Positions 1 to 64,000 of a stretch of 64,000 bases of DNA are shown piece after piece. The position numbers and the translations under genes are program-made. The notes under the pieces are model-generated. The model worked only from the letters and a program-made list of their open reading frames with translations. It searched no databases and had not been told where the DNA came from. The stretch spans positions 806,001-870,000 of the forward strand of contig JAKCFJ010000001.1 in NCBI GenBank assembly GCA_025041175.1, given 5' to 3'. The DNA is from Halobacteriales archaeon YIM A00010 (GTDB lineage Archaea; Halobacteriota; Halobacteria; Halobacteriales; Haloarculaceae). How positions within the stretch are numbered: the stretch's first letter is position 1; every line of letters begins with the position of its first letter.

Positions 1-569
1 GGGCCGGAGGCGAGAAGCCGCACGCACAAGGGAACGAACGTGATGTAAACGAGCGCAAACCAGAGGGTGACGAGCAACACCGATCGCCGGAGCGCGTAGC
101 CGGTGATCCGGCTGGTGAACACGGCAACAGCGTGGATACCAGGGTACATCACCTCGAACGGACTCTGCCGCCCGCGATCGATGTCTTTCGCAAGACCGAT
201 GTGCGTCATCGGGTCGGCCGTTCCATAGAAGTAGTAGCCCCGAACGAACGGCAGCCCGAGGACCGAAATCACCGAGGCAGCAGCGAGCACCAGCGCGACC
301 GTCCGGACCCACCGAACGGGCGAAACGAACGCCACGAACAGCGCCACCGCGAGCGCAACGCCGACGCCCACCCAGAACGGTGCTGGCGTCGCCGCGTACA
401 ACGACAGCTCGTATCCCTGGGCCGGAGCGGTGGTCGCCGAGTAGATGGCTGCGGCGAGCGAGAGAAACCCGGTCGTTAACAGCGGTCTCGTCCACCAACG
501 CCACTCGGACGCCGTTTCGGTCTTCGTCTCGGGGTCAGGTTCGTTTTCGGACGCTGTCGATGTCGTCAT
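1..569 (-). CDS. Polytopic membrane protein, C-terminus outside window
   Basis: Reading from the ATG at 569 toward base 1 gives about 189 residues with no stop, so the gene runs off the window. A charged N-terminus of about 30 residues is followed by several hydrophobic helices and a loop with the stretch GTADPMTHIGLAKDI, an acidic/His loop of the kind seen in GT-C-type and polymerase-like membrane proteins of polysaccharide clusters. Its neighbours (sulfatase-like enzyme, flippase, glycosyltransferases) support a role in surface glycan assembly. The family cannot be fixed without the missing C-terminal part. An undescribed membrane protein is equally possible. Confidence 0.6.
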   Translation of the reverse strand, partial: MTTSTASENEPDPETKTETASEWRWWTRPLLTTGFLSLAAAIYSATTAPAQGYELSLYAATPAPFWVGVGVALAVALFVAFVSPVRWVRTVALVLAAASVISVLGLPFVRGYYFYGTADPMTHIGLAKDIDRGRQSPFEVMYPGIHAVAVFTSRITGYALRRSVLLVTLWFALVYITFVPLCVRLLASG

Positions 570-673
570 TGGTACCTGTGAGTCACCACGGATCGATCGG
601 GGAGAGTATACAGGACTGTCATCGGCGTGGTTGTCAGTTCAGTTGACCGATAGCGGACATCGTTATGTGCCAC

Positions 674-1633
674 CTATTCGTGGTAGCCGAGCGCTTGCAG
701 CCGGTCCGTTGCGGTGTCGTCTCCGGGCTGTCGGTCGATGTCCGTCGTGAACCGGTCGGATTGGGACCGTGGCTGGTCCGCCCGAATCTCCCGTCGTTCG
801 GACGCCGGGACGATCTGCCACGGGACCATCACTAGCTCCTCGGTGTACAGCCCCGGTGGGTGGCCCCATTCGGGAATCGGGATCGGCGTGGAGCGCTCAC
901 CGAACATGTTGCCGTGGTCGGATGTTATCACCGAGCGGCCCGGCAGTACAGTAACGAGCTCGTGGACCGCAGGGAGCGTCCGATTGAGGTTGTTTCGGTA
1001 CGCGTCCCAAATACCGGATTCGGAGACGGACGTGTCTCCGTTTCGTAGCTGTCCCCAGATGTCCGTCTCCCCGGTTCCTTCGAGGCGCTGTCCGACATTG
1101 ATCTCGGGATTCTCGATGAACGGGTAGTGTGGCTGCATGTAATGAACGATGAGCCGTTTGTTGGGATACTGCGTTGCCACGCGGCGGCCGTAGTCGGTCA
1201 TTGTTCGCGGGAGCACCGTTCCGTGGGAGTCGTCCCAGTCGTGTTTCCAGACGTTGACGACGTCGTGAAACGTTGCATCGATCCGGTCGTTCCAGCGGTG
1301 GAGCTGCGGACTCGCGGTCACGTACACCGTGTCCGACATCTCCCGATCGGAAAAATTCCCCATCAGAAACTCGACCGTGTGTGATCCTCTCGACTCGCGC
1401 CGTTCGAGCGGTTCCGAAAACTCCTGTTGTTGCTGTGCGGAGAAGAGATCGTGCCGGCACGCATCGAGGATGATCAAATTGTCCCAATCCTCAGCCATCA
1501 CATCGACACCGTTGGTGTTGTACTCACGCCGATAGAGCCGGCGATTGTACAGCCGGTTCAGCTCCTGCCCGAAAAACGATGGTCGCTGCACCCCGCGCCG
1601 GAGTCCCCGCCACAGCTGGGACGGTGTGTACAT
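674..1633 (-). CDS. Sulfatase-like alkaline-phosphatase-superfamily hydrolase
   Basis: This 319-residue protein has the haloarchaeal sulfatase-like pattern. An early ILDACRHD segment (about residues 54-61) supplies metal-binding Asp, GSHTVEFL carries the Ser/Thr nucleophile region, and ITSDHGNMFGE supplies the late Asp-His metal ligands, followed by a WGHPPG loop. It would hydrolyse or transfer a phosphate or sulfate ester, probably on a cell-surface glycan given the flippase and glycosyltransferases nearby. The ATG at 1633 was chosen over a GTG one codon upstream. The chain ends LGYHE, a tail shared in form with two other superfamily members in this window. It is shorter than classical sulfatases (about 450-550 residues), as is usual for this subfamily. 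Confidence 0.75.
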   Translation of the reverse strand: MYTPSQLWRGLRRGVQRPSFFGQELNRLYNRRLYRREYNTNGVDVMAEDWDNLIILDACRHDLFSAQQQQEFSEPLERRESRGSHTVEFLMGNFSDREMSDTVYVTASPQLHRWNDRIDATFHDVVNVWKHDWDDSHGTVLPRTMTDYGRRVATQYPNKRLIVHYMQPHYPFIENPEINVGQRLEGTGETDIWGQLRNGDTSVSESGIWDAYRNNLNRTLPAVHELVTVLPGRSVITSDHGNMFGERSTPIPIPEWGHPPGLYTEELVMVPWQIVPASERREIRADQPRSQSDRFTTDIDRQPGDDTATDRLQALGYHE

Positions 1634-1786
1634 CACACGTTCGTACCGGCTGCTCCGTCATCGTTATTCCGTCGCTACAGGTGATGGACTCAGAACGGAC
1701 AGCTCTCCAGACGATGACCGACCGGATAATGCACACATTACTATCCATCCAGAACCCCTTGCCTGCGACCGGGATCGACTGTGACG

Positions 1787-3262
1787 ATGGCACGCCGGGT
1801 TATGCGCGGACTACAAGCTATGCTCGTCGCTGAAGGGGCACGCATGGCATCGAAAGGTCTCATCGTTCTCCTGCTGGCGAACTACTTCCTCTCTCCCGAT
1901 GAGTACGGGCTGTTGTTTCTGTCCTTGTCCGTACTCGGAACTGGACTACTGTTCAGCTACCTCGGCTTCGCCAAATCGGCCGCCCGGTACATCACCGAGT
2001 ACAAAACCAGAGATCCCACACAGATTCCACACATCATCACCACGTCGCTCCAGTACAATCTGGTGTCGATCCTCGTCGTCAGCACCGCGTTCGTGTTCGG
2101 GAGCGGGCTGATCGCGCGGTTTCTCGGCGAACCAGCCGTTCAGCCGTTTCTGGTGGTTGGGTCGCTGTACATCGTCACGATGACCCTCTCGAAGTTCGCA
2201 ACCGTGGTGTTTCAGGGGTTCAACCGCGTGCGCTGGAGCGCGTGCGTTGGCGCGCTGTCGAACGTCAGCCTGCTGGTGTTCACCGTCGCGTTTTTGCTGG
2301 CCGGGCTGGGTTCGATCGGCGCGTTGGCCGGCTACGTGATCGGCCACGGCATCGCCGCAGTCGTGGGACTGGGTGTCATCTTCGGTCGGTTCGTCCCGAA
2401 CTACGCCGGGACTGGATCGGCCGACCACGAGCTTCCGGGGAAAATCCTCCGGTACAGCGTCCCGCTCACGATCACGCGCAGCGGCCACACCCTCGACAAG
2501 AACGTGGACACCATCCTGGTCGGTTTCTTCTTGAACCCTGCCGCTGTCGGGTTTTACGTCCTCGGCAAGCAGATTGCTGATTTCGTGACGGTCCCGGCGA
2601 CATCGCTCGGCTTTGCCGTCTCGCCGGCCTACGGCGAGCAGAAAGCGAGCGACGCGCTCGGTCGTGCCGGAGAACTGTACGAGCACGCGTTCGTCCACAC
2701 GGTCATGCTGTACCTGCCCGCCGGTGCGGGTCTCATCCTCATCGCAGAGCCGATGATCCGGTACGTGTTCGGCGGGGATTACCTCGGTGCCGCCCCCGTC
2801 GTGCAGGTCTTTGGCGTGTACATCCTGCTCCGTGCGGTCGATAAGATCACCAACGACGGACTCGATTTCGTCGGCCGCGCTCGCGACCGGGCGATCGCAA
2901 AAACGAGCGCGTCCGTCGGAAACGTCGCGTTGAACGTGCTGCTCATCCCCGTTATCGGTGTCGTGGGCGCGGCGCTCTCGACCGTCGTCACCTACGCCGC
3001 GCTGATCGGCGTCGAGATTTACATCATCGACCAGGAGTTCCCGCTCCCACGGCGGCGTCTCGTCCGCAAAACGCTTCTTGTCTGTCTGATCACCGGGATC
3101 ATGTCCGGCGTCGTCGCGCTGTTGTTACCCTTCGTCTCGGATCTCCTCACGTTGCTCACCGTGATCAGTGTCGCTGTGGGGGTGTGGGCGGGGCTGTCCG
3201 TCGCGAGTGGACTCATCGATCTCTCGTTGGTGCAGTCGTTCATCCAGAGCGTGACGGACTGA
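1787..3262 (+). CDS. Polysaccharide flippase (Wzx/MOP superfamily)
   Basis: The protein has 491 residues with 12-14 predicted hydrophobic helices and conserved RYITEYK and KQIADFVTVPATSLGFAVSPAYGE segments typical of the MOP-superfamily polysaccharide transporters. It would flip a lipid-linked oligosaccharide across the cytoplasmic membrane. Start chosen at the ATG (1787); a GTG two codons upstream is possible. It faces the sulfatase gene 3364-4827 convergently. The TGA stop overlaps the first base of a 91-bp inverted-repeat element (3262-3352), so the insertion may have reset the C-terminus. It sits within the surface-glycan region. Confidence 0.88.
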   Translation: MARRVMRGLQAMLVAEGARMASKGLIVLLLANYFLSPDEYGLLFLSLSVLGTGLLFSYLGFAKSAARYITEYKTRDPTQIPHIITTSLQYNLVSILVVSTAFVFGSGLIARFLGEPAVQPFLVVGSLYIVTMTLSKFATVVFQGFNRVRWSACVGALSNVSLLVFTVAFLLAGLGSIGALAGYVIGHGIAAVVGLGVIFGRFVPNYAGTGSADHELPGKILRYSVPLTITRSGHTLDKNVDTILVGFFLNPAAVGFYVLGKQIADFVTVPATSLGFAVSPAYGEQKASDALGRAGELYEHAFVHTVMLYLPAGAGLILIAEPMIRYVFGGDYLGAAPVVQVFGVYILLRAVDKITNDGLDFVGRARDRAIAKTSASVGNVALNVLLIPVIGVVGAALSTVVTYAALIGVEIYIIDQEFPLPRRRLVRKTLLVCLITGIMSGVVALLLPFVSDLLTLLTVISVAVGVWAGLSVASGLIDLSLVQSFIQSVTD

Positions 3263-3352
3263 TACTGTCGGACGGGAGTGGTCGCGTCTCGACTGCTGGT
3301 GAATCGCCAGACAGCAGAGACCGTCGCACGCCGTCCGCCGGCCCGACAGTGT
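3262..3352 (+). repeat. Type-1 inverted-repeat element (copy 1, 91 bp)
   Basis: The element starts ATACTGTCGGAC and ends CCGACAGTGT, with a conserved centre CTGCTGGTGAATCGCCAGACAGCAG that can fold as a hairpin. The right end is imperfect (GTGT for GTAT). Its first A is the last base of the flippase TGA stop. It lies between two convergent genes and has no coding capacity. It looks like a MITE, or possibly a bidirectional terminator-like structure. Confidence 0.8.
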
Positions 3353-3363
3353 AACGATCACAC

Positions 3364-4827
3364 TCAGTCGAGATATCCCAGATCCTTGAGTTGCGCCTCG
3401 ACGTTACCGCTCAACCGCTCCGATCCCGGTTCGTCGGTGGCTATCGCCGTGTCGAGCTGCTCGGTCCGCTCTGTCAGGAGCGACCGGAACCGATCGAGAA
3501 CCGACGACTCCGGGTCGATGACGCTTTCGTCCATCCCCATGCCACGGAGAAGATACTCCTGTCGACGTGGCTCGGACTGCTCGTTCGCGGGCTCGTGTTG
3601 GTGGGGAGCGTGTCCGTTCCGGTCGTGCTCGCCGCTGGATTCGGTCGGGAGAGCCTTCTGGGACACCGATGCCACGTACTTGTGTGTGCCGTCACACAGC
3701 ATCCGCCAGTGTGTCACCGCCGCCGGATCGATGTCCCGACCGGTGTGAGGGATCACGTCCTCGATCAGCGCGGTTGGGGGTGTGGCTGTGAGCGTCCCGT
3801 CGAGATCCCCCGTTCGAACCGTCTCGAACAGCCGGTGTAGCTCGAACGGTTGCTGTACGCTCTCGTGCGATGTTTGGCCCGGCGCTTTGATGAGCAATGG
3901 GACCGACGTATTCACGTCCCGAACGTAGTGTGGCGGCATCCCGTTCCGGTCGTACTCGCCGAGCGTCTTGCCGTGGTCGGCACACACGACGACCAGCGCG
4001 TCGTCGTACAGCTCGTGCTGTTCGAGGACCGAAAGCAGTCGGTCGACCATCGCGTCGAGATAGCGCAGGCTGGCGTCGTAATACTCTAAGAGCCGATCGC
4101 GAGCGTCCCAATCGAGGCGCGCGCTGCCCGCGATGTTCGCGAGCAGTCTGACGTTGAGCCGACGGGCTTCGATCGCTGACGGTCGGTCCAGTCCGAGCGA
4201 TTCGAACGCGTCTCGTGGCGGATAGTACGGGCTGTGTGCTTCCATCAGGTTGAGGAAGGTGAACGTAGATCCCTCGCGATCGGCGGTGTGAGCGAGCCAG
4301 TCGGTGGCGCGCGCGACGAGACGCTCGGTGAAAAACCGGCGTTTGAGCAGGACCAGCGGCTGGCGGCTCGCGTGGCCGAGCGCGGTGTGGAGCTTCGAAT
4401 AGAGCCGTCCGCCTCGCCCGTGGATCGGGTGGTCTGACCGGCTGATCTCGAGGTCCCACTCGACGAACTCCTCGAAGCCACGATCCAATCCCGAGAGCTG
4501 TCCGACCCACGGGTTGTTCGAGAAGCCAGCGGTGTGATACCCCTGTTCTGTAAGCCGCTCGGCGAGCGTCGAAACCCCCGACGGAAGCCCGAACTCCTGG
4601 TCCGTGAACCCGTTCGTGACGCCGTGTTCCGAGGGATACAACCCCGTGAACATCGAGCAGTGCGATGGGAGCGTCCACGGTGCCGGAACGTAGGCGCGAT
4701 CGAACACCGTCGCCTCGTCGCTCAACGCATCGAGGGTCGGAGTCGTCGGCCGGTCGTGGCTGTAGGCCGACACGCGATCTTTCCGCATCGAATCGAGCAC
4801 GAGGAACAGAACGTCAGGATTGGGCAT
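3364..4827 (-). CDS. Sulfatase family protein
   Basis: A 487-residue sulfatase/alkaline-phosphatase-superfamily protein. The N-terminal VLFLVLDSMRKDRVSAY gives two metal-binding Asp residues. APWTLPSHCSMFTGLYPSEHG is the sulfatase signature region with Thr where Cys/Ser-type sulfatases have the formylglycine nucleophile, so phospho- or other ester transfer is as likely as sulfate hydrolysis. VCADHGKTLGEY supplies the C-terminal Asp/His ligands. Residues about 390-420 form a His/Glu-rich low-complexity insert. The tail reads LKDLGYLD. It probably acts on a glycan or glycolipid. It is the upstream neighbour of the flippase gene in convergent orientation. Confidence 0.85.
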   Translation of the reverse strand: MPNPDVLFLVLDSMRKDRVSAYSHDRPTTPTLDALSDEATVFDRAYVPAPWTLPSHCSMFTGLYPSEHGVTNGFTDQEFGLPSGVSTLAERLTEQGYHTAGFSNNPWVGQLSGLDRGFEEFVEWDLEISRSDHPIHGRGGRLYSKLHTALGHASRQPLVLLKRRFFTERLVARATDWLAHTADREGSTFTFLNLMEAHSPYYPPRDAFESLGLDRPSAIEARRLNVRLLANIAGSARLDWDARDRLLEYYDASLRYLDAMVDRLLSVLEQHELYDDALVVVCADHGKTLGEYDRNGMPPHYVRDVNTSVPLLIKAPGQTSHESVQQPFELHRLFETVRTGDLDGTLTATPPTALIEDVIPHTGRDIDPAAVTHWRMLCDGTHKYVASVSQKALPTESSGEHDRNGHAPHQHEPANEQSEPRRQEYLLRGMGMDESVIDPESSVLDRFRSLLTERTEQLDTAIATDEPGSERLSGNVEAQLKDLGYLD

Positions 4828-4908
4828 ACCCCTGAGTGTGTTGTTCGGGGCTTTGTTATGCGGGCTTTGTCCGGCGTAAGCGCGTGATACTCGTTCGCTA
4901 CGGCCCGC

Positions 4909-5973
4909 TCACGCTGGAAGTTCGCCGTAGATCTCACTGAGCGTTCGCTGTGCGGTGTCCCACGAGTACGTCTCGGTGACCAGCTGGCGGTTTGCCCGCC
5001 CCATCGCCTCGGTTCGCTCCGGGTCCGCGATGAGCGTGGCGAGCGCGTCCGACAGCTGGGTCGTGTTCTTTGGCTCGATCAACAGCCCGTTCTCCTCGTC
5101 GATGACCTCCGGAATGCTCCCGACGGTCGTGGAGACGGCGGCGTTACCGCCTGCCATCCCCTCGAGCAGCGCGATCGGTAGCCCCTCGGCGTACGCCGGG
5201 AGCACGAATATCGATCCCGAATCGAGTAACGTCTGTTTCTCGCGCTCGGAGACGTATCCGAGATACTCGACGGCGTCGTACTGATCCGCCAGCGCTTCGA
5301 TGCGTCCCGCGAGCGGCCCGCTGCCGGCGATGCTGACCCGAACGTCCGTTACTCGCTCGTCGTTCCCGTCGAGAAGCTCCTCGACGGCCCCGGCCAGTTC
5401 GGTCACCCCCTTGCGCTTGACCAGGTTCGAGACGAACACCACGTGCTGGGGGTCGGTTTCGAACGCCGGCGAATACTCGCCCGGATCGATCGCGTTCGGG
5501 AGCACGCGGATCTTCTCCTCTGGGACGCGCGTCGACAACACTTCCTGCCAGTACGGCGATAACACAATGATGCGATCACACACCCCGAAGACGAGCGACT
5601 GAACCCGGTTGACGAGCCACGAGTCGGTCGTCACGAACGCATCGAACGAGGAGCCGTGGACGTGCAACACGACCGGACGGTCCCAGACGAGGGACGCGTA
5701 CAGGACGTAAAACGCCGACCGGTAGAACGAAAACCGGTGTGACGTGTGGACGTGAACCACATCCGGCGGCGACCGGAACGGGAATCGAAGCGCTGCCCAC
5801 ACCGACGCCACGACCGACGTGAGCAGCCACCACCCCCCTTGCCCCTTCGGATCGGACACCATATCGTACACCGACACCTCAACGCCGTCGAGATGCCGAT
5901 ACTGTTGTTCGACGTACTGGTGAATGCCGCCGCCGCCGAGCGTCCCAACGATGAGCAGTCGGTCCGTGTTCAT
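4909..5973 (-). CDS. Glycosyltransferase family 4 (GT-B)
   Basis: A 354-residue GT-B glycosyltransferase. The N-terminal loop GTLGGGGIHQYVEQQ is the glycine-rich acceptor-side motif. The C-terminal half contains FVSNLVKRKGVTELAGAV and the donor-binding EX7E-type region PAYAEGLPIALLEGMAGGNAAV, as in GT4 enzymes that add sugars from nucleotide donors. It would build the oligosaccharide exported by the flippase. The ATG at 5973 is preferred over a GTG at 5976. It is read in the same direction as the sulfatase gene 80 bases downstream and may share its transcript. Donor and acceptor cannot be read from sequence. Confidence 0.88.
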   Translation of the reverse strand: MNTDRLLIVGTLGGGGIHQYVEQQYRHLDGVEVSVYDMVSDPKGQGGWWLLTSVVASVWAALRFPFRSPPDVVHVHTSHRFSFYRSAFYVLYASLVWDRPVVLHVHGSSFDAFVTTDSWLVNRVQSLVFGVCDRIIVLSPYWQEVLSTRVPEEKIRVLPNAIDPGEYSPAFETDPQHVVFVSNLVKRKGVTELAGAVEELLDGNDERVTDVRVSIAGSGPLAGRIEALADQYDAVEYLGYVSEREKQTLLDSGSIFVLPAYAEGLPIALLEGMAGGNAAVSTTVGSIPEVIDEENGLLIEPKNTTQLSDALATLIADPERTEAMGRANRQLVTETYSWDTAQRTLSEIYGELPA

Positions 5974-6168
5974 CACTGGATCCTGTAACCTACAACCCCT
6001 TTGTTATGCGGAGCCAATGGGATTCCGGCCGGATAGACGAATCCGACGAGTGGTAGCCGTCGCCCGAACGCTTCAGTCCGCTCGGCTGGTGAGGTCGCGC
6101 CGAATAAAATGGTATGTATATAGGACAATATGTCTGAACAGGATAAAACAGCCATCGAATTCCAAACC

Positions 6169-6181
6169 GTTTATATATATG
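6169..6181 (+). promoter_or_regulatory. TATA box upstream of HalOD1 gene
   Basis: The AT stretch GTTTATATATATGG lies in GC-rich surroundings about 90 bases before the ATG at 6269. It is the strongest TATA-like sequence in this spacer and would leave a 5' leader of about 60-65 bases, longer than the leaderless norm. Confidence 0.5.
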
Positions 6182-6268
6182 GTGGGAGTCATTGTCGACT
6201 GTTGTCTCTCTAGAGATACCACCCGTAGCACGGAAGAGAGCAGATGGGGTATCACCCAGGGAACGACT

Positions 6269-6601
6269 ATGAGAGCAGATAGCAACACGGAGGCGATCAT
6301 GGGGGATATGGACAAGGAGATGAACCGAACATCCTTCGATGCGGCGCAGTCCGGTGCATCGAAGTTTCGGTACGACTCCTCTGAACACACCCTTGGCGTA
6401 CGAGTTATCGAGGCAGTTGGAGATGTCGCGGGGGTCGATGAGACGGAGATCACGGCCCCACTGAGCGAGACGGTTGATCCGGAGGCGCTGGACGCGTTGT
6501 TCGAGGAGGGTGTCGGGGGAGAGGTACAGTTCCAGTTCAACGGGTATTGTATAACCGTGACAGTTTCGGAAGACGGTACCGGTCAGATCTACGTCGAGTA
6601 G
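6269..6601 (+). CDS. HalOD1 output-domain protein
   Basis: A 110-residue protein whose second half matches the haloarchaeal HalOD1 pattern: LGVRVIEAVGDVAGVDETEI, then SETVDPEALDALFEEG and a short beta region FQFNGYCITVTVSEDG. HalOD1 domains are thought to act as small signalling or output modules, alone or attached to receiver domains. Start chosen at ATG 6269; ATG 6299 also keeps the domain intact. The open frame extends further upstream, but that stretch (before 6269) contains the TATA region and is probably not translated. It stands alone between the polysaccharide genes and a flavoprotein gene. Confidence 0.75.
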   Translation: MRADSNTEAIMGDMDKEMNRTSFDAAQSGASKFRYDSSEHTLGVRVIEAVGDVAGVDETEITAPLSETVDPEALDALFEEGVGGEVQFQFNGYCITVTVSEDGTGQIYVE

Positions 6602-6688
6602 CCGACCGGATCACGTTAGGCTTGCCCGAACGCGTAGCCGCGGGTATTCGCACGGTCGACAGCCACGGAAAGCGGTTAGTGTCGAGTG

Positions 6689-7243
6689 CTACGCGTCTGC
6701 AGGGGTATCGAAGTCGTGGAAGTGTTCTCCTTTTTCTTTAGTGAGGATGTTCAGCGCAGCGGCAGCTCCATCGCCGGCGGAGATGACGGCCTGCCATTCC
6801 TCGGCCCGCACCATCGCCCCCGTCGCGTAGGCGTTGTCGACGCTCGTTTCCATGGAGATGGTGACGTCGACCGTTCCGTCGTCCGCAAAGTCACAGCCCA
6901 ACGTTTCAGCGAGGTCCCGGTCCGCGCCGGTGGCGAGCACGACGTATTCGCTGTCGTACTCGTCGTCGTCGGTCACGACGGAGAACCCGCCGCCGTTGCG
7001 CTCGATCCCAGTGACGCCTTCGCCTTGGTGTCGGTCGACGCCGAACTCCTCGGCCTGTTCCCTGGCGTCGTCCACGAACGAACTCCCGTCGACGCTTTCG
7101 ATCCCGAGGTAGTTGAACAGGTGGGCCTTGTGCATCCACGTCTGATCTGTGTCGAACACGCTCGTCGAAAGGCCGTTTTTCGCCGTGAACAACGCGGCGC
7201 TCAGTCCTGCGGGACCACCGCCGATCACTGTGACATGTGTCAT
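6689..7243 (-). CDS. Short FAD-dependent oxidoreductase (thioredoxin-reductase-like)
   Basis: A 184-residue flavoprotein. MTHVTVIGGGPAGLSAALFTAKNG is the Rossmann dinucleotide-binding motif at the N-terminus, and YVVLATGAD and YATGAMV-type stretches mark the second FAD contact. It has no CxxC redox pair and no separate NADPH domain, so it is not a canonical thioredoxin reductase (about 310 residues). Short FAD-only homologues are common in haloarchaea, and the physiological partner is unknown. Start set at the ATG at 7243, directly before the Rossmann motif; the frame is open further upstream but that part resembles no protein. Confidence 0.75.
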   Translation of the reverse strand: MTHVTVIGGGPAGLSAALFTAKNGLSTSVFDTDQTWMHKAHLFNYLGIESVDGSSFVDDAREQAEEFGVDRHQGEGVTGIERNGGGFSVVTDDDEYDSEYVVLATGADRDLAETLGCDFADDGTVDVTISMETSVDNAYATGAMVRAEEWQAVISAGDGAAAALNILTKEKGEHFHDFDTPADA

Positions 7244-7296
7244 ACACCATTGTGTACGACTGCCGACCATATAATGCTGTGTGAACGAAATCGACC

Positions 7297-8424
7297 TCAC
7301 TGTCGCGGAGAGTCTTGATGTCGCGTCGGCTGGGTGTCTCGTTCCTCGTGGGCGGTAGCACGCGGTCGAAGTTCCTGAATAGCAGTGGTGTCTCCGATCG
7401 CTCGTGCGAGCGACGTGATCACCGAAGAGAGGTTCACCATGTCGTCCACGCACCGATCGCGTTTCTGTTTCCACTCGCGTTCGACGTTGGGTCGATCGAG
7501 CAACTGCTCGGCAGTATCGAGAACGGAGTCGAACGAACGGTGGTTGTACACGAGATCGTTCGTCTCCAGTTCGAGGAAGTTTCCCATGTCGTCCGGGCCA
7601 ACGAACGAGTTCGATCGGATCGCGGGGGTTCCTAGCAGTGCTGCTTCGGTCACCATCGTCTGTGTGTCCGCGACGAGCAGCGACGCCTCGGCGAGCGCGT
7701 CGTGCAACAGCCCTGGATGGGCGTCGAACGGCCGGGCCGGGAGTTCATCCAGGCGGAGATCGTCTCCCTCATCGGAGACGAACACCGTCGCGTGGTCGGC
7801 GAGGCGCTCGACGAGTTCGTGGCGTTCGTCGGCGGAGAACCCGCCGTGACCGACGTCGTGGTGGGAGCCGAACGCGTTGAACCGAACGAGTACGTACCGC
7901 TCGTCGGACGTGAGCTCGAGGTGCTCGCGAACGTCTGTAGACGGCTCGTACACCTCCGGATGAAGATACGCACACTCTTTGAACCCCTCGAACACGTAGT
8001 GGTTCTCGCCGAGATCCTTCCGGAACGCCTTCGGTGTCACGATGGTGCGGGCGAACGGCATCGACACAGCGTGGTCTAACCCTGTCGGCTCGGAATCGAG
8101 CAACAACACCGTCGGAGTCCGCGTGAGAGCGCCCGCGTGCGCCGCGTACGCACCCATCCCGAAGATCGCGTCGGGATCGAATTCGCGCGCGTGACGCACG
8201 ATGTGGATGTAGTGTTGGGGGAGCCGCCCCAACAACGACCAACGCGTTGTCCCACACGGACCGTACACGGTGTGATCGATGTCGTGCCAGTCGAGCAGCG
8301 CGGTCGTGCAGCTGTAATCACGCGCCATGACCGATACTGTGTGGCCCTCCGATCGGAGTTGGCTCACAACGTGCTTGTACAGGTGGACGTGGGCCGGCGT
8401 GTTCGTGAAGAAAAGATGTCTCAC
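7297..8424 (-). CDS. DUF354 family protein (GT-B/epimerase-like fold)
   Basis: A 375-residue protein starting at a GTG (8424): VRHLFFTNTPAHVHLYKHVVSQL. The early AHVH motif, FGMGAYAAHAGALTRTPTVLLLDSE and the C-terminal LVADTQTMVTEAALLGTPAI match the DUF354 family, which resembles UDP-GlcNAc 2-epimerases and GT-B transferases. Members occur in archaeal and bacterial surface-polysaccharide clusters, as here. The exact reaction is not established. No ATG lies close to the conserved start of the domain, so GTG is the most likely initiator. It reads toward the flavoprotein gene with a 53-base gap. Confidence 0.75.
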   Translation of the reverse strand: MRHLFFTNTPAHVHLYKHVVSQLRSEGHTVSVMARDYSCTTALLDWHDIDHTVYGPCGTTRWSLLGRLPQHYIHIVRHAREFDPDAIFGMGAYAAHAGALTRTPTVLLLDSEPTGLDHAVSMPFARTIVTPKAFRKDLGENHYVFEGFKECAYLHPEVYEPSTDVREHLELTSDERYVLVRFNAFGSHHDVGHGGFSADERHELVERLADHATVFVSDEGDDLRLDELPARPFDAHPGLLHDALAEASLLVADTQTMVTEAALLGTPAIRSNSFVGPDDMGNFLELETNDLVYNHRSFDSVLDTAEQLLDRPNVEREWKQKRDRCVDDMVNLSSVITSLARAIGDTTAIQELRPRATAHEERDTQPTRHQDSPRQ

Positions 8425-8542
8425 GGTCCGACGGCTCCCCCGCAAGCAGCTTTGTAACTCTGTGCTTTCGATGCGGATTAACCCAGTACCGTGAGCGTTC
8501 TGCGTTGCGCGCGGGCGGCCCACCGACTCCCCCGTTTCGGCG

Positions 8543-9148
8543 TCAGCGGTCGGCGAACGCCGACACCGAAAGGCGCTCGGTCGTTCGGTGAAGATGTACC
8601 GTCGAAAGCAGGACAAACCCCAACAGAACACCCACGAGCAGCTGGGTCGATGGGAAACCAATAGCGAGCCAGTTCACTCCGAGAACCACGCTGCTTGCGC
8701 CGGTGAGCAGGAGATAATACTGTGCCCACGCGTCCGGATCATCCGCATCGAGATTCAGATACGGCTCGAACTGCTCGAACGTCGATCCCAACGAGATGGT
8801 TCCGCGCGCCTTGTTGAACTCGACCGCGCCCGTATCGTCCATCTTCGGCAGATGACACTGGTACAGACCGACGTACACGCGCTTGCGCTCACGAGAGGTG
8901 AGAGCCGATTCCGTCGTATCGTTTTCTAACGCAGCGATGTGTTCGGCGAGCGAACCGATCGTTACTGGATTGTCGTGCGCAACGAGATACTGGAGCGCGC
9001 GGCGGCGGCGTTGGTTTTTCAACACCTCGAAAATCCGGTCCGGGCCGAGCGCCGGATCGTCATCCGCCTCGCCCGCACCCCCAGCGTCTACGTTCGTTGA
9101 ACCGGCGTCCTCGACCGACTGGGCGTCGTTGGGCGTTTTGGTGCTCAT
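8543..9148 (-). CDS. Membrane-anchored winged-helix regulator (DUF7344-like)
   Basis: A 201-residue protein. An acidic N-terminal tail (about 45 residues) is followed by a winged-helix domain, RIFEVLKNQRRRRALQYLVAHDNPVTIGSLAEHIAA, and the haloarchaeal motif TSRERKRVYVGLYQCHLPKMDDTGAVEF. Two hydrophobic helices lie near the C-terminus (about 145-185). This is the DUF7344 arrangement: a DNA-binding domain tethered to the membrane. It is likely a transcriptional regulator of neighbouring polysaccharide genes, but its targets are unknown. A homologue lies at 17963-18526. Start chosen at ATG 9148, which removes an unconserved 19-residue extension. Confidence 0.78.
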   Translation of the reverse strand: MSTKTPNDAQSVEDAGSTNVDAGGAGEADDDPALGPDRIFEVLKNQRRRRALQYLVAHDNPVTIGSLAEHIAALENDTTESALTSRERKRVYVGLYQCHLPKMDDTGAVEFNKARGTISLGSTFEQFEPYLNLDADDPDAWAQYYLLLTGASSVVLGVNWLAIGFPSTQLLVGVLLGFVLLSTVHLHRTTERLSVSAFADR

Positions 9149-9653
9149 CGCCACCACCCGCTGCACACACAGACTACCGATAGCGGTACGACTTTCGAAC
9201 CACACATTCTTGCTATTCGCATGACTCTCAATACCCGGTGCTCGTGTGCCCCGACACTGTGAGTAGTGGGCAGCTACCGCGGCGCAATGTATTAGGTCTG
9301 GAACTCACTTGTAATTAATTGTCAATTTAAATGGTAATCAGAGTTGGACCGATAATAATAACTAACCGTATGAAAACAATTTCTCCCGTATTCCGGCGGC
9401 AGCTCGAGAGAATGTAACAACAGTTACCAATTGTATCGCAGCGATACTAATGCCCATTATAATTTCCAGGGTACAAATTGACGATATAGTATTATTGGCT
9501 GTGCAGTCCTGTTTTTGGAACGGAGCAAACGCCGTTCCAGTACTGATCGAACGTCGCGCCGATATTGTCTTCTATTATATATCAGTAATAAAAATATCAC
9601 GTATATTAATAAAAAGCGACAGGGTGCTGGAGACCGAACCGTTGGGGAGTGAC
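9149..9653. other. AT-rich spacer without a recognisable gene
   Basis: This 505-base gap lies between a minus-strand regulator and a plus-strand acyltransferase, so it contains divergent promoters. Bases about 9290-9625 are much more AT-rich than the surrounding DNA (runs such as AATTAATTGTCAATTTAAAT and ATATTAATAAAAAG). A reading frame continuous with the acyltransferase is open from 9450, but its codons do not resemble a haloarchaeal protein. The composition suggests regulatory DNA or an old insertion. I see no RNA gene. Confidence 0.6.
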
Positions 9654-10667
9654 ATGGGAGTCGAGATCGAGCGCGTCGAGGAGGATGAAACGTGGAATCG
9701 GCTCGTCGAGCGGTCACCGCAGACGTGCCCCTTCCACCGGTACGAGGCGCTGTCAATTCAGGCCGCTCACACGGGAACAGTCGCTCATCCGTTGGTGGGG
9801 TACGTCGGAGAGGAGGCAGTAGGCCTGTTTCCGTTGTTCGAGCTTTCGCGGGGACCGGTCGAGTTCGTGTTTTCGCCGCCGCCGGAGCTTCGGGTCTCCT
9901 ACCTCGGTCCCGCGTTGTTGAACGGGAGCGGGCTGAAACAGAGGAAGCGAGAGCGCCGCCAGCACGGATTCGTCGAGGGGTGTTTCGAGTGGGCCAGGTC
10001 GTCGTTCAACCCCCGGTACGGACACCTCCGTCTTCGGGGCTGTTACGAGGACCTCCGGCCGTTCCTCTGGAACGACTGCGAGGTGTCGCCGTCACACACG
10101 TATCTCGTGGACCTCTCGGCGGGCAAAGAGGATCTATTGCTGTCGTTCAGCCGTGACGCCCGGAGCAACGTCCGTGACAGCCAGGACGCGTCGTACACGA
10201 TCGAGCAGGGCGGTCGGACCGCCATCTACGACATCATCGAACAGGTGGCCCGTCGATACGAGCGTCAGGGCATCAGCTACAACGTCACGCCCGCGTTCGT
10301 GACGGAGCTGGCAACCCGTCTTCCCGAGGGGGTAGTGCGCCCCTACGTGCTCCGGCTCGGTGGCGAGTTCGTCGGCGGGCTGATCGCGCTCGACGACGGC
10401 GAGACCGTCTACCGGTGGCAGGGGGGCGTCCGGACGGACACCGACACCGACGTTCCGGTCAACGACCTGCTCGACTGGCACGTCATGACCGAGGCGATCG
10501 ACAGGGACAGAACGGCCTACGATCTCGTCGGTGCGAACAACCCGAGAATCAATCGCTATAAGGCGAAGTTCAACCCGGATCTCGTTCCGTTTTACAGCGT
10601 CGAACACGGCTCTCCACTGACCACGACCCTCGCGCGCGTGTATCGGTGGGCGAAAGAGCTGCCGTGA
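9654..10667 (+). CDS. FemAB/GNAT-like acyltransferase (BioF2-type), paralog A
   Basis: A 337-residue protein of the FemAB-like double-GNAT group. An N-terminal CPFHRYEALSIQAAHTG segment is followed by FSPPPELRVSYLGPALL and KQRKRERRQHGFVEG. The C-terminal GNAT half has YVLRLGGEFVGGLIALDDGETVYRWQGG and the ending YDLVGANNPRINRYKAKFNPDLVPFYSVE. In bacteria FemAB proteins transfer amino acids from aminoacyl-tRNA to peptidoglycan precursors. Archaea lack that substrate, so here it probably acylates a sugar of the surface glycan. It is paralogous to 12377-13396. ATG 9654 was chosen because it starts the conserved domain. Confidence 0.75.
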   Translation: MGVEIERVEEDETWNRLVERSPQTCPFHRYEALSIQAAHTGTVAHPLVGYVGEEAVGLFPLFELSRGPVEFVFSPPPELRVSYLGPALLNGSGLKQRKRERRQHGFVEGCFEWARSSFNPRYGHLRLRGCYEDLRPFLWNDCEVSPSHTYLVDLSAGKEDLLLSFSRDARSNVRDSQDASYTIEQGGRTAIYDIIEQVARRYERQGISYNVTPAFVTELATRLPEGVVRPYVLRLGGEFVGGLIALDDGETVYRWQGGVRTDTDTDVPVNDLLDWHVMTEAIDRDRTAYDLVGANNPRINRYKAKFNPDLVPFYSVEHGSPLTTTLARVYRWAKELP

Positions 10668-10990
10668 GTTTTTAAACCATCTCGGTACCGAGTACGCGAA
10701 CAAACACGTCACCGTTGCGGTCCTCGAAGTTGAAGCCGATCGTTCGAGAGAGGAGCTTGCGGCAGAATACCGCGATGCGGCCCGGCCCGCGACATCGATC
10801 GTGAGTTGGCACACGTGTCCGATGAGTCCTGGGCTGGGTCCTACGCCTCGCGCTGAGGGGTCTGAAGACGTGGCTCCGATTCGTTGCCGGTCGGCTGCCG
10901 TCTTCTCTCACACGAGAGATCGACAGGGCGCTGAAAATCGAGCTGACTCTCGACTGAGTGACGGACTAGAAAAGGAGATCGACGCCATTG
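10668..10990. other. Spacer, no convincing gene
   Basis: This 323-base gap separates a convergent pair (plus acyltransferase, minus toroid protein). A minus-strand frame ending near 10672 would encode FNFEDRNGDVFVRVLGTEMV at its C-terminus, which could be a decayed gene end, but nothing upstream of it resembles a protein. No palindromic terminator or repeat copy was found. Confidence 0.5.
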
Positions 10991-12295
10991 CTACAGCGAT
11001 TTCATCGACGGTCGTCGGTCGTACAGCGCGGTGAGATATTCGGAGATGGCGTACGCCATCCACGCCTGACACCACCGCATGAGCGTGATTCTGGTGGTGT
11101 ACAGCCGGTGTTTCCGGTAGTAGAACCGCCCGTTTCCGGCGTACAGCTGATCGAGCGTCCACGCGATGATGCGCCGGGCGAAGTCGAGATCGTCGGCGTA
11201 GGTGAACACGAGGATCCCCTGTGCGCTCGCGTGGATGTCCCGTGGATACGCTTTGTTCTCGTCCCAGTTCGGTGCTCCCGAGGAATCGAACAGCGTTTCC
11301 CGGTAGAACGACAGCGCCCGATCGGTCGTCTCGGCGTACCGATCGGAGCCGGTTACCTCCCGGTGCCGGAGCAACGACTCGATGATGAACCCGTTGTGGT
11401 GGTTGTCCATCGAGAGGTGCGATGACGACGGCGGATCGCGGTAAGTCCAGCCGCCGATGTCGGTCTGGAGGGTGGCGACGTGGTCGAGAATGCGTTCTGC
11501 CCGTCGGCGGTGGGCGTCCTCCCCGAAGTACGCGTACAGATCGAGGAGCATCCGCGCGCCGATCGCGCCGGCGTTGATGGTGTAGGCGTCGGTCGGGTGG
11601 TTGAAGTGATAGTCGATGCACGCGCCGTCGTCGCGCGGGCGGTAGTTGAGATCCTCCACGAGGAAATCCACAGCAGTTCGTGCGATCGAGGCGTACATCG
11701 GATCGAGTCGTGTGGTGCGGAGCAACGATTTGACGGCGAACGACGTCGAGACGATGTCCGGATCGTTCGGTAATCCTTTCCCGTTGAAATGTTGGATCGG
11801 GTGTTGGTGTCCGCCACAGAACCCGCTGTACCCGACGCTTCGGTTGGCAATGAGCCACTCGATGAGCTGGTAGGATTCCCGCTTGTAATCGACCGAGCCG
11901 GTCGTGTCGGCGTCGATCCCGCCGTTTTGGGCGATGGATTCCATGTCGATCCTGCCCGTTGGCTCCTCGTCGATCTCACCGAGGAGCCGTGCGGTGTTCA
12001 GGTTCGCCATGGCGAACAGCGCTGTCCCCTTGTAGTTGCGCCGTTGCTCGACGAGCAACATCGGTCGGACGTTGATCGGTGGCCGCTTGGCGAGCTCCTG
12101 AACGAGAATATTGAGCCACTTGTTGTCGACTGGGACCCACTGGAGCAGCCGGCTGCTCATTCCATCTCCGTAATCCCACCCCGTGTATTCCCGCTGTCGG
12201 GCGTACGCCAGCGTTTCGCGCAGGATTTCGATGAGGCGCTGCTCATCGTTCGCTACGGACGTTTCTGTCGTCTGAGTCGGGATGCGTTGTGTCAT
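10991..12295 (-). CDS. Alpha/alpha-toroid protein of polysaccharide clusters
   Basis: A 434-residue soluble protein. Repeated helical segments (LNILVQELAKRPPINVRPML, YQLIEWLIANRSVGYSGFCGG, VKSLLRTTRLDP, ARMLLDLYAYFGEDAHRRRAE, GWTYRDPPSSSHLSMDNHHNGFIIESL) suggest an (alpha/alpha)6 barrel like those of glycoside hydrolases, lyases and prenyltransferase-type toroids. Homologues in haloarchaeal databases often bear an ABC-transporter label that I cannot justify: no membrane helices are visible. The conserved His/Asp-rich MDNHHNGF could be catalytic. Flanked by two FemAB-like genes, it is probably a glycan-modifying or glycan-degrading enzyme. Function unproven. Confidence 0.65.
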   Translation of the reverse strand: MTQRIPTQTTETSVANDEQRLIEILRETLAYARQREYTGWDYGDGMSSRLLQWVPVDNKWLNILVQELAKRPPINVRPMLLVEQRRNYKGTALFAMANLNTARLLGEIDEEPTGRIDMESIAQNGGIDADTTGSVDYKRESYQLIEWLIANRSVGYSGFCGGHQHPIQHFNGKGLPNDPDIVSTSFAVKSLLRTTRLDPMYASIARTAVDFLVEDLNYRPRDDGACIDYHFNHPTDAYTINAGAIGARMLLDLYAYFGEDAHRRRAERILDHVATLQTDIGGWTYRDPPSSSHLSMDNHHNGFIIESLLRHREVTGSDRYAETTDRALSFYRETLFDSSGAPNWDENKAYPRDIHASAQGILVFTYADDLDFARRIIAWTLDQLYAGNGRFYYRKHRLYTTRITLMRWCQAWMAYAISEYLTALYDRRPSMKSL

Positions 12296-12376
12296 TGGTT
12301 CTCGGAGTACGTACCGGTCGTGTCGATCGATGGGTTCGATCCGTTGTTCGGGAGTTCGTCGTTGTGTCTTCGGTCG

Positions 12377-13396
12377 CTATCTGTCAGTGAGATTGTACGC
12401 TCCTTTGGCGAGGCTCATCTCCGGGCCTGCGGATTCGACGACGTAGTACGGCACCAGATCACCACTGAATTTTCCCTTGTACTGACAGAGCCGTTCCGTG
12501 TTCGCGCCGACGAGATCGTAGCGCGTGATCGATTCGAGCTGTGGCTCCTCGACGATGTCTTCGATGACGGTTCGGTGGAGCAGGCTGTTGACGCTCACCC
12601 CGTCGTAGGTCGTTGTGATCCCGCCCAGCCAGTAGTAGGCGGTATCGTCGGAGTAGAGGACAACGATGCCGCTACTGAACGATCCGTCCGGCTCTCGCGC
12701 AACGTACACGCGGTGGTGCTCGGGCAACGCTTCGAGGAGATCGCGAACGAACGGCCACTCGATCGGTGGGTGCATTCCCTGGTCCTCGAAGTGGGTGGCA
12801 ACCGATTCCCAGACGCGTTTGGCCGCGCCGCGCCCCTCGATGCCGACGGTGACGTCGGTTTCTTCCCCGCGGCGCATCTCGTTGCGGAGGCTCCGACTGA
12901 ACGGATCCATCACCGTGTCGTCGGTTACGTCGTCGAGATCGAGGACGTAGGTGAACTCGGGCGTCACCTCAAGCTGGTTCCACTGAAACGGCCGTGGATC
13001 GGCGTACGCCCGCGGACAGACCACGCGGAACAACGTCAACCTCGCGCCGACGGAGAGATCGTCGAGTATCTCCGCCGTGAACCCGTGATTGACCGTCTCC
13101 CGCTTTCGCTGTTTCGGGCTGTTCGCCAGCAACAGCGGGCCGAGCCGAGGAATTCCCATCGACGGTGGCGGCGACGTCACGACGCGACCGACCGCCTTTC
13201 GATCCACGAACACCGGCAACAGGGCGACCGGCTGTTCGCCTTTGAATCCTCCGTACAACCGCAGCTCTCCGTCCGTGTGGGCGTCGACGGCCTCGAGTGC
13301 CGGCGCTGTGTGAAACACCTCGGTCCCCGAGTCGGGCAGAACGTCGCTCCACTCCGACAGGGAGAGCTGACGGGTCTCGATCGATGTCGTGCTCAT
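12377..13396 (-). CDS. FemAB/GNAT-like acyltransferase, paralog B
   Basis: A 339-residue paralog of 9654-10667. Matching blocks in order: SPPPSMGIPRLGPLLL, KQRKRETVNHGFTAEI, FQWNQLEVTPEFTYVLDLDD, then a C-terminal GNAT half with SSGIVVLYSDDTAYYWLGG and YDLVGANTERLCQYKGKFSGDLVPYYVVES. It probably transfers an acyl or aminoacyl group to a glycan precursor; the donor is unknown. It is transcribed with the toroid gene (81-base gap) and downstream of the deacetylase/WecB operon, so it is likely part of the same minus-strand unit. The short gaps leave little room for separate promoters. Confidence 0.75.
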   Translation of the reverse strand: MSTTSIETRQLSLSEWSDVLPDSGTEVFHTAPALEAVDAHTDGELRLYGGFKGEQPVALLPVFVDRKAVGRVVTSPPPSMGIPRLGPLLLANSPKQRKRETVNHGFTAEILDDLSVGARLTLFRVVCPRAYADPRPFQWNQLEVTPEFTYVLDLDDVTDDTVMDPFSRSLRNEMRRGEETDVTVGIEGRGAAKRVWESVATHFEDQGMHPPIEWPFVRDLLEALPEHHRVYVAREPDGSFSSGIVVLYSDDTAYYWLGGITTTYDGVSVNSLLHRTVIEDIVEEPQLESITRYDLVGANTERLCQYKGKFSGDLVPYYVVESAGPEMSLAKGAYNLTDR

Positions 13397-13505
13397 CAGT
13401 ACACCTCTTGTGGTTGTGAAAACGGCTGGACGCGCGCAGGGATTCGCAGTAGCGTTCTCCCGCCATCGCTCGCGTCAGCGGTCTCGCTCCTGTTCTCGGT
13501 CACGA

Positions 13506-14480
13506 TCATGCCGTATCACTCATCATCTTGTTCTCTGTTATTTCCTTGTTTCCCGATGCTTCCTCTTTTCTTACTCCTGACGATTGGTTCACGAGATGAG
13601 GGTAGAGTTCGCCAGGGGGGCCGATCCACGCGTTCAGTTCCCGGGCGCGTTCGATGATGAACCGGTAGAGGTCGGTGTAGCCGGGGAACTCCCGCTCGTT
13701 GAAGTACCGCAGGTGCCAGAGAACGGTCATGACGGCTCCGTTCTCGTGGGCTTCCTTGAGCAGTCGTTCACACACCGATCGTGCGTCATCGGTGTTGGTC
13801 TCGGGATCGGGGAGCGCGACCTCCATCACCGTCAAGGGGAAGACGACGAACTCGTCGTTAAACGGACGTTTGACACCGTATCCGTTGGTGAATCCGTAGT
13901 CGGTGCTCGATCCGAGGCTCGCGTCGTACCGCAGCCCCATCTCGGCGTGGTAGCGCCACGTCTGTGAACGATCGAGGTTGAGATAATGCTGGCGACCGCC
14001 GAGGATCGTGTCGCTGAGAATCGATTCGAGCACCGCCTTCTCGTAAGCGAGTCGGTACTGGTCCCGGTAGGACTGGTAGGAGCCGTGGAGTCCGATCTCC
14101 CACCCCTCCGCGTCGAGCGTGCTGATGATCGAGACGATCTCCGGATCCGTGATGTCGTACCGACCGAACTGTTGGATCCAGTTTTCCGACCGGGCCCACG
14201 CCACCAGCGACTTCTCTAAGAACAGATCCGGCTCGTTCAGGAAGTAAAACGCCGATCGAACGCCGAGGCTCTTCTCGATCGACATGATCGTCTCGAACTG
14301 CCAGTAGGGGTTCTGTCCCGGCACCATCGACAGCAAGTGTGACGGGCTGGGATCGGTCAGCGCGTAGTACAGCGCCTGGGGCCACGACTTGTACGGTCGA
14401 TCGACATCGTGGGTGAGACACAGCGCGAACGAGTGGTCGTCGGTAGTAGCGCCGTCCGTATCTGTTGTGTCGTTATGCAT
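13506..14480 (-). CDS. Polysaccharide deacetylase family protein
   Basis: A 324-residue NodB-fold protein. FALCLTHDVDRPYKS provides the first metal-binding motif (THDVD, as in the archaeal/PuuE-like branch rather than TFDDG). GWEIGLHGSYQSYRD provides the second, and WHLRYFNEREFPGYTDLY lies near the C-terminus. It would remove N-acetyl groups from a hexosamine-containing glycan. The last 25 residues are Lys/Glu-rich. The ATG at 14480 overlaps the end of wecB by 8 bases, implying translational coupling, which fits WecB making the acetylated amino sugar precursor. A TTG two codons upstream is a weaker start. Confidence 0.85.
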   Translation of the reverse strand: MHNDTTDTDGATTDDHSFALCLTHDVDRPYKSWPQALYYALTDPSPSHLLSMVPGQNPYWQFETIMSIEKSLGVRSAFYFLNEPDLFLEKSLVAWARSENWIQQFGRYDITDPEIVSIISTLDAEGWEIGLHGSYQSYRDQYRLAYEKAVLESILSDTILGGRQHYLNLDRSQTWRYHAEMGLRYDASLGSSTDYGFTNGYGVKRPFNDEFVVFPLTVMEVALPDPETNTDDARSVCERLLKEAHENGAVMTVLWHLRYFNEREFPGYTDLYRFIIERARELNAWIGPPGELYPHLVNQSSGVRKEEASGNKEITENKMMSDTA

Positions 14481-15540
14481 TGGCAATCACCTCTACAACG
14501 CGGGACGCGGCTCGGCCGTTTCCGTACAGCTGTGGTTTCGTCGTCGGCGAGTCGATCCGTGCGAGCGCGTGGCTGATTCGGTTCTTGTCGGCTCCGACGA
14601 GCGTATTCCACCCACAGTCGATCGTCTCGACCCACTCGGTTTCGTCGCGCATCGTGATACACGGCGTGTCCAGATAAAACGCCTCGCGCTGGACGCCGCC
14701 GGAGTCGGTCGCAACCAGTGTGGCTCCATCGAGCAGATGGACGAAATCGAGATAGCCGACCGGATCGATGATCGTGAGCCGCTCGGTTGCGGTCTCGAAC
14801 AGCCCGTGTTCGTGGAGTGCTCGCTCGGTGCGTGGATGGATTGGGAGGACGACCGGCATGGCCACGCTCGACAGGCCGTCGACGATCCCGGCGAGACGGT
14901 CGCCGTCGTTCGTGTTGCTCTCCCGATGCACCGTGGCGAGTACGTACTCGCCCGAATCGACGCCGAGATCCGAGCGGAGGGTCGACACCTCGTTGGCGTG
15001 TTCGCGGACGCGCAACAGCGCGTCGTACATCACGTCGCCGGTTTCGTAGATCTCGCCGTCGACGCCTTCCGCACGGAGCGTATCCACTGCCTGCTCGGCC
15101 GGAGCGATCAGCACATCGGCGAGGTGATCGGTTGCGATCCGGTTGTGTTCTTCCGGCATCGCGCGGTTGCCGCTGCGGAGTCCAGCTTCGACGTGGACGA
15201 GAGAAGCCGACCGCTTTGCGGCGACGAGCGCACCAGCAAGCGTCGAGTTGGTGTCGCCGTAGACGAGCACCACGTCGGGTGACTCGGCGTCGATCACGCT
15301 GTCGAGTTCGATCATCATCCGTGCGGTTTGATCGGCGTGGCTCCCCGACCCGACGCCGAGATTGTACGCCGGATCGGGCATGTCCAGCTCCTCGAAAAAC
15401 ACGTCCGAAAGCATCGTGTCGTAGTGCTGTCCGGTGTGAACCACGGTTTCTTCGTGCGAACGCCCCAGTGCTCTCGAGACGGGAAACGCCTTGATGAACT
15501 GGGGACGAGCACCGACAATTGAGAGAACGCGCTTACTCAT
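14473..15540 (-). CDS. wecB: UDP-N-acetylglucosamine 2-epimerase (non-hydrolysing)
   Basis: A 355-residue enzyme, the usual WecB length. It interconverts UDP-GlcNAc and UDP-ManNAc in the cytoplasm. Diagnostic segments: GARPQFIKAFPVSRAL, VVHTGQHYDTMLSDVFFEEL, VLVYGDTNSTLAGALVAAK, HVEAGLRSGNRAMPEEHNR and TDSGGVQREAFYLDTPC, covering the catalytic Asp/Glu/His residues and UDP contacts. It overlaps the upstream GT2 gene and the downstream deacetylase by 8 bases each, so all are co-translated. No UDP-ManNAc dehydrogenase (WecC) is visible in the window, so ManNAc may be used directly or oxidised by an enzyme encoded elsewhere. Confidence 0.95.
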   Translation of the reverse strand: MSKRVLSIVGARPQFIKAFPVSRALGRSHEETVVHTGQHYDTMLSDVFFEELDMPDPAYNLGVGSGSHADQTARMMIELDSVIDAESPDVVLVYGDTNSTLAGALVAAKRSASLVHVEAGLRSGNRAMPEEHNRIATDHLADVLIAPAEQAVDTLRAEGVDGEIYETGDVMYDALLRVREHANEVSTLRSDLGVDSGEYVLATVHRESNTNDGDRLAGIVDGLSSVAMPVVLPIHPRTERALHEHGLFETATERLTIIDPVGYLDFVHLLDGATLVATDSGGVQREAFYLDTPCITMRDETEWVETIDCGWNTLVGADKNRISHALARIDSPTTKPQLYGNGRAASRVVEVIANA

Positions 15541-16522
15541 TTTCCTCGATAGTTATCGTTTCGTCGTTTGCGTAGCGGTCTTCTACCATTGTGAACACGA
15601 CTAACAGCCCGCTGAGCGCCGTACCGAGGCGAGTGATCCAGGCGGGAGTCCGCTTTCGCGCGCGCATCCGAGTGATGACCGCGAGACCAGCGAGCACGCT
15701 CATCGATCCCGACACCGACGGGCTGGAAACCCGGTACTCTGGCAGGTCCGTTCGGATCCGCCAGAAAAACCGGCACAACAGGAGCCACGACATCCGCGGA
15801 ACGAACGTGGTGTAGCGGATGCCGCTTTCTTCTTCGCCGTACACCGCCGGCATGGCGACGTCAGCGATGGTCACGCCGTGGACTCTCAGTCGGATGAGCA
15901 TGTCGTTTCGAAAGCCGTACCGGTCGTGGAGTTGTGCGAGCGGAATCCGTTCTAACACCGTCGTTTCGATGGCGTTGTAGCCGTTCTGTGGGTCGCGCAT
16001 CCGCCAGTAGCCGCTCGCGATCCGGGTGAGAATCGTCAACACGACGTTGCCGAGCAGCCGAAACCACGACATCGAACCGATGTGCGACAGCTTCGCCAGC
16101 CTGTTCCCTTTCGCGTAGCTGGCGCGTCCGTCGACAATGGGGTCGAGCAGCCGATCGAGGTGGTCTGGATCCATCTGTCCGTCGCCGTCCATCACCGCAA
16201 CGATGTCTACGTCGTCGTCCAAGGCCCCTCGAAAGCCGGATTTGATCGCGCTCCCGACGCCACGGTTTTGCTCGTGGTGGATGGGAACCACGCGGTTCCG
16301 GCGGCGCTGTCCACCGTCGGGCACCGGAAGCGACGCGGTGTCGGTCGGTGCCGCTGCCGCGCGCTGGGTGATCTCGGCCCACGTGCCGTCGGTCGAACAG
16401 TCGTCCACGGCGTACACCCGATCCACGAAGGACGGAAGACCGTCGATGACGCTGCCGACTAGCTCCTCCTCGTTGTAGGCGGTGATCACGACGCCAACGG
16501 TGTGATCTCGGTACACGATCAT
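15533..16522 (-). CDS. Glycosyltransferase family 2 with C-terminal membrane segment
   Basis: A 329-residue GT-A enzyme. VGVVITAYNEEELVGSVIDGLP begins the fold, VYAVDDCSTDGT binds the nucleotide, MDGDGQMDPDHLDRLL holds the DxD-like metal site, and RDPQNGYNAIETTVLERIP is typical of dolichol-phosphate sugar transferases. One or two hydrophobic stretches near the C-terminus (about 265-310) suggest membrane anchoring. It likely makes a polyprenyl-linked sugar or extends a lipid-linked glycan. It overlaps the oxidoreductase gene by 4 bases (ATGA) and wecB by 8 bases. Confidence 0.88.
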   Translation of the reverse strand: MIVYRDHTVGVVITAYNEEELVGSVIDGLPSFVDRVYAVDDCSTDGTWAEITQRAAAAPTDTASLPVPDGGQRRRNRVVPIHHEQNRGVGSAIKSGFRGALDDDVDIVAVMDGDGQMDPDHLDRLLDPIVDGRASYAKGNRLAKLSHIGSMSWFRLLGNVVLTILTRIASGYWRMRDPQNGYNAIETTVLERIPLAQLHDRYGFRNDMLIRLRVHGVTIADVAMPAVYGEEESGIRYTTFVPRMSWLLLCRFFWRIRTDLPEYRVSSPSVSGSMSVLAGLAVITRMRARKRTPAWITRLGTALSGLLVVFTMVEDRYANDETITIEENE

Positions 16523-17547
16523 AACCCTCCGGTGAAATCTGAACCGCTCGTATCGATCGGCTGTCGAATCCCGGCGTCGTTGGCTGTCCCAGCACTGGGA
16601 TCGGTTGCGAGCGTATCGATCTGTCTGACGATTTCCACCGCTCGCAACCCATCGAGACCAGTGACGGCCGGCTCGGAGCGCTCGGTGACCGATTCGAGAA
16701 ACGACGACAGCTCCTGTTTGAGCGGCTCGCCGTTCTCGACAGTCGGCCGTTCAGTGATGCTTTCGTGGCGGTAGCGGACGCCGTCCGTGGACTCGACGTA
16801 TTCGGGCATCGAGTGGCGGTGGATACGGACCGACTGCTCGATGTAATCCACGACAACCAGACAGTCACTCGCTGTGATCCAACACTCACGAACTTTCTGC
16901 TGGGTGAGCCGGCTCGCCGTGACGGTTCCGACGATCTCCTCGTCGAACCGCAGCGTGGTGGTGACGTGGCGGTTGTCGTGACACCCGACGGCGCTGATCG
17001 ACAGGGGATCGCTCTCAAGCAGCGCCAACAGAATGTCGATATCGTGGATCATCAGGTCGTACGCGACGCTCTGATCGATATCCCGGTCGACCGGGGGACC
17101 GAGCCGGCGCGCGTCGATCGCTATCACGTCGAGATCCGTGAGCACGTCCGTGAGCGTCTGGATTGCGGGGTTGAACCGCTCGATGTGACCGACCTGCAAA
17201 ACGACGTCCCGATCGCGGGCCCGCTCGATGAGACCTCGACCGACCGCCGGCTCGCGGACAAAGGGTTTCTCGATGAGCACGTCGACCCCCGCGTCGATCG
17301 CTTCGCGCGCGACCGGAGCGTGTGCGTGCGTCGGAACGGCGATCGAGACCGCCTCGACCCGATCGAACACGCTCGAACGATCCAGAACGCGCGTGCTGTA
17401 CTCCTCTGCTACCGACTGCGCGCGCGCTTCGTCCTCGTCCACAACACCAACGAGATCGGCGCGGGGCAGCTCCGAGTACGCGCGCGCGTGATGACTCCCC
17501 ATGGTGCCGACGCCGACAATCCCGACTGGAATTTGCTGTTCAGGCAT
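16519..17547 (-). CDS. Gfo/Idh/MocA family oxidoreductase
   Basis: A 342-residue NAD(P)-dependent sugar dehydrogenase. The N-terminal Rossmann motif is VGIVGVGTMGSHHARAYSEL; the family EKP motif is VLIEKPFV; the substrate domain includes GHIERFNPAI and VAYDLMIHDIDILLALL. The arrangement closely resembles UDP-GlcNAc 3-dehydrogenases that start 3-amino-sugar synthesis, and its position at the head of an operon with WecB fits a nucleotide-sugar substrate; no aminotransferase is nearby. Start chosen at ATG 17547, which removes a nine-residue extension. It is probably the first gene of the operon running to about 13506 or beyond. Confidence 0.85.
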   Translation of the reverse strand: MPEQQIPVGIVGVGTMGSHHARAYSELPRADLVGVVDEDEARAQSVAEEYSTRVLDRSSVFDRVEAVSIAVPTHAHAPVAREAIDAGVDVLIEKPFVREPAVGRGLIERARDRDVVLQVGHIERFNPAIQTLTDVLTDLDVIAIDARRLGPPVDRDIDQSVAYDLMIHDIDILLALLESDPLSISAVGCHDNRHVTTTLRFDEEIVGTVTASRLTQQKVRECWITASDCLVVVDYIEQSVRIHRHSMPEYVESTDGVRYRHESITERPTVENGEPLKQELSSFLESVTERSEPAVTGLDGLRAVEIVRQIDTLATDPSAGTANDAGIRQPIDTSGSDFTGGL

Positions 17548-17962
17548 GGTTTGTGCCGGTGGGGGCTGTATCACGGCGAGCAGTTACTGCGCCGGTCGTC
17601 CCCGGGGAGAAACGCACGGCGTCGTCGACCTCCCTGTGCGGGCCCACCCCAGAACCACCTGGAGCCTGTGTTCGAACTATCGGCATACGACAGAGGCCAC
17701 ACCAGTTCGTCGCTTTGTTATTCTCAGATTTCACCGAGTAATAACGAATTTCTGAAACTGGTGACTGTGCGTGGTACTCTCCCACCCTCGGTGGTGATCG
17801 ACGACTGGGAACCGATCCGGTCTGTTCCCCGGCGTGGGATTGTGCCGGTGCTATCGAGGGCGGTAGCATCTGTCTACGTCTCGTAGGCCGGGTGTAACAA
17901 AGGACGTAACCGGCGAATCCATCGTCTCGGTGGCGGCGACCACAAGCCCGACGGGTAATGGT
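17548..17962. other. Divergent promoter region
   Basis: This 415-base spacer lies between the minus-strand nucleotide-sugar operon and the plus-strand DUF7344-like regulator. It must hold promoters for both. An AT-rich patch (CGAGTAATAACGAATTTCTG, about 17737-17756) lies in its middle. I see no repeat copy, RNA gene or credible small protein. Confidence 0.5.
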
Positions 17963-18526
17963 ATGTCAACAGACCAAAATGGGAAGGATTCAGAGCCGTT
18001 GTCACAGGATCTCGTCTTCGATCTACTGAGTAGTCCCCGCCGTCGATTCGTACTGCATTACCTTCGAACTGAAGCGGACTCGATCGCGTTGACAGCTCTG
18101 GCCGATGAGGTGGCCGCGTGGGAGTACGAAACGCCTGTCGAGGAACTTACCGACCAGGAGCGAAAGCGCGCGTACGTTTCGTTGTATCAGACGCACATCC
18201 CAAAGCTGGCCGACGCCGGGATCGTCGAGTACGACGCCGAAAGCGGCGAAGTCGCGCTGGCGTCGGAGGCCGACGTGATCAATGCGTATCTCCCGAGCAC
18301 TGACGAACCGGAGCTCCAGTGGGAGTTCGTGTATCCGGCGCTGACGGTCGTCTGTGTCGTGCTTTTCGTGGCTGCCCTAGCCGAGGTGGGTCCGCTCGCT
18401 TCGTTTTCGGTGACGATAGCAGCGGCACTCATTCTCGTGGTTTTCGGCATCACATCGTTCATCCACTTCGTTTTGGTGAGACAGAACGAGCGCCGGCTTC
18501 CAATCGACGCGACTGATAACGAATGA
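17963..18526 (+). CDS. Membrane-anchored winged-helix regulator (DUF7344-like), second copy
   Basis: A 187-residue homologue of 8543-9148. The winged helix is VFDLLSSPRRRFVLHYLRTEADSIALTALADEVAA; the family motif is TDQERKRAYVSLYQTHIPKLADAGIVEY; two C-terminal hydrophobic helices (about 118-165) follow. It presumably regulates transcription from a membrane-bound position. Start chosen at ATG 17963; a GTG at 17930 would add 11 residues. It faces the nucleotide-sugar operon across a divergent spacer, so regulation of that operon is plausible but unproven. Confidence 0.78.
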   Translation: MSTDQNGKDSEPLSQDLVFDLLSSPRRRFVLHYLRTEADSIALTALADEVAAWEYETPVEELTDQERKRAYVSLYQTHIPKLADAGIVEYDAESGEVALASEADVINAYLPSTDEPELQWEFVYPALTVVCVVLFVAALAEVGPLASFSVTIAAALILVVFGITSFIHFVLVRQNERRLPIDATDNE

Positions 18527-18678
18527 GACCGCACGCACCGGGACCGGTCGGCGTCCGCGCCAGTACCGGCGTGGGCGGTGGTCGAACCGTTCTCGGTGGT
18601 AGCGCGTGCGCAGCGGAAACGAGAGCGAACGTGAGCCTATAATGAGAACGAACGCTATAACAAAGGGGTGTACTGTCG

Positions 18679-20283
18679 ATGACCGAGTCGATGGGTGAGA
18701 ACGGGCGTCTCCGAACGCTTCTGATCGGTATCGATGCGGGGTGTCAATCGGTGCTCGAACCGCAGTTCGCTCGGAACCGGCTGCCGAACTTACAGCGGCT
18801 GTTCGCGGGGACCAGCGGCGCGCTCGAATCACAGATTCCCCCGTGGACGGCGAGCGCGTGGCCCTCCTTGTACACGGGGACGAATCCGGGCAAACACGGC
18901 GTGTTCGACTTTCTCTCGTTCGAGGGGTACGAGTGGTCCGTCGTCAACGCGACGCACGTCCGTCGGCGGTCGCTGTGGGAGTATCTCGACGAACACGGTT
19001 TCCGGAGCGTCGTCGTCAACGTGCCCGTCACCCACCCGCCCCGACCATTCGACGGTGCGCTGGTTCCCGGTTACACCGCCCCTGAGTCGCCGGAGTGTCA
19101 CCCACCGGGATTACTCGCGGATATCACCGACGCGATCGGCGAGTATCTGGTGTACGGAACAGTCGAATCGGCGACCGACTGCATTCGGATGCGCGGGGAG
19201 GCGTTCCGGTATCTCGCCGAGCGCTTCGATCCGGATTTCGGCTTCGTGCAGTTCCAGTGGACGGACGCCGTCTGTCACAAGCGTCCTGGCGACTGGACCG
19301 AGCTACAGCGGGTGTACAGCGCGGTCGACGAGCAGATCGGGGCGCTCCTCGATGCGTGTGATCCCCACAACGTCATCGTTGTGAGCGACCACGGGATGGG
19401 TCCCTACGACGGCCAATCATTTCTGATGAACGAGTACCTCCGCGGACAGGGGTACGTCCAGGCCACCAACGGCGGCTCCGGGATGCCGTCGTGGGCCGCC
19501 GTCCGTGATCGACAGCTCAAGCGGGGTGTGGGCGCGACACAGCACGATCCCAGCCGCATCGAGCGGCTGACAGCGGCCACAGCACGGCTCGGCGTGACGA
19601 GCCAGCGCATCGAGACCGTGCTCTCGAGGATCGGTCTCAAAGAGTTTGTGCTCCGTCACGTTCCGACAACGGCGATCAGCACCGCGACCGAACAGGTCGA
19701 TTTCCCCCGTTCGCGGGCGTACATGCGCTCTCGGACGGAGCTCGGCGTTCGGATCAACCTCCAGGGACGCGAGCCGGCGGGGATCGTTCCCCCCGAGGAG
19801 TACGAGTCGGTTCGGTCCGACCTCATCGACCGGTTGGAAGCGCTCGAAACGCCTGCAGGCCGACCGGTGTTCGAATCGGTCGTTCGCCGGGAACAGCAGT
19901 TCAGCGGGCCACACGCAGAACGCGCGGTCGATATCGTGACGATTCCGACCGAGTTCGACCAGTTTCTCTCGACACGGCTCGGCACCCAGCAGTTCAGCGA
20001 GCCGATCGAGCCGTGGAACCACAAGCGAGATGGATTCGTCGCTGCGCTGGGCAGTGCGATCGATGAGACGGCGTCGCTCGGGGACGCGCACCTGTTCGAC
20101 ATCGCGCCGACCGTGCTTGCCACCTTCGACGTGCCAGCGGACACCGAAATGGACGGGCGAACGCTCCCGATCGTCGATCCGGTCGGCGATCGGACCTATC
20201 CGTCGTTCGAGCCGGACGAGCGGAGCGCGACATCGGACCGCTCGATCGAAGACCGGCTCGCAGATCTCGGGTACATCGAGTGA
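18679..20283 (+). CDS. Alkaline phosphatase family protein (type I phosphodiesterase-like)
   Basis: A 534-residue soluble protein. LLIGIDAGCQSV gives the first metal-binding Asp. PPWTASAWPSLYTGTNPGKHGVFDF has the Thr nucleophile of nucleotide pyrophosphatase/phosphodiesterases. VVSDHGMGPYDG and the late HLFDIAPTVLATFDV supply further metal ligands. It should hydrolyse or transfer phosphoesters, probably on a surface glycan, lipid or nucleotide sugar. The chain ends LADLGYIE, the same tail type as the two sulfatase-like proteins at 674-1633 and 3364-4827. It lies convergent to the YdjM-like gene with an inverted-repeat element between them. Confidence 0.85.
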   Translation: MTESMGENGRLRTLLIGIDAGCQSVLEPQFARNRLPNLQRLFAGTSGALESQIPPWTASAWPSLYTGTNPGKHGVFDFLSFEGYEWSVVNATHVRRRSLWEYLDEHGFRSVVVNVPVTHPPRPFDGALVPGYTAPESPECHPPGLLADITDAIGEYLVYGTVESATDCIRMRGEAFRYLAERFDPDFGFVQFQWTDAVCHKRPGDWTELQRVYSAVDEQIGALLDACDPHNVIVVSDHGMGPYDGQSFLMNEYLRGQGYVQATNGGSGMPSWAAVRDRQLKRGVGATQHDPSRIERLTAATARLGVTSQRIETVLSRIGLKEFVLRHVPTTAISTATEQVDFPRSRAYMRSRTELGVRINLQGREPAGIVPPEEYESVRSDLIDRLEALETPAGRPVFESVVRREQQFSGPHAERAVDIVTIPTEFDQFLSTRLGTQQFSEPIEPWNHKRDGFVAALGSAIDETASLGDAHLFDIAPTVLATFDVPADTEMDGRTLPIVDPVGDRTYPSFEPDERSATSDRSIEDRLADLGYIE

Positions 20284-20307
20284 TCGTTCCCGCCGCCCAC
20301 GGCAGTC

Positions 20308-20404
20308 ATACTGTTGGACAGGGGTGATCGACTATCGGCTGCTGGTGACCCGCCAGACAGCAGAGAGCTATTCGGTCGCACGCCGTCCGCAGGTCCGACA
20401 GTAT
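20308..20404 (+). repeat. Type-1 inverted-repeat element (copy 2, 97 bp)
   Basis: Ends are ATACTGTTGGAC and GTCCGACAGTAT, and the centre is CTGCTGGTGACCCGCCAGACAGCAG. It lies between convergent genes. Its last T plus the following CA form the TGA stop of the minus-strand YdjM-like gene. About 80% of positions match the copy at 59983-60079. Confidence 0.85.
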
Positions 20405-20985
20405 CAGCAGCTAGCGCTGGATCTGTCGATGAGGTCACGAACGACGCCGACGCCCGGCCGTCCGTCCACCCACCACGCGACGACGGCCAACGCCAACAGT
20501 CCGAGTTCGGCTCCGAGATACGCCCGCCCGGCCGGGGTCGTGAGAAAGTCCCCGGTTCTCTCGAGGAGCGAGGAGAGCTTCGGGAGGAAACCGAGCGTCT
20601 CCCCCGAGCCGACTGGCACGAACGGCCACAAGAGGAACTCGACCCACGGCCCACCACCGTACACCAGCGGGTAAAACACGTCTCCGGGAAGGTGAACGAG
20701 ATAGCCCACCACGAACGCGATCCCGAGCTGTGGGACGCCACGGCGCTCGGACAGCCCGAGCACGAACACCGACAGGAGCACGGCAGTGAGCGCGGAGTGG
20801 GCGAGCGAGTTGCCCGAAGACAACAGCCCTAACTGCCACGCGAGCGGTTTATCCACCAGATCCGGAAACTGCGTCCCGAACGCGACCGCGAGCGCCCCGG
20901 GTCCGTCGGGGGGAGAGCCGGTTCGCGCGCGCGAGTACAGCGAGTAGCACAGATAGCCGACTGCGAGATGCTCCCACGGCCACAT
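20404..20985 (-). CDS. YdjM-like membrane metal-dependent hydrolase
   Basis: A 193-residue polytopic protein. It starts MWPWEHLAVGYLCYSLYSR with the His-containing first helix seen in YdjM/LexA-regulated membrane hydrolases. AFGTQFPDLVDKPLAWQL gives an Asp-containing loop, SLAHSALTAVLLS a second His site and GYLVHLPGDVFYPLVYGG the third; together these are the family's putative metal ligands. The substrate is unknown. It is encoded next to the DUF1616 gene (5-base gap to 20991), suggesting co-transcription. Its TGA stop overlaps the end of an inverted-repeat element, so the present C-terminus may have been created by the insertion. Confidence 0.8.
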   Translation of the reverse strand: MWPWEHLAVGYLCYSLYSRARTGSPPDGPGALAVAFGTQFPDLVDKPLAWQLGLLSSGNSLAHSALTAVLLSVFVLGLSERRGVPQLGIAFVVGYLVHLPGDVFYPLVYGGGPWVEFLLWPFVPVGSGETLGFLPKLSSLLERTGDFLTTPAGRAYLGAELGLLALAVVAWWVDGRPGVGVVRDLIDRSSASC

Positions 20986-20990
20986 GGTGG

Positions 20991-22010
20991 TTATTCTTTC
21001 CTCGCGTCCTGGCTGGCGATTCTCTGTGTCTCCTCGGTGTCCGTGAGCCAGAAGTACGCCGTTCGGTACGCGTTGTCCGCCGTCGGGATCGCCGGTGGCC
21101 CGTCTTTGTAGACGAGATACCGCAGCCGGAGATTCGCTTCCTCGGTCGGTGGGGAGACAGTGTGGTTCACGCGCCTCGTTTCACCCGCCTCGACCGTGGT
21201 TTCCAGCCGTTGTAGTTCCTCCGATGAACGCACCACCATCCGTTGTCCGTCGTGGCCGATCCGTTCGACCACGACGACAATCGTGTACGTGATCGTCCGG
21301 CCCTCGTGATTCTCGATCGAAAGGGTGAGTTCGCCGTCGGTCGCCGTCGAGTTGTTCACGAACGTGAGTTCGCCGTCGTCGTCGGAGAGAATCGACACCC
21401 CGGTGTACGTCTCCGATTCGTGGGGCACCAACACGCCGTAGCCGAGCGCCACCACCGCAACGACGACCGACAGCGCCAACACGACGTTCATCGTCGCGCC
21501 GAACAGCCCACCGGTGACTCCGTCGCTCCACAGCCGCGACAGCCAGCGATCGACCGGGAGGCGATAGCGCTGGCTGCGCGGGAGCTGGATGCGTCGGTAC
21601 GCTCCGTAGATCATCCCGATACCGATCTCGGCGGACAACACCCCGACCAACACCCGAACGCCGAACCCGTGGGGGGACAGCGTCCACAACGCGAGACCGA
21701 TCATCGGGAGCAACGCGAGGCTCACACCGAGGGAGAGCGCAACCCGTTCGACGCCATCGATCCCCGAGGAGAACGCGTCCAGCGCGCCGTATCTGGTTTG
21801 AAAACGGCGCGAGGGAAACAACACTGTCAACAGGGCATACCCCGGCAGGAACACCAACAACGGCAACCCGACCACCGCGCGAGCCGGCGGAAACGAAACC
21901 GAGAACACCGTGAAAGCCGCGACTGCCACGAAGACCAGCACAACGACGACCTCGCCGACCAACAGCCCGATATGAAACCGATGGCCCCACGAATCCGCCG
22001 TGTTCGTCAT
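20991..22010 (-). CDS. DUF1616 membrane protein
   Basis: A 339-residue protein with an N-terminal membrane half (helices about 15-35, 45-65, 90-115, 120-140, 170-195) containing LPLLVFLPGYALLTVLFP, a DUF1616 hallmark, and an extracytoplasmic beta-rich half with YTGVSILSDDDGELTFVNN and ENHEGRTITYTIVVVVER. DUF1616 proteins recur in archaeal surface-polysaccharide loci, but no activity is known to me. Start at ATG 22010; the frame is open upstream, but that part overlaps an inverted-repeat element (22064-22164) and is not protein-like. Followed at once by the YdjM-like gene. Confidence 0.8.
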   Translation of the reverse strand: MTNTADSWGHRFHIGLLVGEVVVVLVFVAVAAFTVFSVSFPPARAVVGLPLLVFLPGYALLTVLFPSRRFQTRYGALDAFSSGIDGVERVALSLGVSLALLPMIGLALWTLSPHGFGVRVLVGVLSAEIGIGMIYGAYRRIQLPRSQRYRLPVDRWLSRLWSDGVTGGLFGATMNVVLALSVVVAVVALGYGVLVPHESETYTGVSILSDDDGELTFVNNSTATDGELTLSIENHEGRTITYTIVVVVERIGHDGQRMVVRSSEELQRLETTVEAGETRRVNHTVSPPTEEANLRLRYLVYKDGPPAIPTADNAYRTAYFWLTDTEETQRIASQDARKE

Positions 22011-22063
22011 CGCTGTCCCTCGGGATATTGGTCTCTCCGTTCCCGTTGACGTACTGTGCTTTG

Positions 22064-22164
22064 ATACTGTCGGACAGAGATGATTGCATATCGGATGCTG
22101 GTGAACCGCCAGAAAGCAGATGGATATTCCGCCGCAATCCGTCCGTGTCTCTGTCCGACAGTAT
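22064..22164 (+). repeat. Type-1 inverted-repeat element (copy 3, 101 bp)
   Basis: It has 16-bp inverted ends (ATACTGTCGGACAGAG and a matching right end) and a centre with GCTGGTGAACCGCCAGA. It lies upstream of the DUF1616 gene, in its promoter/leader zone, so it could affect that gene's expression. Confidence 0.88.
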
Positions 22165-22562
22165 GAGTCCACCTCGACCGTGTTCGATGACCATGGCCCA
22201 CTCCGCGATCGGTGGTGTACATTAGCCGTGTCTCTTTTCACCCCGCGTCCACGCATTGTTATACATATATTACTCCGCGAGCACAAGCCAGAACGTTCAG
22301 TGGATCGAACCAGCAGTAACCAGATGATAGTTTACACACACCAAACGGCGAAAACGACCAGATCGTGGTAATTGATGCAAAACAGAACAGATAGCGGCTC
22401 GGTGCGTCGTCGACGCCCACATCCAACAGGCAGTAGCGATGTGCGACGGGGAAGAGTGGACAGAGCCACACCAACGAATGCGGTATGTGGTACATTACTA
22501 ACCTCGGCTTCGGGCAATACGGAATGCTGTGAGGACGACTGTGATACCATGGAGGGGATCCA
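22165..22562. other. Promoter-rich spacer before the small winged-helix gene
   Basis: This 398-base stretch contains a TATA-like GTTATACATATATTAC at about 22258-22273. A 63-codon open frame (ATG 22375 to TGA 22566) overlaps the next gene's start as ATGA; it is Arg-rich with one Cys-Cys cluster and resembles no protein I know. It could be a coupled leader ORF or chance. Confidence 0.4.
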
Positions 22563-22838
22563 ATGACACAAAACTGGGACGAAGTGAGCTTCGTTATCAG
22601 CTCTAACTACAGAGTGGCCGTTCTCCAACGACTCGCGGTCGGCCCTGCGACTCCGTCGCAGATCGCCGACGACGCCGAGATATCGATTTCACACGTCTCG
22701 CGCGCGCTGGGACGGCTTCGGGAGCGGTCGCTCGTCGAGCTACTCGTGTCCGAAGATCGGAGAAAAGGACGGGTCTACGGCATCACAGAGCGGGGTACCG
22801 AGATCTGGCAGACGATCGAGGCCGAAAACCTCGTTTGA
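22563..22838 (+). CDS. Small winged-helix transcriptional regulator
   Basis: A 91-residue single-domain protein. YRVAVLQRLAVGPATPSQIADDAEISISHVSRALGRLRERSLVELL is a clear helix-turn-helix plus wing, followed by GRVYGITERGTEIW. It resembles archaeal PadR/MarR-type repressors of minimal length and probably binds DNA as a dimer. No target is evident: the gene stands alone, next to composite repeat DNA downstream. Start at ATG 22563 overlaps a short upstream frame by ATGA. Confidence 0.8.
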   Translation: MTQNWDEVSFVISSNYRVAVLQRLAVGPATPSQIADDAEISISHVSRALGRLRERSLVELLVSEDRRKGRVYGITERGTEIWQTIEAENLV

Positions 22839-22904
22839 ACCGGGGGCGGCCCGATCGGAACCGTCGCACGCCGCGACACCGTTCTCTCATCCGAACAGCT
22901 CATC

Positions 22905-23115
22905 GGGACTGTTGTGGTTCCGTACCGCTGTGGCGACACAGAACAGTTCGTGAACCCACAGAGCAGGCGTCATACTGTCGGTCATCCTTCCGTACACCGG
23001 CAGTGGACGCTTCGGGATCGTGGAGCACGCTCTGGCTGAACCGGCGACCGAGTGGTCACAGACCGATGACCGACAGTATCAGTCAACGACCGTGCCAAAA
23101 CTACTCACAACAGTC
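22905..23115 (+). repeat. Composite repeat: outer arms with a type-2 core
   Basis: The outer arms start GGGACTGTTGTG and end CACAACAGTCCC (12-bp inverted ends). The left arm (22905-22971) and right arm (23080-23115) closely match those at 61194-61399. The core at 22972-23079 is the type-2 element here, but type-1 at the other site. No coding capacity. Confidence 0.8.
22972..23079 (+). repeat. Type-2 inverted-repeat element (copy 1, 108 bp)
   Basis: Ends ATACTGTCGGTCA and TGACCGACAGTAT are a perfect 13-bp inverted repeat. The core includes GGATCGTGGAGCACGC and shares no obvious sequence with the type-1 core. It sits inside a larger repeat at the same position as the type-1 copy at 61261. Confidence 0.85.
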
Positions 23116-23193
23116 CCTATCACTGATCGGACCCTCCGATTCGACCGAGCGTCAAAAAAGTGGACGGTGAGCTGCGTTGCTACTCGTCGGTTG

Positions 23194-23358
23194 CTACTCG
23201 TCGGTAATCGTTTCTGCCGGGTCGGCGTCGTGATGCGGTCGAGAACCCTCTACGTCCGCCGACTCCGGAAGTAGCAGTTCGGGTGTTCGTTCGTGCATAC
23301 TGGCGTTCGCAAACGAAATGATTCGTTTCCAATCACTTTCAGTCAGCCACTCGGACAT
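23194..23358 (-). CDS. Small hypothetical protein, 54 residues
   Basis: ATG at 23358 opens a 54-codon frame beginning MSEWLTESDWKRIISFANA, then HERTPELLLPESADVEG, ending TITDE. The acidic composition and regular codon choice look haloarchaeal. It lies between the composite repeat and the solo transposase-like gene, read in the same direction as the latter. A 14-bp unit (TTGCTACTCGTCGG) is duplicated in tandem at 23177-23204, across the stop codon. Function unknown. It may be a real small protein or a fragment. Confidence 0.45.
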   Translation of the reverse strand: MSEWLTESDWKRIISFANASMHERTPELLLPESADVEGSRPHHDADPAETITDE

Positions 23359-23506
23359 CGTTGTCGAATTCACTGTCGCTCAGGAAAGTTATTGACTCCT
23401 TACACGCTGGAGAGCCTGTGAATCGGAGGGTTTCGGTTGCTACCGGCGCAGCGGAAACCGGCGTATCGGTCTCTCATCGCGGCGCGCGCGTTCCCCCGGT
23501 CACAGT

Positions 23507-23929
23507 TCACACCCCGGACAGCTCTCGAATGATGCGACGAACGTGTCCGAGCGAGTACGAAACCCCGTATTCGCGCTCGATGTATCGCTGGAGGAGTTCG
23601 GGCGTCCACGCCGACTGTTCGTAGCCACACTCGGTCGGCGACCCGTTGAGAGCGTTGCGCACCGACGCCTGTTGTGTCTCGTCGAGTTTCGGTGGCCGCC
23701 CCGGACGGGAGTCGTCCTGGATCGCGGATTCGATCGAGCGGCACTCGAAGCGATCCAACCACGAATACACCGTCGACCGCGACAACCCGTACCGCGCGCT
23801 CAACGTATCGACCGGCACACCGTCCTTGTACGCCAACGCGATCATGAGACGCTTTGTCGCCTTCGCACTGTTGGTCTCCTCTAGAGACTCCAACAGGCTA
23901 TCAACCGAAATGTCTGCGAGTTTGTCCAT
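23507..23929 (-). CDS. Solo IS630-type OrfA (helix-turn-helix half of a transposase)
   Basis: The 140 residues contain a helix-turn-helix, AYKDGVPVDTLSARYGLSRSTVYSWLDRFE, then RPGRPPKLDETQQASVRNAL and WTPELLQRYIEREYGVSYSLGHVRRIIREL. This is the DNA-binding N-terminal half of IS630/Tc1-mariner-like transposases. No DDE catalytic half follows in any frame downstream (toward 23116) and no flanking inverted repeat is obvious, so it is either a decayed element or a standalone protein. IS630 enzymes insert at TA, which matches the TA at both ends of the ~100-bp repeats, but any link is inference. Confidence 0.75.
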   Translation of the reverse strand: MDKLADISVDSLLESLEETNSAKATKRLMIALAYKDGVPVDTLSARYGLSRSTVYSWLDRFECRSIESAIQDDSRPGRPPKLDETQQASVRNALNGSPTECGYEQSAWTPELLQRYIEREYGVSYSLGHVRRIIRELSGV

Positions 23930-24192
23930 AGAGTGGCTACCATCTATAAGTAAAAAAATCTAAGTATTTCGCGGTGTGACGTGTCCCGGAACGGGGGCCC
24001 CTATTGCTGGGCGACTCACGAGAGAGTCGCCAAGGCTGACTGGTCGATCAGCCGCGTGAACCCACTGCCAGTTGTGTCACTAGCGAGTTGTGTTCCGGGA
24101 GGCCGCGTACCACCCCGTCGATCGTCTACAGAGTTGTCTTTACTGTAATATTCATCGATGACGTTATTGATCCACGTCCAGTATATCGTCGT

Positions 24193-24321
24193 ATGAATCT
24201 CCCACCACCGACGACGATCCAGGGTGCGTACGACTACCTCATCCTGTTTATCGTTCTGTTGGCCGCCGTTTGTGGGGCGTACATCGTTGCGGTGTACATC
24301 GGTATCGCCCCTGGGCTGTGA
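24193..24321 (+). CDS. Small membrane protein, 42 residues
   Basis: MNLPPPTTIQGAYDYLILF starts a 42-codon frame with a single hydrophobic helix (about residues 15-38) and a short C-terminus, IAPGL. Its ATG lies about 40 bases after an AT-rich promoter-like patch near 24150. No homologue family is recognised. The strongly hydrophobic segment without frame-disrupting codons favours a real small membrane protein. Confidence 0.4.
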   Translation: MNLPPPTTIQGAYDYLILFIVLLAAVCGAYIVAVYIGIAPGL

Positions 24322-24690
24322 GCACTGCGGACGGAACGAGGTCCCGTCGGTTCGAGCCTTTCTGCCGTTTCGACGCCGCTTCACCGGAATCTGTGTTCTC
24401 CGCCGCTAGGTTCTACCGGTGAATGATCGTGATTTGGAGGAGTTTCGTGCGTCGTTATTCCAACGAAATAGTCCGGAAAGCGACGTCTAACTGCCGCTTG
24501 CTGTGAGACATCCATCGCTTCTATCCCACGAAGACCATAAAATTTGATAACAACTCCTGAAGAGTTTCTCCTACTACCCGTTCGCCGTTGCGCCATCTTG
24601 ATTTTTATTCTGATAAAAATCCTTATGCTGGAAGTAAAATGCTATAGTATAATAAAAAATTTAACGCCATGGTAGTCGCATGTATATTGT
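24322..24690. other. AT-rich spacer and promoter of the heparinase-like gene
   Basis: This 369-base gap becomes very AT-rich toward its end. CTATAGTATAATAAAAAATTT (24643-24663) is a probable TATA region 30-45 bases before the ATG at 24691. A minus-strand frame (24381-24596) has no protein-like features. No repeat copy is present. Confidence 0.5.
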
Positions 24691-27600
24691 ATGCCGAACA
24701 ACAGCGAGGTGCATCGCTGCAGGATGGCGGAGGTGGAACGAGAGCGTGCTCACGTTGATAGGGCTGGAGTAACGCGACGGACGTTCTTAGCGGTCCCCTG
24801 TCTCTCGGTGTTCGGGCTGGTGGCTTGCGCTGATACGGTGGCCGGGAAGGAGCAAACAGGGAAACGCGGTGCGACCTACTACACCGACGCCGAGCGGCGT
24901 GCGGCGCGGTGGAACGTTGAGTCGTACGACTGGGCGAAAACGCTCCGGGAGGAGACCGTTGGAGCGGCCGAGACGGTGTTATCCCGGTATACGCTCGAGG
25001 ATCTCTGGCGGTACGTCGGCTCACAGCACGTTCCGCGGGCGACGTGGCTCGCCGGGAACGCCGTCGACTCCGCGCCCGGCGTCGGAGAGTGGGACGTGGC
25101 CCACCCGATCGACGGGCTGGCGTACGCGGCGGAGCCGGGGTCCCAGTGGACGGTCACAAACGGCGAGTACACGCTCCCGACGAACGATTTCGAGTCGTAC
25201 CGACGGAGCGGGTTGGACGAGCGGGGGACGTTCGATCCGGAGCTGGCGGACGACTCGCTGTTGGTGAACGAGCGCCACCCGGAGATGGGTTCCGGGTGGG
25301 GCGTCGACGACGGGCTGGGATGGGTCGACACGGAGGGAGATCTCGGTCCGGCGGGCCAACAGTGGGTGCCGGTGGCGTGGGCACACCACTGGACGGTCGT
25401 GTACGGCTACCGGGAGCTGCTGGGAACGTTGTTTCACGCGTACTTGTACACGGAGAAACAGAAGTACGCCCGGGCGGCGTCGGTCATTCTCGACCGCGTT
25501 GGGGATGTCTATCCCGACTTTTCGTTGCAAGACACCGTCCATTTCGAGAGCGGGGGATACACGGAGCGAAACGGCTTTCCCAACCCGAGCCACGGCGGAA
25601 CGGGGAGCGGGAAACAGCTCGGATCGATCTGGGAGTCCTTTTGGGTCAAACAGGTCCTGCGGGCTTACGACGCCGTCTACCCCGCCCAGGACGGCGACGG
25701 CGAACTGGTTTCGTTTCTCCAGGGGAAATCGGACGACTACCCCGATCTCGCGTCCAAAGCGTCCATCGGGGAGATCCGATCGAACATCGAGCGCAACCTG
25801 CTTCAGGAGATCCTGCCGGCGGTCAAAAACGCACAGATCCATGGAAACGTCGGCTCACACCAAACCACACTCGCGCTCGCTGCGGTGATTCAAGACGAGC
25901 CAGAGGGATACACGAACGAAGCCATCGAGTTCCTCCTCCAGGAGGGTGGCTTAGAACAGACGAGCGACGACACCGCTTGGGGCGGGTGGCGCGTGACGGG
26001 CGGGGACGTTCGGGCCTCGCTGCTCGAGGCGTTCGACCGCGACGGGTTTCCCTACGAGGGAAGCATCCACTACAACAGCCTCGTGAAAACCGCGATCCAC
26101 AACGTCCTCACTGTGTTGAACGACTACGGCACCGACACCGGACTGGACTGGCTGTCCGACCAGCTGTTCGTCGAGGAGGAGTCTCTCGTCTTTTCAAACG
26201 AGTACGTTCCCTCCCTCGGAGACACCAAACGCGCCGGAAATCCGGGACTCGACGAGCTGGTTTCGGTCGACAAGTTGACCGAATCCTACAACGCTGGCGA
26301 TCGGGAGCTCGCACAGTGGATACACGTCCGGAACGGAGAGTCTACCGACGGTCTCCGTGGTAGTGTGTTCGAATGGGAACCCACCGCCGTTACAAACGAG
26401 GTCGAGCGCATCGTCGAGGCGGAGGGACCGCTCGACATGGAGAGCCGACAGCTCGCGGGGTTCGGGTTCACTGGACTGCGCGCGGGGACTGCCGGAACGA
26501 ACGGACGCAGCGTCTGGACGTACTACGGGCGGAACGGGTACGGTCCCGACGAGGGGTACGGCACCAGCCACTGCCATCGTGACACGTTGAACATCGGGCT
26601 GTTCGCTCACGGGTTGGATCTCACGCCCGACCTCGGCTATCCCGAGCAGACCGGTGATTGGCCCAAACGGTGGAACTGGACCGCAAACACCGTCAGCCAC
26701 AACACCGTGCTCGTCGACGAACAGCCCCAAAACAAACAGTGGGTGGCAGAGCCCAAACGCTTCGATCACACGGACCGCGTGCAGCTGTTCGACGTCGACG
26801 CCACCCACGTCTACGACGCGGTCGAGCAGTACCGCCGCACGACGGCCCAGATTGCTGTCGGCGCGGATAACTCCTACGTCGTCGATTTCTTCCGGATAGA
26901 CGGGGGAACGGACCACCATTTCAGTTTTCACGGAGCACAGACGACCGACGAGCACGCCGAGCGCACCTCCTCGCGCGCGTTCGCGCTCCAGGACGGGGAC
27001 GGCTGTATCACGGCTCCCAGGGAAGGCGGCGTCTTCGATGTCGTCAGCCCGACCACCGATTCCAGTGACTGGCGCGGGGTAGCGGTTCGGACCGACAGTT
27101 CGGAGTACTCGGCGACAGTGTCGATCGGGGCTGTGCTTTCGAAAACCGTCTGGCCGCTGAATCAATCGGTGTACCTCGGACAGGATATGAACGATCGACA
27201 CGTCTGTGCCGGCATCGGCCGCGGTCCCGGGGAGCAGCCACGCATCGGTGTGTTCTACCCCGATCGCGGCGAGTGGGGCGACTACGAGCCCGTGCCCGAG
27301 CACACTCGGGGCACGTACCAGATCCAGTGGAACGAGCACGCCCCGACCGCGGCCACCTCGAACGAGGATTCCGGGGCGCTATCCGCCACGGAAACCTCCC
27401 CACCGAATCCGCGGTACACGCTTTCGGTTTCCTGTCGGGGCGTGCAGGTCAACGTGGATCTCTCGGCTGACGGGTCGACGCTCGCCAGTGGCTCGTTCGC
27501 GCTCGACAGCACTACCAACGACCGGGTGGGCGTGTTCGGTGCGGTCGCCACCGAGCAGGTCGGACGCCTGCGGTTCGAGGATCTCGAGCTGGATGGAGCC

Positions 27601-28623
27601 GGCGAAACAGGGTTCGCAGCTGCGTCGACGGAGACGGGAATCACGACGACGGGGCTGTCACTCACCGCCCAACAGGACGGAACGTACGCCGGACCGGACG
27701 TTCCAAAGCCCGATCACGGCGAAACCACCCGATACAACGAGACGGTTGGCAACGGCTTCAACTACCTGTACAACGTTCGACGTGATGATAATCCACCCCA
27801 GCAGTTCAGCGTCGAGTGGACCGTCTCCGACTACTGGAACGCGTCCAGCGCGGCGGGGAACGCTTACCTCCGTCTCACGATGGTCGAGCCGGTCGACGAC
27901 GTGGCGCTCGCAAACGGGGACCCGCCCCACCGGTGGGGGAACCCCGAGTCGTTCACGTATCTCCTCGCCCACCGGTCGGGCGGGGATCTGCGCACCGTGT
28001 TCACTGCGGTCCTCGAACCGTATCGGGATCGGTTCGTCGAGTCGATCGAGGCGGTGCCGGTCGAGAGCGACGATCCCACCGCCCGCGGCGTTCGAATCGA
28101 GCTGACGAACGGCCGCACGGACTACGTTGCCAGCGCGTCGGCCCACGAGGCAACGCACGCGGTCGGTGAGGCGTTCTCGTTTACGGGCGCGTTTGCCGTC
28201 TACGCCGAGAGCGACGGAGACCCCGTTTTCGCCTACCTCAATGACGGCGTGGACCTCACCGCACACGCGGGGTCACACACACCGTTGCTCGATCTACCGT
28301 CTGGGCGCATCGAGGGCGTCGTGACTGATTTCACCCGGAATCCCAGCCCGAACAACACCATCGAAATCGACGCCCAAAGCGGACTCTGGGGCTGTTGGTC
28401 TCTCGCCCACCTCGTCGGCGCGTGGATCTACGCCGACGCCACCGACCGCCGAAACGGAGCGTACGAAATCCTCGACGCACAGGAAACCGACGACGGTCGA
28501 GTGGTGCTCGATGTCGGCGACAAAACCAGTATCAAAGGCTCCGGTACGGAGAACGAATACGAGTACGTCCTCGAACGAAACGGCGCTTTCGTGATTCCCC
28601 TGAGCGCGTCGTGGTCCGCGTGA
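24691..28623 (+). CDS. Large Tat-exported lipoprotein with heparinase II/III-like lyase domain
   Basis: A 1310-residue protein. TRRTFL (residues 28-33) followed by hydrophobic residues and the lipobox LVAC (Cys 46) predict Tat export and lipid anchoring. An alpha-helical toroid domain follows (about 60-560) with WESFWVKQVLRAYDAV and IHGNVGSHQTTLALAAV. The heparinase II/III beta-domain motif SHCHRDTLNIGLFAHG (about 626-641) then continues into DLGYPEQTG and SHNTVLVDEQPQNKQW. Residues about 870-1310 are beta-rich, with an LRFEDLELDG carbohydrate-binding-like stretch. It would cleave uronic-acid polysaccharides outside the cell. Known heparinase-like lyases are usually 600-800 residues, so the C-terminal extension is unusual. 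Confidence 0.8.
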   Translation: MPNNSEVHRCRMAEVERERAHVDRAGVTRRTFLAVPCLSVFGLVACADTVAGKEQTGKRGATYYTDAERRAARWNVESYDWAKTLREETVGAAETVLSRYTLEDLWRYVGSQHVPRATWLAGNAVDSAPGVGEWDVAHPIDGLAYAAEPGSQWTVTNGEYTLPTNDFESYRRSGLDERGTFDPELADDSLLVNERHPEMGSGWGVDDGLGWVDTEGDLGPAGQQWVPVAWAHHWTVVYGYRELLGTLFHAYLYTEKQKYARAASVILDRVGDVYPDFSLQDTVHFESGGYTERNGFPNPSHGGTGSGKQLGSIWESFWVKQVLRAYDAVYPAQDGDGELVSFLQGKSDDYPDLASKASIGEIRSNIERNLLQEILPAVKNAQIHGNVGSHQTTLALAAVIQDEPEGYTNEAIEFLLQEGGLEQTSDDTAWGGWRVTGGDVRASLLEAFDRDGFPYEGSIHYNSLVKTAIHNVLTVLNDYGTDTGLDWLSDQLFVEEESLVFSNEYVPSLGDTKRAGNPGLDELVSVDKLTESYNAGDRELAQWIHVRNGESTDGLRGSVFEWEPTAVTNEVERIVEAEGPLDMESRQLAGFGFTGLRAGTAGTNGRSVWTYYGRNGYGPDEGYGTSHCHRDTLNIGLFAHGLDLTPDLGYPEQTGDWPKRWNWTANTVSHNTVLVDEQPQNKQWVAEPKRFDHTDRVQLFDVDATHVYDAVEQYRRTTAQIAVGADNSYVVDFFRIDGGTDHHFSFHGAQTTDEHAERTSSRAFALQDGDGCITAPREGGVFDVVSPTTDSSDWRGVAVRTDSSEYSATVSIGAVLSKTVWPLNQSVYLGQDMNDRHVCAGIGRGPGEQPRIGVFYPDRGEWGDYEPVPEHTRGTYQIQWNEHAPTAATSNEDSGALSATETSPPNPRYTLSVSCRGVQVNVDLSADGSTLASGSFALDSTTNDRVGVFGAVATEQVGRLRFEDLELDGAGETGFAAASTETGITTTGLSLTAQQDGTYAGPDVPKPDHGETTRYNETVGNGFNYLYNVRRDDNPPQQFSVEWTVSDYWNASSAAGNAYLRLTMVEPVDDVALANGDPPHRWGNPESFTYLLAHRSGGDLRTVFTAVLEPYRDRFVESIEAVPVESDDPTARGVRIELTNGRTDYVASASAHEATHAVGEAFSFTGAFAVYAESDGDPVFAYLNDGVDLTAHAGSHTPLLDLPSGRIEGVVTDFTRNPSPNNTIEIDAQSGLWGCWSLAHLVGAWIYADATDRRNGAYEILDAQETDDGRVVLDVGDKTSIKGSGTENEYEYVLERNGAFVIPLSASWSA

Positions 28624-28638
28624 GTACGTCTCAGTTGC

Positions 28639-28653
28639 TACTGTCGGACAGTA
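28639..28653. repeat. Fifteen-base remnant of the inverted-repeat family
   Basis: TACTGTCGGACAGTA consists of the two element ends fused about a single G with no core. It could be a footprint left after internal deletion or excision of an element like those elsewhere in the window. It lies 16 bases downstream of the heparinase-like gene's stop. Confidence 0.5.
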
Positions 28654-28917
28654 TGATTCCTGTGCGACGATATGCTAGTAAATAGCACAGTCGTCCGTTA
28701 CAACAGTACTATTGTTCGTGTATCGACCGTTCGTCCGTCGGAGAACGCGAGGAAGTACGAATATTTTTGTTTTCCCAGCGATTTCGATCCGGATCGTCCA
28801 CGGTGAGTAACGTCAATGGACGACGTTTCGCGCGTCTGGGCTGTCACAGCCTTTCTGGCGCGTAGGTTGCTGGTACAGAGGGATGTTTTCTTAACAACCG
28901 AGTTCGTGTGTCGAAAT

Positions 28918-29343
28918 ATGGTCGAGATTTCGGACGCGCTCCGCACAGTGTTCACCGGAACGATCGAGCAGCGTAGCGGCTCCTACGTCATCGAAGTACC
29001 GGCGGAGGAGATCTCTCACGGGACGGTCACGGCCGGCGGCGTTTATCGGGTTGCGCTGTTGAACGCGCACGAAGAGCGCAGGGACCGACAGCCAGAGACC
29101 GACGAATCGACGCCACCGGTGTCGGAGGGAGACCGGCGGACGGTTACAGTCGAAGCCGTGGGCCAGGAAGGCGACGGGATCGCCAAGGTCGAGCGCGGCT
29201 ACGTCATCATCGTGCCCGGCGGCGAACCCGGCGAGGAAATCGAAGTCGAAATCGAACGCGTCACTCCGTCGGTCGCGTTCGCGGAGGTCATCACGCACAA
29301 TATCACGCCGGAACCGTCGACTGACGAACCGCCGTCGGCGTGA
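28918..29343 (+). CDS. TRAM domain protein
   Basis: 141 residues. The C-terminal part, VTVEAVGQEGDGIAKVERGYVIIVPGGEPGEEIEVEIERVTPSVAFAEV, is a TRAM domain (OB-like nucleic-acid-binding fold, about 60 residues). Archaeal TRAM-only proteins can act as RNA chaperones. This one has an N-terminal extension of about 75 residues with a second beta-rich segment, TGTIEQRSGSYVIEVPAEEI, that may be a partial repeat of the fold. The ATG at 28918 is preferred because it follows a TAACAACC/AT-rich leader. The peptidase gene is 90 bases downstream but has its own TATA box. Confidence 0.85.
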   Translation: MVEISDALRTVFTGTIEQRSGSYVIEVPAEEISHGTVTAGGVYRVALLNAHEERRDRQPETDESTPPVSEGDRRTVTVEAVGQEGDGIAKVERGYVIIVPGGEPGEEIEVEIERVTPSVAFAEVITHNITPEPSTDEPPSA

Positions 29344-29400
29344 CTGGTGCCCACGGCAGCGTCAGCTGGTCGGACGCCCCGGGCTGTCGTTCGTCTGCAA

Positions 29401-29411
29401 TCCTTATACCG
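29401..29411 (+). promoter_or_regulatory. TATA box of the M24 peptidase gene
   Basis: CCTTATACCGG lies about 25 bases before the ATG at 29434, the spacing expected for a leaderless haloarchaeal transcript. Confidence 0.55.
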
Positions 29412-29433
29412 GTGGCCGACGGATCGATTGCGT

Positions 29434-30513
29434 ATGAAACGGCGCGACACGCTCGATGCGCTGCTCACCGATCGCTCGCTCGAAGCCGTCTGGCTCGCAC
29501 AACCGAACGCCTTCGGTTGGCTCACAGGGAGTGACAACGTCATCACGGCCACCGATCCCGTGGGCGTTGCTGCGGCCGGCTACGACGGCGACTCGGTGAC
29601 GGTCGTCACCGCCAACAACGAGGCCGACCGGATCCGCGAGGAACTCCCCGAGACGACGGTTCGGTCCTACGAATGGCACGAGTCGTCGCTCGCGGAGGCG
29701 GTTGCGAAGCGATCACCGATGCCTGGAGCCGCCGATTTCGACGTGCCCGGTCTCGAATCCGTCGACGTCTCGGAGTACCGACAGCCCCTCACCGACGACG
29801 ACGTGGAACAGTACCGCGCGCTCGGGACCGAAACCGCCGAGGTGGTCGAAGAGGTGTGCCGTGCGCTGTCTCCCGAGATGACCGAACGGGCGGTCACGGC
29901 GCGGCTGAAACACGCGTTCGTCGAGCGGGGCATCCACGTCCCCGTCGCGCTCGTCGGCGGGGCCAAACGCGTCCAGCGCCACCGGCATTTCACCCCCACG
30001 GACGCGCCGCTGGGCGAGTACGCGATTGTCACGCTGTGTACCGTGCGCGCCGGACTCTGTATCTCGATCACCCGAACGGTCGCCTTCGATCCACCCGCGT
30101 GGCTCACGGAGCGACACCACGCCGCTGCGCGGGTTCACTCGACGGCGTTGGCTGCGACCCGCGCCGTCGGTACCCGTGGCGGAACCGCGGGCGAGGTGTT
30201 CGAGGCGATCCAGGACGCCTACGCGGCCGTCGGTCACCCCGACGAGTGGCGACGACACCACCAGGGCGGAGCCGGCGGCTACGCCACGCGGGAGTGGATC
30301 GCAACGCCCGACTCCGAGGCACCCGTCACGCTCCCGATGGGGTACGCGTGGAACCCGACCGTCCAAGGCGCGAAGTGTGAGGACACCGTGCTCGTCACCG
30401 ACGACGGCGTCGAAACGCTCACGCGGACCGGCGAGTGGCCGACTACCGCTGTCGCCGCTGTCGAACACGATCTCTCACACCCACAGCACGACGTTCTCGT
30501 GGTGTCACAGTAG
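29434..30513 (+). CDS. M24 family metallopeptidase-fold protein (Xaa-Pro peptidase-like)
   Basis: A 359-residue protein. N-terminal domain MKRRDTLDALLTDRSLEAVWLAQPNAFGWLTG is followed by a pita-bread domain with TAEVVEEVCRALSPEMTERAVTARLKHAFVERG, HHAAARVHSTALAATRAVGTRGGTAGEVFEAI and HHQGGAGGYATREW. The usual metal ligands (Asp, Asp, His, Glu, Glu) are only partly recognisable: the late GAKCEDTVLVTDDG retains the Glu-Asp, while the Asp pair before it is not clear. It could be an aminopeptidase P/prolidase relative with altered catalysis. ATG chosen from the leaderless TATA spacing. Confidence 0.75.
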   Translation: MKRRDTLDALLTDRSLEAVWLAQPNAFGWLTGSDNVITATDPVGVAAAGYDGDSVTVVTANNEADRIREELPETTVRSYEWHESSLAEAVAKRSPMPGAADFDVPGLESVDVSEYRQPLTDDDVEQYRALGTETAEVVEEVCRALSPEMTERAVTARLKHAFVERGIHVPVALVGGAKRVQRHRHFTPTDAPLGEYAIVTLCTVRAGLCISITRTVAFDPPAWLTERHHAAARVHSTALAATRAVGTRGGTAGEVFEAIQDAYAAVGHPDEWRRHHQGGAGGYATREWIATPDSEAPVTLPMGYAWNPTVQGAKCEDTVLVTDDGVETLTRTGEWPTTAVAAVEHDLSHPQHDVLVVSQ

Positions 30514-30741
30514 TCGGAAAAACCGACCCGACGACTGAACGACAAATGATCATAAATCATTGGATATGCTGCGGGGTGTCTCCCGTGTCTCGAGACGGGT
30601 CAAGCCGGTCGCTACTGGATTTGTTGTACGGTATTTATGGATCTAATAAACAACCGGCTATGCGTGGCACAAGGATCAATCGTGTACAATGCTACCTACT
30701 GGCGTATCCGCGTGTGTACACACGTCGGTGCTGATCCGACT

Positions 30742-31467
30742 ATGAGCGCAGAACCACAATCCATCGATGACTACTTTCCGACCGAGCCGTGGCTCGAGCA
30801 GTATCGTGACGCGATCAACGCTAGCGAGGCGGTAAGCGAGACCGGGGAGGACTGGGGTGTCGGGTGGCAGGGTGAGATGGTCTTTCACATCGAGGACCTC
30901 CCGTTGCACGACCGGACTGTCGCGGATCTCCCCGAGGAAATCGTCACCCTGATCGACGAGGCGTTCGATTCGTTGTCCGACGCGGAGATCGAGGAGATCG
31001 TCGCTGCCGCGCCCGAGGAGATTCGCACGGATATCGAATCCCGCGGCGGTGATCTCCGGCAGGCGGCGCACGACGAGCTGCTCGAGACGGCGCTGGTCGA
31101 GGGTCCCGATCGGATGTGGCCCGAGATGCGAGACGCCGCGCCCGAGCTGCTAGTCGAAATGATCGAACAGCTCGAAGAGAACCTCGCGGACGACGCGACC
31201 ATCTACGCGTGGCTCGATCTCTACGACGGTTCCTGCCGGGATGTTGGCGTTCTCGACGATCTCGAGGAGCGCGAGCACGGGTTCGTGCTTTCGGGGGAGT
31301 ACGCAGTGTGGAAAGGGTTGGTCGAGGGCCAAGAAGACGTGATCAGCCTCATCATGGGCGGGCAGATGGAGCTGGACGGCGACATGCAGAAGATCCTCCA
31401 GTATTCGGATTCGGCGGTCGCGCTCACCGAGGTCGCTGCCGACACCGACTCACGATTCCTCTTCTGA
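30742..31467 (+). CDS. SCP2 sterol-binding domain protein
   Basis: 241 residues, acidic and soluble. The C-terminal half, YAWLDLYDGSCRDVGVLDDLEEREHGFVLSGEYAVWKGLVEGQEDVISLIMGGQMELDGDMQKILQY, matches the SCP2 lipid-binding fold with its typical gly-met-gln-leu-xx-gly-asp ending. It would carry hydrophobic acyl or isoprenoid groups. Start at ATG 30742. It sits at the edge of an acyl-CoA degradation island and is convergent to the acyl-CoA dehydrogenase gene with only a 9-base gap, which fits a function in the same pathway. Confidence 0.8.
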   Translation: MSAEPQSIDDYFPTEPWLEQYRDAINASEAVSETGEDWGVGWQGEMVFHIEDLPLHDRTVADLPEEIVTLIDEAFDSLSDAEIEEIVAAAPEEIRTDIESRGGDLRQAAHDELLETALVEGPDRMWPEMRDAAPELLVEMIEQLEENLADDATIYAWLDLYDGSCRDVGVLDDLEEREHGFVLSGEYAVWKGLVEGQEDVISLIMGGQMELDGDMQKILQYSDSAVALTEVAADTDSRFLF

Positions 31468-31476
31468 TTTTCTGTA

Positions 31477-32643
31477 TTAGTACGACCGTGGCAGGCCGAG
31501 GTGGTGTTCGGCGATGAAGTTTTTGACCATCTCGTTCGAGATGGGTGCGGTCTGCGTGAGCCGCGCGTTCTGCCAGATGTCGTACACCTCGTATTCGGGC
31601 GTGAAGCCGTTGCCGCCGTGGGTTTGGATCGCCTGGGAGGCGGCTTCGGTGGCGAACTCGCTGGCGAGGAGCTTTGCCGCGTTGGCTTCCATGCCACAGT
31701 CCGCGCCGTCGTCCCACTTCGCGGCCGCTTTGTACGTGGTCTCCCGGGCGGCCACGAGCTTCGCGTAGTGCTCCGCGAGGGGGTGTTGGATCGCCTGGTG
31801 GGAGCCGATGGGCTGGCCGAACACGCTTCGGTCGTTCGCGTACTCCACGGCGAGATCGATCGCCCGCAGCCCGCCGCCGAGCGCGCTGGCTGCGCCGCCG
31901 ATGCGCTCGGTGTTGAGCGTGTCGAAGAGGAGATACAGCCCCCCGTCCTCAGTCCCGAGGATCCGCTCTTCGGGCACTCGGAGGCCGTCGATGTCGACCT
32001 GGTACTGTCGTTCGAACCACGGGACCCGTGTGTCGAGTTCGGTGAGTGAGATCGCGTCCCGTCCGGCGGGATCGTCGACGAGAAACAGCGTGATGCCGTG
32101 TGTGGGATTCGACCGGTCGAAGTCGGACGTGCGCGCGATCAACAGCATCTCGTCGGCGTTCTCGACGCCGCTGATGAACGTTTTCTGTCCCTCAACGACG
32201 AACTCGCTTCCGTCGCGCTCTGCGCGCGTGTCGATGTTGAGCGTGTTCGTTCCCGCGCGCGGTTCGGTCAGCCCCATGCAAAATCGCAGCTCGCCGTCGG
32301 CGATCTTCGGGAGGTACTCTTCCTTCTGGGCCGCAGTGCCGTGGCGCTGAACGGTGATCCCACCGAACACCGGCGTGAGCACGAAGATGATACCGCCCTG
32401 TCCGCCGCCCCGGGAAAGCTCCTCGATGACGATCGACATCTCCACCATGCCCATCCCCTCGCCGCCGTACTCCTCGGGGATCGCCACGCCGAGCCACCCC
32501 TGCTCGGCCAGATCCTGCCAGTACGCCTCGGGGAACTGTTTGGATTCGACGCGTTCGCGCCAGTACGCGGTGTCGTACTCCCCAGCGATGTCCCTGACTG
32601 CCTCCCGGATCATGTCGTGCATCTCCGTCTCGACGAGCGCCAT
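31477..32643 (-). CDS. Acyl-CoA dehydrogenase family flavoprotein
   Basis: 388 residues, the standard length. N-terminal helical domain MALVETEMHDMIREAVRDIA; middle beta domain FCMGLTEPRAGTNTLNI and FISGVENADEMLLIART, binding FAD; C-terminal helices TERIGGAASALGGGLRAIDLAVEYANDRSVFGQPIGSHQAIQHPLAEHYAKL and QTHGGNGFTPEYEVYDIWQNARL. The catalytic Glu of the usual tyr-glu-gly-thr site is absent (the region reads TQTAPISNEM). A Glu in TERIGGA lies where isovaleryl-CoA dehydrogenases keep their base. It would introduce an alpha,beta double bond into an acyl-CoA. ATG 32643 chosen; a longer start is unconserved. Confidence 0.85.
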   Translation of the reverse strand: MALVETEMHDMIREAVRDIAGEYDTAYWRERVESKQFPEAYWQDLAEQGWLGVAIPEEYGGEGMGMVEMSIVIEELSRGGGQGGIIFVLTPVFGGITVQRHGTAAQKEEYLPKIADGELRFCMGLTEPRAGTNTLNIDTRAERDGSEFVVEGQKTFISGVENADEMLLIARTSDFDRSNPTHGITLFLVDDPAGRDAISLTELDTRVPWFERQYQVDIDGLRVPEERILGTEDGGLYLLFDTLNTERIGGAASALGGGLRAIDLAVEYANDRSVFGQPIGSHQAIQHPLAEHYAKLVAARETTYKAAAKWDDGADCGMEANAAKLLASEFATEAASQAIQTHGGNGFTPEYEVYDIWQNARLTQTAPISNEMVKNFIAEHHLGLPRSY

Positions 32644-32760
32644 ACCCCGGATGCACAACGACTGATAATAATAGTTCTGCCAGTCATGCGCGGTGAGAGA
32701 AAAGCCGCCGGGCCAACCGAACCGGCTATTCCGAACGGGGAGCACTACTGGCAAGCAACA

Positions 32761-33684
32761 CTACTGATCGACCGATCCGTTCGTTCCACTCTCGCAGCTA
32801 CGTTTCCGAGTGTGCTCCGATTCGATTGACGAAATCTCCATACACTCATCAACGAACACGGTAAACACGTCACCCTCTATCCGCACGGAGATCTCGATGC
32901 GGACCGGGGACGCAGAGCGGACGGTAACACCATCTCTCGGGACGTACCGTCGGAACTCCCATGGTGGCGTCTCCCGGAGATCGATCCCGTAGTCATCGAA
33001 CAGTGAAACGATCGGAGAGTGCTGTTTGATCATCGCCGCGACGCTCGTGTGCAGTTCCATCCCACACAGCAAGCAGGTGTAGCGGACGAGCACGGCAGTT
33101 GGGAATGCGGTGTCGTGGTCGGTCAGCCATTCGGCGGTCATCGTTCCCGAACAGTACGGACAGACTCCCTGTTGTGCGAGTGAGATGTGGTGATACATTC
33201 GCTGGATCACCGCCTCAAGCGCCTCCCGGTCGGTGCGTCCCGCGAATGCACCGGCCGGAAACGGATACGCAAACCGCTGTGACTCACAGTTCGGACAGTG
33301 AGAGACGATCCATTCGTATTTGTAACAGATCTCGAAGGATGCTCCGCACTCCGGACACGGCTCCGCAATATCGAACGTCGGCGACGGATGCTCTGCTATC
33401 GGCCGGGTCGAGAGCACTGCCTGATAGAGCGCGCTCGCACTGGACGACAGCGCGTAGCCGTCTTCAGTCTTGCTGACAAACGTCCCTGTAAGCTTATCGA
33501 GGTGGTAGTTGAACCGGCCGCTGTCGCGGATAGCGAGGGCGTTCTTGAGGGTTCCATACGACAGAGGACTGTTCTCGGCGTGCCGCAGGGTCTCGATGAT
33601 GTCGAGGCGCGTCTCGTCGGCCAACAGCAGGAAGGCATCGCGGATGCGGGCGTCGTGTTCGTCCGGGGACTCGTGTGCTGACAT
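32761..33684 (-). CDS. Winged-helix regulator with zinc-ribbon sensor region (DUF7351-like)
   Basis: 307 residues. The N-terminal HTH is RDAFLLLADETRLDIIETLRHAENSPLSYGTLKNALAIRDSGRFNYHLDKLTG, an ArsR-type winged helix common in haloarchaea. Two Cys pairs follow: CPECGASFEICYKYEWIVSHCPNCESQRF (about 113-141) and CPYCSGTM/CLLCGMEL (about 177-210), suggesting bound zinc. The C-terminus is beta-rich. It is probably the local repressor or activator of the acyl-CoA island, because it sits between the dehydrogenase and the ligase genes. The effector is unknown; acyl-CoAs would be reasonable but are not shown. Confidence 0.82.
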   Translation of the reverse strand: MSAHESPDEHDARIRDAFLLLADETRLDIIETLRHAENSPLSYGTLKNALAIRDSGRFNYHLDKLTGTFVSKTEDGYALSSSASALYQAVLSTRPIAEHPSPTFDIAEPCPECGASFEICYKYEWIVSHCPNCESQRFAYPFPAGAFAGRTDREALEAVIQRMYHHISLAQQGVCPYCSGTMTAEWLTDHDTAFPTAVLVRYTCLLCGMELHTSVAAMIKQHSPIVSLFDDYGIDLRETPPWEFRRYVPRDGVTVRSASPVRIEISVRIEGDVFTVFVDECMEISSIESEHTRKRSCESGTNGSVDQ

Positions 33685-33746
33685 ATGCCTGTGTCCGTCC
33701 GGCGGTACATGAATGTATCCCGCGATCCCGACGGGATCGTTGGCTC

Positions 33747-33846
33747 ATACTGTCGGACAGAGGTGATTGACTATCAGATCTGGTGAATCGCCAGACAGCA
33801 GATAGATATTCTATCTCAATCCGTCCGTGGCTCTGTCCGACAGTAT
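33747..33846 (+). repeat. Type-1 inverted-repeat element (copy 4, 100 bp)
   Basis: The 16-bp ends ATACTGTCGGACAGAG/CTCTGTCCGACAGTAT are perfect inverted repeats. The core contains CTGGTGAATCGCCAGACAGCAG. It lies upstream of the zinc-ribbon regulator (its start is at 33684) and could influence that promoter. Confidence 0.9.
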
Positions 33847-33865
33847 CAATGACGAGGGCTGTGTA

Positions 33866-34099
33866 TCACTGGTAGTGTCTCATCGCAACGATGAGAAAGA
33901 GGACACCGATGACCGAGATGACACCTACGATGACCCACCCCATCGTGTCCGTGATGAAAGGACTGAGTAGGATATCGATACCGTGAGACAGGTGAGAGAG
34001 TAGATAGATGTAGAGGCCAATCGCAGCCCCAAACGCGGCAGCGCGGATGGTCGTGTTGTCCGTGCAGTCAAGCACCCGGGAAAGATTGATTTCACCCAT
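33866..34099 (-). CDS. Small membrane protein, 77 residues
   Basis: Starts MGEINLSRVLDCTDNTTIRAA, followed by two hydrophobic helices: AAFGAAIGLYIYLLSHLSHGI (about 20-40) and WVIVGVISVIGVLFLIVAM (about 54-72). It ends RHYQ. No family recognised. Upstream bases 34,100-34,200 are AT-rich with CACTCGTAAAATTCTTTC, compatible with a promoter. It is probably an expressed small haloarchaeal membrane protein of unknown role. Confidence 0.55.
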   Translation of the reverse strand: MGEINLSRVLDCTDNTTIRAAAFGAAIGLYIYLLSHLSHGIDILLSPFITDTMGWVIVGVISVIGVLFLIVAMRHYQ

Positions 34100-34510
34100 A
34101 CCCGGATGTCGTCCTCACTCGTAAAATTCTTTCTGTGAATGATATTTCTCCCAATATTCATTCATTAAGCGCATCCGTCTGAACGCCTTTCAGTCCCTGA
34201 CTTTTTTCACTACCGACATGGGTTTTGACGTTCTCGTGCGATTATGGGGCGGCTGCGACACAGAGCGAAGCAGTGCCATGAATTTGAAAAACGGTGCGCT
34301 GACGATGCTGGTGTGGCTGCCGTCGTCATCCCCGGCAGGCGCTCCGAACGTGTTCAGGCCGGTCTCGTCCGTTTTCGTGCGGTGATCGGCAAGTCATCTC
34401 GGGGGGTTTGGGAGTATCTGAACGCTCCGTAAGGAAGGCCGTGCCGACACAACACTGACGCAGTCTTGCGTTCAACAGGACAATCAAACAGGCGAACCCA
34501 CCGAGTTGTG
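34100..34510. other. Spacer with no convincing gene
   Basis: This 411-base gap holds AT-rich promoter-like DNA at its low end (34,120-34,215). A 62-codon plus-strand frame (34244-34432) has no recognisable fold. The short stretch CTTGCGTTCAACAGGACAATC near 34,463 resembles decayed insertion DNA only vaguely. Nothing is firmly supported here. Confidence 0.45.
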
Positions 34511-36157
34511 CTACAGTTCCTCGTCTGTCGGCTCGAGCGGTCCGTCGAGCCTGTCTGTGGCGTCGGCTTCGAGCTTGTACCGCTGGACCTTCCGGGTCGC
34601 GCTCCGGGGGAGTTCCTCGACGAAGAACACCCGCCGCGGGTGAGCGTAGGTGGCGACGCGGTCGAGCACAAACCGCCGGAGTTCCGTCGCGGTGGGAGTG
34701 CTATCGCCGTCGGTGACGACGAACGCCACCGGAGCCTCGCCTTTCACCTCGTGGTCCGTGGCCACGACCGCGGCCTCCGCAACGTCCGGATGGGCGTACA
34801 GGGCGTCCTCGACTTCGGCGGGGTAGACGTTTTCACCGCCGACGATCATCATGTCGTCGGCACGGTCGACGATCCAGAAGTAGCTATCCCGGTCGACGCG
34901 CGCGATGTCCCCGGTGTAAAACCAGCCGTCGTCGTCGAACGCCGCCTCGGTTTTCTCCGGTCGTTCGTGGTAGCCGGCGAACACCTGCGGTCCACGAACG
35001 GCAATCTCGCCGGTGACGCCGTTCTCGAAATTAATTCCTCGATCCACCACAGGCGTGAGATCCTCGGGCGCAACGATCGTCTCGCGGCTGTCTGGATCGG
35101 CCAGCTTCAGCTCAATGTTCGGCACCGGTGGACCGATACAGCCCGCTGCCTTACGAATCCCCCGAGACGGTTCGGTGGTGCCGGCGGGCGCGGTCTCGGT
35201 CATCCCCCAGCCCTCGGTCATCCGGACGTTCCATGCCGATTCGATCTCCTTGCGGGTCGCGTCCGCGAGCGGCGCGGCCGCACAGATGGCCGTCTCCAAC
35301 GAGGAGAGGTCGTACGCGTCGGGCTCCTCCCGGTGGGCGCGGTGCATCATCGTGTACATCGCCGGAACGCCGGCGAACCGCGTGACGTTGTGCTCCTCAA
35401 TGGCCGATAGCATGGGAATCGCTTCGGGACGGGGCTGGAGCACCTGCGTTGCACCCGCGTACAGAAACGTCCCCATGAGCGCGTTCAACGCGTAGATGTG
35501 AAACAGCGGCAGCACGACCAACCCCGTGTCGTCGGGATCGAGCGGTAACCCGCCCGCGTCGTAGGACGCGATCGTCGAAAGCAGGTTTTCGTGGGTGAGC
35601 AACACGCCCTTCGGGTCGCCCGTGGTTCCGCTGGTGTAGGGCTGGCAGGCCACGTCGTCGAACGCCCGCTCGGGACGGTCGAACTCCGTGGATGCCTCCG
35701 CGAGCGCGTGGGAGTAGTTGGTGATCCCCCGGTCCGGATCGCTCACTCCCGGCAGAAACGTCGCGTTCACGCCGCCCGCCTGGGCCAGCTGTTGTGCCTC
35801 CTCCGCGAGTAACGGTGAGGCAATCAGACAGTCGACTCCGGCGTCAGAAAGCACGAACCCGAGCGTTTCGGGATCCATCCGGAGGTTCAGCGGCACCGGG
35901 ATCGTTCCGGCCTTGATCGCCCCGAAGTACGCGCTCGGAAACTGCAGCGTGTTCGGGACGAACAGCCCGACGCGTTCTCCGGGCGTGAGACCGTGCTCGG
36001 TGAGAACGTTCCCAACCCTTCGTGCTGCCGCGTTGAGCTCCGCGAACGACTGCTCGCTGCCCATCCCCACAAACGCCGTCTTCTCCCCGTAGCGGTCTGC
36101 CGCCATTGCCGGAAGGTCGCCCATGTGTTGGAGCGGCTCACCGTCGTAATATTCCAT
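34511..36157 (-). CDS. Acyl-CoA ligase (AMP-forming, long-chain type)
   Basis: 548 residues, the expected size for this adenylate-forming family. It activates a carboxylic acid with ATP and CoA. Motifs: YTSGTTGDPKGVLLTHENLL (AMP-binding P-loop), GWGMTETAPAG (adenine pocket), GWFYTGDIARVDRDSYFWIVDRADDMM (hinge), GGENVYPAEVEDALYAHPDV and the terminal Lys region PRSATRKVQRYKL. N-terminus MEYYDGEPLQHMGDLPAMAA. It feeds the acyl-CoA dehydrogenase, hydratase and cleavage enzymes of the island. Divergent from the carboxyltransferase gene across a 122-base promoter spacer, so the two may be co-regulated. Confidence 0.92.
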   Translation of the reverse strand: MEYYDGEPLQHMGDLPAMAADRYGEKTAFVGMGSEQSFAELNAAARRVGNVLTEHGLTPGERVGLFVPNTLQFPSAYFGAIKAGTIPVPLNLRMDPETLGFVLSDAGVDCLIASPLLAEEAQQLAQAGGVNATFLPGVSDPDRGITNYSHALAEASTEFDRPERAFDDVACQPYTSGTTGDPKGVLLTHENLLSTIASYDAGGLPLDPDDTGLVVLPLFHIYALNALMGTFLYAGATQVLQPRPEAIPMLSAIEEHNVTRFAGVPAMYTMMHRAHREEPDAYDLSSLETAICAAAPLADATRKEIESAWNVRMTEGWGMTETAPAGTTEPSRGIRKAAGCIGPPVPNIELKLADPDSRETIVAPEDLTPVVDRGINFENGVTGEIAVRGPQVFAGYHERPEKTEAAFDDDGWFYTGDIARVDRDSYFWIVDRADDMMIVGGENVYPAEVEDALYAHPDVAEAAVVATDHEVKGEAPVAFVVTDGDSTPTATELRRFVLDRVATYAHPRRVFFVEELPRSATRKVQRYKLEADATDRLDGPLEPTDEEL

Positions 36158-36279
36158 TCTAAATCCATATTATTCTTTTCCATATTAAATGTTGTGTGGA
36201 TCAGGCATCAGATGGAGACGTAGACGGAACGCGCTGTGGTAATGGGTAGTTTGACATTGTGCGGGGACCGAACGTGGGT

Positions 36280-37980
36280 ATGGAGATCGACATCGGTGAC
36301 GACACCGAGGAGGACGTCGCCCGAGCGATCGCGACCGCTGTTGCCGAGCATCTCGGTCAGTCCGTCGAGATCGTCGACAACGACGGCGATTCAGTCGCAG
36401 AGGCCGGTAAAACCGACTGGGACGCCGCGGGCGCGGTGGTAACCGAGCGCGAGGAGCGGCTCCGCGAGGAGATCGAAGGGATCGTCTCGGGGGGACCGGA
36501 GCGCGGCCACGAGAAGATCGAGGCGTTGGGCAAGGCGTTCGTTCGTGACCGGCTCGATCTGATTTTCGACACCATCGAGTACGAGGACGGGACGTTCGCG
36601 CGCCGGACCGACGACGAGCTCCCTGCCGACGGATTGCTCACGGGGATAGCCACCATCGACGGGCGGACGGTGGCCTTCACCGCGAACGACTACACGGTCA
36701 AAGCCGGATCGCTCGGTCAGATGGGCGTCGAGAAGGTGATTCGGATCGAGGAGCGAGCGATGGAGATGGGCGTTCCGATGGTCCGGCTGATCGATTCGAC
36801 GGGGGCGCGGCTCAACGCCGCAGAGCGCGAGCCGGGCGACACCCACATGGGCCGGTACCACGGCGGGAAGATGTTCTACAACCAGTGTCGGCTTTCGGGA
36901 CGGGTGCCACAGATCGGCGTGTTGTACGGCCCGGACATCGCCGGTTCGGCATACACGCCCGTCTTCTGTGATTATCTCGTCATGGTCGACGACATTTCGG
37001 GGATGGCGATCGCCTCGCCGCGGATCGTCGAAGCGATGACCGGCGAGTCCGTCGACATGGAGGGGTTGGGTGGTCCCGACGTTCACGCCACCCAGAGCGG
37101 CAGCGCGGATCTCGTCGCTCCAGACGAGGAGACCGCCGCCGAAACGGTTCGGGAGCTGCTCTCGTATCTGCCACAGAACTACGCCGAGCAGCCACCGACA
37201 CGAGATCCCGTCCCGCCGGCGAAAAATCCGAAGGGACTCGACGCGGTGATTCCCGAGCAGCCGAACAGAGCCTACGACGTTCACGAGACGATCGACCGGC
37301 TCGTCGATCGGGGGTCGTTTCTGGAGCTGATGCCCCGGTTTGCCCCGGAGATCGTGACGGGGTTGGCACGCATCGACGGTCGGCCGGTGGGGATCGTCGC
37401 CAACCAGCCCGACCACGTGAGCGGTGCGATCTTTCCGGACTCGGCCGATAAGGCAGCGGGGTTCGTTTGGACGTGTGACGCCTACAACGTCCCGCTGATC
37501 TATCTGTGTGACACGCCGGGATTCATGATCGGCTCGGCGGTCGAGCGCGAGGGCGTCCTCCGCAAAGGGCGGAAGTTCATCTACGCCACCTCCAACGCCC
37601 AGGTGCCCAAGTTCTGTGTGATCCTCCGGAAGGCCTACGGTGCGGGGATTTACGCGATGTGTGGTCCCTCCTTCGGTCCCGACGCCACGCTCGCGCTTCC
37701 CTCCGCGGAGATCGCGGTGATGGGACCTGACGCCGCCGTGCACGCGCTCTTTGGCGACCAAATCGAGGAAATGGAGGGCGAGGCGCGCGAGCAGTTCATC
37801 GAGAGCGCGAAAGACGAATATCGCAACTACATCGATATCACCGAACAAGCCTCGAAGATGCAGGTCGACGAACTGCTCCCAGCGGGCGATCTCCGATCCC
37901 AGTTGGCGGCGCGGCTGGGAGCGTTTGACACGAAAGAGCGAGACGAACGCCCCCAACACCACGGCACTGTGCTGTTTTGA
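36280..37980 (+). CDS. Acyl-CoA carboxylase beta subunit (carboxyltransferase)
   Basis: 566 residues with two crotonase-like carboxyltransferase domains (about 90-320 and 335-560). GARLNAAEREPGDTHMGRYHGG, GPDIAGSAYTPVFCDYLVMVDD, and later VGIVANQPDHVSGAIFPDSADKAAGFV, FMIGSAVEREGVLRKGRKF and GPSFGPDATLALPSAEIAVMGPDAAVHALFG match the methylcrotonyl/propionyl-CoA carboxylase beta group. It transfers carboxyl from biotin to an acyl-CoA. No biotin carboxylase or biotin carrier gene is near, so those subunits must lie elsewhere. ATG 36280 chosen over a GTG at 36259. Confidence 0.9.
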   Translation: MEIDIGDDTEEDVARAIATAVAEHLGQSVEIVDNDGDSVAEAGKTDWDAAGAVVTEREERLREEIEGIVSGGPERGHEKIEALGKAFVRDRLDLIFDTIEYEDGTFARRTDDELPADGLLTGIATIDGRTVAFTANDYTVKAGSLGQMGVEKVIRIEERAMEMGVPMVRLIDSTGARLNAAEREPGDTHMGRYHGGKMFYNQCRLSGRVPQIGVLYGPDIAGSAYTPVFCDYLVMVDDISGMAIASPRIVEAMTGESVDMEGLGGPDVHATQSGSADLVAPDEETAAETVRELLSYLPQNYAEQPPTRDPVPPAKNPKGLDAVIPEQPNRAYDVHETIDRLVDRGSFLELMPRFAPEIVTGLARIDGRPVGIVANQPDHVSGAIFPDSADKAAGFVWTCDAYNVPLIYLCDTPGFMIGSAVEREGVLRKGRKFIYATSNAQVPKFCVILRKAYGAGIYAMCGPSFGPDATLALPSAEIAVMGPDAAVHALFGDQIEEMEGEAREQFIESAKDEYRNYIDITEQASKMQVDELLPAGDLRSQLAARLGAFDTKERDERPQHHGTVLF

Positions 37981-37983
37981 GTG

Positions 37984-38781
37984 TTACAGCGGGGACGAGG
38001 ATAGCAGCTGACCGCCGTCGACCGTGAGGTAGCTGCCGGTGATGTACGCCGCTGCCGGGCTAGTAAGAAAGAGCACTGCCGGCACGCAGTCTGTGGGTGT
38101 TCCAAAGCGGTCGGCCGGGATCTCATCGAGCAGCTCCCCCGGGAGTTCGCCCCCGGCGGCGTCGGTGACGCCCTCCGTTTCGATGATGCCGGGCGCAATC
38201 GTGTTCGCACGGATCCCGTGGGTTGCCCATTCGCTCGCCACCGTCTGCATCAGGTTGTGGACGCCGGCCTTCCCCGCGCCCGAGTGTGCGTGAAACGGCG
38301 CGCCGTGCTCGCTGTTGGTCGCGCCCATCGACACGATTACGCCGCCGTCGGAGTCGATCATCTGCTCGCCGACGCTCATCGTGCAGTAGGCCGTTCCGTC
38401 GAGGATCGTCCCGACCACGGCCCGCCATCCGTTCGGCGTCAGCGACTCCGTGGGCGTAATGAAGTTCGCACCCGCGTTGTTCACGAGGATGTCGATGCGT
38501 CCGAGCTCCTCGAGAACGGTCTCGGTCATCGCCTCGACGGAGTCGTACTCCCGGACATCGACGGTCGTCGCACACGCCCGTCTGCCCCGCGCTTCGATCT
38601 CTTCCGCGACGGGTGTGAGATGCTCCATCTCCCGGCTAGCGACGGCCACGTCCGCGCCGTGGTCGGCGTAGGCGAGCGCGATCTCCCGCCCGATGCCCGT
38701 GCCACCACCGGTGACGAGCGCCACCGATCCCTCGAACAGATCCGCCCGAAACAGGTCGGTGCTCCGTGATGTCTCGCTCAT
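37984..38781 (-). CDS. SDR oxidoreductase, peroxisomal-DECR2-like 2,4-dienoyl-CoA reductase
   Basis: 265 residues. SVALVTGGGTGIGREIALAYADHGADVAVASR is the NADP(H) Rossmann motif, DILVNNAGANF the SDR core. The usual catalytic Tyr position is not Tyr: FHAHSGAGKAGVHNLMQTVASEW matches the DECR2 group, in which that motif also lacks the classical Tyr. IRANTIAPGIIETEG and GSYLTVDGGQLLS complete the family signature. It would reduce dienoyl-CoA esters from polyunsaturated or branched acids. It overlaps the BKACE gene by 4 bases (ATGA), so the two are co-translated. Confidence 0.82.
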   Translation of the reverse strand: MSETSRSTDLFRADLFEGSVALVTGGGTGIGREIALAYADHGADVAVASREMEHLTPVAEEIEARGRRACATTVDVREYDSVEAMTETVLEELGRIDILVNNAGANFITPTESLTPNGWRAVVGTILDGTAYCTMSVGEQMIDSDGGVIVSMGATNSEHGAPFHAHSGAGKAGVHNLMQTVASEWATHGIRANTIAPGIIETEGVTDAAGGELPGELLDEIPADRFGTPTDCVPAVLFLTSPAAAYITGSYLTVDGGQLLSSSPL

Positions 38782-39662
38782 CGGTCCAACCCCATGATCG
38801 CGCGCGCCTCCTCGGGCGTTGCGGGTTCGCGGCCCACATTGTGCGTCAACTCGGCGGCCTGTTCGACCAGTTCGGCGTTGGTCGCCATCTCGCCGTTCGG
38901 GAGGTGGAAGTTGTCCTCCAGACCGACGCGCACGTTGCCGCCCATCGCAAGCGCCCCCGCGGCGAGCGCCCACTGATCGCGGCTGATGCCGATCACCTGC
39001 CAGTTGGCAGTCTCGGGCAGTTGGCGCACCTGGTGAGCGAGGTTTTCGATCGTGGCCGGAATCCCGCCGAGCACGCCCATGATGAGGCTGAACTGGAGCG
39101 GGGTGGACAGCTCCCCGTTCTGTAGCAGGGGGCGAACGTTGCCGACGTGGCCCGTGTCGAAGCATTCGAGTTCGGGACGGACGCCCGCTTCTTCCATTGC
39201 GGTCACGAACTGCCGGATCTCCCCGAAGGAGTTCTCGAACACCATGTCGAAGACGAACTCCTCTCGGGACTCGGAGTATTTGGCGTAGTTCATCGATCCC
39301 ATGTTCAGCGCGGCGATGTCGGGTTGTACCTCCCGAACGTACTCGATGCGCTCCTCGGGGGGAGCGTGGAGCGCGCCCGTCGAGAAGTTGATCAGGATGT
39401 CCGTTCGGTCCCTGATCTCGTCGTGGATTTCCTGATAAATGTCCGTGTCGTATGTCGGGCTGCCGTTTTCGGTCCGCGCGTGGATGTGGGCGATGGCTGC
39501 CCCCGCTTCCCTGGCGTCCGCGGCGTCCGCGGCGATCTCCTCGGGGGTGTAGGGGATCGCTTCGCACTGATCGCGCGTGGTGAGCGCGCCGGTGAGCGCC
39601 GCGGAGATGATCGCTTTCTCCGGATCGTTGCCCTTGACGGATGCTTGGTCGGTGATCGTCAT
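38778..39662 (-). CDS. Beta-keto acid cleavage enzyme (BKACE, DUF849)
   Basis: 294 residues. It splits a beta-keto acid with acetyl-CoA, giving an acetoacetyl-type product and a new acyl-CoA. KAIISAALTGALTTRDQCEAIPYTPEEIA is the family start. AIAHIHARTENG supplies the two His ligands of the zinc site, LINFSTGAL and MGSMNYAK follow, and PELECFDTGHVG is the late family motif. The substrate is not the classical 3-keto-5-aminohexanoate for sure; the family is broad. ATG 39662 gives a 4-base overlap with the hydratase-like gene. Confidence 0.88.
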   Translation of the reverse strand: MTITDQASVKGNDPEKAIISAALTGALTTRDQCEAIPYTPEEIAADAADAREAGAAIAHIHARTENGSPTYDTDIYQEIHDEIRDRTDILINFSTGALHAPPEERIEYVREVQPDIAALNMGSMNYAKYSESREEFVFDMVFENSFGEIRQFVTAMEEAGVRPELECFDTGHVGNVRPLLQNGELSTPLQFSLIMGVLGGIPATIENLAHQVRQLPETANWQVIGISRDQWALAAGALAMGGNVRVGLEDNFHLPNGEMATNAELVEQAAELTHNVGREPATPEEARAIMGLDR

Positions 39663-40468
39663 TGTCCTCGTTGTTTCCAATCCGGTTGTTCGTTCATCAG
39701 GAAGGCGTTGATCCCTTCCTCGGTGTCCTCGCTCATTGCGACGAGCGCGATGATCTCGCGCATGTACGACAGGGCTTCGTGAAAGCCCATGTCGCGTTGG
39801 GCGTAAAACGACCGCTTGCCCATCTCGATCATCACCGGCGAGGAGGCCGCGAGCTCCTCGACCAGCTCGTCGAGCTCCGACTCGAACTCCCGGCCCGGAA
39901 CCACCTCGCTCGTGAAGCCGATCTCGTGGGCGGTCTCGGCGTCGATCTGCTCGCCCGTGAACAGCAGCTTGAGCGCCCGCTTCTCGTGGACCGTCTGCAC
40001 GATCGGCACGAGCGCTTGGGCCGGAAACAGCCCGACGTCGACCTCGGGGGTGCCGAACGTCGCGTCTTCCGACGCCACGATGATGTCACAGGCCGCCGCG
40101 AGTCCCATGCCGCCCGCGAGGCAGTACCCCTCGACCGCAGCAACGACCAGCGCGCTCGTGTCGATCAACTGCTCCATCAGATCCGCAAGCCCGGCAAACC
40201 CCTCCCGGTAGGCCTGTGGTCCGCCCCCGACGTGGGAGGCCATGCTCTCGAGATCGCCGCCCGAACAGAACGTTCCACCAGCGCCCCGGATGACGACCAC
40301 CCGGGCCGGACCCGCGTTGGCCGCCGCGAGGACGTCGGACAACCCCTCGATGACGGATTCGTTCAGCGCGTTTCGTTCTTCGGGCCGGTCGATGGTCGCC
40401 CTGACCACCACCTCGTCGTCGCTGACGGCGACGGTCAGATCGTCGCCGTCCGGATACGGTTCAGTCAT
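39659..40468 (-). CDS. Crotonase-family protein lacking one catalytic Glu
   Basis: 269 residues. GTFCSGGDLESMASHVGGG is the first oxyanion hole and GYCLAGGMGLAAACDIIVASEDATFGTPEVDVGLFPA the second. Compared with classical enoyl-CoA hydratase (GGGxELA), the first acidic residue is replaced (GGMGLA), while the second (TPEVDV) is kept. Hydration is therefore doubtful; isomerisation, decarboxylation or thioester hydrolysis are alternatives. It is translationally coupled with BKACE and SDR downstream. C-terminal helices YMREIIALVAMSEDTEEGINAF match the trimeric family. Confidence 0.85.
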   Translation of the reverse strand: MTEPYPDGDDLTVAVSDDEVVVRATIDRPEERNALNESVIEGLSDVLAAANAGPARVVVIRGAGGTFCSGGDLESMASHVGGGPQAYREGFAGLADLMEQLIDTSALVVAAVEGYCLAGGMGLAAACDIIVASEDATFGTPEVDVGLFPAQALVPIVQTVHEKRALKLLFTGEQIDAETAHEIGFTSEVVPGREFESELDELVEELAASSPVMIEMGKRSFYAQRDMGFHEALSYMREIIALVAMSEDTEEGINAFLMNEQPDWKQRGQ

Positions 40469-40648
40469 CGATACCCGTCTCCAGCCGCACCTGTTTCGGC
40501 GCGTGTGCTCTGCGGTGGCCCTGTTCCGCGTCCGTCGGCGGGCATCCCCCGCCAGTCGTGTGTTTCGGTCATCGGTGTGATCGTCCGTTTCGGTGTTCCA
40601 CTCGGCACTGGATCATAACTCTAGCCCACTGGATACATGGGAGTTTTT

Positions 40649-40748
40649 ATACTGTCGGCCAGAGCCACAGACGGATTGAGACAGAATATCTATCTGCTGT
40701 TTGGCGGTTCACAGCATCCGATAGTCGATTACCGCTGTCCGACAGTAT
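40649..40748 (-). repeat. Type-1 inverted-repeat element (copy 5, 100 bp, inverted)
   Basis: The ends are ATACTGTCGGCC and GTCCGACAGTAT; the core reads in the opposite direction to the other copies (CAAACAGCAGATAGATATTC on the minus strand). The final T with the following CA makes the TGA stop of the minus-strand crotonase 40748-41539. Confidence 0.88.
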
Positions 40749-41539
40749 CACCGACCCTCGAACTCGGGCTCGTCGTCGGTGACGAACGCCGTGATACCGG
40801 CCGCCAGATCCTCGGTGTCGAGGAGGTGGCCGAACGCCTGTGCTTCGAGTTCGAGACCGCTGTCGAGGTGTTCCCGCCCCTTGTGCATCGCGCGTTTGGT
40901 GTAGCGCTGAGCGATCGGCGGGCCGCTTGCGATGTCGCTCGCAACGTCGAGGGGCTCCTCTTCGAACGCCTCGGGGTTGAACACCGCGTACAGATAGCCG
41001 AACTCGTACATCCGGTCGGCCGAAAAGCGGTCGGCGGTGAACACGACCTGTTTTGCGGCGCTCTCGCCGATCAGCCGCTGGAGCCGCTGGGTGCCGCCCC
41101 ACCCCGGCAGAAGTCCAAGATCGTGCTCGGGAAGCCCGAACTCCGCGTCCGCGCTCGCCACCCGGATGTCGGCGCACATCGACAGCTCCAGCCCCCCGCC
41201 GAGACAGTAGCCGTCGATGGCAGCCACGACCGGGAGATCCGTTTCCCGAAACCGACCAAAAACACGCTGTCCGAGCCGCGAGTGCTCGACGCCCTCCCGG
41301 TGGCCCATCGCACCGGACGACTGAACGTCTGCCCCAGCCGAGAACGCCCGGTCACCGTCCCCGCGCAGCACCACTGCGCGGACCTCTTCGCTCGCTTCGA
41401 GTCGATCGATCGCGCTGTCCAGTTCTTCGAGCATCCGTGCGTTGATGCTGTTCATCGCGTCCGGCCGGTCGAGAACGACGGCACCGAGATGCGCTGCCGG
41501 CTGCTCGATCCGGATGGTCTCGAAGTCCGTTTCACTCAT
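40748..41539 (-). CDS. Enoyl-CoA hydratase/isomerase (crotonase family)
   Basis: 263 residues. It has both oxyanion loops (DRAFSAGADVQSSGA; GYCLGGGLELSMCADIRVASADAEFG) and both catalytic Glu positions: GLELSM, and LPEHDLGLLPGWGGTQRLQRLIG. This is a canonical hydratase, unlike its neighbour 39659-40468. It adds water across an enoyl-CoA double bond, downstream of the acyl-CoA dehydrogenase. ATG 41539 was chosen. Its stop codon overlaps an inverted-repeat element by one base, so the native C-terminus may have been trimmed. Same strand as the BKACE operon, 279 bases upstream of it. Confidence 0.9.
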   Translation of the reverse strand: MSETDFETIRIEQPAAHLGAVVLDRPDAMNSINARMLEELDSAIDRLEASEEVRAVVLRGDGDRAFSAGADVQSSGAMGHREGVEHSRLGQRVFGRFRETDLPVVAAIDGYCLGGGLELSMCADIRVASADAEFGLPEHDLGLLPGWGGTQRLQRLIGESAAKQVVFTADRFSADRMYEFGYLYAVFNPEAFEEEPLDVASDIASGPPIAQRYTKRAMHKGREHLDSGLELEAQAFGHLLDTEDLAAGITAFVTDDEPEFEGR

Positions 41540-41840
41540 CGGTCTGTCCTCTCTGATACCGGTGACCACAGATCGATCGTCCGCGTTCGGTGCTCACCCG
41601 CCGCCGGTCCGTTCGGATCCTGTCGAATACCCATACTGCTCACAGCGATGTTTTCGAGCGTGTGAGATGTGTGTTCATCCTCGAATGGAAGGGTGTTCAA
41701 GTCATCCATCGTCAGCGCTACGATCGTGGCCCGTCGCCCTGTTCTAACGTCGGGCCACGACCTGACGAGGACGTATAGACACAGCTATACATACGGCATG
41801 TGCGCACGTACACCACTGTAACGCCTCGAATGAGTGGCCA
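41540..41840. other. Spacer, no convincing gene
   Basis: This 301-base divergent gap lies between the hydratase (minus) and the phosphate permease (plus). It contains ATAGACACAGCTATACATACG at about 41776, a possible TATA region for the permease. No palindromic element or RNA gene was found. Confidence 0.45.
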
Positions 41841-41897
41841 TTGAAATCGACGCGCGTGACACTACAGCAGTCACCGACGACGCGATGGATCGATAGT

Positions 41898-43237
41898 GTG
41901 GATGGTAGTTACAGAAGTACACCCGTAATACCATTTTGTCGAAGTGGGTTGCTCGCGGTCGGGGTCGTCGTTGCGGTGTTCGTCGGATACAACATCGGCG
42001 GCTCCTCGACGGGCGTTGCGTTCGGTCCCGCCGTCGGAAGCCGGATCGTCGGGAAGGCGACCGCTGCCGGGCTGTTCACGGCGTTCGCGCTGGTGGGCGG
42101 GTGGACCGTCGGCCGAAACGTCATCACGACGATGAGCGAAGGGATCGTTCCCGAAAGCCAGTTCACGCTCGCAGCGAGCATCGTGGTGCTCTTTTTCGCG
42201 GGGGACGCGCTGTTGATCTCGAATTTCTTCGGCGTTCCCGTCTCCACGTCGATGACCGCAGTTGGTGCGATCGTCGGTCTCGGCATCGCAACCGACACAC
42301 TCAACGAGCCGATGATGTTCAGAATCGTTTCGGCGTGGATCCTCGCGCCGCTCGTCGCCTTCTGGGTCGGATTCGTGGTCGGACGGTATCTCTATCCACA
42401 CCTCGACGCGCGGCTTTCGTTCACTAGATTCGAGGAAGGACTGGTCCGACTCGACCGGTCCGGACGGATGCCAATGCCCGTCCTCAACGAACGCGCGAAG
42501 CTACGCGACGTTGGAGGGCCGTGGTCGTCCTCCTCGTCGGGTGTTACAACGCTTTCTCCGCGGGCGCGTCGAACGCGGCCAACGCGATCGCCCCCCTCGT
42601 GGGTAGCGGGTCGATCACCGCCAGCCACGGGATCCTGCTGGCAATCGCAGCGATCGGTCTCGGCGGTTTTACGATCGCCAGACGCACCCTCGATACCGTC
42701 GGGGAGGGGCTGACGGATCTCCCGATACTTGCGGCGATGATCGTTTCACTCATCGGCGCAACGATCATCACGGTGCTTTCGAATTTCGGACTGCCGGCGA
42801 GTCTCGCGGTGAGCATGACCTCCTGCATCATCGGACTCGGCTGGGGACGGTCGAGCCGTCACGTCACTGTCGCTGAGGCGACGAGCACTATGGCCGAGGA
42901 AACACCCGGCGAGGCCGCTCGAATCCCGGTCACACAAACCGGCGTTCCGGACCTGTCGACGGACGCTCTCCTCGCGGAAAGCGCACCCTCCGGATCGGGG
43001 GACGCCCCTGGCCGTGGCCACACCATCGGGGAACTCGCCACCGAACAGCCACCCGATGCAACGGAGATTGATCCAACAACAGTACCACGAATCGGGACGG
43101 AAACTCCCGAGGAACTACTGGACGATACACCTGTAATGTTCGATCGGGTCGCCACCGAGCACGTCGTCTTTCTCTGGTTACTCACACCGACGCTCGCGAC
43201 GATCGGATCGTACGTCGTGTTCGTGCTGCTGCTGTGA
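41898..43237 (+). pseudogene. pit: Inorganic phosphate permease (PiT family) with frameshift
   Basis: Two adjacent frames together form one PiT transporter. The first (41898-about 42505) has VAVFVGYNIGGSSTGVAFGPAVGSRIV, GWTVGRNVITTMSEGIV and SNFFGVPVSTSMTAVGAIVG; the second (about 42506-43237) has LVGCYNAFSAGASNAANAIAPLVGSGSIT, NFGLPASLAVSMTSCIIGLGWG and VFLWLLTPTLATIGSYVVF. The change of frame fits loss of one base near 42500-42511, and rejoined text reads RRWRAVVVLLVG. No clear ATG starts the first part: a GTG (41898) or TTG must be used. A hydrophilic insert of about 100 residues precedes the last helix. It may be a pseudogene, a sequencing error or a split gene. Confidence 0.7.
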
Positions 43238-43710
43238 ACGAAGCTCCCACGAAACGAACGCGAACCAGCTACCGCCAAATTATATAATAATATGTGTGGT
43301 CTGTGGCAGCGAATCGGTGTATCGTCGTTCGGTATGGATCCCAAACTGCAATACGAATGCCTATGAATACACCATTAAAAATTTAAATCAATGGAAATAC
43401 GGCATATCATGTTAAATATCGTGGTCTTAAGTGTACTGTGCAGAGAGCTATCGGTCGATCCGCTGCACACTGTCTCAAAATTATTTATAATTAATTGTAC
43501 TTCAAAACACAGTCTATCGGGTGTGGAATCGTTCGACCGATGGATGCTGATACTGTCGGTCATACGTACGTGACTCGACAGTATCGTTTTCGGGAGCATG
43601 GAGCACGTGCCTGACCGAACAGGCCATCGAGTGTGCAACGATCCATGACCGCAGTGTGAGGCCCGCCTTGGGGTTCACCGGATCGGTGGATCGTGCGCGT
43701 TCCGGTGTGC
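43238..43710. other. AT-rich spacer with a type-2 repeat copy
   Basis: This 473-base gap contains very AT-rich DNA at 43,280-43,500 (for example ATTATATAATAATATG and TTATTTATAATTAATTG), the type-2 element at 43550-43657, and leads into the iron-type promoter at 43,711. No convincing small gene was seen. Confidence 0.55.
43550..43657 (+). repeat. Type-2 inverted-repeat element (copy 2, 108 bp, degenerate)
   Basis: It starts ATACTGTCGGTCAT and ends ATGACCGCAGTGT, with a shared core segment GGAGCATGGAGCACG also seen in copy 1. The right end has lost a C and has GTGT for GTAT. A second internal CGACAGTATC lies at 43577-43586. Confidence 0.75.
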
Positions 43711-43717
43711 TTATAGG
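43711..43717 (+). promoter_or_regulatory. TATA-like box of the iron-type permease
   Basis: TTATAGG sits about 25 bases before the ATG at 43739, the spacing of a leaderless transcript. It directly precedes a palindromic operator. Confidence 0.5.
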
Positions 43718-43720
43718 GTA

Positions 43721-43734
43721 TTAGGTCAGCCTAA
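43721..43734. promoter_or_regulatory. DtxR/IdeR-like metal-repressor operator
   Basis: TTAGGTCAGCCTAA is an inverted repeat (TTAGG...CCTAA) closely like the iron-box half sites bound by DtxR-family repressors. It lies between the TATA box and the first start codon, where a repressor would block transcription. This strongly suggests metal control of the downstream ABC permease. Confidence 0.65.
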
Positions 43735-43738
43735 ACAC

Positions 43739-43837
43739 ATGGGCGGTGATCGGAGACAGAACGCGGCGATCCAATGGCGCGTGGGTCGTGTGGTATCGGG
43801 GGCATCCGCTCGGGGCGGAGGCGATCGAACGCGATGA
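43739..43837 (+). CDS. Possible leaderless upstream ORF, 32 residues
   Basis: ATG 43739 begins MGGDRRQNAAIQWRVGRVV and ends at TGA 43835-43837, overlapping the permease ATG (43834) as ATGA. It starts about 25 bases after the TATA box, so it would be the first codon of a leaderless mRNA. It is Arg-rich and resembles no known protein. It could couple or attenuate permease translation. Chance is not excluded. Confidence 0.4.
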   Translation: MGGDRRQNAAIQWRVGRVVSGASARGGGDRTR

Positions 43838-45009
43838 GTGAGAGCGAGTCCTCGACCGCCACGAGCGCCCAACGCCGATCGGATTCGGGACCAGTGCAGT
43901 GGCTGCTCGATCCGTCGCTGATCGCCCTGTGTGGGGTGAGTGTGGCGCTCGTCGCTGTCGGCGGGTTGGTGCAGGTGAGCTTCGGAGCGTACCAGACGTC
44001 GATCGGGGAGGCGTGGCACGCGGTGTTCGATCCGTCCGTGCTGTTCGACCCCCGGTGGCTACTCAACTTTTTGCTCGGCGAGCCACTGATGCGCTCGATA
44101 ACAGGCTTTGGAGGGACGCTTCCCACGCTTGATAGGTCGACAACCGTCGTTTGGAACATCCGGATACCGCGGGTCGTCCTCGCCGTGTTCGTCGGGATGA
44201 ACCTCGCGGTGTCGGGCGCGATCTTTCAGGCGGTCACCCGGAACGAACTCGCAAGCCCGTTCGTGCTGGGGATCTCTCACGGAGCCGGGTTGGTGATTCT
44301 GCTCACTCTCGTGGTGTTCACCGGTCTCACCACACTGCTCCCGCTGATCGCGGCGCTCGGCGGCGCGGTGGCGTTTGCCATCGTGTACGCGATCGCGTGG
44401 AAAAACGGGACGAGCCCCGTCCGGTTGGTGCTCGCGGGCATCATCGTGGCAACAGTGTTTCAGTCGCTCCAGCGGGCACTGTTCTTTTTCGCCACCGACA
44501 TCGGCACCGCCCAAACCGCCATGGCGTGGATGACGGGATCGCTCACGGGTGTGGACTGGGAACAGATCCGAATGGCGCTACCGTGGACCGCGGTCGTCGT
44601 GGTGTTGGCTGTCGCCAGCGCCCGGCAGCTGAACGTGCTCTTGCTCGGCCAACGAACCGCGAAATCGCTGGGAATGTCCGTCGAACGGGTCCGCTTTGCG
44701 CTTTCGGGGGTGGCCGTGCTCGCCGCTGCCGTGAGCATCGCGGTCGCGGGCGTCGTCAGCTTCGTCGGGCTGATCGTTCCCCATCTGGTCCGAACCCTCG
44801 TCGGCAACGACCACAAAAAACTGATCGTCGGCTGTCTGTTCGCCGGACCGGCGTTGATGGTCGTGGCTGACGTCGGCGCCCGCCTCGGGCTGCCGATCGT
44901 GGCTGGCGCGAGCAACCAACAGCTCCCTGTCGGCGTCGTCACTGGTCTCATCGGGGGACCGTACTTCCTCTATCTCATGCGCAAACAACGACAGCTCGGC
45001 GATATTTGA
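43834..45009 (+). CDS. Iron/siderophore-type ABC transporter permease (FecCD family)
   Basis: A 391-residue membrane protein with about 10 helices. IRIPRVVLAVFVGMNLAVSGAIFQAVTRNELASPFVLGISHGAGL is the FecCD signature; LAGIIVATVFQSLQRALFFFATDIG and VAGVVSFVGLIVPHLVRTLVGNDHKKL (the ATPase-contact EAA-like loop) follow. It would import chelated iron or cobalamin together with a binding protein and an ATPase, neither of which is adjacent. ATG 43834 is chosen; an in-frame ATG at 43774 would add 20 residues. Upstream are a TATA box, a DtxR-like operator and a 32-codon ORF. Confidence 0.9.
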   Translation: MSESESSTATSAQRRSDSGPVQWLLDPSLIALCGVSVALVAVGGLVQVSFGAYQTSIGEAWHAVFDPSVLFDPRWLLNFLLGEPLMRSITGFGGTLPTLDRSTTVVWNIRIPRVVLAVFVGMNLAVSGAIFQAVTRNELASPFVLGISHGAGLVILLTLVVFTGLTTLLPLIAALGGAVAFAIVYAIAWKNGTSPVRLVLAGIIVATVFQSLQRALFFFATDIGTAQTAMAWMTGSLTGVDWEQIRMALPWTAVVVVLAVASARQLNVLLLGQRTAKSLGMSVERVRFALSGVAVLAAAVSIAVAGVVSFVGLIVPHLVRTLVGNDHKKLIVGCLFAGPALMVVADVGARLGLPIVAGASNQQLPVGVVTGLIGGPYFLYLMRKQRQLGDI

Positions 45010-45051
45010 ACCGCTCCGCGATCTCGAACGGACGGTCTACCACGTCTGTTA

Positions 45052-45750
45052 CTAGCTGTGGATGGAGCACCGACACTCGTGTACGCCCGCGGTGAGGAGC
45101 ACGGTTCCGACGAGCGCCGTCAGGAGGTGTTCTGTGGGTGGAGGCACGGTGACAGCCCACGCGTACGCAATCGCCGCTGCAGCGGCGTACAGGATCTGCA
45201 TGAGCGCAACGGCACCAGCGCCACGAAATGGTCGGTCGACCACGGCGTAGCTCCCTCCGACCGCGGTGGTCTCCGCGACGGTGTGGACGGTCAGCAACAC
45301 CGCCGTGAGAACGCCGACGGCTCCACCGGCGATGTACGCAGCCGCGAGGAGCGCCCCCTCGAGGAGCTGGTGGCCGGTGAGCGCTACGGCTGTAGACGCC
45401 GCTGTCGTCCCGCCTCGAGCGTGGGGGAGCAACACGGCAATAGCCCCACCGATCACGACGCTTCCGCCCGAGAGGAGGGGTCTGGCCGTTGCGATCGGCA
45501 GCAACGAAAACAGGGCGAGCGCGCTGAGCAGAACGCCGACGGCGATCGAAACACGCCGATTCGATCCCCAGTCGCGCCCCGTCCGGACGTGGTAGGCCAC
45601 CACCGCAAGCCCCCCTGACATCCCGATGACGGCCGAGCCGACGACGACGGCGGGAAACGTCAATCCCACGATGTGGGTGTCCGTGGCGACGTGACCCGAA
45701 ACGACGACCGAAAGCAGCCCACAACCCAGTGGACAACCAACCGCTAACAT
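45052..45750 (-). CDS. ZIP-like metal transporter
   Basis: A 232-residue membrane protein with about 8 hydrophobic segments. ALTGHQLLEGALLAAAYIAGG and LLTVHTVAETTAVGGSY have the His-x3-Glu pairs found in helices 4 and 5 of ZIP transporters, which form the metal site. Overall similarity is weak, so this is a divergent member at best. ATG 45750 is preferred; a GTG at 45786 would add 12 residues. It is convergent with the iron-type permease (42-base gap), which fits a metal-related neighbourhood. Confidence 0.5.
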   Translation of the reverse strand: MLAVGCPLGCGLLSVVVSGHVATDTHIVGLTFPAVVVGSAVIGMSGGLAVVAYHVRTGRDWGSNRRVSIAVGVLLSALALFSLLPIATARPLLSGGSVVIGGAIAVLLPHARGGTTAASTAVALTGHQLLEGALLAAAYIAGGAVGVLTAVLLTVHTVAETTAVGGSYAVVDRPFRGAGAVALMQILYAAAAAIAYAWAVTVPPPTEHLLTALVGTVLLTAGVHECRCSIHS

Positions 45751-45914
45751 CGAACTCACAGTTTCATTAATGGTTCGAAACAGCACATAAAAATAAATCT
45801 TTCTGTGCCTTTATCATTGCTGAGGCGCTGCGAATCGACGTACATCGATCGCATCCGGTGGTGTCGCTGCTCCCCTACCGATACGGTCCCACCGTAGCGA
45901 TCGCACACAGAGAT

Positions 45915-47018
45915 TCACCACGGCTGAATCCGGCGTAGGTTCGGTAAGTGGGTCCCACCGATCTTGACGACGCCGAGTTTGTGAGCCCCGACGTAGACGA
46001 GTAAGGCTCCGAAGAAGGTCGCGGGAGTCAAAACGAAATGCCACACGATCGTGTTGCTGATCTCGTATCCTACTGCCCCCAGGGCCTCACTCGTTTTCTG
46101 GAGAACGAACAACACTGGCGGGTGTGTAACGTACACACCGACAGCGTAGTTCCCCCACGACGGCAGCGGGGTGGACTTTCCAAGCCCCGGTCGTGAGAGA
46201 AGGAACAGGAACAACGATACGGTGAGCAGGGCGGTTCCTATCGTGTAGCTCGGCGAGTAGACGCTCTGAGTAACCGTCTGTTCCGTTAGAGCGTACCCCA
46301 GGACGTATCGTTCTCCAAGGTGGAGCGCCCCGAACAGAACGGTCGCACCGAGATACAGCACGCTTCGCTCGGTGTCCGGCTGCCAGTCGTGCGAGGAGAT
46401 GTAGTAGCCGAGGCTAGTGTAAAAGAATCCGAAGAACAGCGCGTCCCTGATCTCAAACGGAACATCCACGAACATCGTGTAGCTCGCGCCCAACAGACCG
46501 ATACTATGGAGCCCGATCGCAACCGGCAACAGATACTTCGTCTTCTCCGCTCTGATGAACAGATAAATGAGCAGAAAGGAGAAGAGCAGCGCCGGGAGGA
46601 ACCATAGTATCTCTGATATAGAATTTCCATAATAGATCAAGTCGATTGGAGCGACGAACTCTGCTAGTTTGACAGTCGCACTGTTCACAACATCCCGGTT
46701 TTCGATACCTGCACGCACGACGGCTTCCGTGAGGAAAACGGGAAACGAGAGAAACAACCCGAACACGTAGATCGAGGAGATAGAGGTTACTCGCTCGACA
46801 AAATAGGCACCTGGATCATTCTGGATGATTTTGAGAGCGAAAAAATAACCCGATACCATGAAGAAGAACGGGACTGCGAACCGGGCAGACGTATCTATCA
46901 AAAAATTAACTATATTGCCGTATACTCCGACTCCTTCGAACGGATCTGTATGAATCGAGACAACAAACACCATCGCAATTATTCGCATGGAATCGATACT
47001 GTAGATTCGCTGGGGCAT
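45915..47018 (-). CDS. Membrane acyltransferase 3 family protein
   Basis: A 367-residue protein with about 10 membrane helices. YSIDSMRIIAMVFVVSIHTDPFEGVGVYG is the family N-terminus with its catalytic His; RFAVPFFFMVSGYFFALKI is the second helix block, and NYAVGVYVTHPPVLFVLQK is near the C-terminus. It transfers acyl groups (for example acetyl) to carbohydrates at the membrane, so a surface-glycan function is likely. Its DNA is less GC-rich than its neighbours, suggesting transfer. ATG 47018. Confidence 0.88.
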   Translation of the reverse strand: MPQRIYSIDSMRIIAMVFVVSIHTDPFEGVGVYGNIVNFLIDTSARFAVPFFFMVSGYFFALKIIQNDPGAYFVERVTSISSIYVFGLFLSFPVFLTEAVVRAGIENRDVVNSATVKLAEFVAPIDLIYYGNSISEILWFLPALLFSFLLIYLFIRAEKTKYLLPVAIGLHSIGLLGASYTMFVDVPFEIRDALFFGFFYTSLGYYISSHDWQPDTERSVLYLGATVLFGALHLGERYVLGYALTEQTVTQSVYSPSYTIGTALLTVSLFLFLLSRPGLGKSTPLPSWGNYAVGVYVTHPPVLFVLQKTSEALGAVGYEISNTIVWHFVLTPATFFGALLVYVGAHKLGVVKIGGTHLPNLRRIQPW

Positions 47019-47389
47019 ATTAGCGCAACAGCAGTTCGGATCTTGTTTCTTGTGGCTCGAATGAGTGGCTCTTCGCCTCGTGTGAGCGTCTAGCCCACTC
47101 CCGCTACCGACGAACGCATCACTGGTTTATATCAAATAAGAGTTATAAATACGCAGAGCGTGATCCGCCGTGGACCTCATCGAATGAACTATTATCTTAT
47201 AAACAATATCTTATTCCCAAACTATCAGTAGAAGGTGTTGTTCGACCGTGCCTGGAGGTTTTTGGGAGTGAACATTCGATCGTCATACTGTCGGTCACAA
47301 TCACGTGAGATCGACGGTGGTCTGTGTCGCGGAGATGGGACGCGTGGTGAACGGGCAACTGCGTGGTCGACGGACCATGACCGACAGTA
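47019..47389. other. AT-rich spacer with a type-2 repeat copy
   Basis: This 371-base gap is AT-rich over 47,120-47,225 (TTATAAATACGC, ATTATCTTATAAACAATATC), a probable promoter for the minus-strand acyltransferase. It ends in the type-2 element 47285-47390. Confidence 0.5.
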
Positions 47390-47390
47390 T
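47285..47390 (+). repeat. Type-2 inverted-repeat element (copy 3, 106 bp)
   Basis: Ends ATACTGTCGGTCA and TGACCGACAGTAT are perfect 13-bp inverted repeats, but the core differs from copy 1. The final T with the following CA forms the TGA stop of the minus-strand MATE gene (47390-48835). Confidence 0.88.
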
Positions 47391-48835
47391 CAGTCATCGG
47401 CCACACTGGTGTCGACCCGATAGCCCCGGCTGACTTCTTTCCACGTGTTCGAGGCGAATCGGTAGTAGTTGAGCGCGGCCGGGAGCGCCGTTTCCGCGAC
47501 GAACGCGAGATACAGTCCAGTGAGACCGAGCGGGGTGGTGGCTCCGAGGTAGGTGAGCGGGATCGAACAGCAGAACATCCCGAACGCCTGGCTAAAGAAG
47601 GTCCACCGCGTATCACCGCTGGCGTCGAGAAGCCCGGCGGCTCCCCCGGAAACGCCCTGGAGCACGATGGCGACGCAGGCCACCGAGACGAGCGACACCG
47701 CAACCGGAACCGACGGATCATCCGGACTACCGACGAACGCCACGACGATCGGTTCCGTGAACACGAACACGATTCCTGCCGAGAGGAGATACACCGCGAC
47801 CGCAAACCGGATGATCTCCCGTCCGTACGCTTCGGCGGCCGTCTCGTCGCCGCTGCCGAGTTTTTGACCGACGAGACTGCTGGCGGCAAGCCCGAAGCCC
47901 CACCCCGGTGTGTTCATCAGGCCCCAGATCCGCCGGGCGATGACGAACGCCGCGACGACCTCCGAGCCGAACAGCGCAAGAATCGCCAGCATCGGGAATT
48001 CCGCGACCGTCCACACGAGGTTGCGGCCCACGACGGGGGTTCCGATCTCCAACAGCTGTCTTCCCAGGTTGGCGTCGAGATAGGGGCCGAACGGATCGAT
48101 CCGGATCGGGATCTCCGGTCCTCCAGGCACGCGCCCGCCGAGGAGTAACAGCGCGAACGTAGCGGTCACCAGCACGTTCGAGGCGACGGTTCCGATCGCC
48201 GCGCCGACGACGCCGAGATTCAATCCCAAGATCAAGACGGCGTTGAGCAGGAGGTTCGAGATCGCACCGCCGGAACGGACGACCATCGGCGTCCACGCGT
48301 CGTCGACCCCAATGAACACGCGGCTCCCGATGAGATTCAACGCTGCGAACGGAACCCCCAACCCCACGAGCCGGAGGTACGACGCGCCAAAATCGATCAC
48401 TGCCGCGTCGTCGCTGAGCACCGAGATCAGTTCCGTGGGAAACAGAAAGAACACGACCGAGATCGGCACAGTCAGACCGACGACGATCACGACGCTCGTC
48501 CGCACCGTTTGCCCGAGCTCGTCGAGCTCCCCGGCACCGAACCGTTGGGAGACGAGCGCGATCGTGCCGGCCGCAAGCCCTCCGCCGGCTGCGAACGCCA
48601 GCCCCCAGTACGGCCCAGCCAGCCCGACGCCCGCGATCGCCGTGGATCCGAGTGCGATACCGACCATCGCCACGTCGACCGCGTTTTTCGACATCCGAGC
48701 GACGCCGGTGACGATGCGGGGCCACGCTAGCTCCGTGGTTCGACGCGCGCGCTCGCTGTTGACCAACCCCACGCGAACGAGCACACGACCGATACAGAGC
48801 ACAACCAGTCGGATAGGATTCGGAATACGATACAT
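47390..48835 (-). CDS. MATE family efflux transporter
   Basis: 481 residues with 12 hydrophobic helices in two similar halves. AWPRIVTGVARMSKNAVDVAMVGIALGSTAIAGVGLAGPYWGLAFAAGGGLAAGTIALVSQRFGAG and LEIGTPVVGRNLVWTVAEFPMLAILALFGSEVVAAFVIARRIWGLMNTPGWGFGLAASSLVGQKLGSGDETAAE are family hallmarks. It exports cationic compounds against sodium or protons. ATG 48835 chosen; 16 further upstream residues are unconserved. It ends VADD with the stop made by the adjoining repeat element, so the C-terminus could be abnormal. Confidence 0.9.
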   Translation of the reverse strand: MYRIPNPIRLVVLCIGRVLVRVGLVNSERARRTTELAWPRIVTGVARMSKNAVDVAMVGIALGSTAIAGVGLAGPYWGLAFAAGGGLAAGTIALVSQRFGAGELDELGQTVRTSVVIVVGLTVPISVVFFLFPTELISVLSDDAAVIDFGASYLRLVGLGVPFAALNLIGSRVFIGVDDAWTPMVVRSGGAISNLLLNAVLILGLNLGVVGAAIGTVASNVLVTATFALLLLGGRVPGGPEIPIRIDPFGPYLDANLGRQLLEIGTPVVGRNLVWTVAEFPMLAILALFGSEVVAAFVIARRIWGLMNTPGWGFGLAASSLVGQKLGSGDETAAEAYGREIIRFAVAVYLLSAGIVFVFTEPIVVAFVGSPDDPSVPVAVSLVSVACVAIVLQGVSGGAAGLLDASGDTRWTFFSQAFGMFCCSIPLTYLGATTPLGLTGLYLAFVAETALPAALNYYRFASNTWKEVSRGYRVDTSVADD

Positions 48836-49038
48836 GGAGAACGGCTCACGGTACTCTCCGATCGAATATAGGGGTTCGTTCACCGGTAGGAACGGCTCGT
48901 TCGAATCTGGATCCGACAGACGGTCCGCTCCCGTATCGTACCACCGGCGTGAGGATCACGCCGGCTCTCCGCACCGATCACGCCGCTACACCTGTGGATC
49001 CACGATACGTTAAGACAACGGCGGCCCAAATACAATAT

Positions 49039-49905
49039 ATGTACGACGACGTGTTGATTCCGACCGATGGGAGCGAGGGAATCGAGGGGGCGGTCGCCCA
49101 CGGTCTCGCGCTGGCCGACCGGTGTGGGGCGACCGTCCACGCGCTGTCGGTGGTCGGGGGGCTCACGGAGGAGTTGAGCACCGACGCGTCCCTTCCGGAG
49201 TCGGTTCGTGAGTCGCGCACCGAGGCGGCCAACCAGGCGACTGCGGACGTGAGAGCACAGGCGTCCGACCACGACGTGGCCGTGGTGGAAACAGTCCGGG
49301 AGGGATCACCGGCGCGCGAGATCGTTTCCTACGCGGACGAGCGCACCGATCTGATCGCGATGGGGACCCACGGTCGAACGGGTCTCAGCCGGTATCTGGT
49401 CGGGAGCGTCACCACGTCCGTCGTCCGAACAGCGAGCGTTCCGGTGTTGACCGCTCGTTTGACCGATCCGCTCCGGTCAACGTCGTACACGGACGTTCTC
49501 ATCGCAACGGACGGCACCGACGGTTCGACCGGCGCGATCGAGCACGCGATTGCGCTCGCACGCCGACACGACGCGACGCTCCACGCGCTGTACGTCGTCG
49601 ACACGAAGTACGGCATCAGCGCTCCGGTCCGGAGCGTTCTCGAACAGGACGGGGAGCGAGCGGTCTCTGCGGTGACGGCGGCCGCAGAACCGGCGGGCGT
49701 CTCGACGGTCGAACGGGTCGCCACCGGCGTCCCACACAGAGAGGTTCTTTCGGCCATCGAGGAGCACGATGTCGATCTGCTCGCGCTCGGCACCCACGGA
49801 CGCACCGGTCTGGATCGCCTCGTTCTGGGGAGCGTCGCCGAACGCCTGATCCGCACCGCCGAGATTCCCGTGTTGACTGTGCGAGCCACAGGCGACGCCG
49901 ACTGA
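49039..49905 (+). CDS. Tandem universal stress protein (two USP domains)
   Basis: 288 residues. Two USP domains (about 1-142 and 150-288), each starting with DVLIPTDGSEGIEGAVAHGLALADRCG or DVLIATDGTDGSTGAIEHAIALARRHD. They end with the ATP-binding motif GTHGRTGLSRYLVGSVTTSVVRTASVPVLTAR and GTHGRTGLDRLVLGSVAERLIRTAEIPVLTVR. Such proteins are soluble and nucleotide-linked stress proteins. ATG 49039 follows the AT-rich CCCAAATACAATAT, a likely leaderless start. Single-domain USPs are about 140 residues, so this is a fused pair. Confidence 0.9.
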   Translation: MYDDVLIPTDGSEGIEGAVAHGLALADRCGATVHALSVVGGLTEELSTDASLPESVRESRTEAANQATADVRAQASDHDVAVVETVREGSPAREIVSYADERTDLIAMGTHGRTGLSRYLVGSVTTSVVRTASVPVLTARLTDPLRSTSYTDVLIATDGTDGSTGAIEHAIALARRHDATLHALYVVDTKYGISAPVRSVLEQDGERAVSAVTAAAEPAGVSTVERVATGVPHREVLSAIEEHDVDLLALGTHGRTGLDRLVLGSVAERLIRTAEIPVLTVRATGDAD

Positions 49906-49918
49906 ACGGACGGTTCGT

Positions 49919-50953
49919 TCAATCCGGGTCGGGATCACAAGCGCCAACCGTCGCTGCGCGGTCGAGCGCAGCGGTGGTTTCGCTGGTCAGCTCCTCGGTG
50001 ACCGTCGACGCGGAGGGTGTCGTGTCGAAGAGTCCGGCGCTCTGCCCGGCGTACAGCGGGAGTGCATCGACGTTTCCCGTGGTTTCGGGAACGTCGAGAG
50101 AGTCGGCGTATCGCTCGATGGATTCGCCCGTTGGGGCTGTTGCCACGCGGTCGCCCTCGCCGGGGCGGTCGGTGTCGGGCGTTCCCGCAGCGCGCCACCG
50201 TTCGACGGTCTCGTTTTCGAGCACGCGGTGGGGGACCTCCGGCCCCCCCCGGTCGAACAGCGTCGAATGAACCGTCTCGGTCTCCTCGGCGTCGACCACC
50301 CGTTCCCGGTAGCGGTCGTGGACGCGCGCCTCCTCCGTTCCAACGAACCGCGTCCCGAGCCACGCGCCGGCTGCACCGAGCGTCAGGACGGCCGCGATCC
50401 CGCGACCGTCGCCGATCCCACCCGCAGCGATCACCGGCGTCTCGGGCACCGCATCCACGACGCGGGGAACCAACGGCAACGTCGCCACCTCGCTTTGGAC
50501 GTGACCACCCGCCTCCCACCCCTGGGCCACGACGACATCGACGCCCGAATCGACCGCCGATCGGGCCTCTGACGCGGAGCCAACGGTTTGCATGACAGTA
50601 CCGCCGAACGCGTGCACCCGGTCGACGTACGGCGCGGCCTCCCCGAACGAGAAGGAGACGACACCGACCGATTCCTCTGCGCACACGTCGAGGTGCTTCT
50701 CGGTTGGGACCGTCTTGGCGTCCTCGTCGAGGACGCCGTTCACCCCCACCGTCCCGTCCGTTCGCTGTTTCGTCTCCGCCAGACACGCCCGAGCTTTGGC
50801 GGGCGTCCGCCACGTGAGCGCGAGCATCCCCAGCCCGCCAGCGTTCGCCACCGCGCTCGCAAGATCGGGACACGTCGCGCTCCCGATCGGGGCCTGCACG
50901 ATCGGCACGTCGAGACCCAAGGTCTCGGTTAGCTCCGTCGTGATCTCCGTCAT
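49919..50953 (-). CDS. Nitronate monooxygenase family flavoprotein
   Basis: 344 residues. The TIM-barrel FMN enzyme oxidises alkyl nitronates or acts on related substrates. IVQAPIGSATCPDLASAVANAGGLGMLALTW is the N-terminal motif, VVVAQGWEAGGHVQSEVATL the FMN/catalytic loop with His, and AAGGIGDGRGIAAVLTLGAAGAWLGTRFVG the phosphate-binding motif. It is convergent to the USP gene with a 13-base gap. Homologues are common in haloarchaea, often with unknown real substrate. Confidence 0.85.
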   Translation of the reverse strand: MTEITTELTETLGLDVPIVQAPIGSATCPDLASAVANAGGLGMLALTWRTPAKARACLAETKQRTDGTVGVNGVLDEDAKTVPTEKHLDVCAEESVGVVSFSFGEAAPYVDRVHAFGGTVMQTVGSASEARSAVDSGVDVVVAQGWEAGGHVQSEVATLPLVPRVVDAVPETPVIAAGGIGDGRGIAAVLTLGAAGAWLGTRFVGTEEARVHDRYRERVVDAEETETVHSTLFDRGGPEVPHRVLENETVERWRAAGTPDTDRPGEGDRVATAPTGESIERYADSLDVPETTGNVDALPLYAGQSAGLFDTTPSASTVTEELTSETTAALDRAATVGACDPDPD

Positions 50954-51101
50954 ACCCCTGGAATCTCACACGAGCGGATGAAATATCTGGGGGACAGATC
51001 GGGCCGCAGCGTGGACCCCGGTCCGATCCGTTGAAGGCGTTCGTTGCAGAACGCCCGATGAGGTGCACTGAGAGGCGAGAGATCGGTTTTGATAGCAGGA
51101 G

Positions 51102-51290
51102 CTATTTCGACGGAAACCACGCGAGCGAGTTACCGATCCGTTCGCTTCGTACCTTCTCCTCGGATTCGAGTTTTCGGAGTCGATAATCCGCACCTTGGCG
51201 GGTCACACCGACTTCCTCTGCAACATCCCGCGTCGAAGCCGGAGAATGTTTTTCGACGGCTCCGATGTACTCCTCATCACTACGGGTCAT
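51102..51290 (-). CDS. Small winged-helix protein, 62 residues
   Basis: Starts MTRSDEEYIGAVEKHSPASTRDVAEEVGVTRQGADYRLRKLESEEKVRSERIGNSLAWFP. This is a minimal winged helix of about 60 residues, probably a DNA-binding regulator or antitoxin-like protein. ATG 51290 chosen; the frame is open upstream, but that region (51291-51455) has different character. It lies between nitronate monooxygenase and a membrane protein. Confidence 0.7.
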   Translation of the reverse strand: MTRSDEEYIGAVEKHSPASTRDVAEEVGVTRQGADYRLRKLESEEKVRSERIGNSLAWFPSK

Positions 51291-51467
51291 ACTGTCACTT
51301 TCGTCTGTAGTATGAAATACTGACTGGATACTGATTTCTTGCTTGATAGCAATATTTTTGTTCGATGGGTGCGATTCAGAACGGGACATTTTCCCTTCGA
51401 TCGACAGTCGGAGTTCTATTATCGGCTCGCTGCCAGTGCTGACACTGGTGGACATTACCGACGCAGT

Positions 51468-51953
51468 TCACAGTCCGGCCAGCAAGCTGACGATCAGGCC
51501 ACAGAGCATCGCGGTCACGCCAGCTTGCAGCGTGCGCTCGGCGATTCGGCCGGACGCGCGGCGAAGCACGCCGATCAGACCAACGAGACCGGCAGCGGGC
51601 ACCACGAGCATGCCCAGCGTGATCATGAAGGGAAGCGTCGCCGATGGTCGGGCGAGATCGGGAATGACCAGGGCGAGGTTGGCGAATTGTAGCAGCAACC
51701 ACAGTCCGGCGAGCACACCGATGCTGCCGGCGGCGACTCGCGGACGGAGCCAGGTGAGTCCGAGCATGACGGCGAACAGCGCGCCGGTAACGACGAGCGG
51801 GGGGAATAGCTGCTGTCGAACGGCCACCATGGGGGTCGCAAGCACCACGATCATGCCGGCAGCGACGGCTCGCTGTAGGGTCAGCCACTGCGCGTCCTGG
51901 GATTCGGCGACTGTCTGGGCGGTTTCCTCCGTTTTGGTATCGAACAGGGCCAT
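51468..51953 (-). CDS. Hypothetical membrane protein, 161 residues
   Basis: Four to five hydrophobic helices: AAGMIVVLATPMVAV, LVVTGALFAVMLGLTWL, VLAGLWLLLQFANLALV, MLVVPAAGLVGLIGVL and LQAGVTAMLCGLIVSLLAG. The N-terminal 25 residues are polar (MALFDTKTEETAQTV). No family recognised. It is divergent from the HTH_10 regulator 52042-52683, with which it may be co-regulated. Confidence 0.65.
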   Translation of the reverse strand: MALFDTKTEETAQTVAESQDAQWLTLQRAVAAGMIVVLATPMVAVRQQLFPPLVVTGALFAVMLGLTWLRPRVAAGSIGVLAGLWLLLQFANLALVIPDLARPSATLPFMITLGMLVVPAAGLVGLIGVLRRASGRIAERTLQAGVTAMLCGLIVSLLAGL

Positions 51954-52041
51954 GACGCAGTAGAGGGGGGTGAACGTAATGACTGTTCAGTCGAACATGT
52001 TTGTGGTGACATCGATAAGGGTGCGGATCGAAGACGAGCGT

Positions 52042-52683
52042 ATGCCCAGGGCACGAGTGAAGTTCAAACCTCCCACCAACCACCTCGGCGGGCCATTTAG
52101 GCTGCCGATCGATTACCCGGACGACGAGTTCCGCATCCTGAGCGCCTATCCACACGAAGATGGGCTGCTCGTGATTCTGGAGGCGACGACATCTGATCCG
52201 ACCCTCGTGGATCACCTCTTCGACGGTACGCCCAAAGCCCCCGATCACGAGATCCTGCACACCGACGAGCAGACGACCCTGATCCAGTTCCAGCTTCCGT
52301 TTGTTCCACCACCGTTTCGTGCGATCTTTTTGTCGGGAAACCTGCCGCAGTTCCCCTACATCCTCGAAGACGGGTGGATGATTTGTGAACTCACCACCTC
52401 CCACGAACGGCTCTCGCAGTTCAGAGACGAACTGGCGGCCACCGGCTTCACGTTCGAGGTCGAGTGGGTCAGGCAGTCGGTCGAGCCGACCGAGCTCCTG
52501 ACCGACCGACAACGTTCGTTCGTGACGGAAGCCATCGAGCGTGGCTACTACGATACCCCTCGCGAGTGTTCGCTCACTGCCCTCGCCAACGAACTCGCTG
52601 TCAGCAAATCGACGGCGAGCGTCGTGGTCCATAACGCCGAGGAAATCATCGTCAAGGAGTTCTTCGCAGCAGCGATCGGGTGA
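52042..52683 (+). CDS. HTH_10 (bacterio-opsin-activator type) regulator
   Basis: 213 residues. An N-terminal sensor-like region is followed by the haloarchaeal HTH_10 C-terminus: LLTDRQRSFVTEAIERGYYDTPRECSLTALANELAVSKSTASVVVHNAEEIIVKEFF (about 153-209). Proteins of this group, related to Bat, activate specific operons, often those next to them. Here the nearest candidate is the divergent membrane protein 51468-51953. ATG 52042 chosen over an earlier GTG-type start. Confidence 0.85.
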   Translation: MPRARVKFKPPTNHLGGPFRLPIDYPDDEFRILSAYPHEDGLLVILEATTSDPTLVDHLFDGTPKAPDHEILHTDEQTTLIQFQLPFVPPPFRAIFLSGNLPQFPYILEDGWMICELTTSHERLSQFRDELAATGFTFEVEWVRQSVEPTELLTDRQRSFVTEAIERGYYDTPRECSLTALANELAVSKSTASVVVHNAEEIIVKEFFAAAIG

Positions 52684-52758
52684 CTACCTCCCTACCCTAC
52701 TCGCTCGGCGCTCTCGCGTCCGGTTGCTACCCAGGTGTGAATTTCCACGCCGGACAGA

Positions 52759-54057
52759 TTACGGATCGAACAGCCGTTGAAGGTGTTTGTTGAGAAACGC
52801 CCCATCGGGATCGAGCGAGCGCCGGACCGTTTGGAAGGTGTCCCACTCGGGGTAGCACGACTGGAGCCGCTCGGGATCGACGGTGTGCATCTTTCCCCAG
52901 TGAGGCCGACCGTCGTGCTCCTCGAAGATCGCCTCACACGCGTCGAAGTACGCTCGGTGTGGTTTGCGGTGGTAGGCATGCACCGCGACGAAGGCCGAAT
53001 CCCGGCCGTAGGCCGGGCTGAGTGGGATCTCATCACCTCGGGTGTAGCGGAACTCGATGGGGAACAGGACCGTCTGCTCGTTGTGGGTGAGGTGGTCTTG
53101 GAGCGAGCGCACCACAGCGCCGCCCGAGCTCGCCGGGACGCCGTACTCGGTCTCGTTGAACCGCACGCTCCGCCGGGTGGGAAACACCTCGTGGCTCGGG
53201 CCGACCGTCTCGCCGTCCGAAAGGGTCCCCGCGGCGAGCCGAGCAAGCCGTGGGGAGGCGCGGGGAACGACGGCGGAGAGTCGACACAGGGTTCCCCACG
53301 CGAGGTTTTCGAGCCGTTCGTCCACACCGAACGGGACGGAGCTGGTCGGCGGATCGTCGGTTGGATCGAGCGTCTTGACGAGCGCGGTCTCCGTGTGCGG
53401 AAACCAGAAGAATTCGAAGTGTCGGTGTGTTTCGCGCAGTTCGTCGAGGCGGTCGAGCACCTCGGACAACGGGGCGGTCCACGTCCGCTCTCGCAGGCGG
53501 TATGCGTCCTGTAGCTGGAGTGTAATCTCGCTCACCACGCCGAGCGCGCCCAGAGACACCTGTGCGGCCCGGAACGTCTCCCCGTCGTCAGGAGTGAGCG
53601 TTCGGATCTCCCCGCCGGCGGTAATGAGCCGGATTTCGAGCGCTTGTGTGGCGAGTACGCCGAGATCGCTCCCGGTGCCGTGGGTGCCGGTCGCCAGCGC
53701 ACCGGCGATCGTTTGTCGGTCCACGTCACCCATGTTCGCCAGCGCGAGACCGTGGGTAGCGAGGGTCTCGTTCAGTTCGTGCAGGCGCGTGCCGGCTTTG
53801 ACCGTCGCTCTCTGTCGCTCGGAATCGGCGGCCGTCACCCCGGTGTAGGAGTCGAGCGAGAGCAGCACGTCGTCGGTCGGCACCACCCGGGAAAAGGAGT
53901 GTCCGGCTCCTGCGACCCGGATCGTTCGCTCTCCCGCGTGGCGCGCAACGATCTCCTGTAGCTCCGTCTCGGCCGTCGGCTCATAGTAGCGGTGTGGCTC
54001 ACACGAGACCGCCCCCGACCAGTTGTGCCACACCTGATTCCCTGATTGTTGGCTCAC
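52759..54057 (-). CDS. FAD-dependent sugar-lactone/alditol oxidase
   Basis: 432 residues starting from a GTG (54057). YYEPTAETELQEIVARHAGERTIRVAGAGHSFSRVVPTDDVLLSLDSYTG is the FAD-binding PCMH part, whose GAGHSF holds the conserved His region. IAGALATGTHGTGSDLGVLATQALEIRLIT also fits. The C-terminal DGRPHWGKMHTVDPERL is the hallmark of the arabinono-lactone oxidase/alditol oxidase group, which oxidises sugar lactones or alditols with O2 to give H2O2. The GTG overlaps the upstream racemase-like gene's stop by 4 bases (GTGA). A pairing with an alanine-racemase-fold gene also occurs in actinobacteria. Confidence 0.85.
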   Translation of the reverse strand: MSQQSGNQVWHNWSGAVSCEPHRYYEPTAETELQEIVARHAGERTIRVAGAGHSFSRVVPTDDVLLSLDSYTGVTAADSERQRATVKAGTRLHELNETLATHGLALANMGDVDRQTIAGALATGTHGTGSDLGVLATQALEIRLITAGGEIRTLTPDDGETFRAAQVSLGALGVVSEITLQLQDAYRLRERTWTAPLSEVLDRLDELRETHRHFEFFWFPHTETALVKTLDPTDDPPTSSVPFGVDERLENLAWGTLCRLSAVVPRASPRLARLAAGTLSDGETVGPSHEVFPTRRSVRFNETEYGVPASSGGAVVRSLQDHLTHNEQTVLFPIEFRYTRGDEIPLSPAYGRDSAFVAVHAYHRKPHRAYFDACEAIFEEHDGRPHWGKMHTVDPERLQSCYPEWDTFQTVRRSLDPDGAFLNKHLQRLFDP

Positions 54058-55247
54058 AGGAAACACACCCCATCGCCGCGGTAGGTCGGGTGTCGGACGG
54101 CTATCTCGCTGTCTTCGACGACACACAGCTGCTCGAAGTGGGCACACAGTTCGCCCGCTTTCGCGTGCCGGAAGAACACCGGATCGCCGGGAGAGAGATC
54201 TGCTGGACCGTCGTACGCAACCGGCGTCTGGACCTCACCCGCGCCTTCGGTTGCGCGCAACGACGCGCCCGATGGGAGGTGAGGCGTGGGGGTCTTGCCG
54301 ATTCCGGGCGGACCGCTTGCGACGTAGCCACCGCCACGGCAGGTGTACGTGTCGCCGGCCGGCCGTCTGACGATCTCGATCGCGTAGCCCACGGCCGGCT
54401 CGTATTGGAATTCCCGGTACTGATCGAACGAATGAGGCGCGTAAAACCCCGATCCCACTGTCAGCTCCGTCACCGAATCGTCGCGCCGGGTGGACTCCAG
54501 GCTCCCCGTTCCCCCACCGTTGACGAACGCCAGCTCGTACCCCGCCCGTTCGAGCGTCCCGACGACCGACGCCCGGCGATCGCGGAGTCGTGGTACGGAA
54601 CGGCGTTTCAGACGGCGTATCACCGCGTTCGTAACCGGGTTGTTCGACGGATCGTCGTCCGGAAGACCAGCGATCTGTGCCTCGTACCCCATCACGCCGG
54701 CGAGCGCGACGCCTGCGCTGTCCGCGATCGTCTCCGCGAGCGCGAGCGCTTCGGGAGGCGTCCGAACGCCCGATCGTCGCACCCCGAAATGAACGCCCAG
54801 ATGGGTGGTCGACATGTCCACATCCAAACACAGGGGCACCTCGACGCCGTGCTCGGCGGCGATCGCGGCGATGCGCTCGACGTGATCGGACGAATCGATC
54901 GTGAGAACGACGTTGGTCTCTCCTTCGATGGCGTCACACACCGCTTCGATCTCCCCGGCGTGCCAGAGTGGGTAAGCGACGAGCAGATCCTCGAATCCGG
55001 CGGACGCGAGGTGGGCCGCCTCGTGGCCCGTGTAGCACATGATCCCGCGGAACCCATCCTGTTCGAGCACGTACCGCAACACCGCCCGACACCGGATCGA
55101 CTTGGACGCGACGCGGACCGGGAGATCACCGGCGCGCTGGCGCGTCGTCTCGACGTTCGCGTCCAGCGCATCCCGATCGAGATACGCCAGCGGCAACGAC
55201 TCCCCGGCCACCGCCGACCGGTAACGGTCGTACCTCTCTGTGTCCAT
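54054..55247 (-). CDS. Alanine-racemase-fold amino acid deaminase/aldolase
   Basis: 397 residues. SLPLAYLDRDALDANVETTRQRAGDLPVRVASKSIRCRAVLRYVLEQ contains the PLP-Lys (VASKSIR); VPLCLDVDMSTTHLGVHFGVRRSGVRT and FVNGGGTGSLEST support the barrel and phosphate site. The C-terminal GDPVFFRHAKAGELCAHFEQLCVVED resembles the metal-binding D-threonine aldolase/D-serine dehydratase group. It would act on a D-amino or beta-hydroxy amino acid. ATG 55247 is preferred over a TTG two codons upstream. It is translationally coupled to the FAD oxidase. Confidence 0.8.
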   Translation of the reverse strand: MDTERYDRYRSAVAGESLPLAYLDRDALDANVETTRQRAGDLPVRVASKSIRCRAVLRYVLEQDGFRGIMCYTGHEAAHLASAGFEDLLVAYPLWHAGEIEAVCDAIEGETNVVLTIDSSDHVERIAAIAAEHGVEVPLCLDVDMSTTHLGVHFGVRRSGVRTPPEALALAETIADSAGVALAGVMGYEAQIAGLPDDDPSNNPVTNAVIRRLKRRSVPRLRDRRASVVGTLERAGYELAFVNGGGTGSLESTRRDDSVTELTVGSGFYAPHSFDQYREFQYEPAVGYAIEIVRRPAGDTYTCRGGGYVASGPPGIGKTPTPHLPSGASLRATEGAGEVQTPVAYDGPADLSPGDPVFFRHAKAGELCAHFEQLCVVEDSEIAVRHPTYRGDGVCFL

Positions 55248-55393
55248 ATCCAAGAGTTATAATCCCAACACAAATAGCTGGAACCGGTGTGATCGTGTTC
55301 TTTACGTTTCGATTGGACGATCGAATAGCAGCGTGGGATTTCTTAGCGCCACGTGCTGGGCGTGTGGAGGCCAGCAACTAACGACGCCGAGCC

Positions 55394-56410
55394 TCAGTAC
55401 CGGGTTCCGTTCTCCTCGAACCGCGCCTCGTAGATGCGCTGGCGCTGCTGTTCGTCCAACGAGACGGTCGTCGCACCGAGGTTTTCATCGAGCTGCTCGA
55501 CGGACCGCGCGCCGACGATCGGAATGCACGTGAACGCCTCTCGGTCCATCAGCCAGCGGAGCGCGACCTGTGCCGGCGTGGCGTTCTCTTGTTCGGCGAC
55601 CGCACGGACCGCGTCGAGCACGCGCCAGCCGCGTTCGGAGGTGTAGTACTCACCGAACTGCTCGTCGAAGCTCCCCCGCGATCCGTCTGGAGCTTTCACC
55701 GCCGTGGGATCGTCCGGATCGGCGCGCTCGTACTTCCCGGTGAGAAAGCCACCGGCCAGCGGCGAGTACGGGCAGACCGCCATATCCTGATCGGCACACA
55801 CGTCCAGATACTCCCGGACATCCTCGTAGTAGGCGGCGTGGGTGAGCGGTTGGGTGACGCTGAACGGCTCCCAGTCGTGGACCTCGCTCTTCCAGAGTGC
55901 TTTGGTGAGCTGCCACGCGGCCATCGTGCTCGCGCCGAGGTAGTTAACCCGGCCGTCATCGACCAGCCCGTTCAGCGCCGAAAGGGTCTCCTCGACCGGC
56001 GTCTCCTCGTCCCACCGGTGGATGTAGTACAGATCGAGATAGTCGGTTCCGAGCCGGTCGAGCGTTCCCTCGATCTGGTTGCGGATGTGGGTGCGCGAAA
56101 GACCGCCGTCGTTGGGATGCTCGTCACCCGTGCCGGTCTCGAAGTACACCTTCGAGGCGATGACGAACTCCTCGCGGTCGCGCTCTTCGAGCCACTCACC
56201 GATGTACCGCTCTGCGGTTCCCGAGGGCGTTCCATACACATTCGCCGTGTCGATGAAGTTCCCGCCCCGATCCGCGAACGCGTCGAGCAGCGTGTGAGCG
56301 GCCGCTCGATCCGTTTCGACGACACCGCCCGTCTCACGACCGAAGCGCCACGTCCCAAAACACAACTGTGATACCGTCGTTCCCGTCGAACCGAGCTGTC
56401 GGTACTCCAT
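55394..56410 (-). CDS. Aldo/keto reductase
   Basis: 338 residues, TIM barrel. Catalytic residues appear in order: FIDTANVYGTPSG (Asp, Tyr), FVIASKVYF (Lys), YLDLYYIHRWDEETPV (His). The NADPH-binding stretch lies at CIPIVGARSVEQLDENLGA. It reduces carbonyl groups of sugars or small aldehydes. ATG 56410 chosen; the 37 residues upstream are not conserved. Gene spacing to the Cdc48 gene upstream is 46 bases, so co-transcription is possible. Confidence 0.88.
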   Translation of the reverse strand: MEYRQLGSTGTTVSQLCFGTWRFGRETGGVVETDRAAAHTLLDAFADRGGNFIDTANVYGTPSGTAERYIGEWLEERDREEFVIASKVYFETGTGDEHPNDGGLSRTHIRNQIEGTLDRLGTDYLDLYYIHRWDEETPVEETLSALNGLVDDGRVNYLGASTMAAWQLTKALWKSEVHDWEPFSVTQPLTHAAYYEDVREYLDVCADQDMAVCPYSPLAGGFLTGKYERADPDDPTAVKAPDGSRGSFDEQFGEYYTSERGWRVLDAVRAVAEQENATPAQVALRWLMDREAFTCIPIVGARSVEQLDENLGATTVSLDEQQRQRIYEARFEENGTRY

Positions 56411-56456
56411 GTCGAAAAAATCACTACCGTCGTCAAAATAGCTTCCGGCGGTCAGT

Positions 56457-58598
56457 TCACTTCCCTGTCTTGACCTGCTCGCGCGCCGCCTCGAAATGCT
56501 CGGCAGCGATCGTGATCTCATCGGCGCGTTCGGTGGCCGCTTCGGGACCGAGATCGGACGCGAACCCGCGGATGGCGAGCATCGACGCCTGTCGAACGAG
56601 GGCTTCGAGTTCGGCGCCCGACCAACCGTCGGTGTCGCCGGCGAGCGCGTCGATATCCACGTCGTCGGCGTACGGTTTCTCGTCGCTGTGCACCTCGAGG
56701 ATCGCGCGGCGCGCCTCCTCGTCGGGGAGCGGGATCTCGATGTGGGATTCGAGGCGACCGGGACGGAGCAACGCGGGATCGAGCGCCTCCATCCGGTTCG
56801 TCGCGCCCAACACCATCAGGTTGGGGTTGTCGGTCAGCCCATCGAGTTCCGTCAACAGCTGGGAGACGACGCGTTCGGTCACCTCGTGGGATTCACCACG
56901 GTGCCCGGCGAGCGCGTCGATCTCGTCGAAAAAGACGATCGTGGGCGCGGTCTGTCGAGCGCGTTCGAACAGCTCCCGGAGGGCTTTTTCGGACTCACCG
57001 ACGTATTTGTCGACGAGCTCCGGACCGGCTACGTGGATGAAGTTCACGTCGCTCTCGCCGGCGAGTGCGCGTGCGAGCAGCGTTTTCCCGGTTCCGGGCG
57101 GACCGTACAGGAGCACGCCTGAGGGCGGTTCGGTGCGGGTCGTCTCGAACAGCGCGTGGTAGGTGAGCGGCCACTCGACTGCTTCCCGGAGCGTGGCTTT
57201 CGCCGTTCCGAGCCCCCCCACATCGTCGAACGTGGTGGTCGGCGTCTCGACCACGTACTCTCGCATCGCGCTCGGCTCGACGGCCGCCATCGCGGTCTCC
57301 AGATCCGAACGGGTGACGGTCAGCTCCTGGTGGTCGGTCTGGCGGTACTGTCGGAGCGCGTTCATCGCCGCTTCCGTCACGAGCGTCCGAATGTCGGCTC
57401 CGACGAAGCCGTGTGTGCGCGTGGCGAACTGATCGAGATCCACGTCCTCCGCCAGCGCCATCCCCCGCGTGTGGACCTCGAGGATCTCGTGACGCCCCGA
57501 TTCGTCGGGAACGCCGATCTCGATCTCCCGATCGAACCGGCCACCCCGGCGGAGCGCCGGATCGAGCGTGTCCACGCGGTTGGTCGCCCCAATGACGACG
57601 ACCTCGTCGCGCGATCCGATTCCGTCAAGCAGCGTCAACAGCTGCGTCACCACGCGGTTTTCCATGTCCGCCTCCTCGTCGCGCGAACCGGCGATGGAGT
57701 CGATCTCGTCGATGAAAATGATGGTCGGTGCCCGGCGACTTGCTTCCTCGAACGTTTCGCGCAGGCGTTCTTCGGTGTCGCCTTTGTACTTCGAGACGAT
57801 TTCCGGTCCCGAGATGGTCTCGAAGTGGGCGTTCACCTCGTTGGCGACGGCTTTTGCGATGAGGGTTTTGCCCGTTCCTGGCGGACCGTACAACAACACC
57901 CCTTTCGGCGGATCGATGCCCAGTTGGCGAAACAGCCCGGGATCGGAGAGGGGCAGCTCGATCATCTCCCGGATCTGTTCGAGTTCGTCGTCCAATCCCC
58001 CGATGTCCTCGTAGGTGATCCGATCCGAGGGAGACGAACGGACGGACGTCGGCTCCGAGCTGTTCGTGACCGACTCAGTCTCCGAACTAGTGGACGACTC
58101 GTCCCAATCGGTGCTGTCTTCGTCCTGTTCGGGGGTGATCGAAACCGTGGTCTCGTCCGTGACTCGAACCGTTCCGGACGGCGTCGTTCCGGCGATCATC
58201 ACGCGAGCGCCGATCCGGTCGAGATGCACCTGTTCGTTCGCCTGCACCGGCCGGTCTTGCAGGCTGCGCTTGATGACCGACGCGGCCCGCTCCGAATCTG
58301 GGGGAGATGGCAGCTCGACCCGCACGCTGTTGGCGTCCGCAACCTCGACGGGACCGACGCGTATCCGCTCGCCGATGTTCACGCCCGCGTTCTGGCGCGT
58401 GTCGGCGTCGATGCGAATCACGCCCTGATCACCACCCGGCCACACTTTCGTGACGGTCTGGCGGGGTCCATCGAGAAGAATCGTCTCGCCGCTCAACACG
58501 CCGAGGCTGCGACACGTCGAACCGGCGAGGCGCGCAATACCCCGCCCCGCGTCGCGCTTTCGTGCGCCCTGAACGGTAAGTTCAACCGCTTGCTCCAT
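56457..58598 (-). CDS. Cdc48/p97-type AAA ATPase
   Basis: 713 residues. N-terminal double-psi-barrel domain (VELTVQGARKRDAGRGIARLA), a linker rich in Ser/Glu (about 185-215), then two AAA modules. D1 has GPPGTGKTLIAKAVANEVNA and IIFIDEIDSIAGSRDEEADMENRVVTQLLTLLDG. D2 has GPPGTGKTLLARALAGESD and IVFFDEIDALAGHRGES, with arginine fingers after each. It unfolds and extracts proteins in an ATP-driven hexamer. Haloarchaeal Cdc48s are usually about 740 residues; the N-domain and linker here are short. ATG 58598 chosen. Confidence 0.92.
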   Translation of the reverse strand: MEQAVELTVQGARKRDAGRGIARLAGSTCRSLGVLSGETILLDGPRQTVTKVWPGGDQGVIRIDADTRQNAGVNIGERIRVGPVEVADANSVRVELPSPPDSERAASVIKRSLQDRPVQANEQVHLDRIGARVMIAGTTPSGTVRVTDETTVSITPEQDEDSTDWDESSTSSETESVTNSSEPTSVRSSPSDRITYEDIGGLDDELEQIREMIELPLSDPGLFRQLGIDPPKGVLLYGPPGTGKTLIAKAVANEVNAHFETISGPEIVSKYKGDTEERLRETFEEASRRAPTIIFIDEIDSIAGSRDEEADMENRVVTQLLTLLDGIGSRDEVVVIGATNRVDTLDPALRRGGRFDREIEIGVPDESGRHEILEVHTRGMALAEDVDLDQFATRTHGFVGADIRTLVTEAAMNALRQYRQTDHQELTVTRSDLETAMAAVEPSAMREYVVETPTTTFDDVGGLGTAKATLREAVEWPLTYHALFETTRTEPPSGVLLYGPPGTGKTLLARALAGESDVNFIHVAGPELVDKYVGESEKALRELFERARQTAPTIVFFDEIDALAGHRGESHEVTERVVSQLLTELDGLTDNPNLMVLGATNRMEALDPALLRPGRLESHIEIPLPDEEARRAILEVHSDEKPYADDVDIDALAGDTDGWSGAELEALVRQASMLAIRGFASDLGPEAATERADEITIAAEHFEAAREQVKTGK

Positions 58599-58714
58599 AC
58601 CCGGCCTACGTGACACCTCCTCTTGAGACCATTGTCCCGAGGCGGCCGCTTGGGGACACCGCTCCCGACGGCGACCCACGTAACTCCTTTACCGAAGAAC
58701 ACCAATAGAGATGT

Positions 58715-58849
58715 ATGGTCACACAGGTCGAACGGGACGACACAACGTGGCACACCTGCGAGGCCTGCGGGCTCATGTTCGACATCGAAGACGAAGCGAA
58801 AGAACACGAAAAGCGGTGTAACTCGGACGAACCGAATTATATCCAGTGA
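58715..58849 (+). CDS. Small zinc-finger protein (DUF7128-like), 44 residues
   Basis: MVTQVERDDTTWHTCEACGL begins a 44-residue protein. CEAC (about 15-18) and HEKRC (31-35) form a Cys2-His-Cys zinc finger; it ends DEPNYIQ. Nearly identical short proteins occur across haloarchaea, so it is certainly a gene. Function unknown, possibly nucleic-acid binding. An ATG two bases before the chosen one is out of frame. Confidence 0.85.
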   Translation: MVTQVERDDTTWHTCEACGLMFDIEDEAKEHEKRCNSDEPNYIQ

Positions 58850-58945
58850 GGGCCGAATAAGGGCGTGGCTTCGGCCGTCAAACGTCGCGGGAAATGGCTT
58901 CACGTATCGTGTATCGACCTCCCACAGCGGGGCCAAAACGGAACC

Positions 58946-58953
58946 GTTATACG
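58946..58953 (+). promoter_or_regulatory. Archaeal box A (TATA) for tRNA-Glu
   Basis: GTTATACG lies about 40 bases before the tRNA 5' end, consistent with tRNA transcription from a short leader. Confidence 0.5.
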
Positions 58954-58989
58954 CAACTCGCTCCCAGTAGTGAATAGACGCTGAGTCGG

Positions 58990-59096
58990 GCTCCGGTAGT
59001 GTAGTCCGGCCAATCATATTGCCCTCTCGCCCGTGCTCGCTTTCGGGCGTCGCGGGGAGATAGGCGATGACCGGGGTTCGAATCCCCGCCGGAGCA
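58990..59096 (+). tRNA. tRNA-Glu (CTC) with a 32-nt archaeal intron
   Basis: Acceptor GCTCCGG pairs with CCGGAGC, discriminator A (59096); D arm GTGTAGTCCGGCCAATC; anticodon CTC (59026-59028); T arm CGGGGTTCGAATCCCCG. An intron (59030-59061) interrupts the anticodon loop after position 37. A bulge-helix-bulge fold is visible: central helix CTCT/GGAG, with 3-nt bulges CGC and ATA, and cutting after the second base of each. The spliced loop is CTCTCGA. No CCA is encoded. This is the only tRNA found. Confidence 0.93.
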
Positions 59097-59613
59097 TGGC
59101 TTTCTGCGGTCGACTCACAAACACAGTATGGCTTTCTTTCAGCAGCGAGTAACTACCGTGGTACGCGAGGATAGCAGGCGCGTGTCCATATCAGTTGGTT
59201 ATCCGATACTACTTGTATTTGAATGTGTCGGTAGTTTATACGATATCAGCACGTAGTCCGTCTCTTCCGGGTATTTCGTGGAGTTATCTGGTATATCGAT
59301 CTGTAAACGGTAGTGAACAGTGTGAACGGTGATTTCACGCTCTGCTTGAAGATTTTCAAGCATATCAATACAAAGTACCCCCAGGGCGTGGGGTGGTGTA
59401 GAGAATCAGCACTGGCGATGAATGACCACCCACCACGCGCGAACGTCGACGGAGCCAGCTCTCTCGCGCTCCAATCCGCTACCGGCACCAACGGCAAACG
59501 TCAACTCCAACTCGATCGCGGATCGCGCGCAATCGCGCGAAGGAAATCAGTTCATCGCGACAAAAAACGCCTCACGGCGTCGAGGATCGCACAGCCACCC
59601 ACCGATTCGGAGA
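59097..59613. other. Spacer, no convincing gene
   Basis: This 517-base gap follows the tRNA. It contains moderately AT-rich DNA (59,150-59,380) with TTTATACGATATC and GATTTCACGCTC, then GC-rich DNA to 59,613. A frame on the plus strand gives low-complexity Arg/Ser/Thr text. No repeat copies. It may include the tRNA's terminator (a T-rich run after 59,097) but none is clear. Confidence 0.45.
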
Positions 59614-59865
59614 TTAGATGTTATCTTGCTCTTCTAGCTGGTCGATCACGTCGTCGACGAAGGCCTCGGGCGACTCGTACGGGAAATCCCCGCCGCCAAG
59701 CTTCGTGTTGAGCTCCATCGCCGTCATCGAGAAATCTCCCGATTCGAACTTTGTCGATGGGCCGTTGGGAAGCGCAGGAACGAGATCCATCGGGCTGTTG
59801 ATCGGGTAGTCGGCACCGCCGAACGCGTCGATCATCTGTTCACGGAGTTCGTCTTTGTCTACCAT
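59614..59865 (-). CDS. MTH865 family small protein
   Basis: 83 residues. MVDKDELREQMIDAFGGADYPINSPMDLVPALPNGPSTKFESGDFSMTAMELNTKLGGGDFPYESPEAFVDDVIDQLEEQ matches the MTH865 family, a small alpha-helical EF-hand-like archaeal family without known function. ATG 59865. No operon partner is evident. Confidence 0.85.
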   Translation of the reverse strand: MVDKDELREQMIDAFGGADYPINSPMDLVPALPNGPSTKFESGDFSMTAMELNTKLGGGDFPYESPEAFVDDVIDQLEEQDNI

Positions 59866-59982
59866 GATACATCACCAATAAACACCGACACCCACAAAAA
59901 GCTGCACGGAACTGTTGGAAAAGAACCGGAGTTTATCGGAGCGGCTGTTCGTCCGTCCGAAGGCCACACTACCGCCAGATCC

Positions 59983-60079
59983 ATACTGTCGGACTGGGGT
60001 GATCGCGTATCGGCTGCTGGTGGCTCGCCAGACAGCAGCTGGCTCGTCCGTCGCACTCCGTCCGCAGGTCCGACAGTAT
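59983..60079 (+). repeat. Type-1 inverted-repeat element (copy 6, 97 bp)
   Basis: Ends ATACTGTCGGAC/GTCCGACAGTAT, core CTGCTGGTGGCTCGCCAGACAGCAG, which forms a good central hairpin. Closest to copy 2 (20308-20404). Confidence 0.87.
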
Positions 60080-60130
60080 CAACCTTGAACCGATCGGAGC
60101 CGGTTCACACCGCGAGAACCGGATCGGACA

Positions 60131-60313
60131 CTACTCCATCGCTCCGTGCCCGTTCCGTTTTCTGCGTTGGTAGGATCGAAGGCTCATCGCCACCCCGTCG
60201 GTGATGACCGTTTCGTGTTGGCTGGCGCTGGCCTCTGGGACCAGTGCCGGTGCGTCGCTGATCTCGGTGTCGTCGAAACGATCGTAGACGTACGGGACGT
60301 CACTCCGTATCAT
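60131..60313 (-). CDS. Small hypothetical protein, 60 residues
   Basis: The frame reads MIRSDVPYVYDRFDDTEISDAPALVPEASASQHETVITDGVAMSLRSYQRRKRNGHGAME. It has an acidic N-terminal half and a basic C-terminal tail. An AT-rich promoter (ATTAGAATTAATACC, about 60323-60337) precedes the ATG at 60313. No family recognised. The promoter and codon use favour a real gene. Confidence 0.4.
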   Translation of the reverse strand: MIRSDVPYVYDRFDDTEISDAPALVPEASASQHETVITDGVAMSLRSYQRRKRNGHGAME

Positions 60314-60356
60314 GGGACTCTATTAGAATTAATACCATAAAAAATTTTCCCAGATA

Positions 60357-61130
60357 TTATAGAATAGATACAACATCAGCCAGCGAGTCGACGACGTGAT
60401 CAGGTTGGAAGGCGGTCGATTCGGGCGTCTCGGTGAGACCGGACCGGACGAGCGCGGTGTCCATTCCAGCGCGCTGGCCGAATGCGATGTCGGTTTCGGG
60501 GCTGTCACCGACGACGAGATAGGTGCTGGGTGGGTGTTCGAGCGAATCGAGTACGGTTTCGACGGTTTCGAACGCCGGCTTTCCGAGGACGAGATCCGGT
60601 TCGCGGTTTGCGACGCCGGCGACGGCGTTAGTGATGGCGCCCGAGCCGGGGATCGGTTGGCCATCGTCGTCCGGATACACCCGGTCCGGATCGGTGCCGA
60701 GAAACAGCGCAGCGTCGTCGAGCGCCTGCAATCCTGCTGTGAGGTCCTCGTACCCGAACTCCGGATTGTAGGAGGTAACCACCACGCTTGCCGCGACGGG
60801 ATCGTCGGTCAGCGCGAGTCCGGCGTCAGTGAGCTGTTCGCACAGCCCGGAACTCCCGACGACGAGCACCGGCTGGTCCGGATGATTCTCCGCGAGATAG
60901 CGCGCTGTCACGGCACCCGCGGAAATGACCTCCTCGGGCGCAGCAGCTACCCCCATCGCGGTGAGCCGTTCGCTGAGCGATTCGGGCGAGAGCACCGGAT
61001 TATTCGTCAAGAAGATAATCGAGACATCGCGTTCACGGAGCGTTGCGATCGTTTCTGCTGCCCCCGGAATCGGGGTATTTCCCCGGTAGACAGTGCCGTC
61101 GAGATCGACGATCACGCCGCGGTCGTCCAT
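60357..61130 (-). CDS. HAD-IIA hydrolase (NagD-like phosphatase)
   Basis: 257 residues. GVIVDLDGTVYRGNTPIPGA is motif I with the Asp nucleophile (DLDGT), IIFLTNNPVLSPESLSERL motif II, KPAFETVETVLDSL the Lys motif, and VVGDSPETDIAFGQRAGMDTALVRSG motif IV. NagD-like enzymes hydrolyse nucleotide monophosphates or sugar phosphates. ATG 61130. It is followed by a composite repeat upstream (61194-61399), with no operon partner. Confidence 0.9.
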   Translation of the reverse strand: MDDRGVIVDLDGTVYRGNTPIPGAAETIATLRERDVSIIFLTNNPVLSPESLSERLTAMGVAAAPEEVISAGAVTARYLAENHPDQPVLVVGSSGLCEQLTDAGLALTDDPVAASVVVTSYNPEFGYEDLTAGLQALDDAALFLGTDPDRVYPDDDGQPIPGSGAITNAVAGVANREPDLVLGKPAFETVETVLDSLEHPPSTYLVVGDSPETDIAFGQRAGMDTALVRSGLTETPESTAFQPDHVVDSLADVVSIL

Positions 61131-61193
61131 GGGAACCGACGGTTCCGATCACGGTTAACGGGCACGGTCAGCGATCGCTGGCACGCCCTCATC

Positions 61194-61399
61194 AGGACTG
61201 TTGTGATTCCGTACCGCTGTAGCGAAACAGAACGGTTCGTGAACCCCCAGAGCAGTTGTCATACTGTCGGACAGAGGTGGTTGACTATCGAATGCTGGTG
61301 AGCCGCCAGACAGCAACTGGATAGTCCGTCGCACTGCTTACGCGGCTCTGTCCGACAGTATCAGTCAACGTCCGTGCCGAAAATACTCACAACAGTCCC
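61194..61399 (+). repeat. Composite repeat: outer arms with a type-1 core
   Basis: Left arm (61194-61260) AGGACTGTTGTGATTCCGTACCGC and right arm (61362-61399) ending CACAACAGTCCC match those at 22905-23115 with few changes. The core (61261-61361) is the type-1 element, unlike the other copy. It ends three bases before the NUDIX stop codon. Confidence 0.82.
61261..61361 (+). repeat. Type-1 inverted-repeat element (copy 7, 101 bp)
   Basis: Perfect 16-bp ends ATACTGTCGGACAGAG/CTCTGTCCGACAGTAT; core GCTGGTGAGCCGCCAGACAGCA. It is nested inside a larger repeat at the same position as the type-2 copy at 22972. Confidence 0.9.
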
Positions 61400-61401
61400 T
61401 A

Positions 61402-61956
61402 TCAGAGCGCTCGTGTTCGCCACGCGAGCAGATCCTCCCGATCGCGGGTGTCTTCGGGGAGTTCGGTGAACCACTGCGCCCGGCTGATCTCTCCGTCCGG
61501 ATCGCAGATGTCGGTTTCGAACGTGTTTGCCCGGGCGGCGAACACCGGCATAACGCCCCACGTCTGGTAGCGTCCGTGAGACACCTCTACCCGCGTGAGC
61601 ATGGCCAGCCCGTCGTACGTCACGTCGATTCCCGCCTCCTCTTCGAGTTCGCGCTGCGCGGCGTCGTGAAACGACTCCCCCCTGTCGAGTTGACCACCGG
61701 GAAGAACCCACATATCGACGCCCTCGTGGCGGACGAGAAGGAGCGCGCCGGTCGATCGGTGGACGATCGTGTGGGTGCCGTAGGGGGCCCCAGATCCGGA
61801 GATTCGCTCTGCGAGAGTGCGAAACCGCGATCGACTGACTGATTTGGTTCGGGTGTACTCGAGCGGCTCGCCGTAGCGTTCTATCAGGTGGTGATACGCC
61901 TTCTCAGCGCACCGGGCGGCCTGGTCGGCGAGAAACCAGAGATCGTTGATCGTCAT
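61402..61956 (-). CDS. NUDIX hydrolase
   Basis: 184 residues. The NUDIX box is GGQLDRGESFHDAAQRELEEEAGI (about 91-114), with the expected Gly, Glu and REXXEE-like residues. Upstream, THTIVHRSTGALLLVRHEGVDMWVLPGG is typical. It would hydrolyse a nucleoside diphosphate linked to another moiety; the substrate is unknown. The N-terminal 60 residues form a helical extension of the haloarchaeal type. ATG 61956. Confidence 0.9.
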   Translation of the reverse strand: MTINDLWFLADQAARCAEKAYHHLIERYGEPLEYTRTKSVSRSRFRTLAERISGSGAPYGTHTIVHRSTGALLLVRHEGVDMWVLPGGQLDRGESFHDAAQRELEEEAGIDVTYDGLAMLTRVEVSHGRYQTWGVMPVFAARANTFETDICDPDGEISRAQWFTELPEDTRDREDLLAWRTRAL

Positions 61957-62115
61957 TTTTGTCGGTCGCTAGGTCGCGGCCATTGAGGAGTGTACCGCAT
62001 CCCGACCAATAAACTTCACCGACAAAGATGACTGTGACGTGACGAATGCACGCTCGTGAAATGGCAATCCACTTAGTCGGGCACGCTCTCGTCTGGATAT
62101 GGGTGGGTAGTACGC

Positions 62116-63450
62116 ATGCGCGTGATCATCATCGGGGCGGGACAGGTCGGGTCCTCGATCGCGGCGAGCCTCGCCGATGCCCACGAGGTCATCGTCGTCG
62201 ATACGGACCGTGAGCGGGTCGATTCGCTCACCTACTCGCTCGACGTGCTCGCCATCGAGGGGGACGGTACGTCGCTCTCGACGCTCCGAGAGGCCGATAT
62301 CGAGACCGCAGACCTGTTCATTGCCAGCACTGACAACGACGAGACGAACATCGTGGCCTGTGCGACGGCGACGGCTGTGAGTGATCAGTTCACCATTGCT
62401 CGAGTGAAACAAACGAACTACCTCGAAACGTGGAACCACACCGGCGGTGCGTTCGGCGTCGATTTTATGGTGTGTACCAACCTCCTGACTGCCGAGACGG
62501 TCGTTCGCATCATTGGACTACCAGCCGCCCAGGATGTCGATGTCTTCGCCGACGGGCGGATATTCATGGCCGAGTTTCGCGTTCCGAACGGCAGCCCTGT
62601 TGCCGGCCAAACCGTGGCATCGGCCGATAATTTCGTTGAGTTAACGTTTGCTGCCATTCTCCGCGATGGGTCCATCATCATTCCCGAGGGGGAGACGGTC
62701 ATCGAGGCGGAGGACGATCTAGTCGTGATCGGAAGCTCCGAGAGCACACACGCGTTCGCCGGTGATCTCGCGCCCGGTCACACCGGGGATCGACAGGACA
62801 TCGTCATCGTGGGGGGGAGCCAAATGGGGGTCCAAACCGCGCGGTTGCTCGAAGACCGCGGTCTCCGCCCCAGACTGATCGAACACGACCACGAACGGGC
62901 ACGCGAGTTGGCCGAGGAGCTTGCTGGGACGACGGTGATGGAGAGCGATGCCACCGACCGGGAGTTTCTCGATCGAGAGCACGTCGGCGACGCTGACGTC
63001 GTGATCGCCGCGCTCGACTCCGATGAGAAGAACCTGCTCGCCTCGCTGTTGGCCGAACGGATCGGCGTCGACCGGACGATCGCGGTGGTCGAAACCACCG
63101 AATACACCGGGCTCTTCGAGGCGGTCGGCGTCGGTGCAGCGGTCAATCCACGCGATGCGACCGCCGAGGAGATCATCCGTTTTACCCACGACACTGACAC
63201 CGAGAAGGTGGCGCTCATCGAACACGGCCACGCGGAGGTGCTCGAGATCAAAGTTGACCCCGACAGCATCCTCGAAGGCCGACCGATCAGTGAATCGATG
63301 GCCGATCTCCCGGCCCAGGTTGTCGTCGGAGCGGTCACCCGGAACGGTTCGATCATCACGCCTCGTGGTGACACTGTCCTCGAAACCGGCGACCACGTGG
63401 TGTTGTTCGCCGAAACAGCCGTCATCGACACCGTCGCTCGGCTCGTATGA
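62116..63450 (+). CDS. trkA: Potassium uptake regulatory subunit TrkA
   Basis: 444 residues, tandem TrkA-N/TrkA-C twice. First RCK: MRVIIIGAGQVGSSIAASLADAHEVIVVDTD, with TrkA-C at VPNGSPVAGQTVASADNFVELTFAAILRDG. Second RCK: DIVIVGGSQMGVQTARLLEDRGLRPRLIEHDHERARELA, with TrkA-C at DPDSILEGRPISESMADLP. The domains bind NAD(H) or nucleotides and gate the TrkH channel. The stop overlaps the TrkH ATG by 4 bases (ATGA), so the subunits are co-translated. ATG 62116. Confidence 0.95.
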   Translation: MRVIIIGAGQVGSSIAASLADAHEVIVVDTDRERVDSLTYSLDVLAIEGDGTSLSTLREADIETADLFIASTDNDETNIVACATATAVSDQFTIARVKQTNYLETWNHTGGAFGVDFMVCTNLLTAETVVRIIGLPAAQDVDVFADGRIFMAEFRVPNGSPVAGQTVASADNFVELTFAAILRDGSIIIPEGETVIEAEDDLVVIGSSESTHAFAGDLAPGHTGDRQDIVIVGGSQMGVQTARLLEDRGLRPRLIEHDHERARELAEELAGTTVMESDATDREFLDREHVGDADVVIAALDSDEKNLLASLLAERIGVDRTIAVVETTEYTGLFEAVGVGAAVNPRDATAEEIIRFTHDTDTEKVALIEHGHAEVLEIKVDPDSILEGRPISESMADLPAQVVVGAVTRNGSIITPRGDTVLETGDHVVLFAETAVIDTVARLV

Positions 63451-64000
63451 ACGGGAACTGGCTCTGGGACCGGGATCGGCTCCGCGTCGACTGGCGGGCG
63501 AGCGTCGGTCTCGTCGGGACGGTCGTCAAGTATCTCTCGGGTGCGTTTCTCGTCCCGCTTGCGGTCGCACTGTACTACGGCGAGGACGTACCCACCTTCG
63601 TCGTCTCCGCACTACTCGCCATCGTTGTGGGCGTCGCGCTCGAACGCGTCGATCCCGACCCGGACCTGGGCGCACGCGAAGGATTCTTGATGGTTGCGCT
63701 CACGTGGCTCGTCGTCGCGCTCGTCGGGATGATGCCGTATCTGATCGCGGGGGCTGTCGGCACCGAATCGGCGCTCGCACAGCCCGAAAACGCTCTGTTC
63801 GAGTCGATGAGCGGTTTTACCACCACTGGCGCGACCGTGATGGGGGAAATCTCCTTCGATCGCCACTCCCACGCGCTCTTGCTCTGGCGACAGCTCACCC
63901 AGTGGCTCGGCGGAATGGGGATCATCGTGCTCGCGGTCGCCATCCTCCCCGAACTGTCGGTCGGTGGCGCACAGCTGATGGACGCCGAAGCCCCCGGACC
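63447..64000 (+). CDS. trkH: Potassium channel subunit TrkH, C-terminus outside window
   Basis: The visible 184 residues hold the first helices of TrkH: VSALLAIVVGVALERVDP, FLMVALTWLVVALVGMMPYLIAGAVG, and the first selectivity-filter region SMSGFTTTGATVMGEIS followed by LLWRQLTQWLGGMGIIVLAVAILPELSVGG. It transports potassium together with TrkA, which halophiles need for osmotic balance. It is coupled to trkA by ATGA overlap. The remaining part (usually about 500 residues) lies beyond base 64000. Confidence 0.93.
   Translation, partial: MNGNWLWDRDRLRVDWRASVGLVGTVVKYLSGAFLVPLAVALYYGEDVPTFVVSALLAIVVGVALERVDPDPDLGAREGFLMVALTWLVVALVGMMPYLIAGAVGTESALAQPENALFESMSGFTTTGATVMGEISFDRHSHALLLWRQLTQWLGGMGIIVLAVAILPELSVGGAQLMDAEAPG

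Follow-up and report, generated by a model that had tools for sequence, protein, structure and literature searches.

Short inverted-repeat elements nested at one preferred site of another short element in a haloarchaeal genome

Introduction

Two known groups come closest to the elements described here, the MITEs of haloarchaea and the small mobile repeats (SMRs) of Haloquadratum. MITEs by definition share their ends and their target duplication with an autonomous transposon. Among insertion sequences, those of the IS5 family of the ISL2/IS1031 type make a 3-bp TNA target duplication. Nesting has been described in Haloquadratum walsbyi, where the repeats of group SMR-A (HqIRS42, HqIRS43 and HqIRS55) sit inside other mobile elements at sites that they favour (PMC3119063). 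The initial annotation of the DNA analysed here held that no described haloarchaeal element behaves as its repeats do, and these Haloquadratum repeats make that statement too strong.

The window, a 64-kb stretch of DNA, is part of the largest contig of a haloarchaeal genome of 5.97 Mb in seven contigs. It holds two composite repeats, A and B, in which similar outer arms enclose different cores. The arms and cores very probably belong to separate small mobile families, with cores inserted repeatedly at one motif of the outer element (called T3 below) and some of the resulting composites then moved whole.

Composite elements in the window

The features of the window are collected in Table 1. The arms of A and B are nearly identical, their cores differ, and both cores interrupt the arms at one and the same base position, just as the initial annotation had it; the cores of A and B are also alike only at their ends, as it had noted. 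Its two core types stand, although the exact limits are 106 bp for type 2 and 99 bp for type 1 rather than 108 and 101 bp.

Table 1. Composite elements and related single elements, with positions in the window
Feature	Position	Strand	Details
Composite A, T3 + type-2 core	22903..23119	+	217 bp; TCA duplication 22900-22902 / 23120-23122
A, T3 left arm	22903..22972	+	ends in TCA (22970-22972), one copy of the core duplication
A, type-2 core, subfamily T2a	22973..23078	+	106 bp; ends TACTGTCGGTCA / TGACCGACAGTA
A, T3 right arm	23079..23119	+	begins with the second TCA copy (23079-23081)
Composite B, T3 + type-1 core	61192..61401	+	210 bp; TCA duplication 61189-61191 / 61402-61404
B, type-1 core	61262..61360	+	99 bp; TCA at 61259-61261 and 61361-61363
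Type-1 element, stand-alone	20309..20403	+	TSD TCA
Type-1 element, stand-alone	22065..22163	+	TSD TGA
Type-1 element, stand-alone	33748..33845	+	TSD TCA
Type-1 element, stand-alone	40650..40747	-	flanks TTA/TCA
Type-2-like element, subfamily T2c, stand-alone	47286..47389	+	104 bp; TSD TCA
Type-1 element, stand-alone, 95-bp form	59984..60078	+	flanks CCA/TCA
Type-2 copy, degenerate	43550..43655	+	71% to the core of A
Type-1 copy, degenerate	3263..3351	+	

The outer arms of both composites form T3, a 108-bp non-coding element with ends TAGGGACTGTTGTG, which was defined by aligning copies in which the arms are joined and TCA or TGA is repeated on either side. A whole-genome BLAST search with the joined arms as query returns ~29 copies with contiguous, core-free arms, and the full-length core-free matches have E values of ~1e-38. 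When the genome is searched by pattern for T3 with its exact 9-bp ends, 21 empty and 17 filled copies are found, while the reversed patterns used as controls for empty and filled T3 give 0 matches each in the same genome. Given these controls and the E values, the arrangement of arms and core is not due to chance. The empty arms and the third core type that the initial annotation proposed to look for are thus both present (21 and 3 copies, respectively), and the numbers of filled and empty copies dispose of the misassembly that it had offered as a refutation, and show that neither composite is an isolated oddity.

Within the filled set, 8 copies contain type-1 cores and 6 contain T2a (type-2) cores, all at one identical site; the remaining 3 of the 17 contain a third, type-2-like core at a second site, a TGA near T3 base 47. 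T3 duplicates a 3-bp target of the same kind as the cores do: TCA or TGA is duplicated in 36 of 44 copies, 15 of 16 composites among them, and CCG in one more. At one further locus, C1:2380150-2380470 (L060), a single T3 carries two insertions: type 1 occupies the usual site and T2a the second.

T3 is itself found nested in T4, a 99-bp family with ends TACTGTCGGTCAGAA (loci L016, L022, L023 and L024). These four copies have a common junction with an imperfect TG/TGA duplication, which marks them as a second amplified composite.

A search for T3 in 6 congeners and 52 other relatives yields nothing except one marginal 38-base match. Two congeners are without composite A in the orthologous intergenic region and have conserved flanking genes; their spacer has diverged beyond base-by-base recognition of an empty site.

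Core families

Each core type is a MITE-like family of its own. A genome search finds core copies with exact ATACTGTCGG ends in at least 158 places, mostly alone. Set beside empty T3, filled T3 shows the exact insertion, ...CG-TCA-GTC... -> ...CG-TCA-[TACTGTCGG...CCGACAGTA]-TCA-GTC..., so that ATACTGTCGG contains one base of the duplication. The ends ATACTGTCGG/CCGACAGTAT of the initial annotation therefore include a real inverted repeat, TACTGTCGG, with the outermost base on each side belonging to the target duplication. The terminal inverted repeats are 12-14 bp long and perfect in good copies, and the elements, at 94-108 bp, are non-coding and below the size of a transposase gene.

Most of the 115 catalogued core copies have the 3-bp TCA/TGA duplication, which also flanks most stand-alone cores; occasionally the duplication is TAA/TTA instead, and a minority of copies are flanked by TA/TA. 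Variants with ends TACCGTCGG / CCGACGGTA and TA/TA flanks lie at C1:1320989, 1915845 and 2381737 and at C3:58151. There are also head-to-tail pairs of elements with TCA or nothing between them (C1:1005191-1005407 and C1:922004-922199). At C2:332780-332925 (L336), an apparent chimera of two type-2 subfamilies (type-2/T2a) adjoins a T3 right arm, the left arm being missing.

Within the family, 11 of 146 genomes contain elements with core ends. At 80 loci from Halobellus, Natronomonas, Halococcus and uncultured haloarchaea, the lengths are mostly 78-79, 98-100 or 107-109 bp, and the perfect duplications are TCA (34) and TGA (30). The preferred lengths recur across haloarchaea with unrelated interiors and are spaced by about one or two helical turns (L168-L247). 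These elements may be haloarchaea-wide orphans of fixed sizes (~78, 98 and 108 bp) with unrelated interiors and an unrecognised transposase, with gene conversion after insertion having additionally carried their cores between arms here, although we regard this as unlikely. A plasmid search gives two type-1 matches and none for T3 or type 2; at NC_014299.1:129273-129373, on a plasmid of Halalkalicoccus jeotgali B3, there is a type-1 element that is 78% identical. Viral contigs have no match to the T3 and TIR patterns.

Target preference

Only stand-alone insertions with duplications, 61 in number and none of them inside T3, were used to derive the target motif. The base before TCA is C, T or G and never A, and the bases after it are mainly G (64%), T (48%) and C (48%), which gives YTCAGTC as the preferred motif of stand-alone cores. 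The common T3 site is CGTCAGTC, at about T3 bases 67-74, with TCA at 68-70. Among genomic TCA sites, this one reaches the 98.7th percentile in the target model; none of the five in T3 scores higher, and the second-used T3 site ranks second. In a leaner model the main site has a weight of 6.4 (~6x the average TCA), and no other T3 site exceeds 0.82.

Because the common site is the only strong match to the motif in T3, the coincidence of different cores at one base is best explained as independent insertion at a sequence hot spot. This was one of the options in the initial annotation, and it is the best supported of them, by the empty arms, the TCA/TGA duplication and the match to the stand-alone motif. 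Some ~2-4 insertions are expected at the main site if ~15% of TCA/TGA sites tolerate insertion, an assumed figure, and fewer than 1 if all of them do. We infer 3 to 5 separate acquisitions of cores at the T3 site; set against the ~2-4 expected with the assumed figure, this number requires no homing mechanism, and set against fewer than 1 it speaks against simple motif preference.

Stand-alone cores are oriented at random. The insertions in T3 all have one relative orientation, a result that counts against the insertion model, since random orientation would produce it with a probability of only ~6% for five events. Targeting of hairpins was considered and rejected: at 62 stand-alone targets, stems centred on the site do not exceed in length those at random TSA sites (p 0.94).

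Histories of cores and arms

Part of the present distribution comes from movement of whole composites. An arm change, G71C, is common to nine type-1 composites and is in no empty T3, and the core and arm distances of type-1 composites correlate (rho 0.48); most of them thus come from one founder and moved as units. Four T2a composites have arms 97-99% and cores 98-100% identical at four locations, and their different flanks and individual duplications show unit transposition. The modular composite suggested in the initial annotation accordingly fits some copies, with these 4 type-2 composites having moved whole, and not all.

If the same explanation is extended to every copy, there would be one founding composite per core type, from which all others were amplified. 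The two groups just described would be as expected, yet this is very improbable given the copies outside them. The core of B differs from other type-1 cores in arms at 11 or more of 98 bases, and its arms, without G71C, are of another T3 lineage, so that both parts lie outside the clade. The arms of A and of the copy at 764386 have 10-15 differences from the T2a clade or from each other, with only 0-5 in the cores, and another core type is present at the second T3 site. Copies such as A would also be obtained if T3 arms exchanged cores, or received copies of them, through homologous recombination or gene conversion via the common arms or the inverted repeats. A shares its core with four other copies, with 11-14 differences between its arms and theirs; in comparison with the copy at 1917984, 0 of 106 core bases and 11 of 105 arm bases differ (Fisher p 0.0004). 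Random empty T3 copies differ by a mean of 8.6%, and the arms of A are equally distant, which indicates that the identical core entered different T3 copies separately, possibly by a second insertion and possibly by gene conversion. Exchange is thus possible for this copy, in which the core matches other copies but the arms do not. Also favouring exchange, T2a cores inside arms form a tight clade and the matching arms do not, the type-1 composite at C2:411082 has a divergent core together with the G71C of eight others, half of the informative pairs of T3 sites fail the four-gamete test, and C2:332830 resembles a type-2/T2a chimera. However, linkage between arm sites does not weaken as the sites lie further apart (rho 0.03 and -0.06, neither significant), so that repeated mutation may account for the four-gamete failures. 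The column 74 arm change that marks the four-copy T2a clade is only 4 bases from the junction and is absent from A, and insertion with TCA duplication requires no exchange. As a general explanation, exchange is therefore improbable, and the lack of linkage decay leaves recombination at the common ends, as put forward in the initial annotation, unsupported.

It is hardly credible that the outer repeats are not mobile at all and instead act as functional RNA or as structured sites whose stem-loops are exchangeable. Whole elements do fold well as single strands (z ~-5.6 and -5.5 for T3 and the core of B, respectively), but the terminal repeats account for all of the signal, the interiors having z values of -1.1, +0.3 and -0.6. 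Among 27 T3 copies, no pair has a compensatory change, and Rfam gives no match.

Proposed mechanism

The preferred explanation, repeated insertion into T3 followed by some movement of whole composites, builds on features that are directly visible in the genome: empty and filled states, duplications, the motif, separate core lineages at one site and copies of whole units. The arms and cores would be distinct families of gene-free, inverted-repeat mobile elements of 95-108 bp. A DDE-type transposase acting in trans would presumably mobilise them, making 3-bp staggered cuts at TCA/TGA with YTCAGTC as its preferred target; both this enzyme and its nature are inferred. T3 would offer it one strong copy of the motif, CGTCAGTC, and because T3 carries the preferred motif, type-1 and type-2 elements would have landed there more than once, with TCA duplicated each time. 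Since the outer ends of T3 stay intact, some filled copies could then have been mobilised as whole units of 206-218 bp.

Loci with PF01609 and PF13358 were scanned for core and T3 ends and also for any inverted ends. It counts against the proposal that no transposase with matching ends is present at 30 of the 38 PF01609 (IS4/IS5 type) matches or at the 7 PF13358 (IS630 type) matches. Pairs of ends 400-4000 bp apart in the retrieved DNA are merely neighbouring small elements. An autonomous partner was not found among the 80 loci of other haloarchaea, and single ends in four relatives belong to 78- or 108-bp elements or are unpaired matches, probably due to chance. At C1:2562700-2563770 (L075), a broken IS630-like transposase gene contains an inserted T4 element, flanked by duplicated TCA.

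Comparison with known systems

With haloarchaeal MITEs, the elements have in common that they are short (under ~600 bp) and non-coding, with inverted repeats, fixed-length target duplications, many copies and nesting. They match the description of MITEs except for the partner transposon, none being found at the PF01609/PF13358 loci examined. The TNA form of the duplication is like that of ISL2/IS1031-type IS5 elements, but no retrieved IS5-type transposase locus here has the ends of the elements, and we take the resemblance as a lead only.

With SMR-A, the common features are a length of ~110 bp, prominent inverted repeats, the absence of genes, tens of copies, a transposase that is not known, strong target preference and frequent nesting at one preferred place (PMC3119063). 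Two features differ. SMRs are reported without target duplication (PMC3119063), whereas the elements here have a 3-bp TCA/TGA duplication that is evident against empty copies; SMRs prefer palindromes near the ends of IS605-type/PATE elements (PMC3119063), whereas the targets here are YTCAGTC and are not centred on palindromes. For both reasons we do not class the elements as SMRs, much as their behaviour resembles that of SMRs. Plasmid PL47 has no TSA-flanked element with such inverted ends.

One target present in many copies, some empty and some filled, amounts to a natural experiment, which yields the insertion site, duplication and motif of a putative transposase without bench work. It also suggests that some elements reported as duplication-free may make a short, easily missed 3-bp duplication. 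Overall, the case is a tidy but ordinary one, in which mobile DNA is nested within mobile DNA at a preferred site, and is of moderate to low surprise.

Follow-up and report, generated by a model that had tools for sequence, protein, structure and literature searches.

The iron regulon of haloarchaeal FerR, a DtxR-family regulator, has been described (Leyn and Rodionov 2015, cited in PMC11349517), and a signal of DtxR type stands in front of its siderophore ABC transporter genes, as at the locus reported here. According to PMC11349517, all Haloferax fhu genes and operons carry the ferR signal, and the permease HVO_B0197 was upregulated 12.7-fold on iron starvation. As far as they are represented in that source, accounts of the FerR regulon deal with the operator and the regulon; the present locus adds a leader ORF behind the operator.

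Translational coupling is also documented in Haloferax. Among 14 tested overlapping gene pairs, 13 were strictly coupled, and the SD motif was reported to matter for reinitiation and to be non-functional at Haloferax 5′-UTRs or de novo starts (PMC6728339). Coupling was almost gone at ~20 nt, 15 nt at the 3′ end of the upstream gene were enough, and reinitiation covered distances from −8 to +10 (PMC10666635). The Haloferax volcanii termination–reinitiation pairs of these two sources share with our locus the ATGA or −8 overlaps, an SD motif inside the upstream ORF and the need for a very short distance. However, the pairs presented there are full genes, whereas the upstream member here is a short ORF of apparently free sequence, sometimes a decayed gene. 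Small ORFs of 15–31 codons upstream of normal genes have likewise been reported in H. volcanii 5′-UTRs; 16 such uORFs were chosen inside UTRs of 150–250 nt and called likely real from their low pI (PMC4983044). Unlike the uORFs of that report, the ORF considered here begins at the promoter box and its end overlaps the following gene, and selection on its peptide is slight.

The operator, the leaderless start and the coupling have each been described before. What is new, within the literature searched, is that they stably combine into a sequence-free coupler, in some cases demonstrably a gene stump; that literature yielded no earlier description of coupled or vestigial haloarchaeal leader ORFs, and subscription papers on the regulon and on ribosome profiling lay outside it.

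The permease locus and its iron box

The window, i.e. the whole 64,000-nt stretch of DNA analysed, belongs to a genome that shares its GTDB genus with Halocatena pleomorpha. A TATA-like TTATAG (43711–43716, plus strand) begins 28 nt 5′ of the leader ATG at 43739. Between the two lies a putative DtxR/FerR-type iron box, TTAGGTCAGCCTAA (43721–43734, assigned to neither strand), an exact palindrome with arms of 5 bp and a spacer of 4 bp, followed by ACAC and the ATG. The 32-codon leader ORF, predicted to be leaderless, occupies 43739–43837 on the plus strand, with its TGA stop at 43835–43837, and contains an SD-like GGAGGCGAT (43817–43825, plus strand) 8 nt 5′ of the permease ATG. Stop and start overlap by 4 nt in an ATGA (43834–43837, plus strand; distance −4, inside the published reinitiation range). 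The downstream gene (43834–45009, plus strand, 391 aa) encodes a FecCD-family protein, a probable ferric-siderophore ABC permease (PF01032, 284 bits, 1.2e-84). The stacking of TATA-like element, palindrome and nearby ATG, and the ATGA overlap of a 32-codon ORF with a FecCD permease, had both been proposed in the initial annotation and were confirmed in every element. Haloarchaeal leaderless promoters have their TATA box ~26–28 nt before the start codon, a spacing that TTATAG fits; in a simple TATA scan of 47 box-ATG loci the positions were scattered from −20 to −36.

Relatives of the window permease were found in 54 of 59 genomes. The protein is 86% identical to that of a congener, whose locus equals the H. 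pleomorpha locus L039. The block from GTTCCGGTGTGCTTATA to CACATG is almost the same in three Halocatena genomes, and all three keep the leader frame and the overlap, with leader lengths 6 nt apart. The small frame, whose conservation had been named as a check, is thus retained among close relatives, and many genera show the same architecture. An alternative permease start at the in-frame ATG 43774 was rejected: in two congeners (L010, L011) the frame closes 9 nt 5′ of the ATG equivalent to 43834, so 43834 is the better start. A frameshifted single gene or a sequencing error at the leader was ruled out because the arrangement recurs in three genomes. Upstream in the window, a PHO4 phosphate transporter gene (41841–43237) is split over two overlapping frames by a frameshift or sequencing error, with profile positions 1–137 in 41841–42710 and 205–329 in 42521–43234.

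Genome-wide statements on the box and its regulators come from pattern and family searches. The pattern TTAGGN4CCTAA has one exact occurrence in the window, at 43721–43734. In the window genome it was counted at 8 sites and its reversed control at 3; summed over the 59 genomes, the counts were 535 and 76. The 8 sites form 7 places. Four are the window permease, a decayed fhuD and two Peripla_BP_2 lipoprotein genes whose starts lie 5–6 nt past the box. A class III aminotransferase gene (Aminotran_3) has paired boxes at a distance of 36 bp, and the last two places are a 47-aa DUF7331-like ORF and a non-coding RNA candidate. In relatives the box also precedes permease, fhuD and aminotransferase genes; the aminotransferase may be siderophore-related. 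The genome encodes two strong Fe_dep_repress matches (PF01325, 72 and 63 bits; L119 and L120). We take the box to be the ferR signal. The permease promoter can soundly be read as repressed by iron, which is the probable metal because regulon genes lie behind the boxes. The metal-repressed leaderless operon with a short coupled ORF, as originally suggested, is backed by comparative data, with iron as the predicted metal.

Several further features accompany the boxes. Adjacent boxes are often paired at fixed spacing: among 75 distances of ≤200 bp, 59 were 36 bp and 10 were 34 bp, and such pairs bracket the TATA region (L006, L014, L015, L018, L027 and others). The box-led fhuD of the window genome (L008:1501–3014) is broken, with its parts in more than one frame. 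The DUF7331-like 47-codon ORF (L001:1524–1664) starts 9 nt after its box and scored 25.7 bits in Pfam, just below the cut-off of 27; it is possibly an iron-starvation small protein. A similar-looking 55-codon ORF stands 9 nt after a box in another genus (L111:4969 onward; the Pfam search covered the L001 ORF only).

The RNA candidate lies outside the window (L003:1501–1660, G000:C1:1116293–1116452; relatives L127–L132), where an iron box and a TATA element precede a conserved ORF-free stretch. It is present in all 7 genomes of the genus, the relatives showing 75–77% identity, and RNA-model matches were confined to these 7 of the 59 genomes. The stretch folds into two hairpins in which 4 of 21 pairs have both partners changed, with 96% of cells paired. 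Searches returned no tRNA and no Rfam match. We regard it as a candidate iron-repressed archaeal small RNA; none responsive to iron was found in the literature searched.

Leader ORFs and probable coupling across haloarchaea

The comparison started from 110 permease loci: 30 came from the 59 relatives, and the other 80 were the best of 509 in named genomes. Removal of 10 duplicates left 100 distinct loci. A box, called with at most one mismatch within 320 nt of the permease, was present in 49 and absent within that distance in 51. Most of the 51 boxless permeases stand behind a structural gene (oxidoreductase or fhuD) whose stop is close or overlapping. At 12 of the 49 boxed loci the permease itself begins 4–9 nt after the box, and at 35 a separate short ORF has its ATG 3–10 nt after the box. 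The other two have no such ATG: L101 is without a leader ATG, and L087 carries a GTG-started chain.

The 35 leaders range from 7 to 65 codons. Their distance to the permease was −4 in 15 cases, −11 in seven, −8 in five, +2 in four, and +1 and −17 in one each; the exceptions are −26 (L020, an uncoupled leader) and +121 (L044). At L044:2768–3003, the permease is preceded by two leaders in series (30 and 42 codons), each coupled through an ATGA to the frame that follows it. Eight of the 33 adjoining leaders fall outside the published −8 to +10 range, seven with 11-nt overlaps and one with a 17-nt overlap. The leader loci represent at least 18 genera; many come from closely related species, so the significance figures below overstate independence. 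Two genomes given as different species, G002 and G006, produced matches at identical coordinates on contigs of equal length; G006, listed with 9% contamination, could be a copy of G002 that is mixed or has been extended.

The frequency of coupling by chance was estimated from 1000 shuffles in which the start was re-optimised in every shuffle and the nearest ATG or GTG was taken. This replaced a null with the start codon fixed (mean 17.5), which favours the finding. The leader stop lay −17 to +2 nt from the permease start in 33 of 35 loci, compared with a null mean of 21.1 and a maximum of 27 in 1000 shuffles; this range was picked after the data had been seen. Within the published range of −8 to +10 the count was 25 of 35 (null 14.8, maximum 22). 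A separate count with ATG starts only gave 20 of 35 (null 12.0, maximum 18). The remaining out-of-frame reading frame of the same DNA gave 11 of 35 in either range. An SD match of ≥5 nt to AGGAGGTGAT, which we take as the SD consensus, occurred in the last 20 nt before the permease start at 20 of 35 leaders versus a fraction of 0.20 in shuffles.

These figures bear on an accidental ORF, with the permease translated from a 5′-UTR start and the ATGA overlap arising by chance. Chance coupling is indeed frequent because stops are scarce in GC-rich DNA and many permease genes open with ATGA: about 21 of 35 shuffled leaders (~60%) stop near a permease-frame start. An ATGA overlap beyond chance at the window locus alone was accordingly rejected; only the many-locus pattern is significant. 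However, none of the 1000 shuffles reached the observed 33, the other frame gave only 11, and SD matches are enriched before the permease start, which makes an accidental ORF quite unlikely.

Box-led leaders are also found at other genes. At the Halocatena aminotransferase locus (six distinct genomes), a leader of 23–26 codons ends beside the gene start in four; in one it is fused in frame, and in one it is uncoupled (+24 nt by the first base of the stop). Box-led coupled leaders precede a FAD oxidoreductase gene in Halorubrum, Halobellus, Halorussus and others; the oxidoreductase at L050 matches Pyr_redox_2 with 28.7 bits.

We consider it probable that the iron-switched leaderless leader serves as a ribosome-delivery coupler for the permease by termination–reinitiation. 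When iron is plentiful, an iron-responsive DtxR-family repressor bound at 43721–43734 would block transcription. On its release, the message would begin at or within a few nt of ATG 43739, as the TATA spacing predicts. Leaderless initiation would put ribosomes onto the 32-codon leader; after terminating at TGA 43835 they would restart translation at the permease ATG 43834, which overlaps that stop, with help from the SD-like motif, if the published Haloferax experiments apply here. The comparison of loci shows that selection keeps the frame open between the ATG near the box and a stop next to the start of the permease. Haloarchaea do translate some leadered messages, so coupling may not be obligatory.

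Constraint on the leader peptide

A functional small protein, e.g. a regulator or a permease partner, is favoured by residues kept within genera: two Halocatena leaders share MSGxRRR..GGEQxR, Natrinema leaders are alike, and leader pN/pS is mostly below 1. Nine related leader pairs gave pN/pS of 0.41–1.05 with pN of 0.09–0.41, and the window leader against its congeners gave 0.59–0.92. However, the permeases of the same nine pairs had a far lower pN (0.01–0.08) at broadly similar pS. GC by codon position over the 35 leaders (1223 codons, ends excluded) was nearly flat at 0.67/0.59/0.64, versus 0.66/0.46/0.88 in the permeases. No between-genus likeness is evident, lengths span the full 7–65 codons, and a Pfam search of the window ORF was without match. 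A small protein is accordingly improbable.

A sensing peptide, i.e. an attenuator or stalling sequence that adjusts translation of the permease in response to iron or an amino acid, has a precedent in the leaderless regulatory uORFs of mycobacteria, which likewise lie upstream of or overlap a gene and sense through peptide content. Leaders with CDCC and CGDC in two genomes of one genus could be read in this direction. However, the peptide-content signal of the mycobacterial uORFs is absent here. Among the 35 leaders no conserved peptide and no enriched regulatory codons were found, nor common residues or composition except an arginine richness also seen in other frames of the same DNA, and some leaders are as short as 7 codons. 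We consider such a peptide very improbable. The initial suggestion that the short ORF possibly regulates translation holds for a role in translation, as ribosome delivery; nothing points to a sensing peptide. Scarcely credible is a transcript starting elsewhere, with the box serving another promoter or the minus strand: the box is palindromic, but the TATA-like element lies on the plus side at the expected distance and the box-ATG order is the same in 47 loci (35 and 12).

Judged from these comparisons, the leader frame and its ending are kept and the peptide much less so. Because of this, with flat codon-position GC and high pN/pS, the leader ORF most likely acts in cis rather than as a functional peptide.

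Origin of some leaders from deleted genes

The order of the Halorubrum operon is box, fhuD, oxidoreductase, permease. Among Halorubrum-type loci, five carry short ghosts of 27–59 codons in place of fhuD and nine carry an intact fhuD of 412–437 codons (nine of about sixteen among the matches listed). The 4-nt overlap with the oxidoreductase is kept in 14 of 14 such loci, and the promoter DNA aligns through the ATG; retention of the overlaps across fhuD decay also argues against an accidental ORF. The L050 leader matches the fhuD start with 48.0 bits and the fhuD end with 19.6 bits, and the L049 leader matches them with 41.3 and 15.6 bits. By these two-ended matches both are fhuD genes with the middle removed. 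The L054 leader matched the fhuD N-end only (21.7 bits), and L041 and L047 were placed as fhuD remnants by position, promoter DNA and a weak C-end match. At the level of sequence, the Halorubrum/Halobellus leaders are shown to be internally deleted fhuD genes that kept their start and overlapping stop. Leader ORFs can thus be relics that translational coupling has preserved.

Oxidoreductase remnants directly 5′ of the permease were found at L024 (67.8 bits, behind an fhuD end) and L097 (39.1 bits, box-led). A remnant of the fhuD signal region was detected at L103 (14.4 bits); hints from Natrinema and Halococcus were weaker. The 153-codon leader of H. marina was considered as a decayed fhuD or oxidoreductase and found no support (1.3 bits). 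Scored against four profiles, the window leader gave p = 0.04 for the fhuD C-end, a value expected by chance because 50 peptides were scored against four profiles; the other three were not significant. A vestigial origin of the window's own leader is possible.

We tentatively propose, as a reading that falls a little short of probable, that translational coupling keeps gene ghosts, and that the iron permease leaders, with the window's among them, are such vestiges throughout the family. Haloarchaeal ribosomes would enter leaderlessly and internal starts would need a terminating ribosome, and loss of the first gene's start, frame or overlapping stop would then silence the next gene. In-frame stumps of 7–153 codons would stay as pure couplers and subsequently drift in sequence.

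A class of short unconserved ORFs would thereby be explained as translation hardware rather than peptides, and the rule for which small ORFs matter would be frame and stop position, not sequence. The translation mechanism may in this way constrain operon decay, and such ORFs should not be removed in haloarchaeal annotation or from expression constructs.
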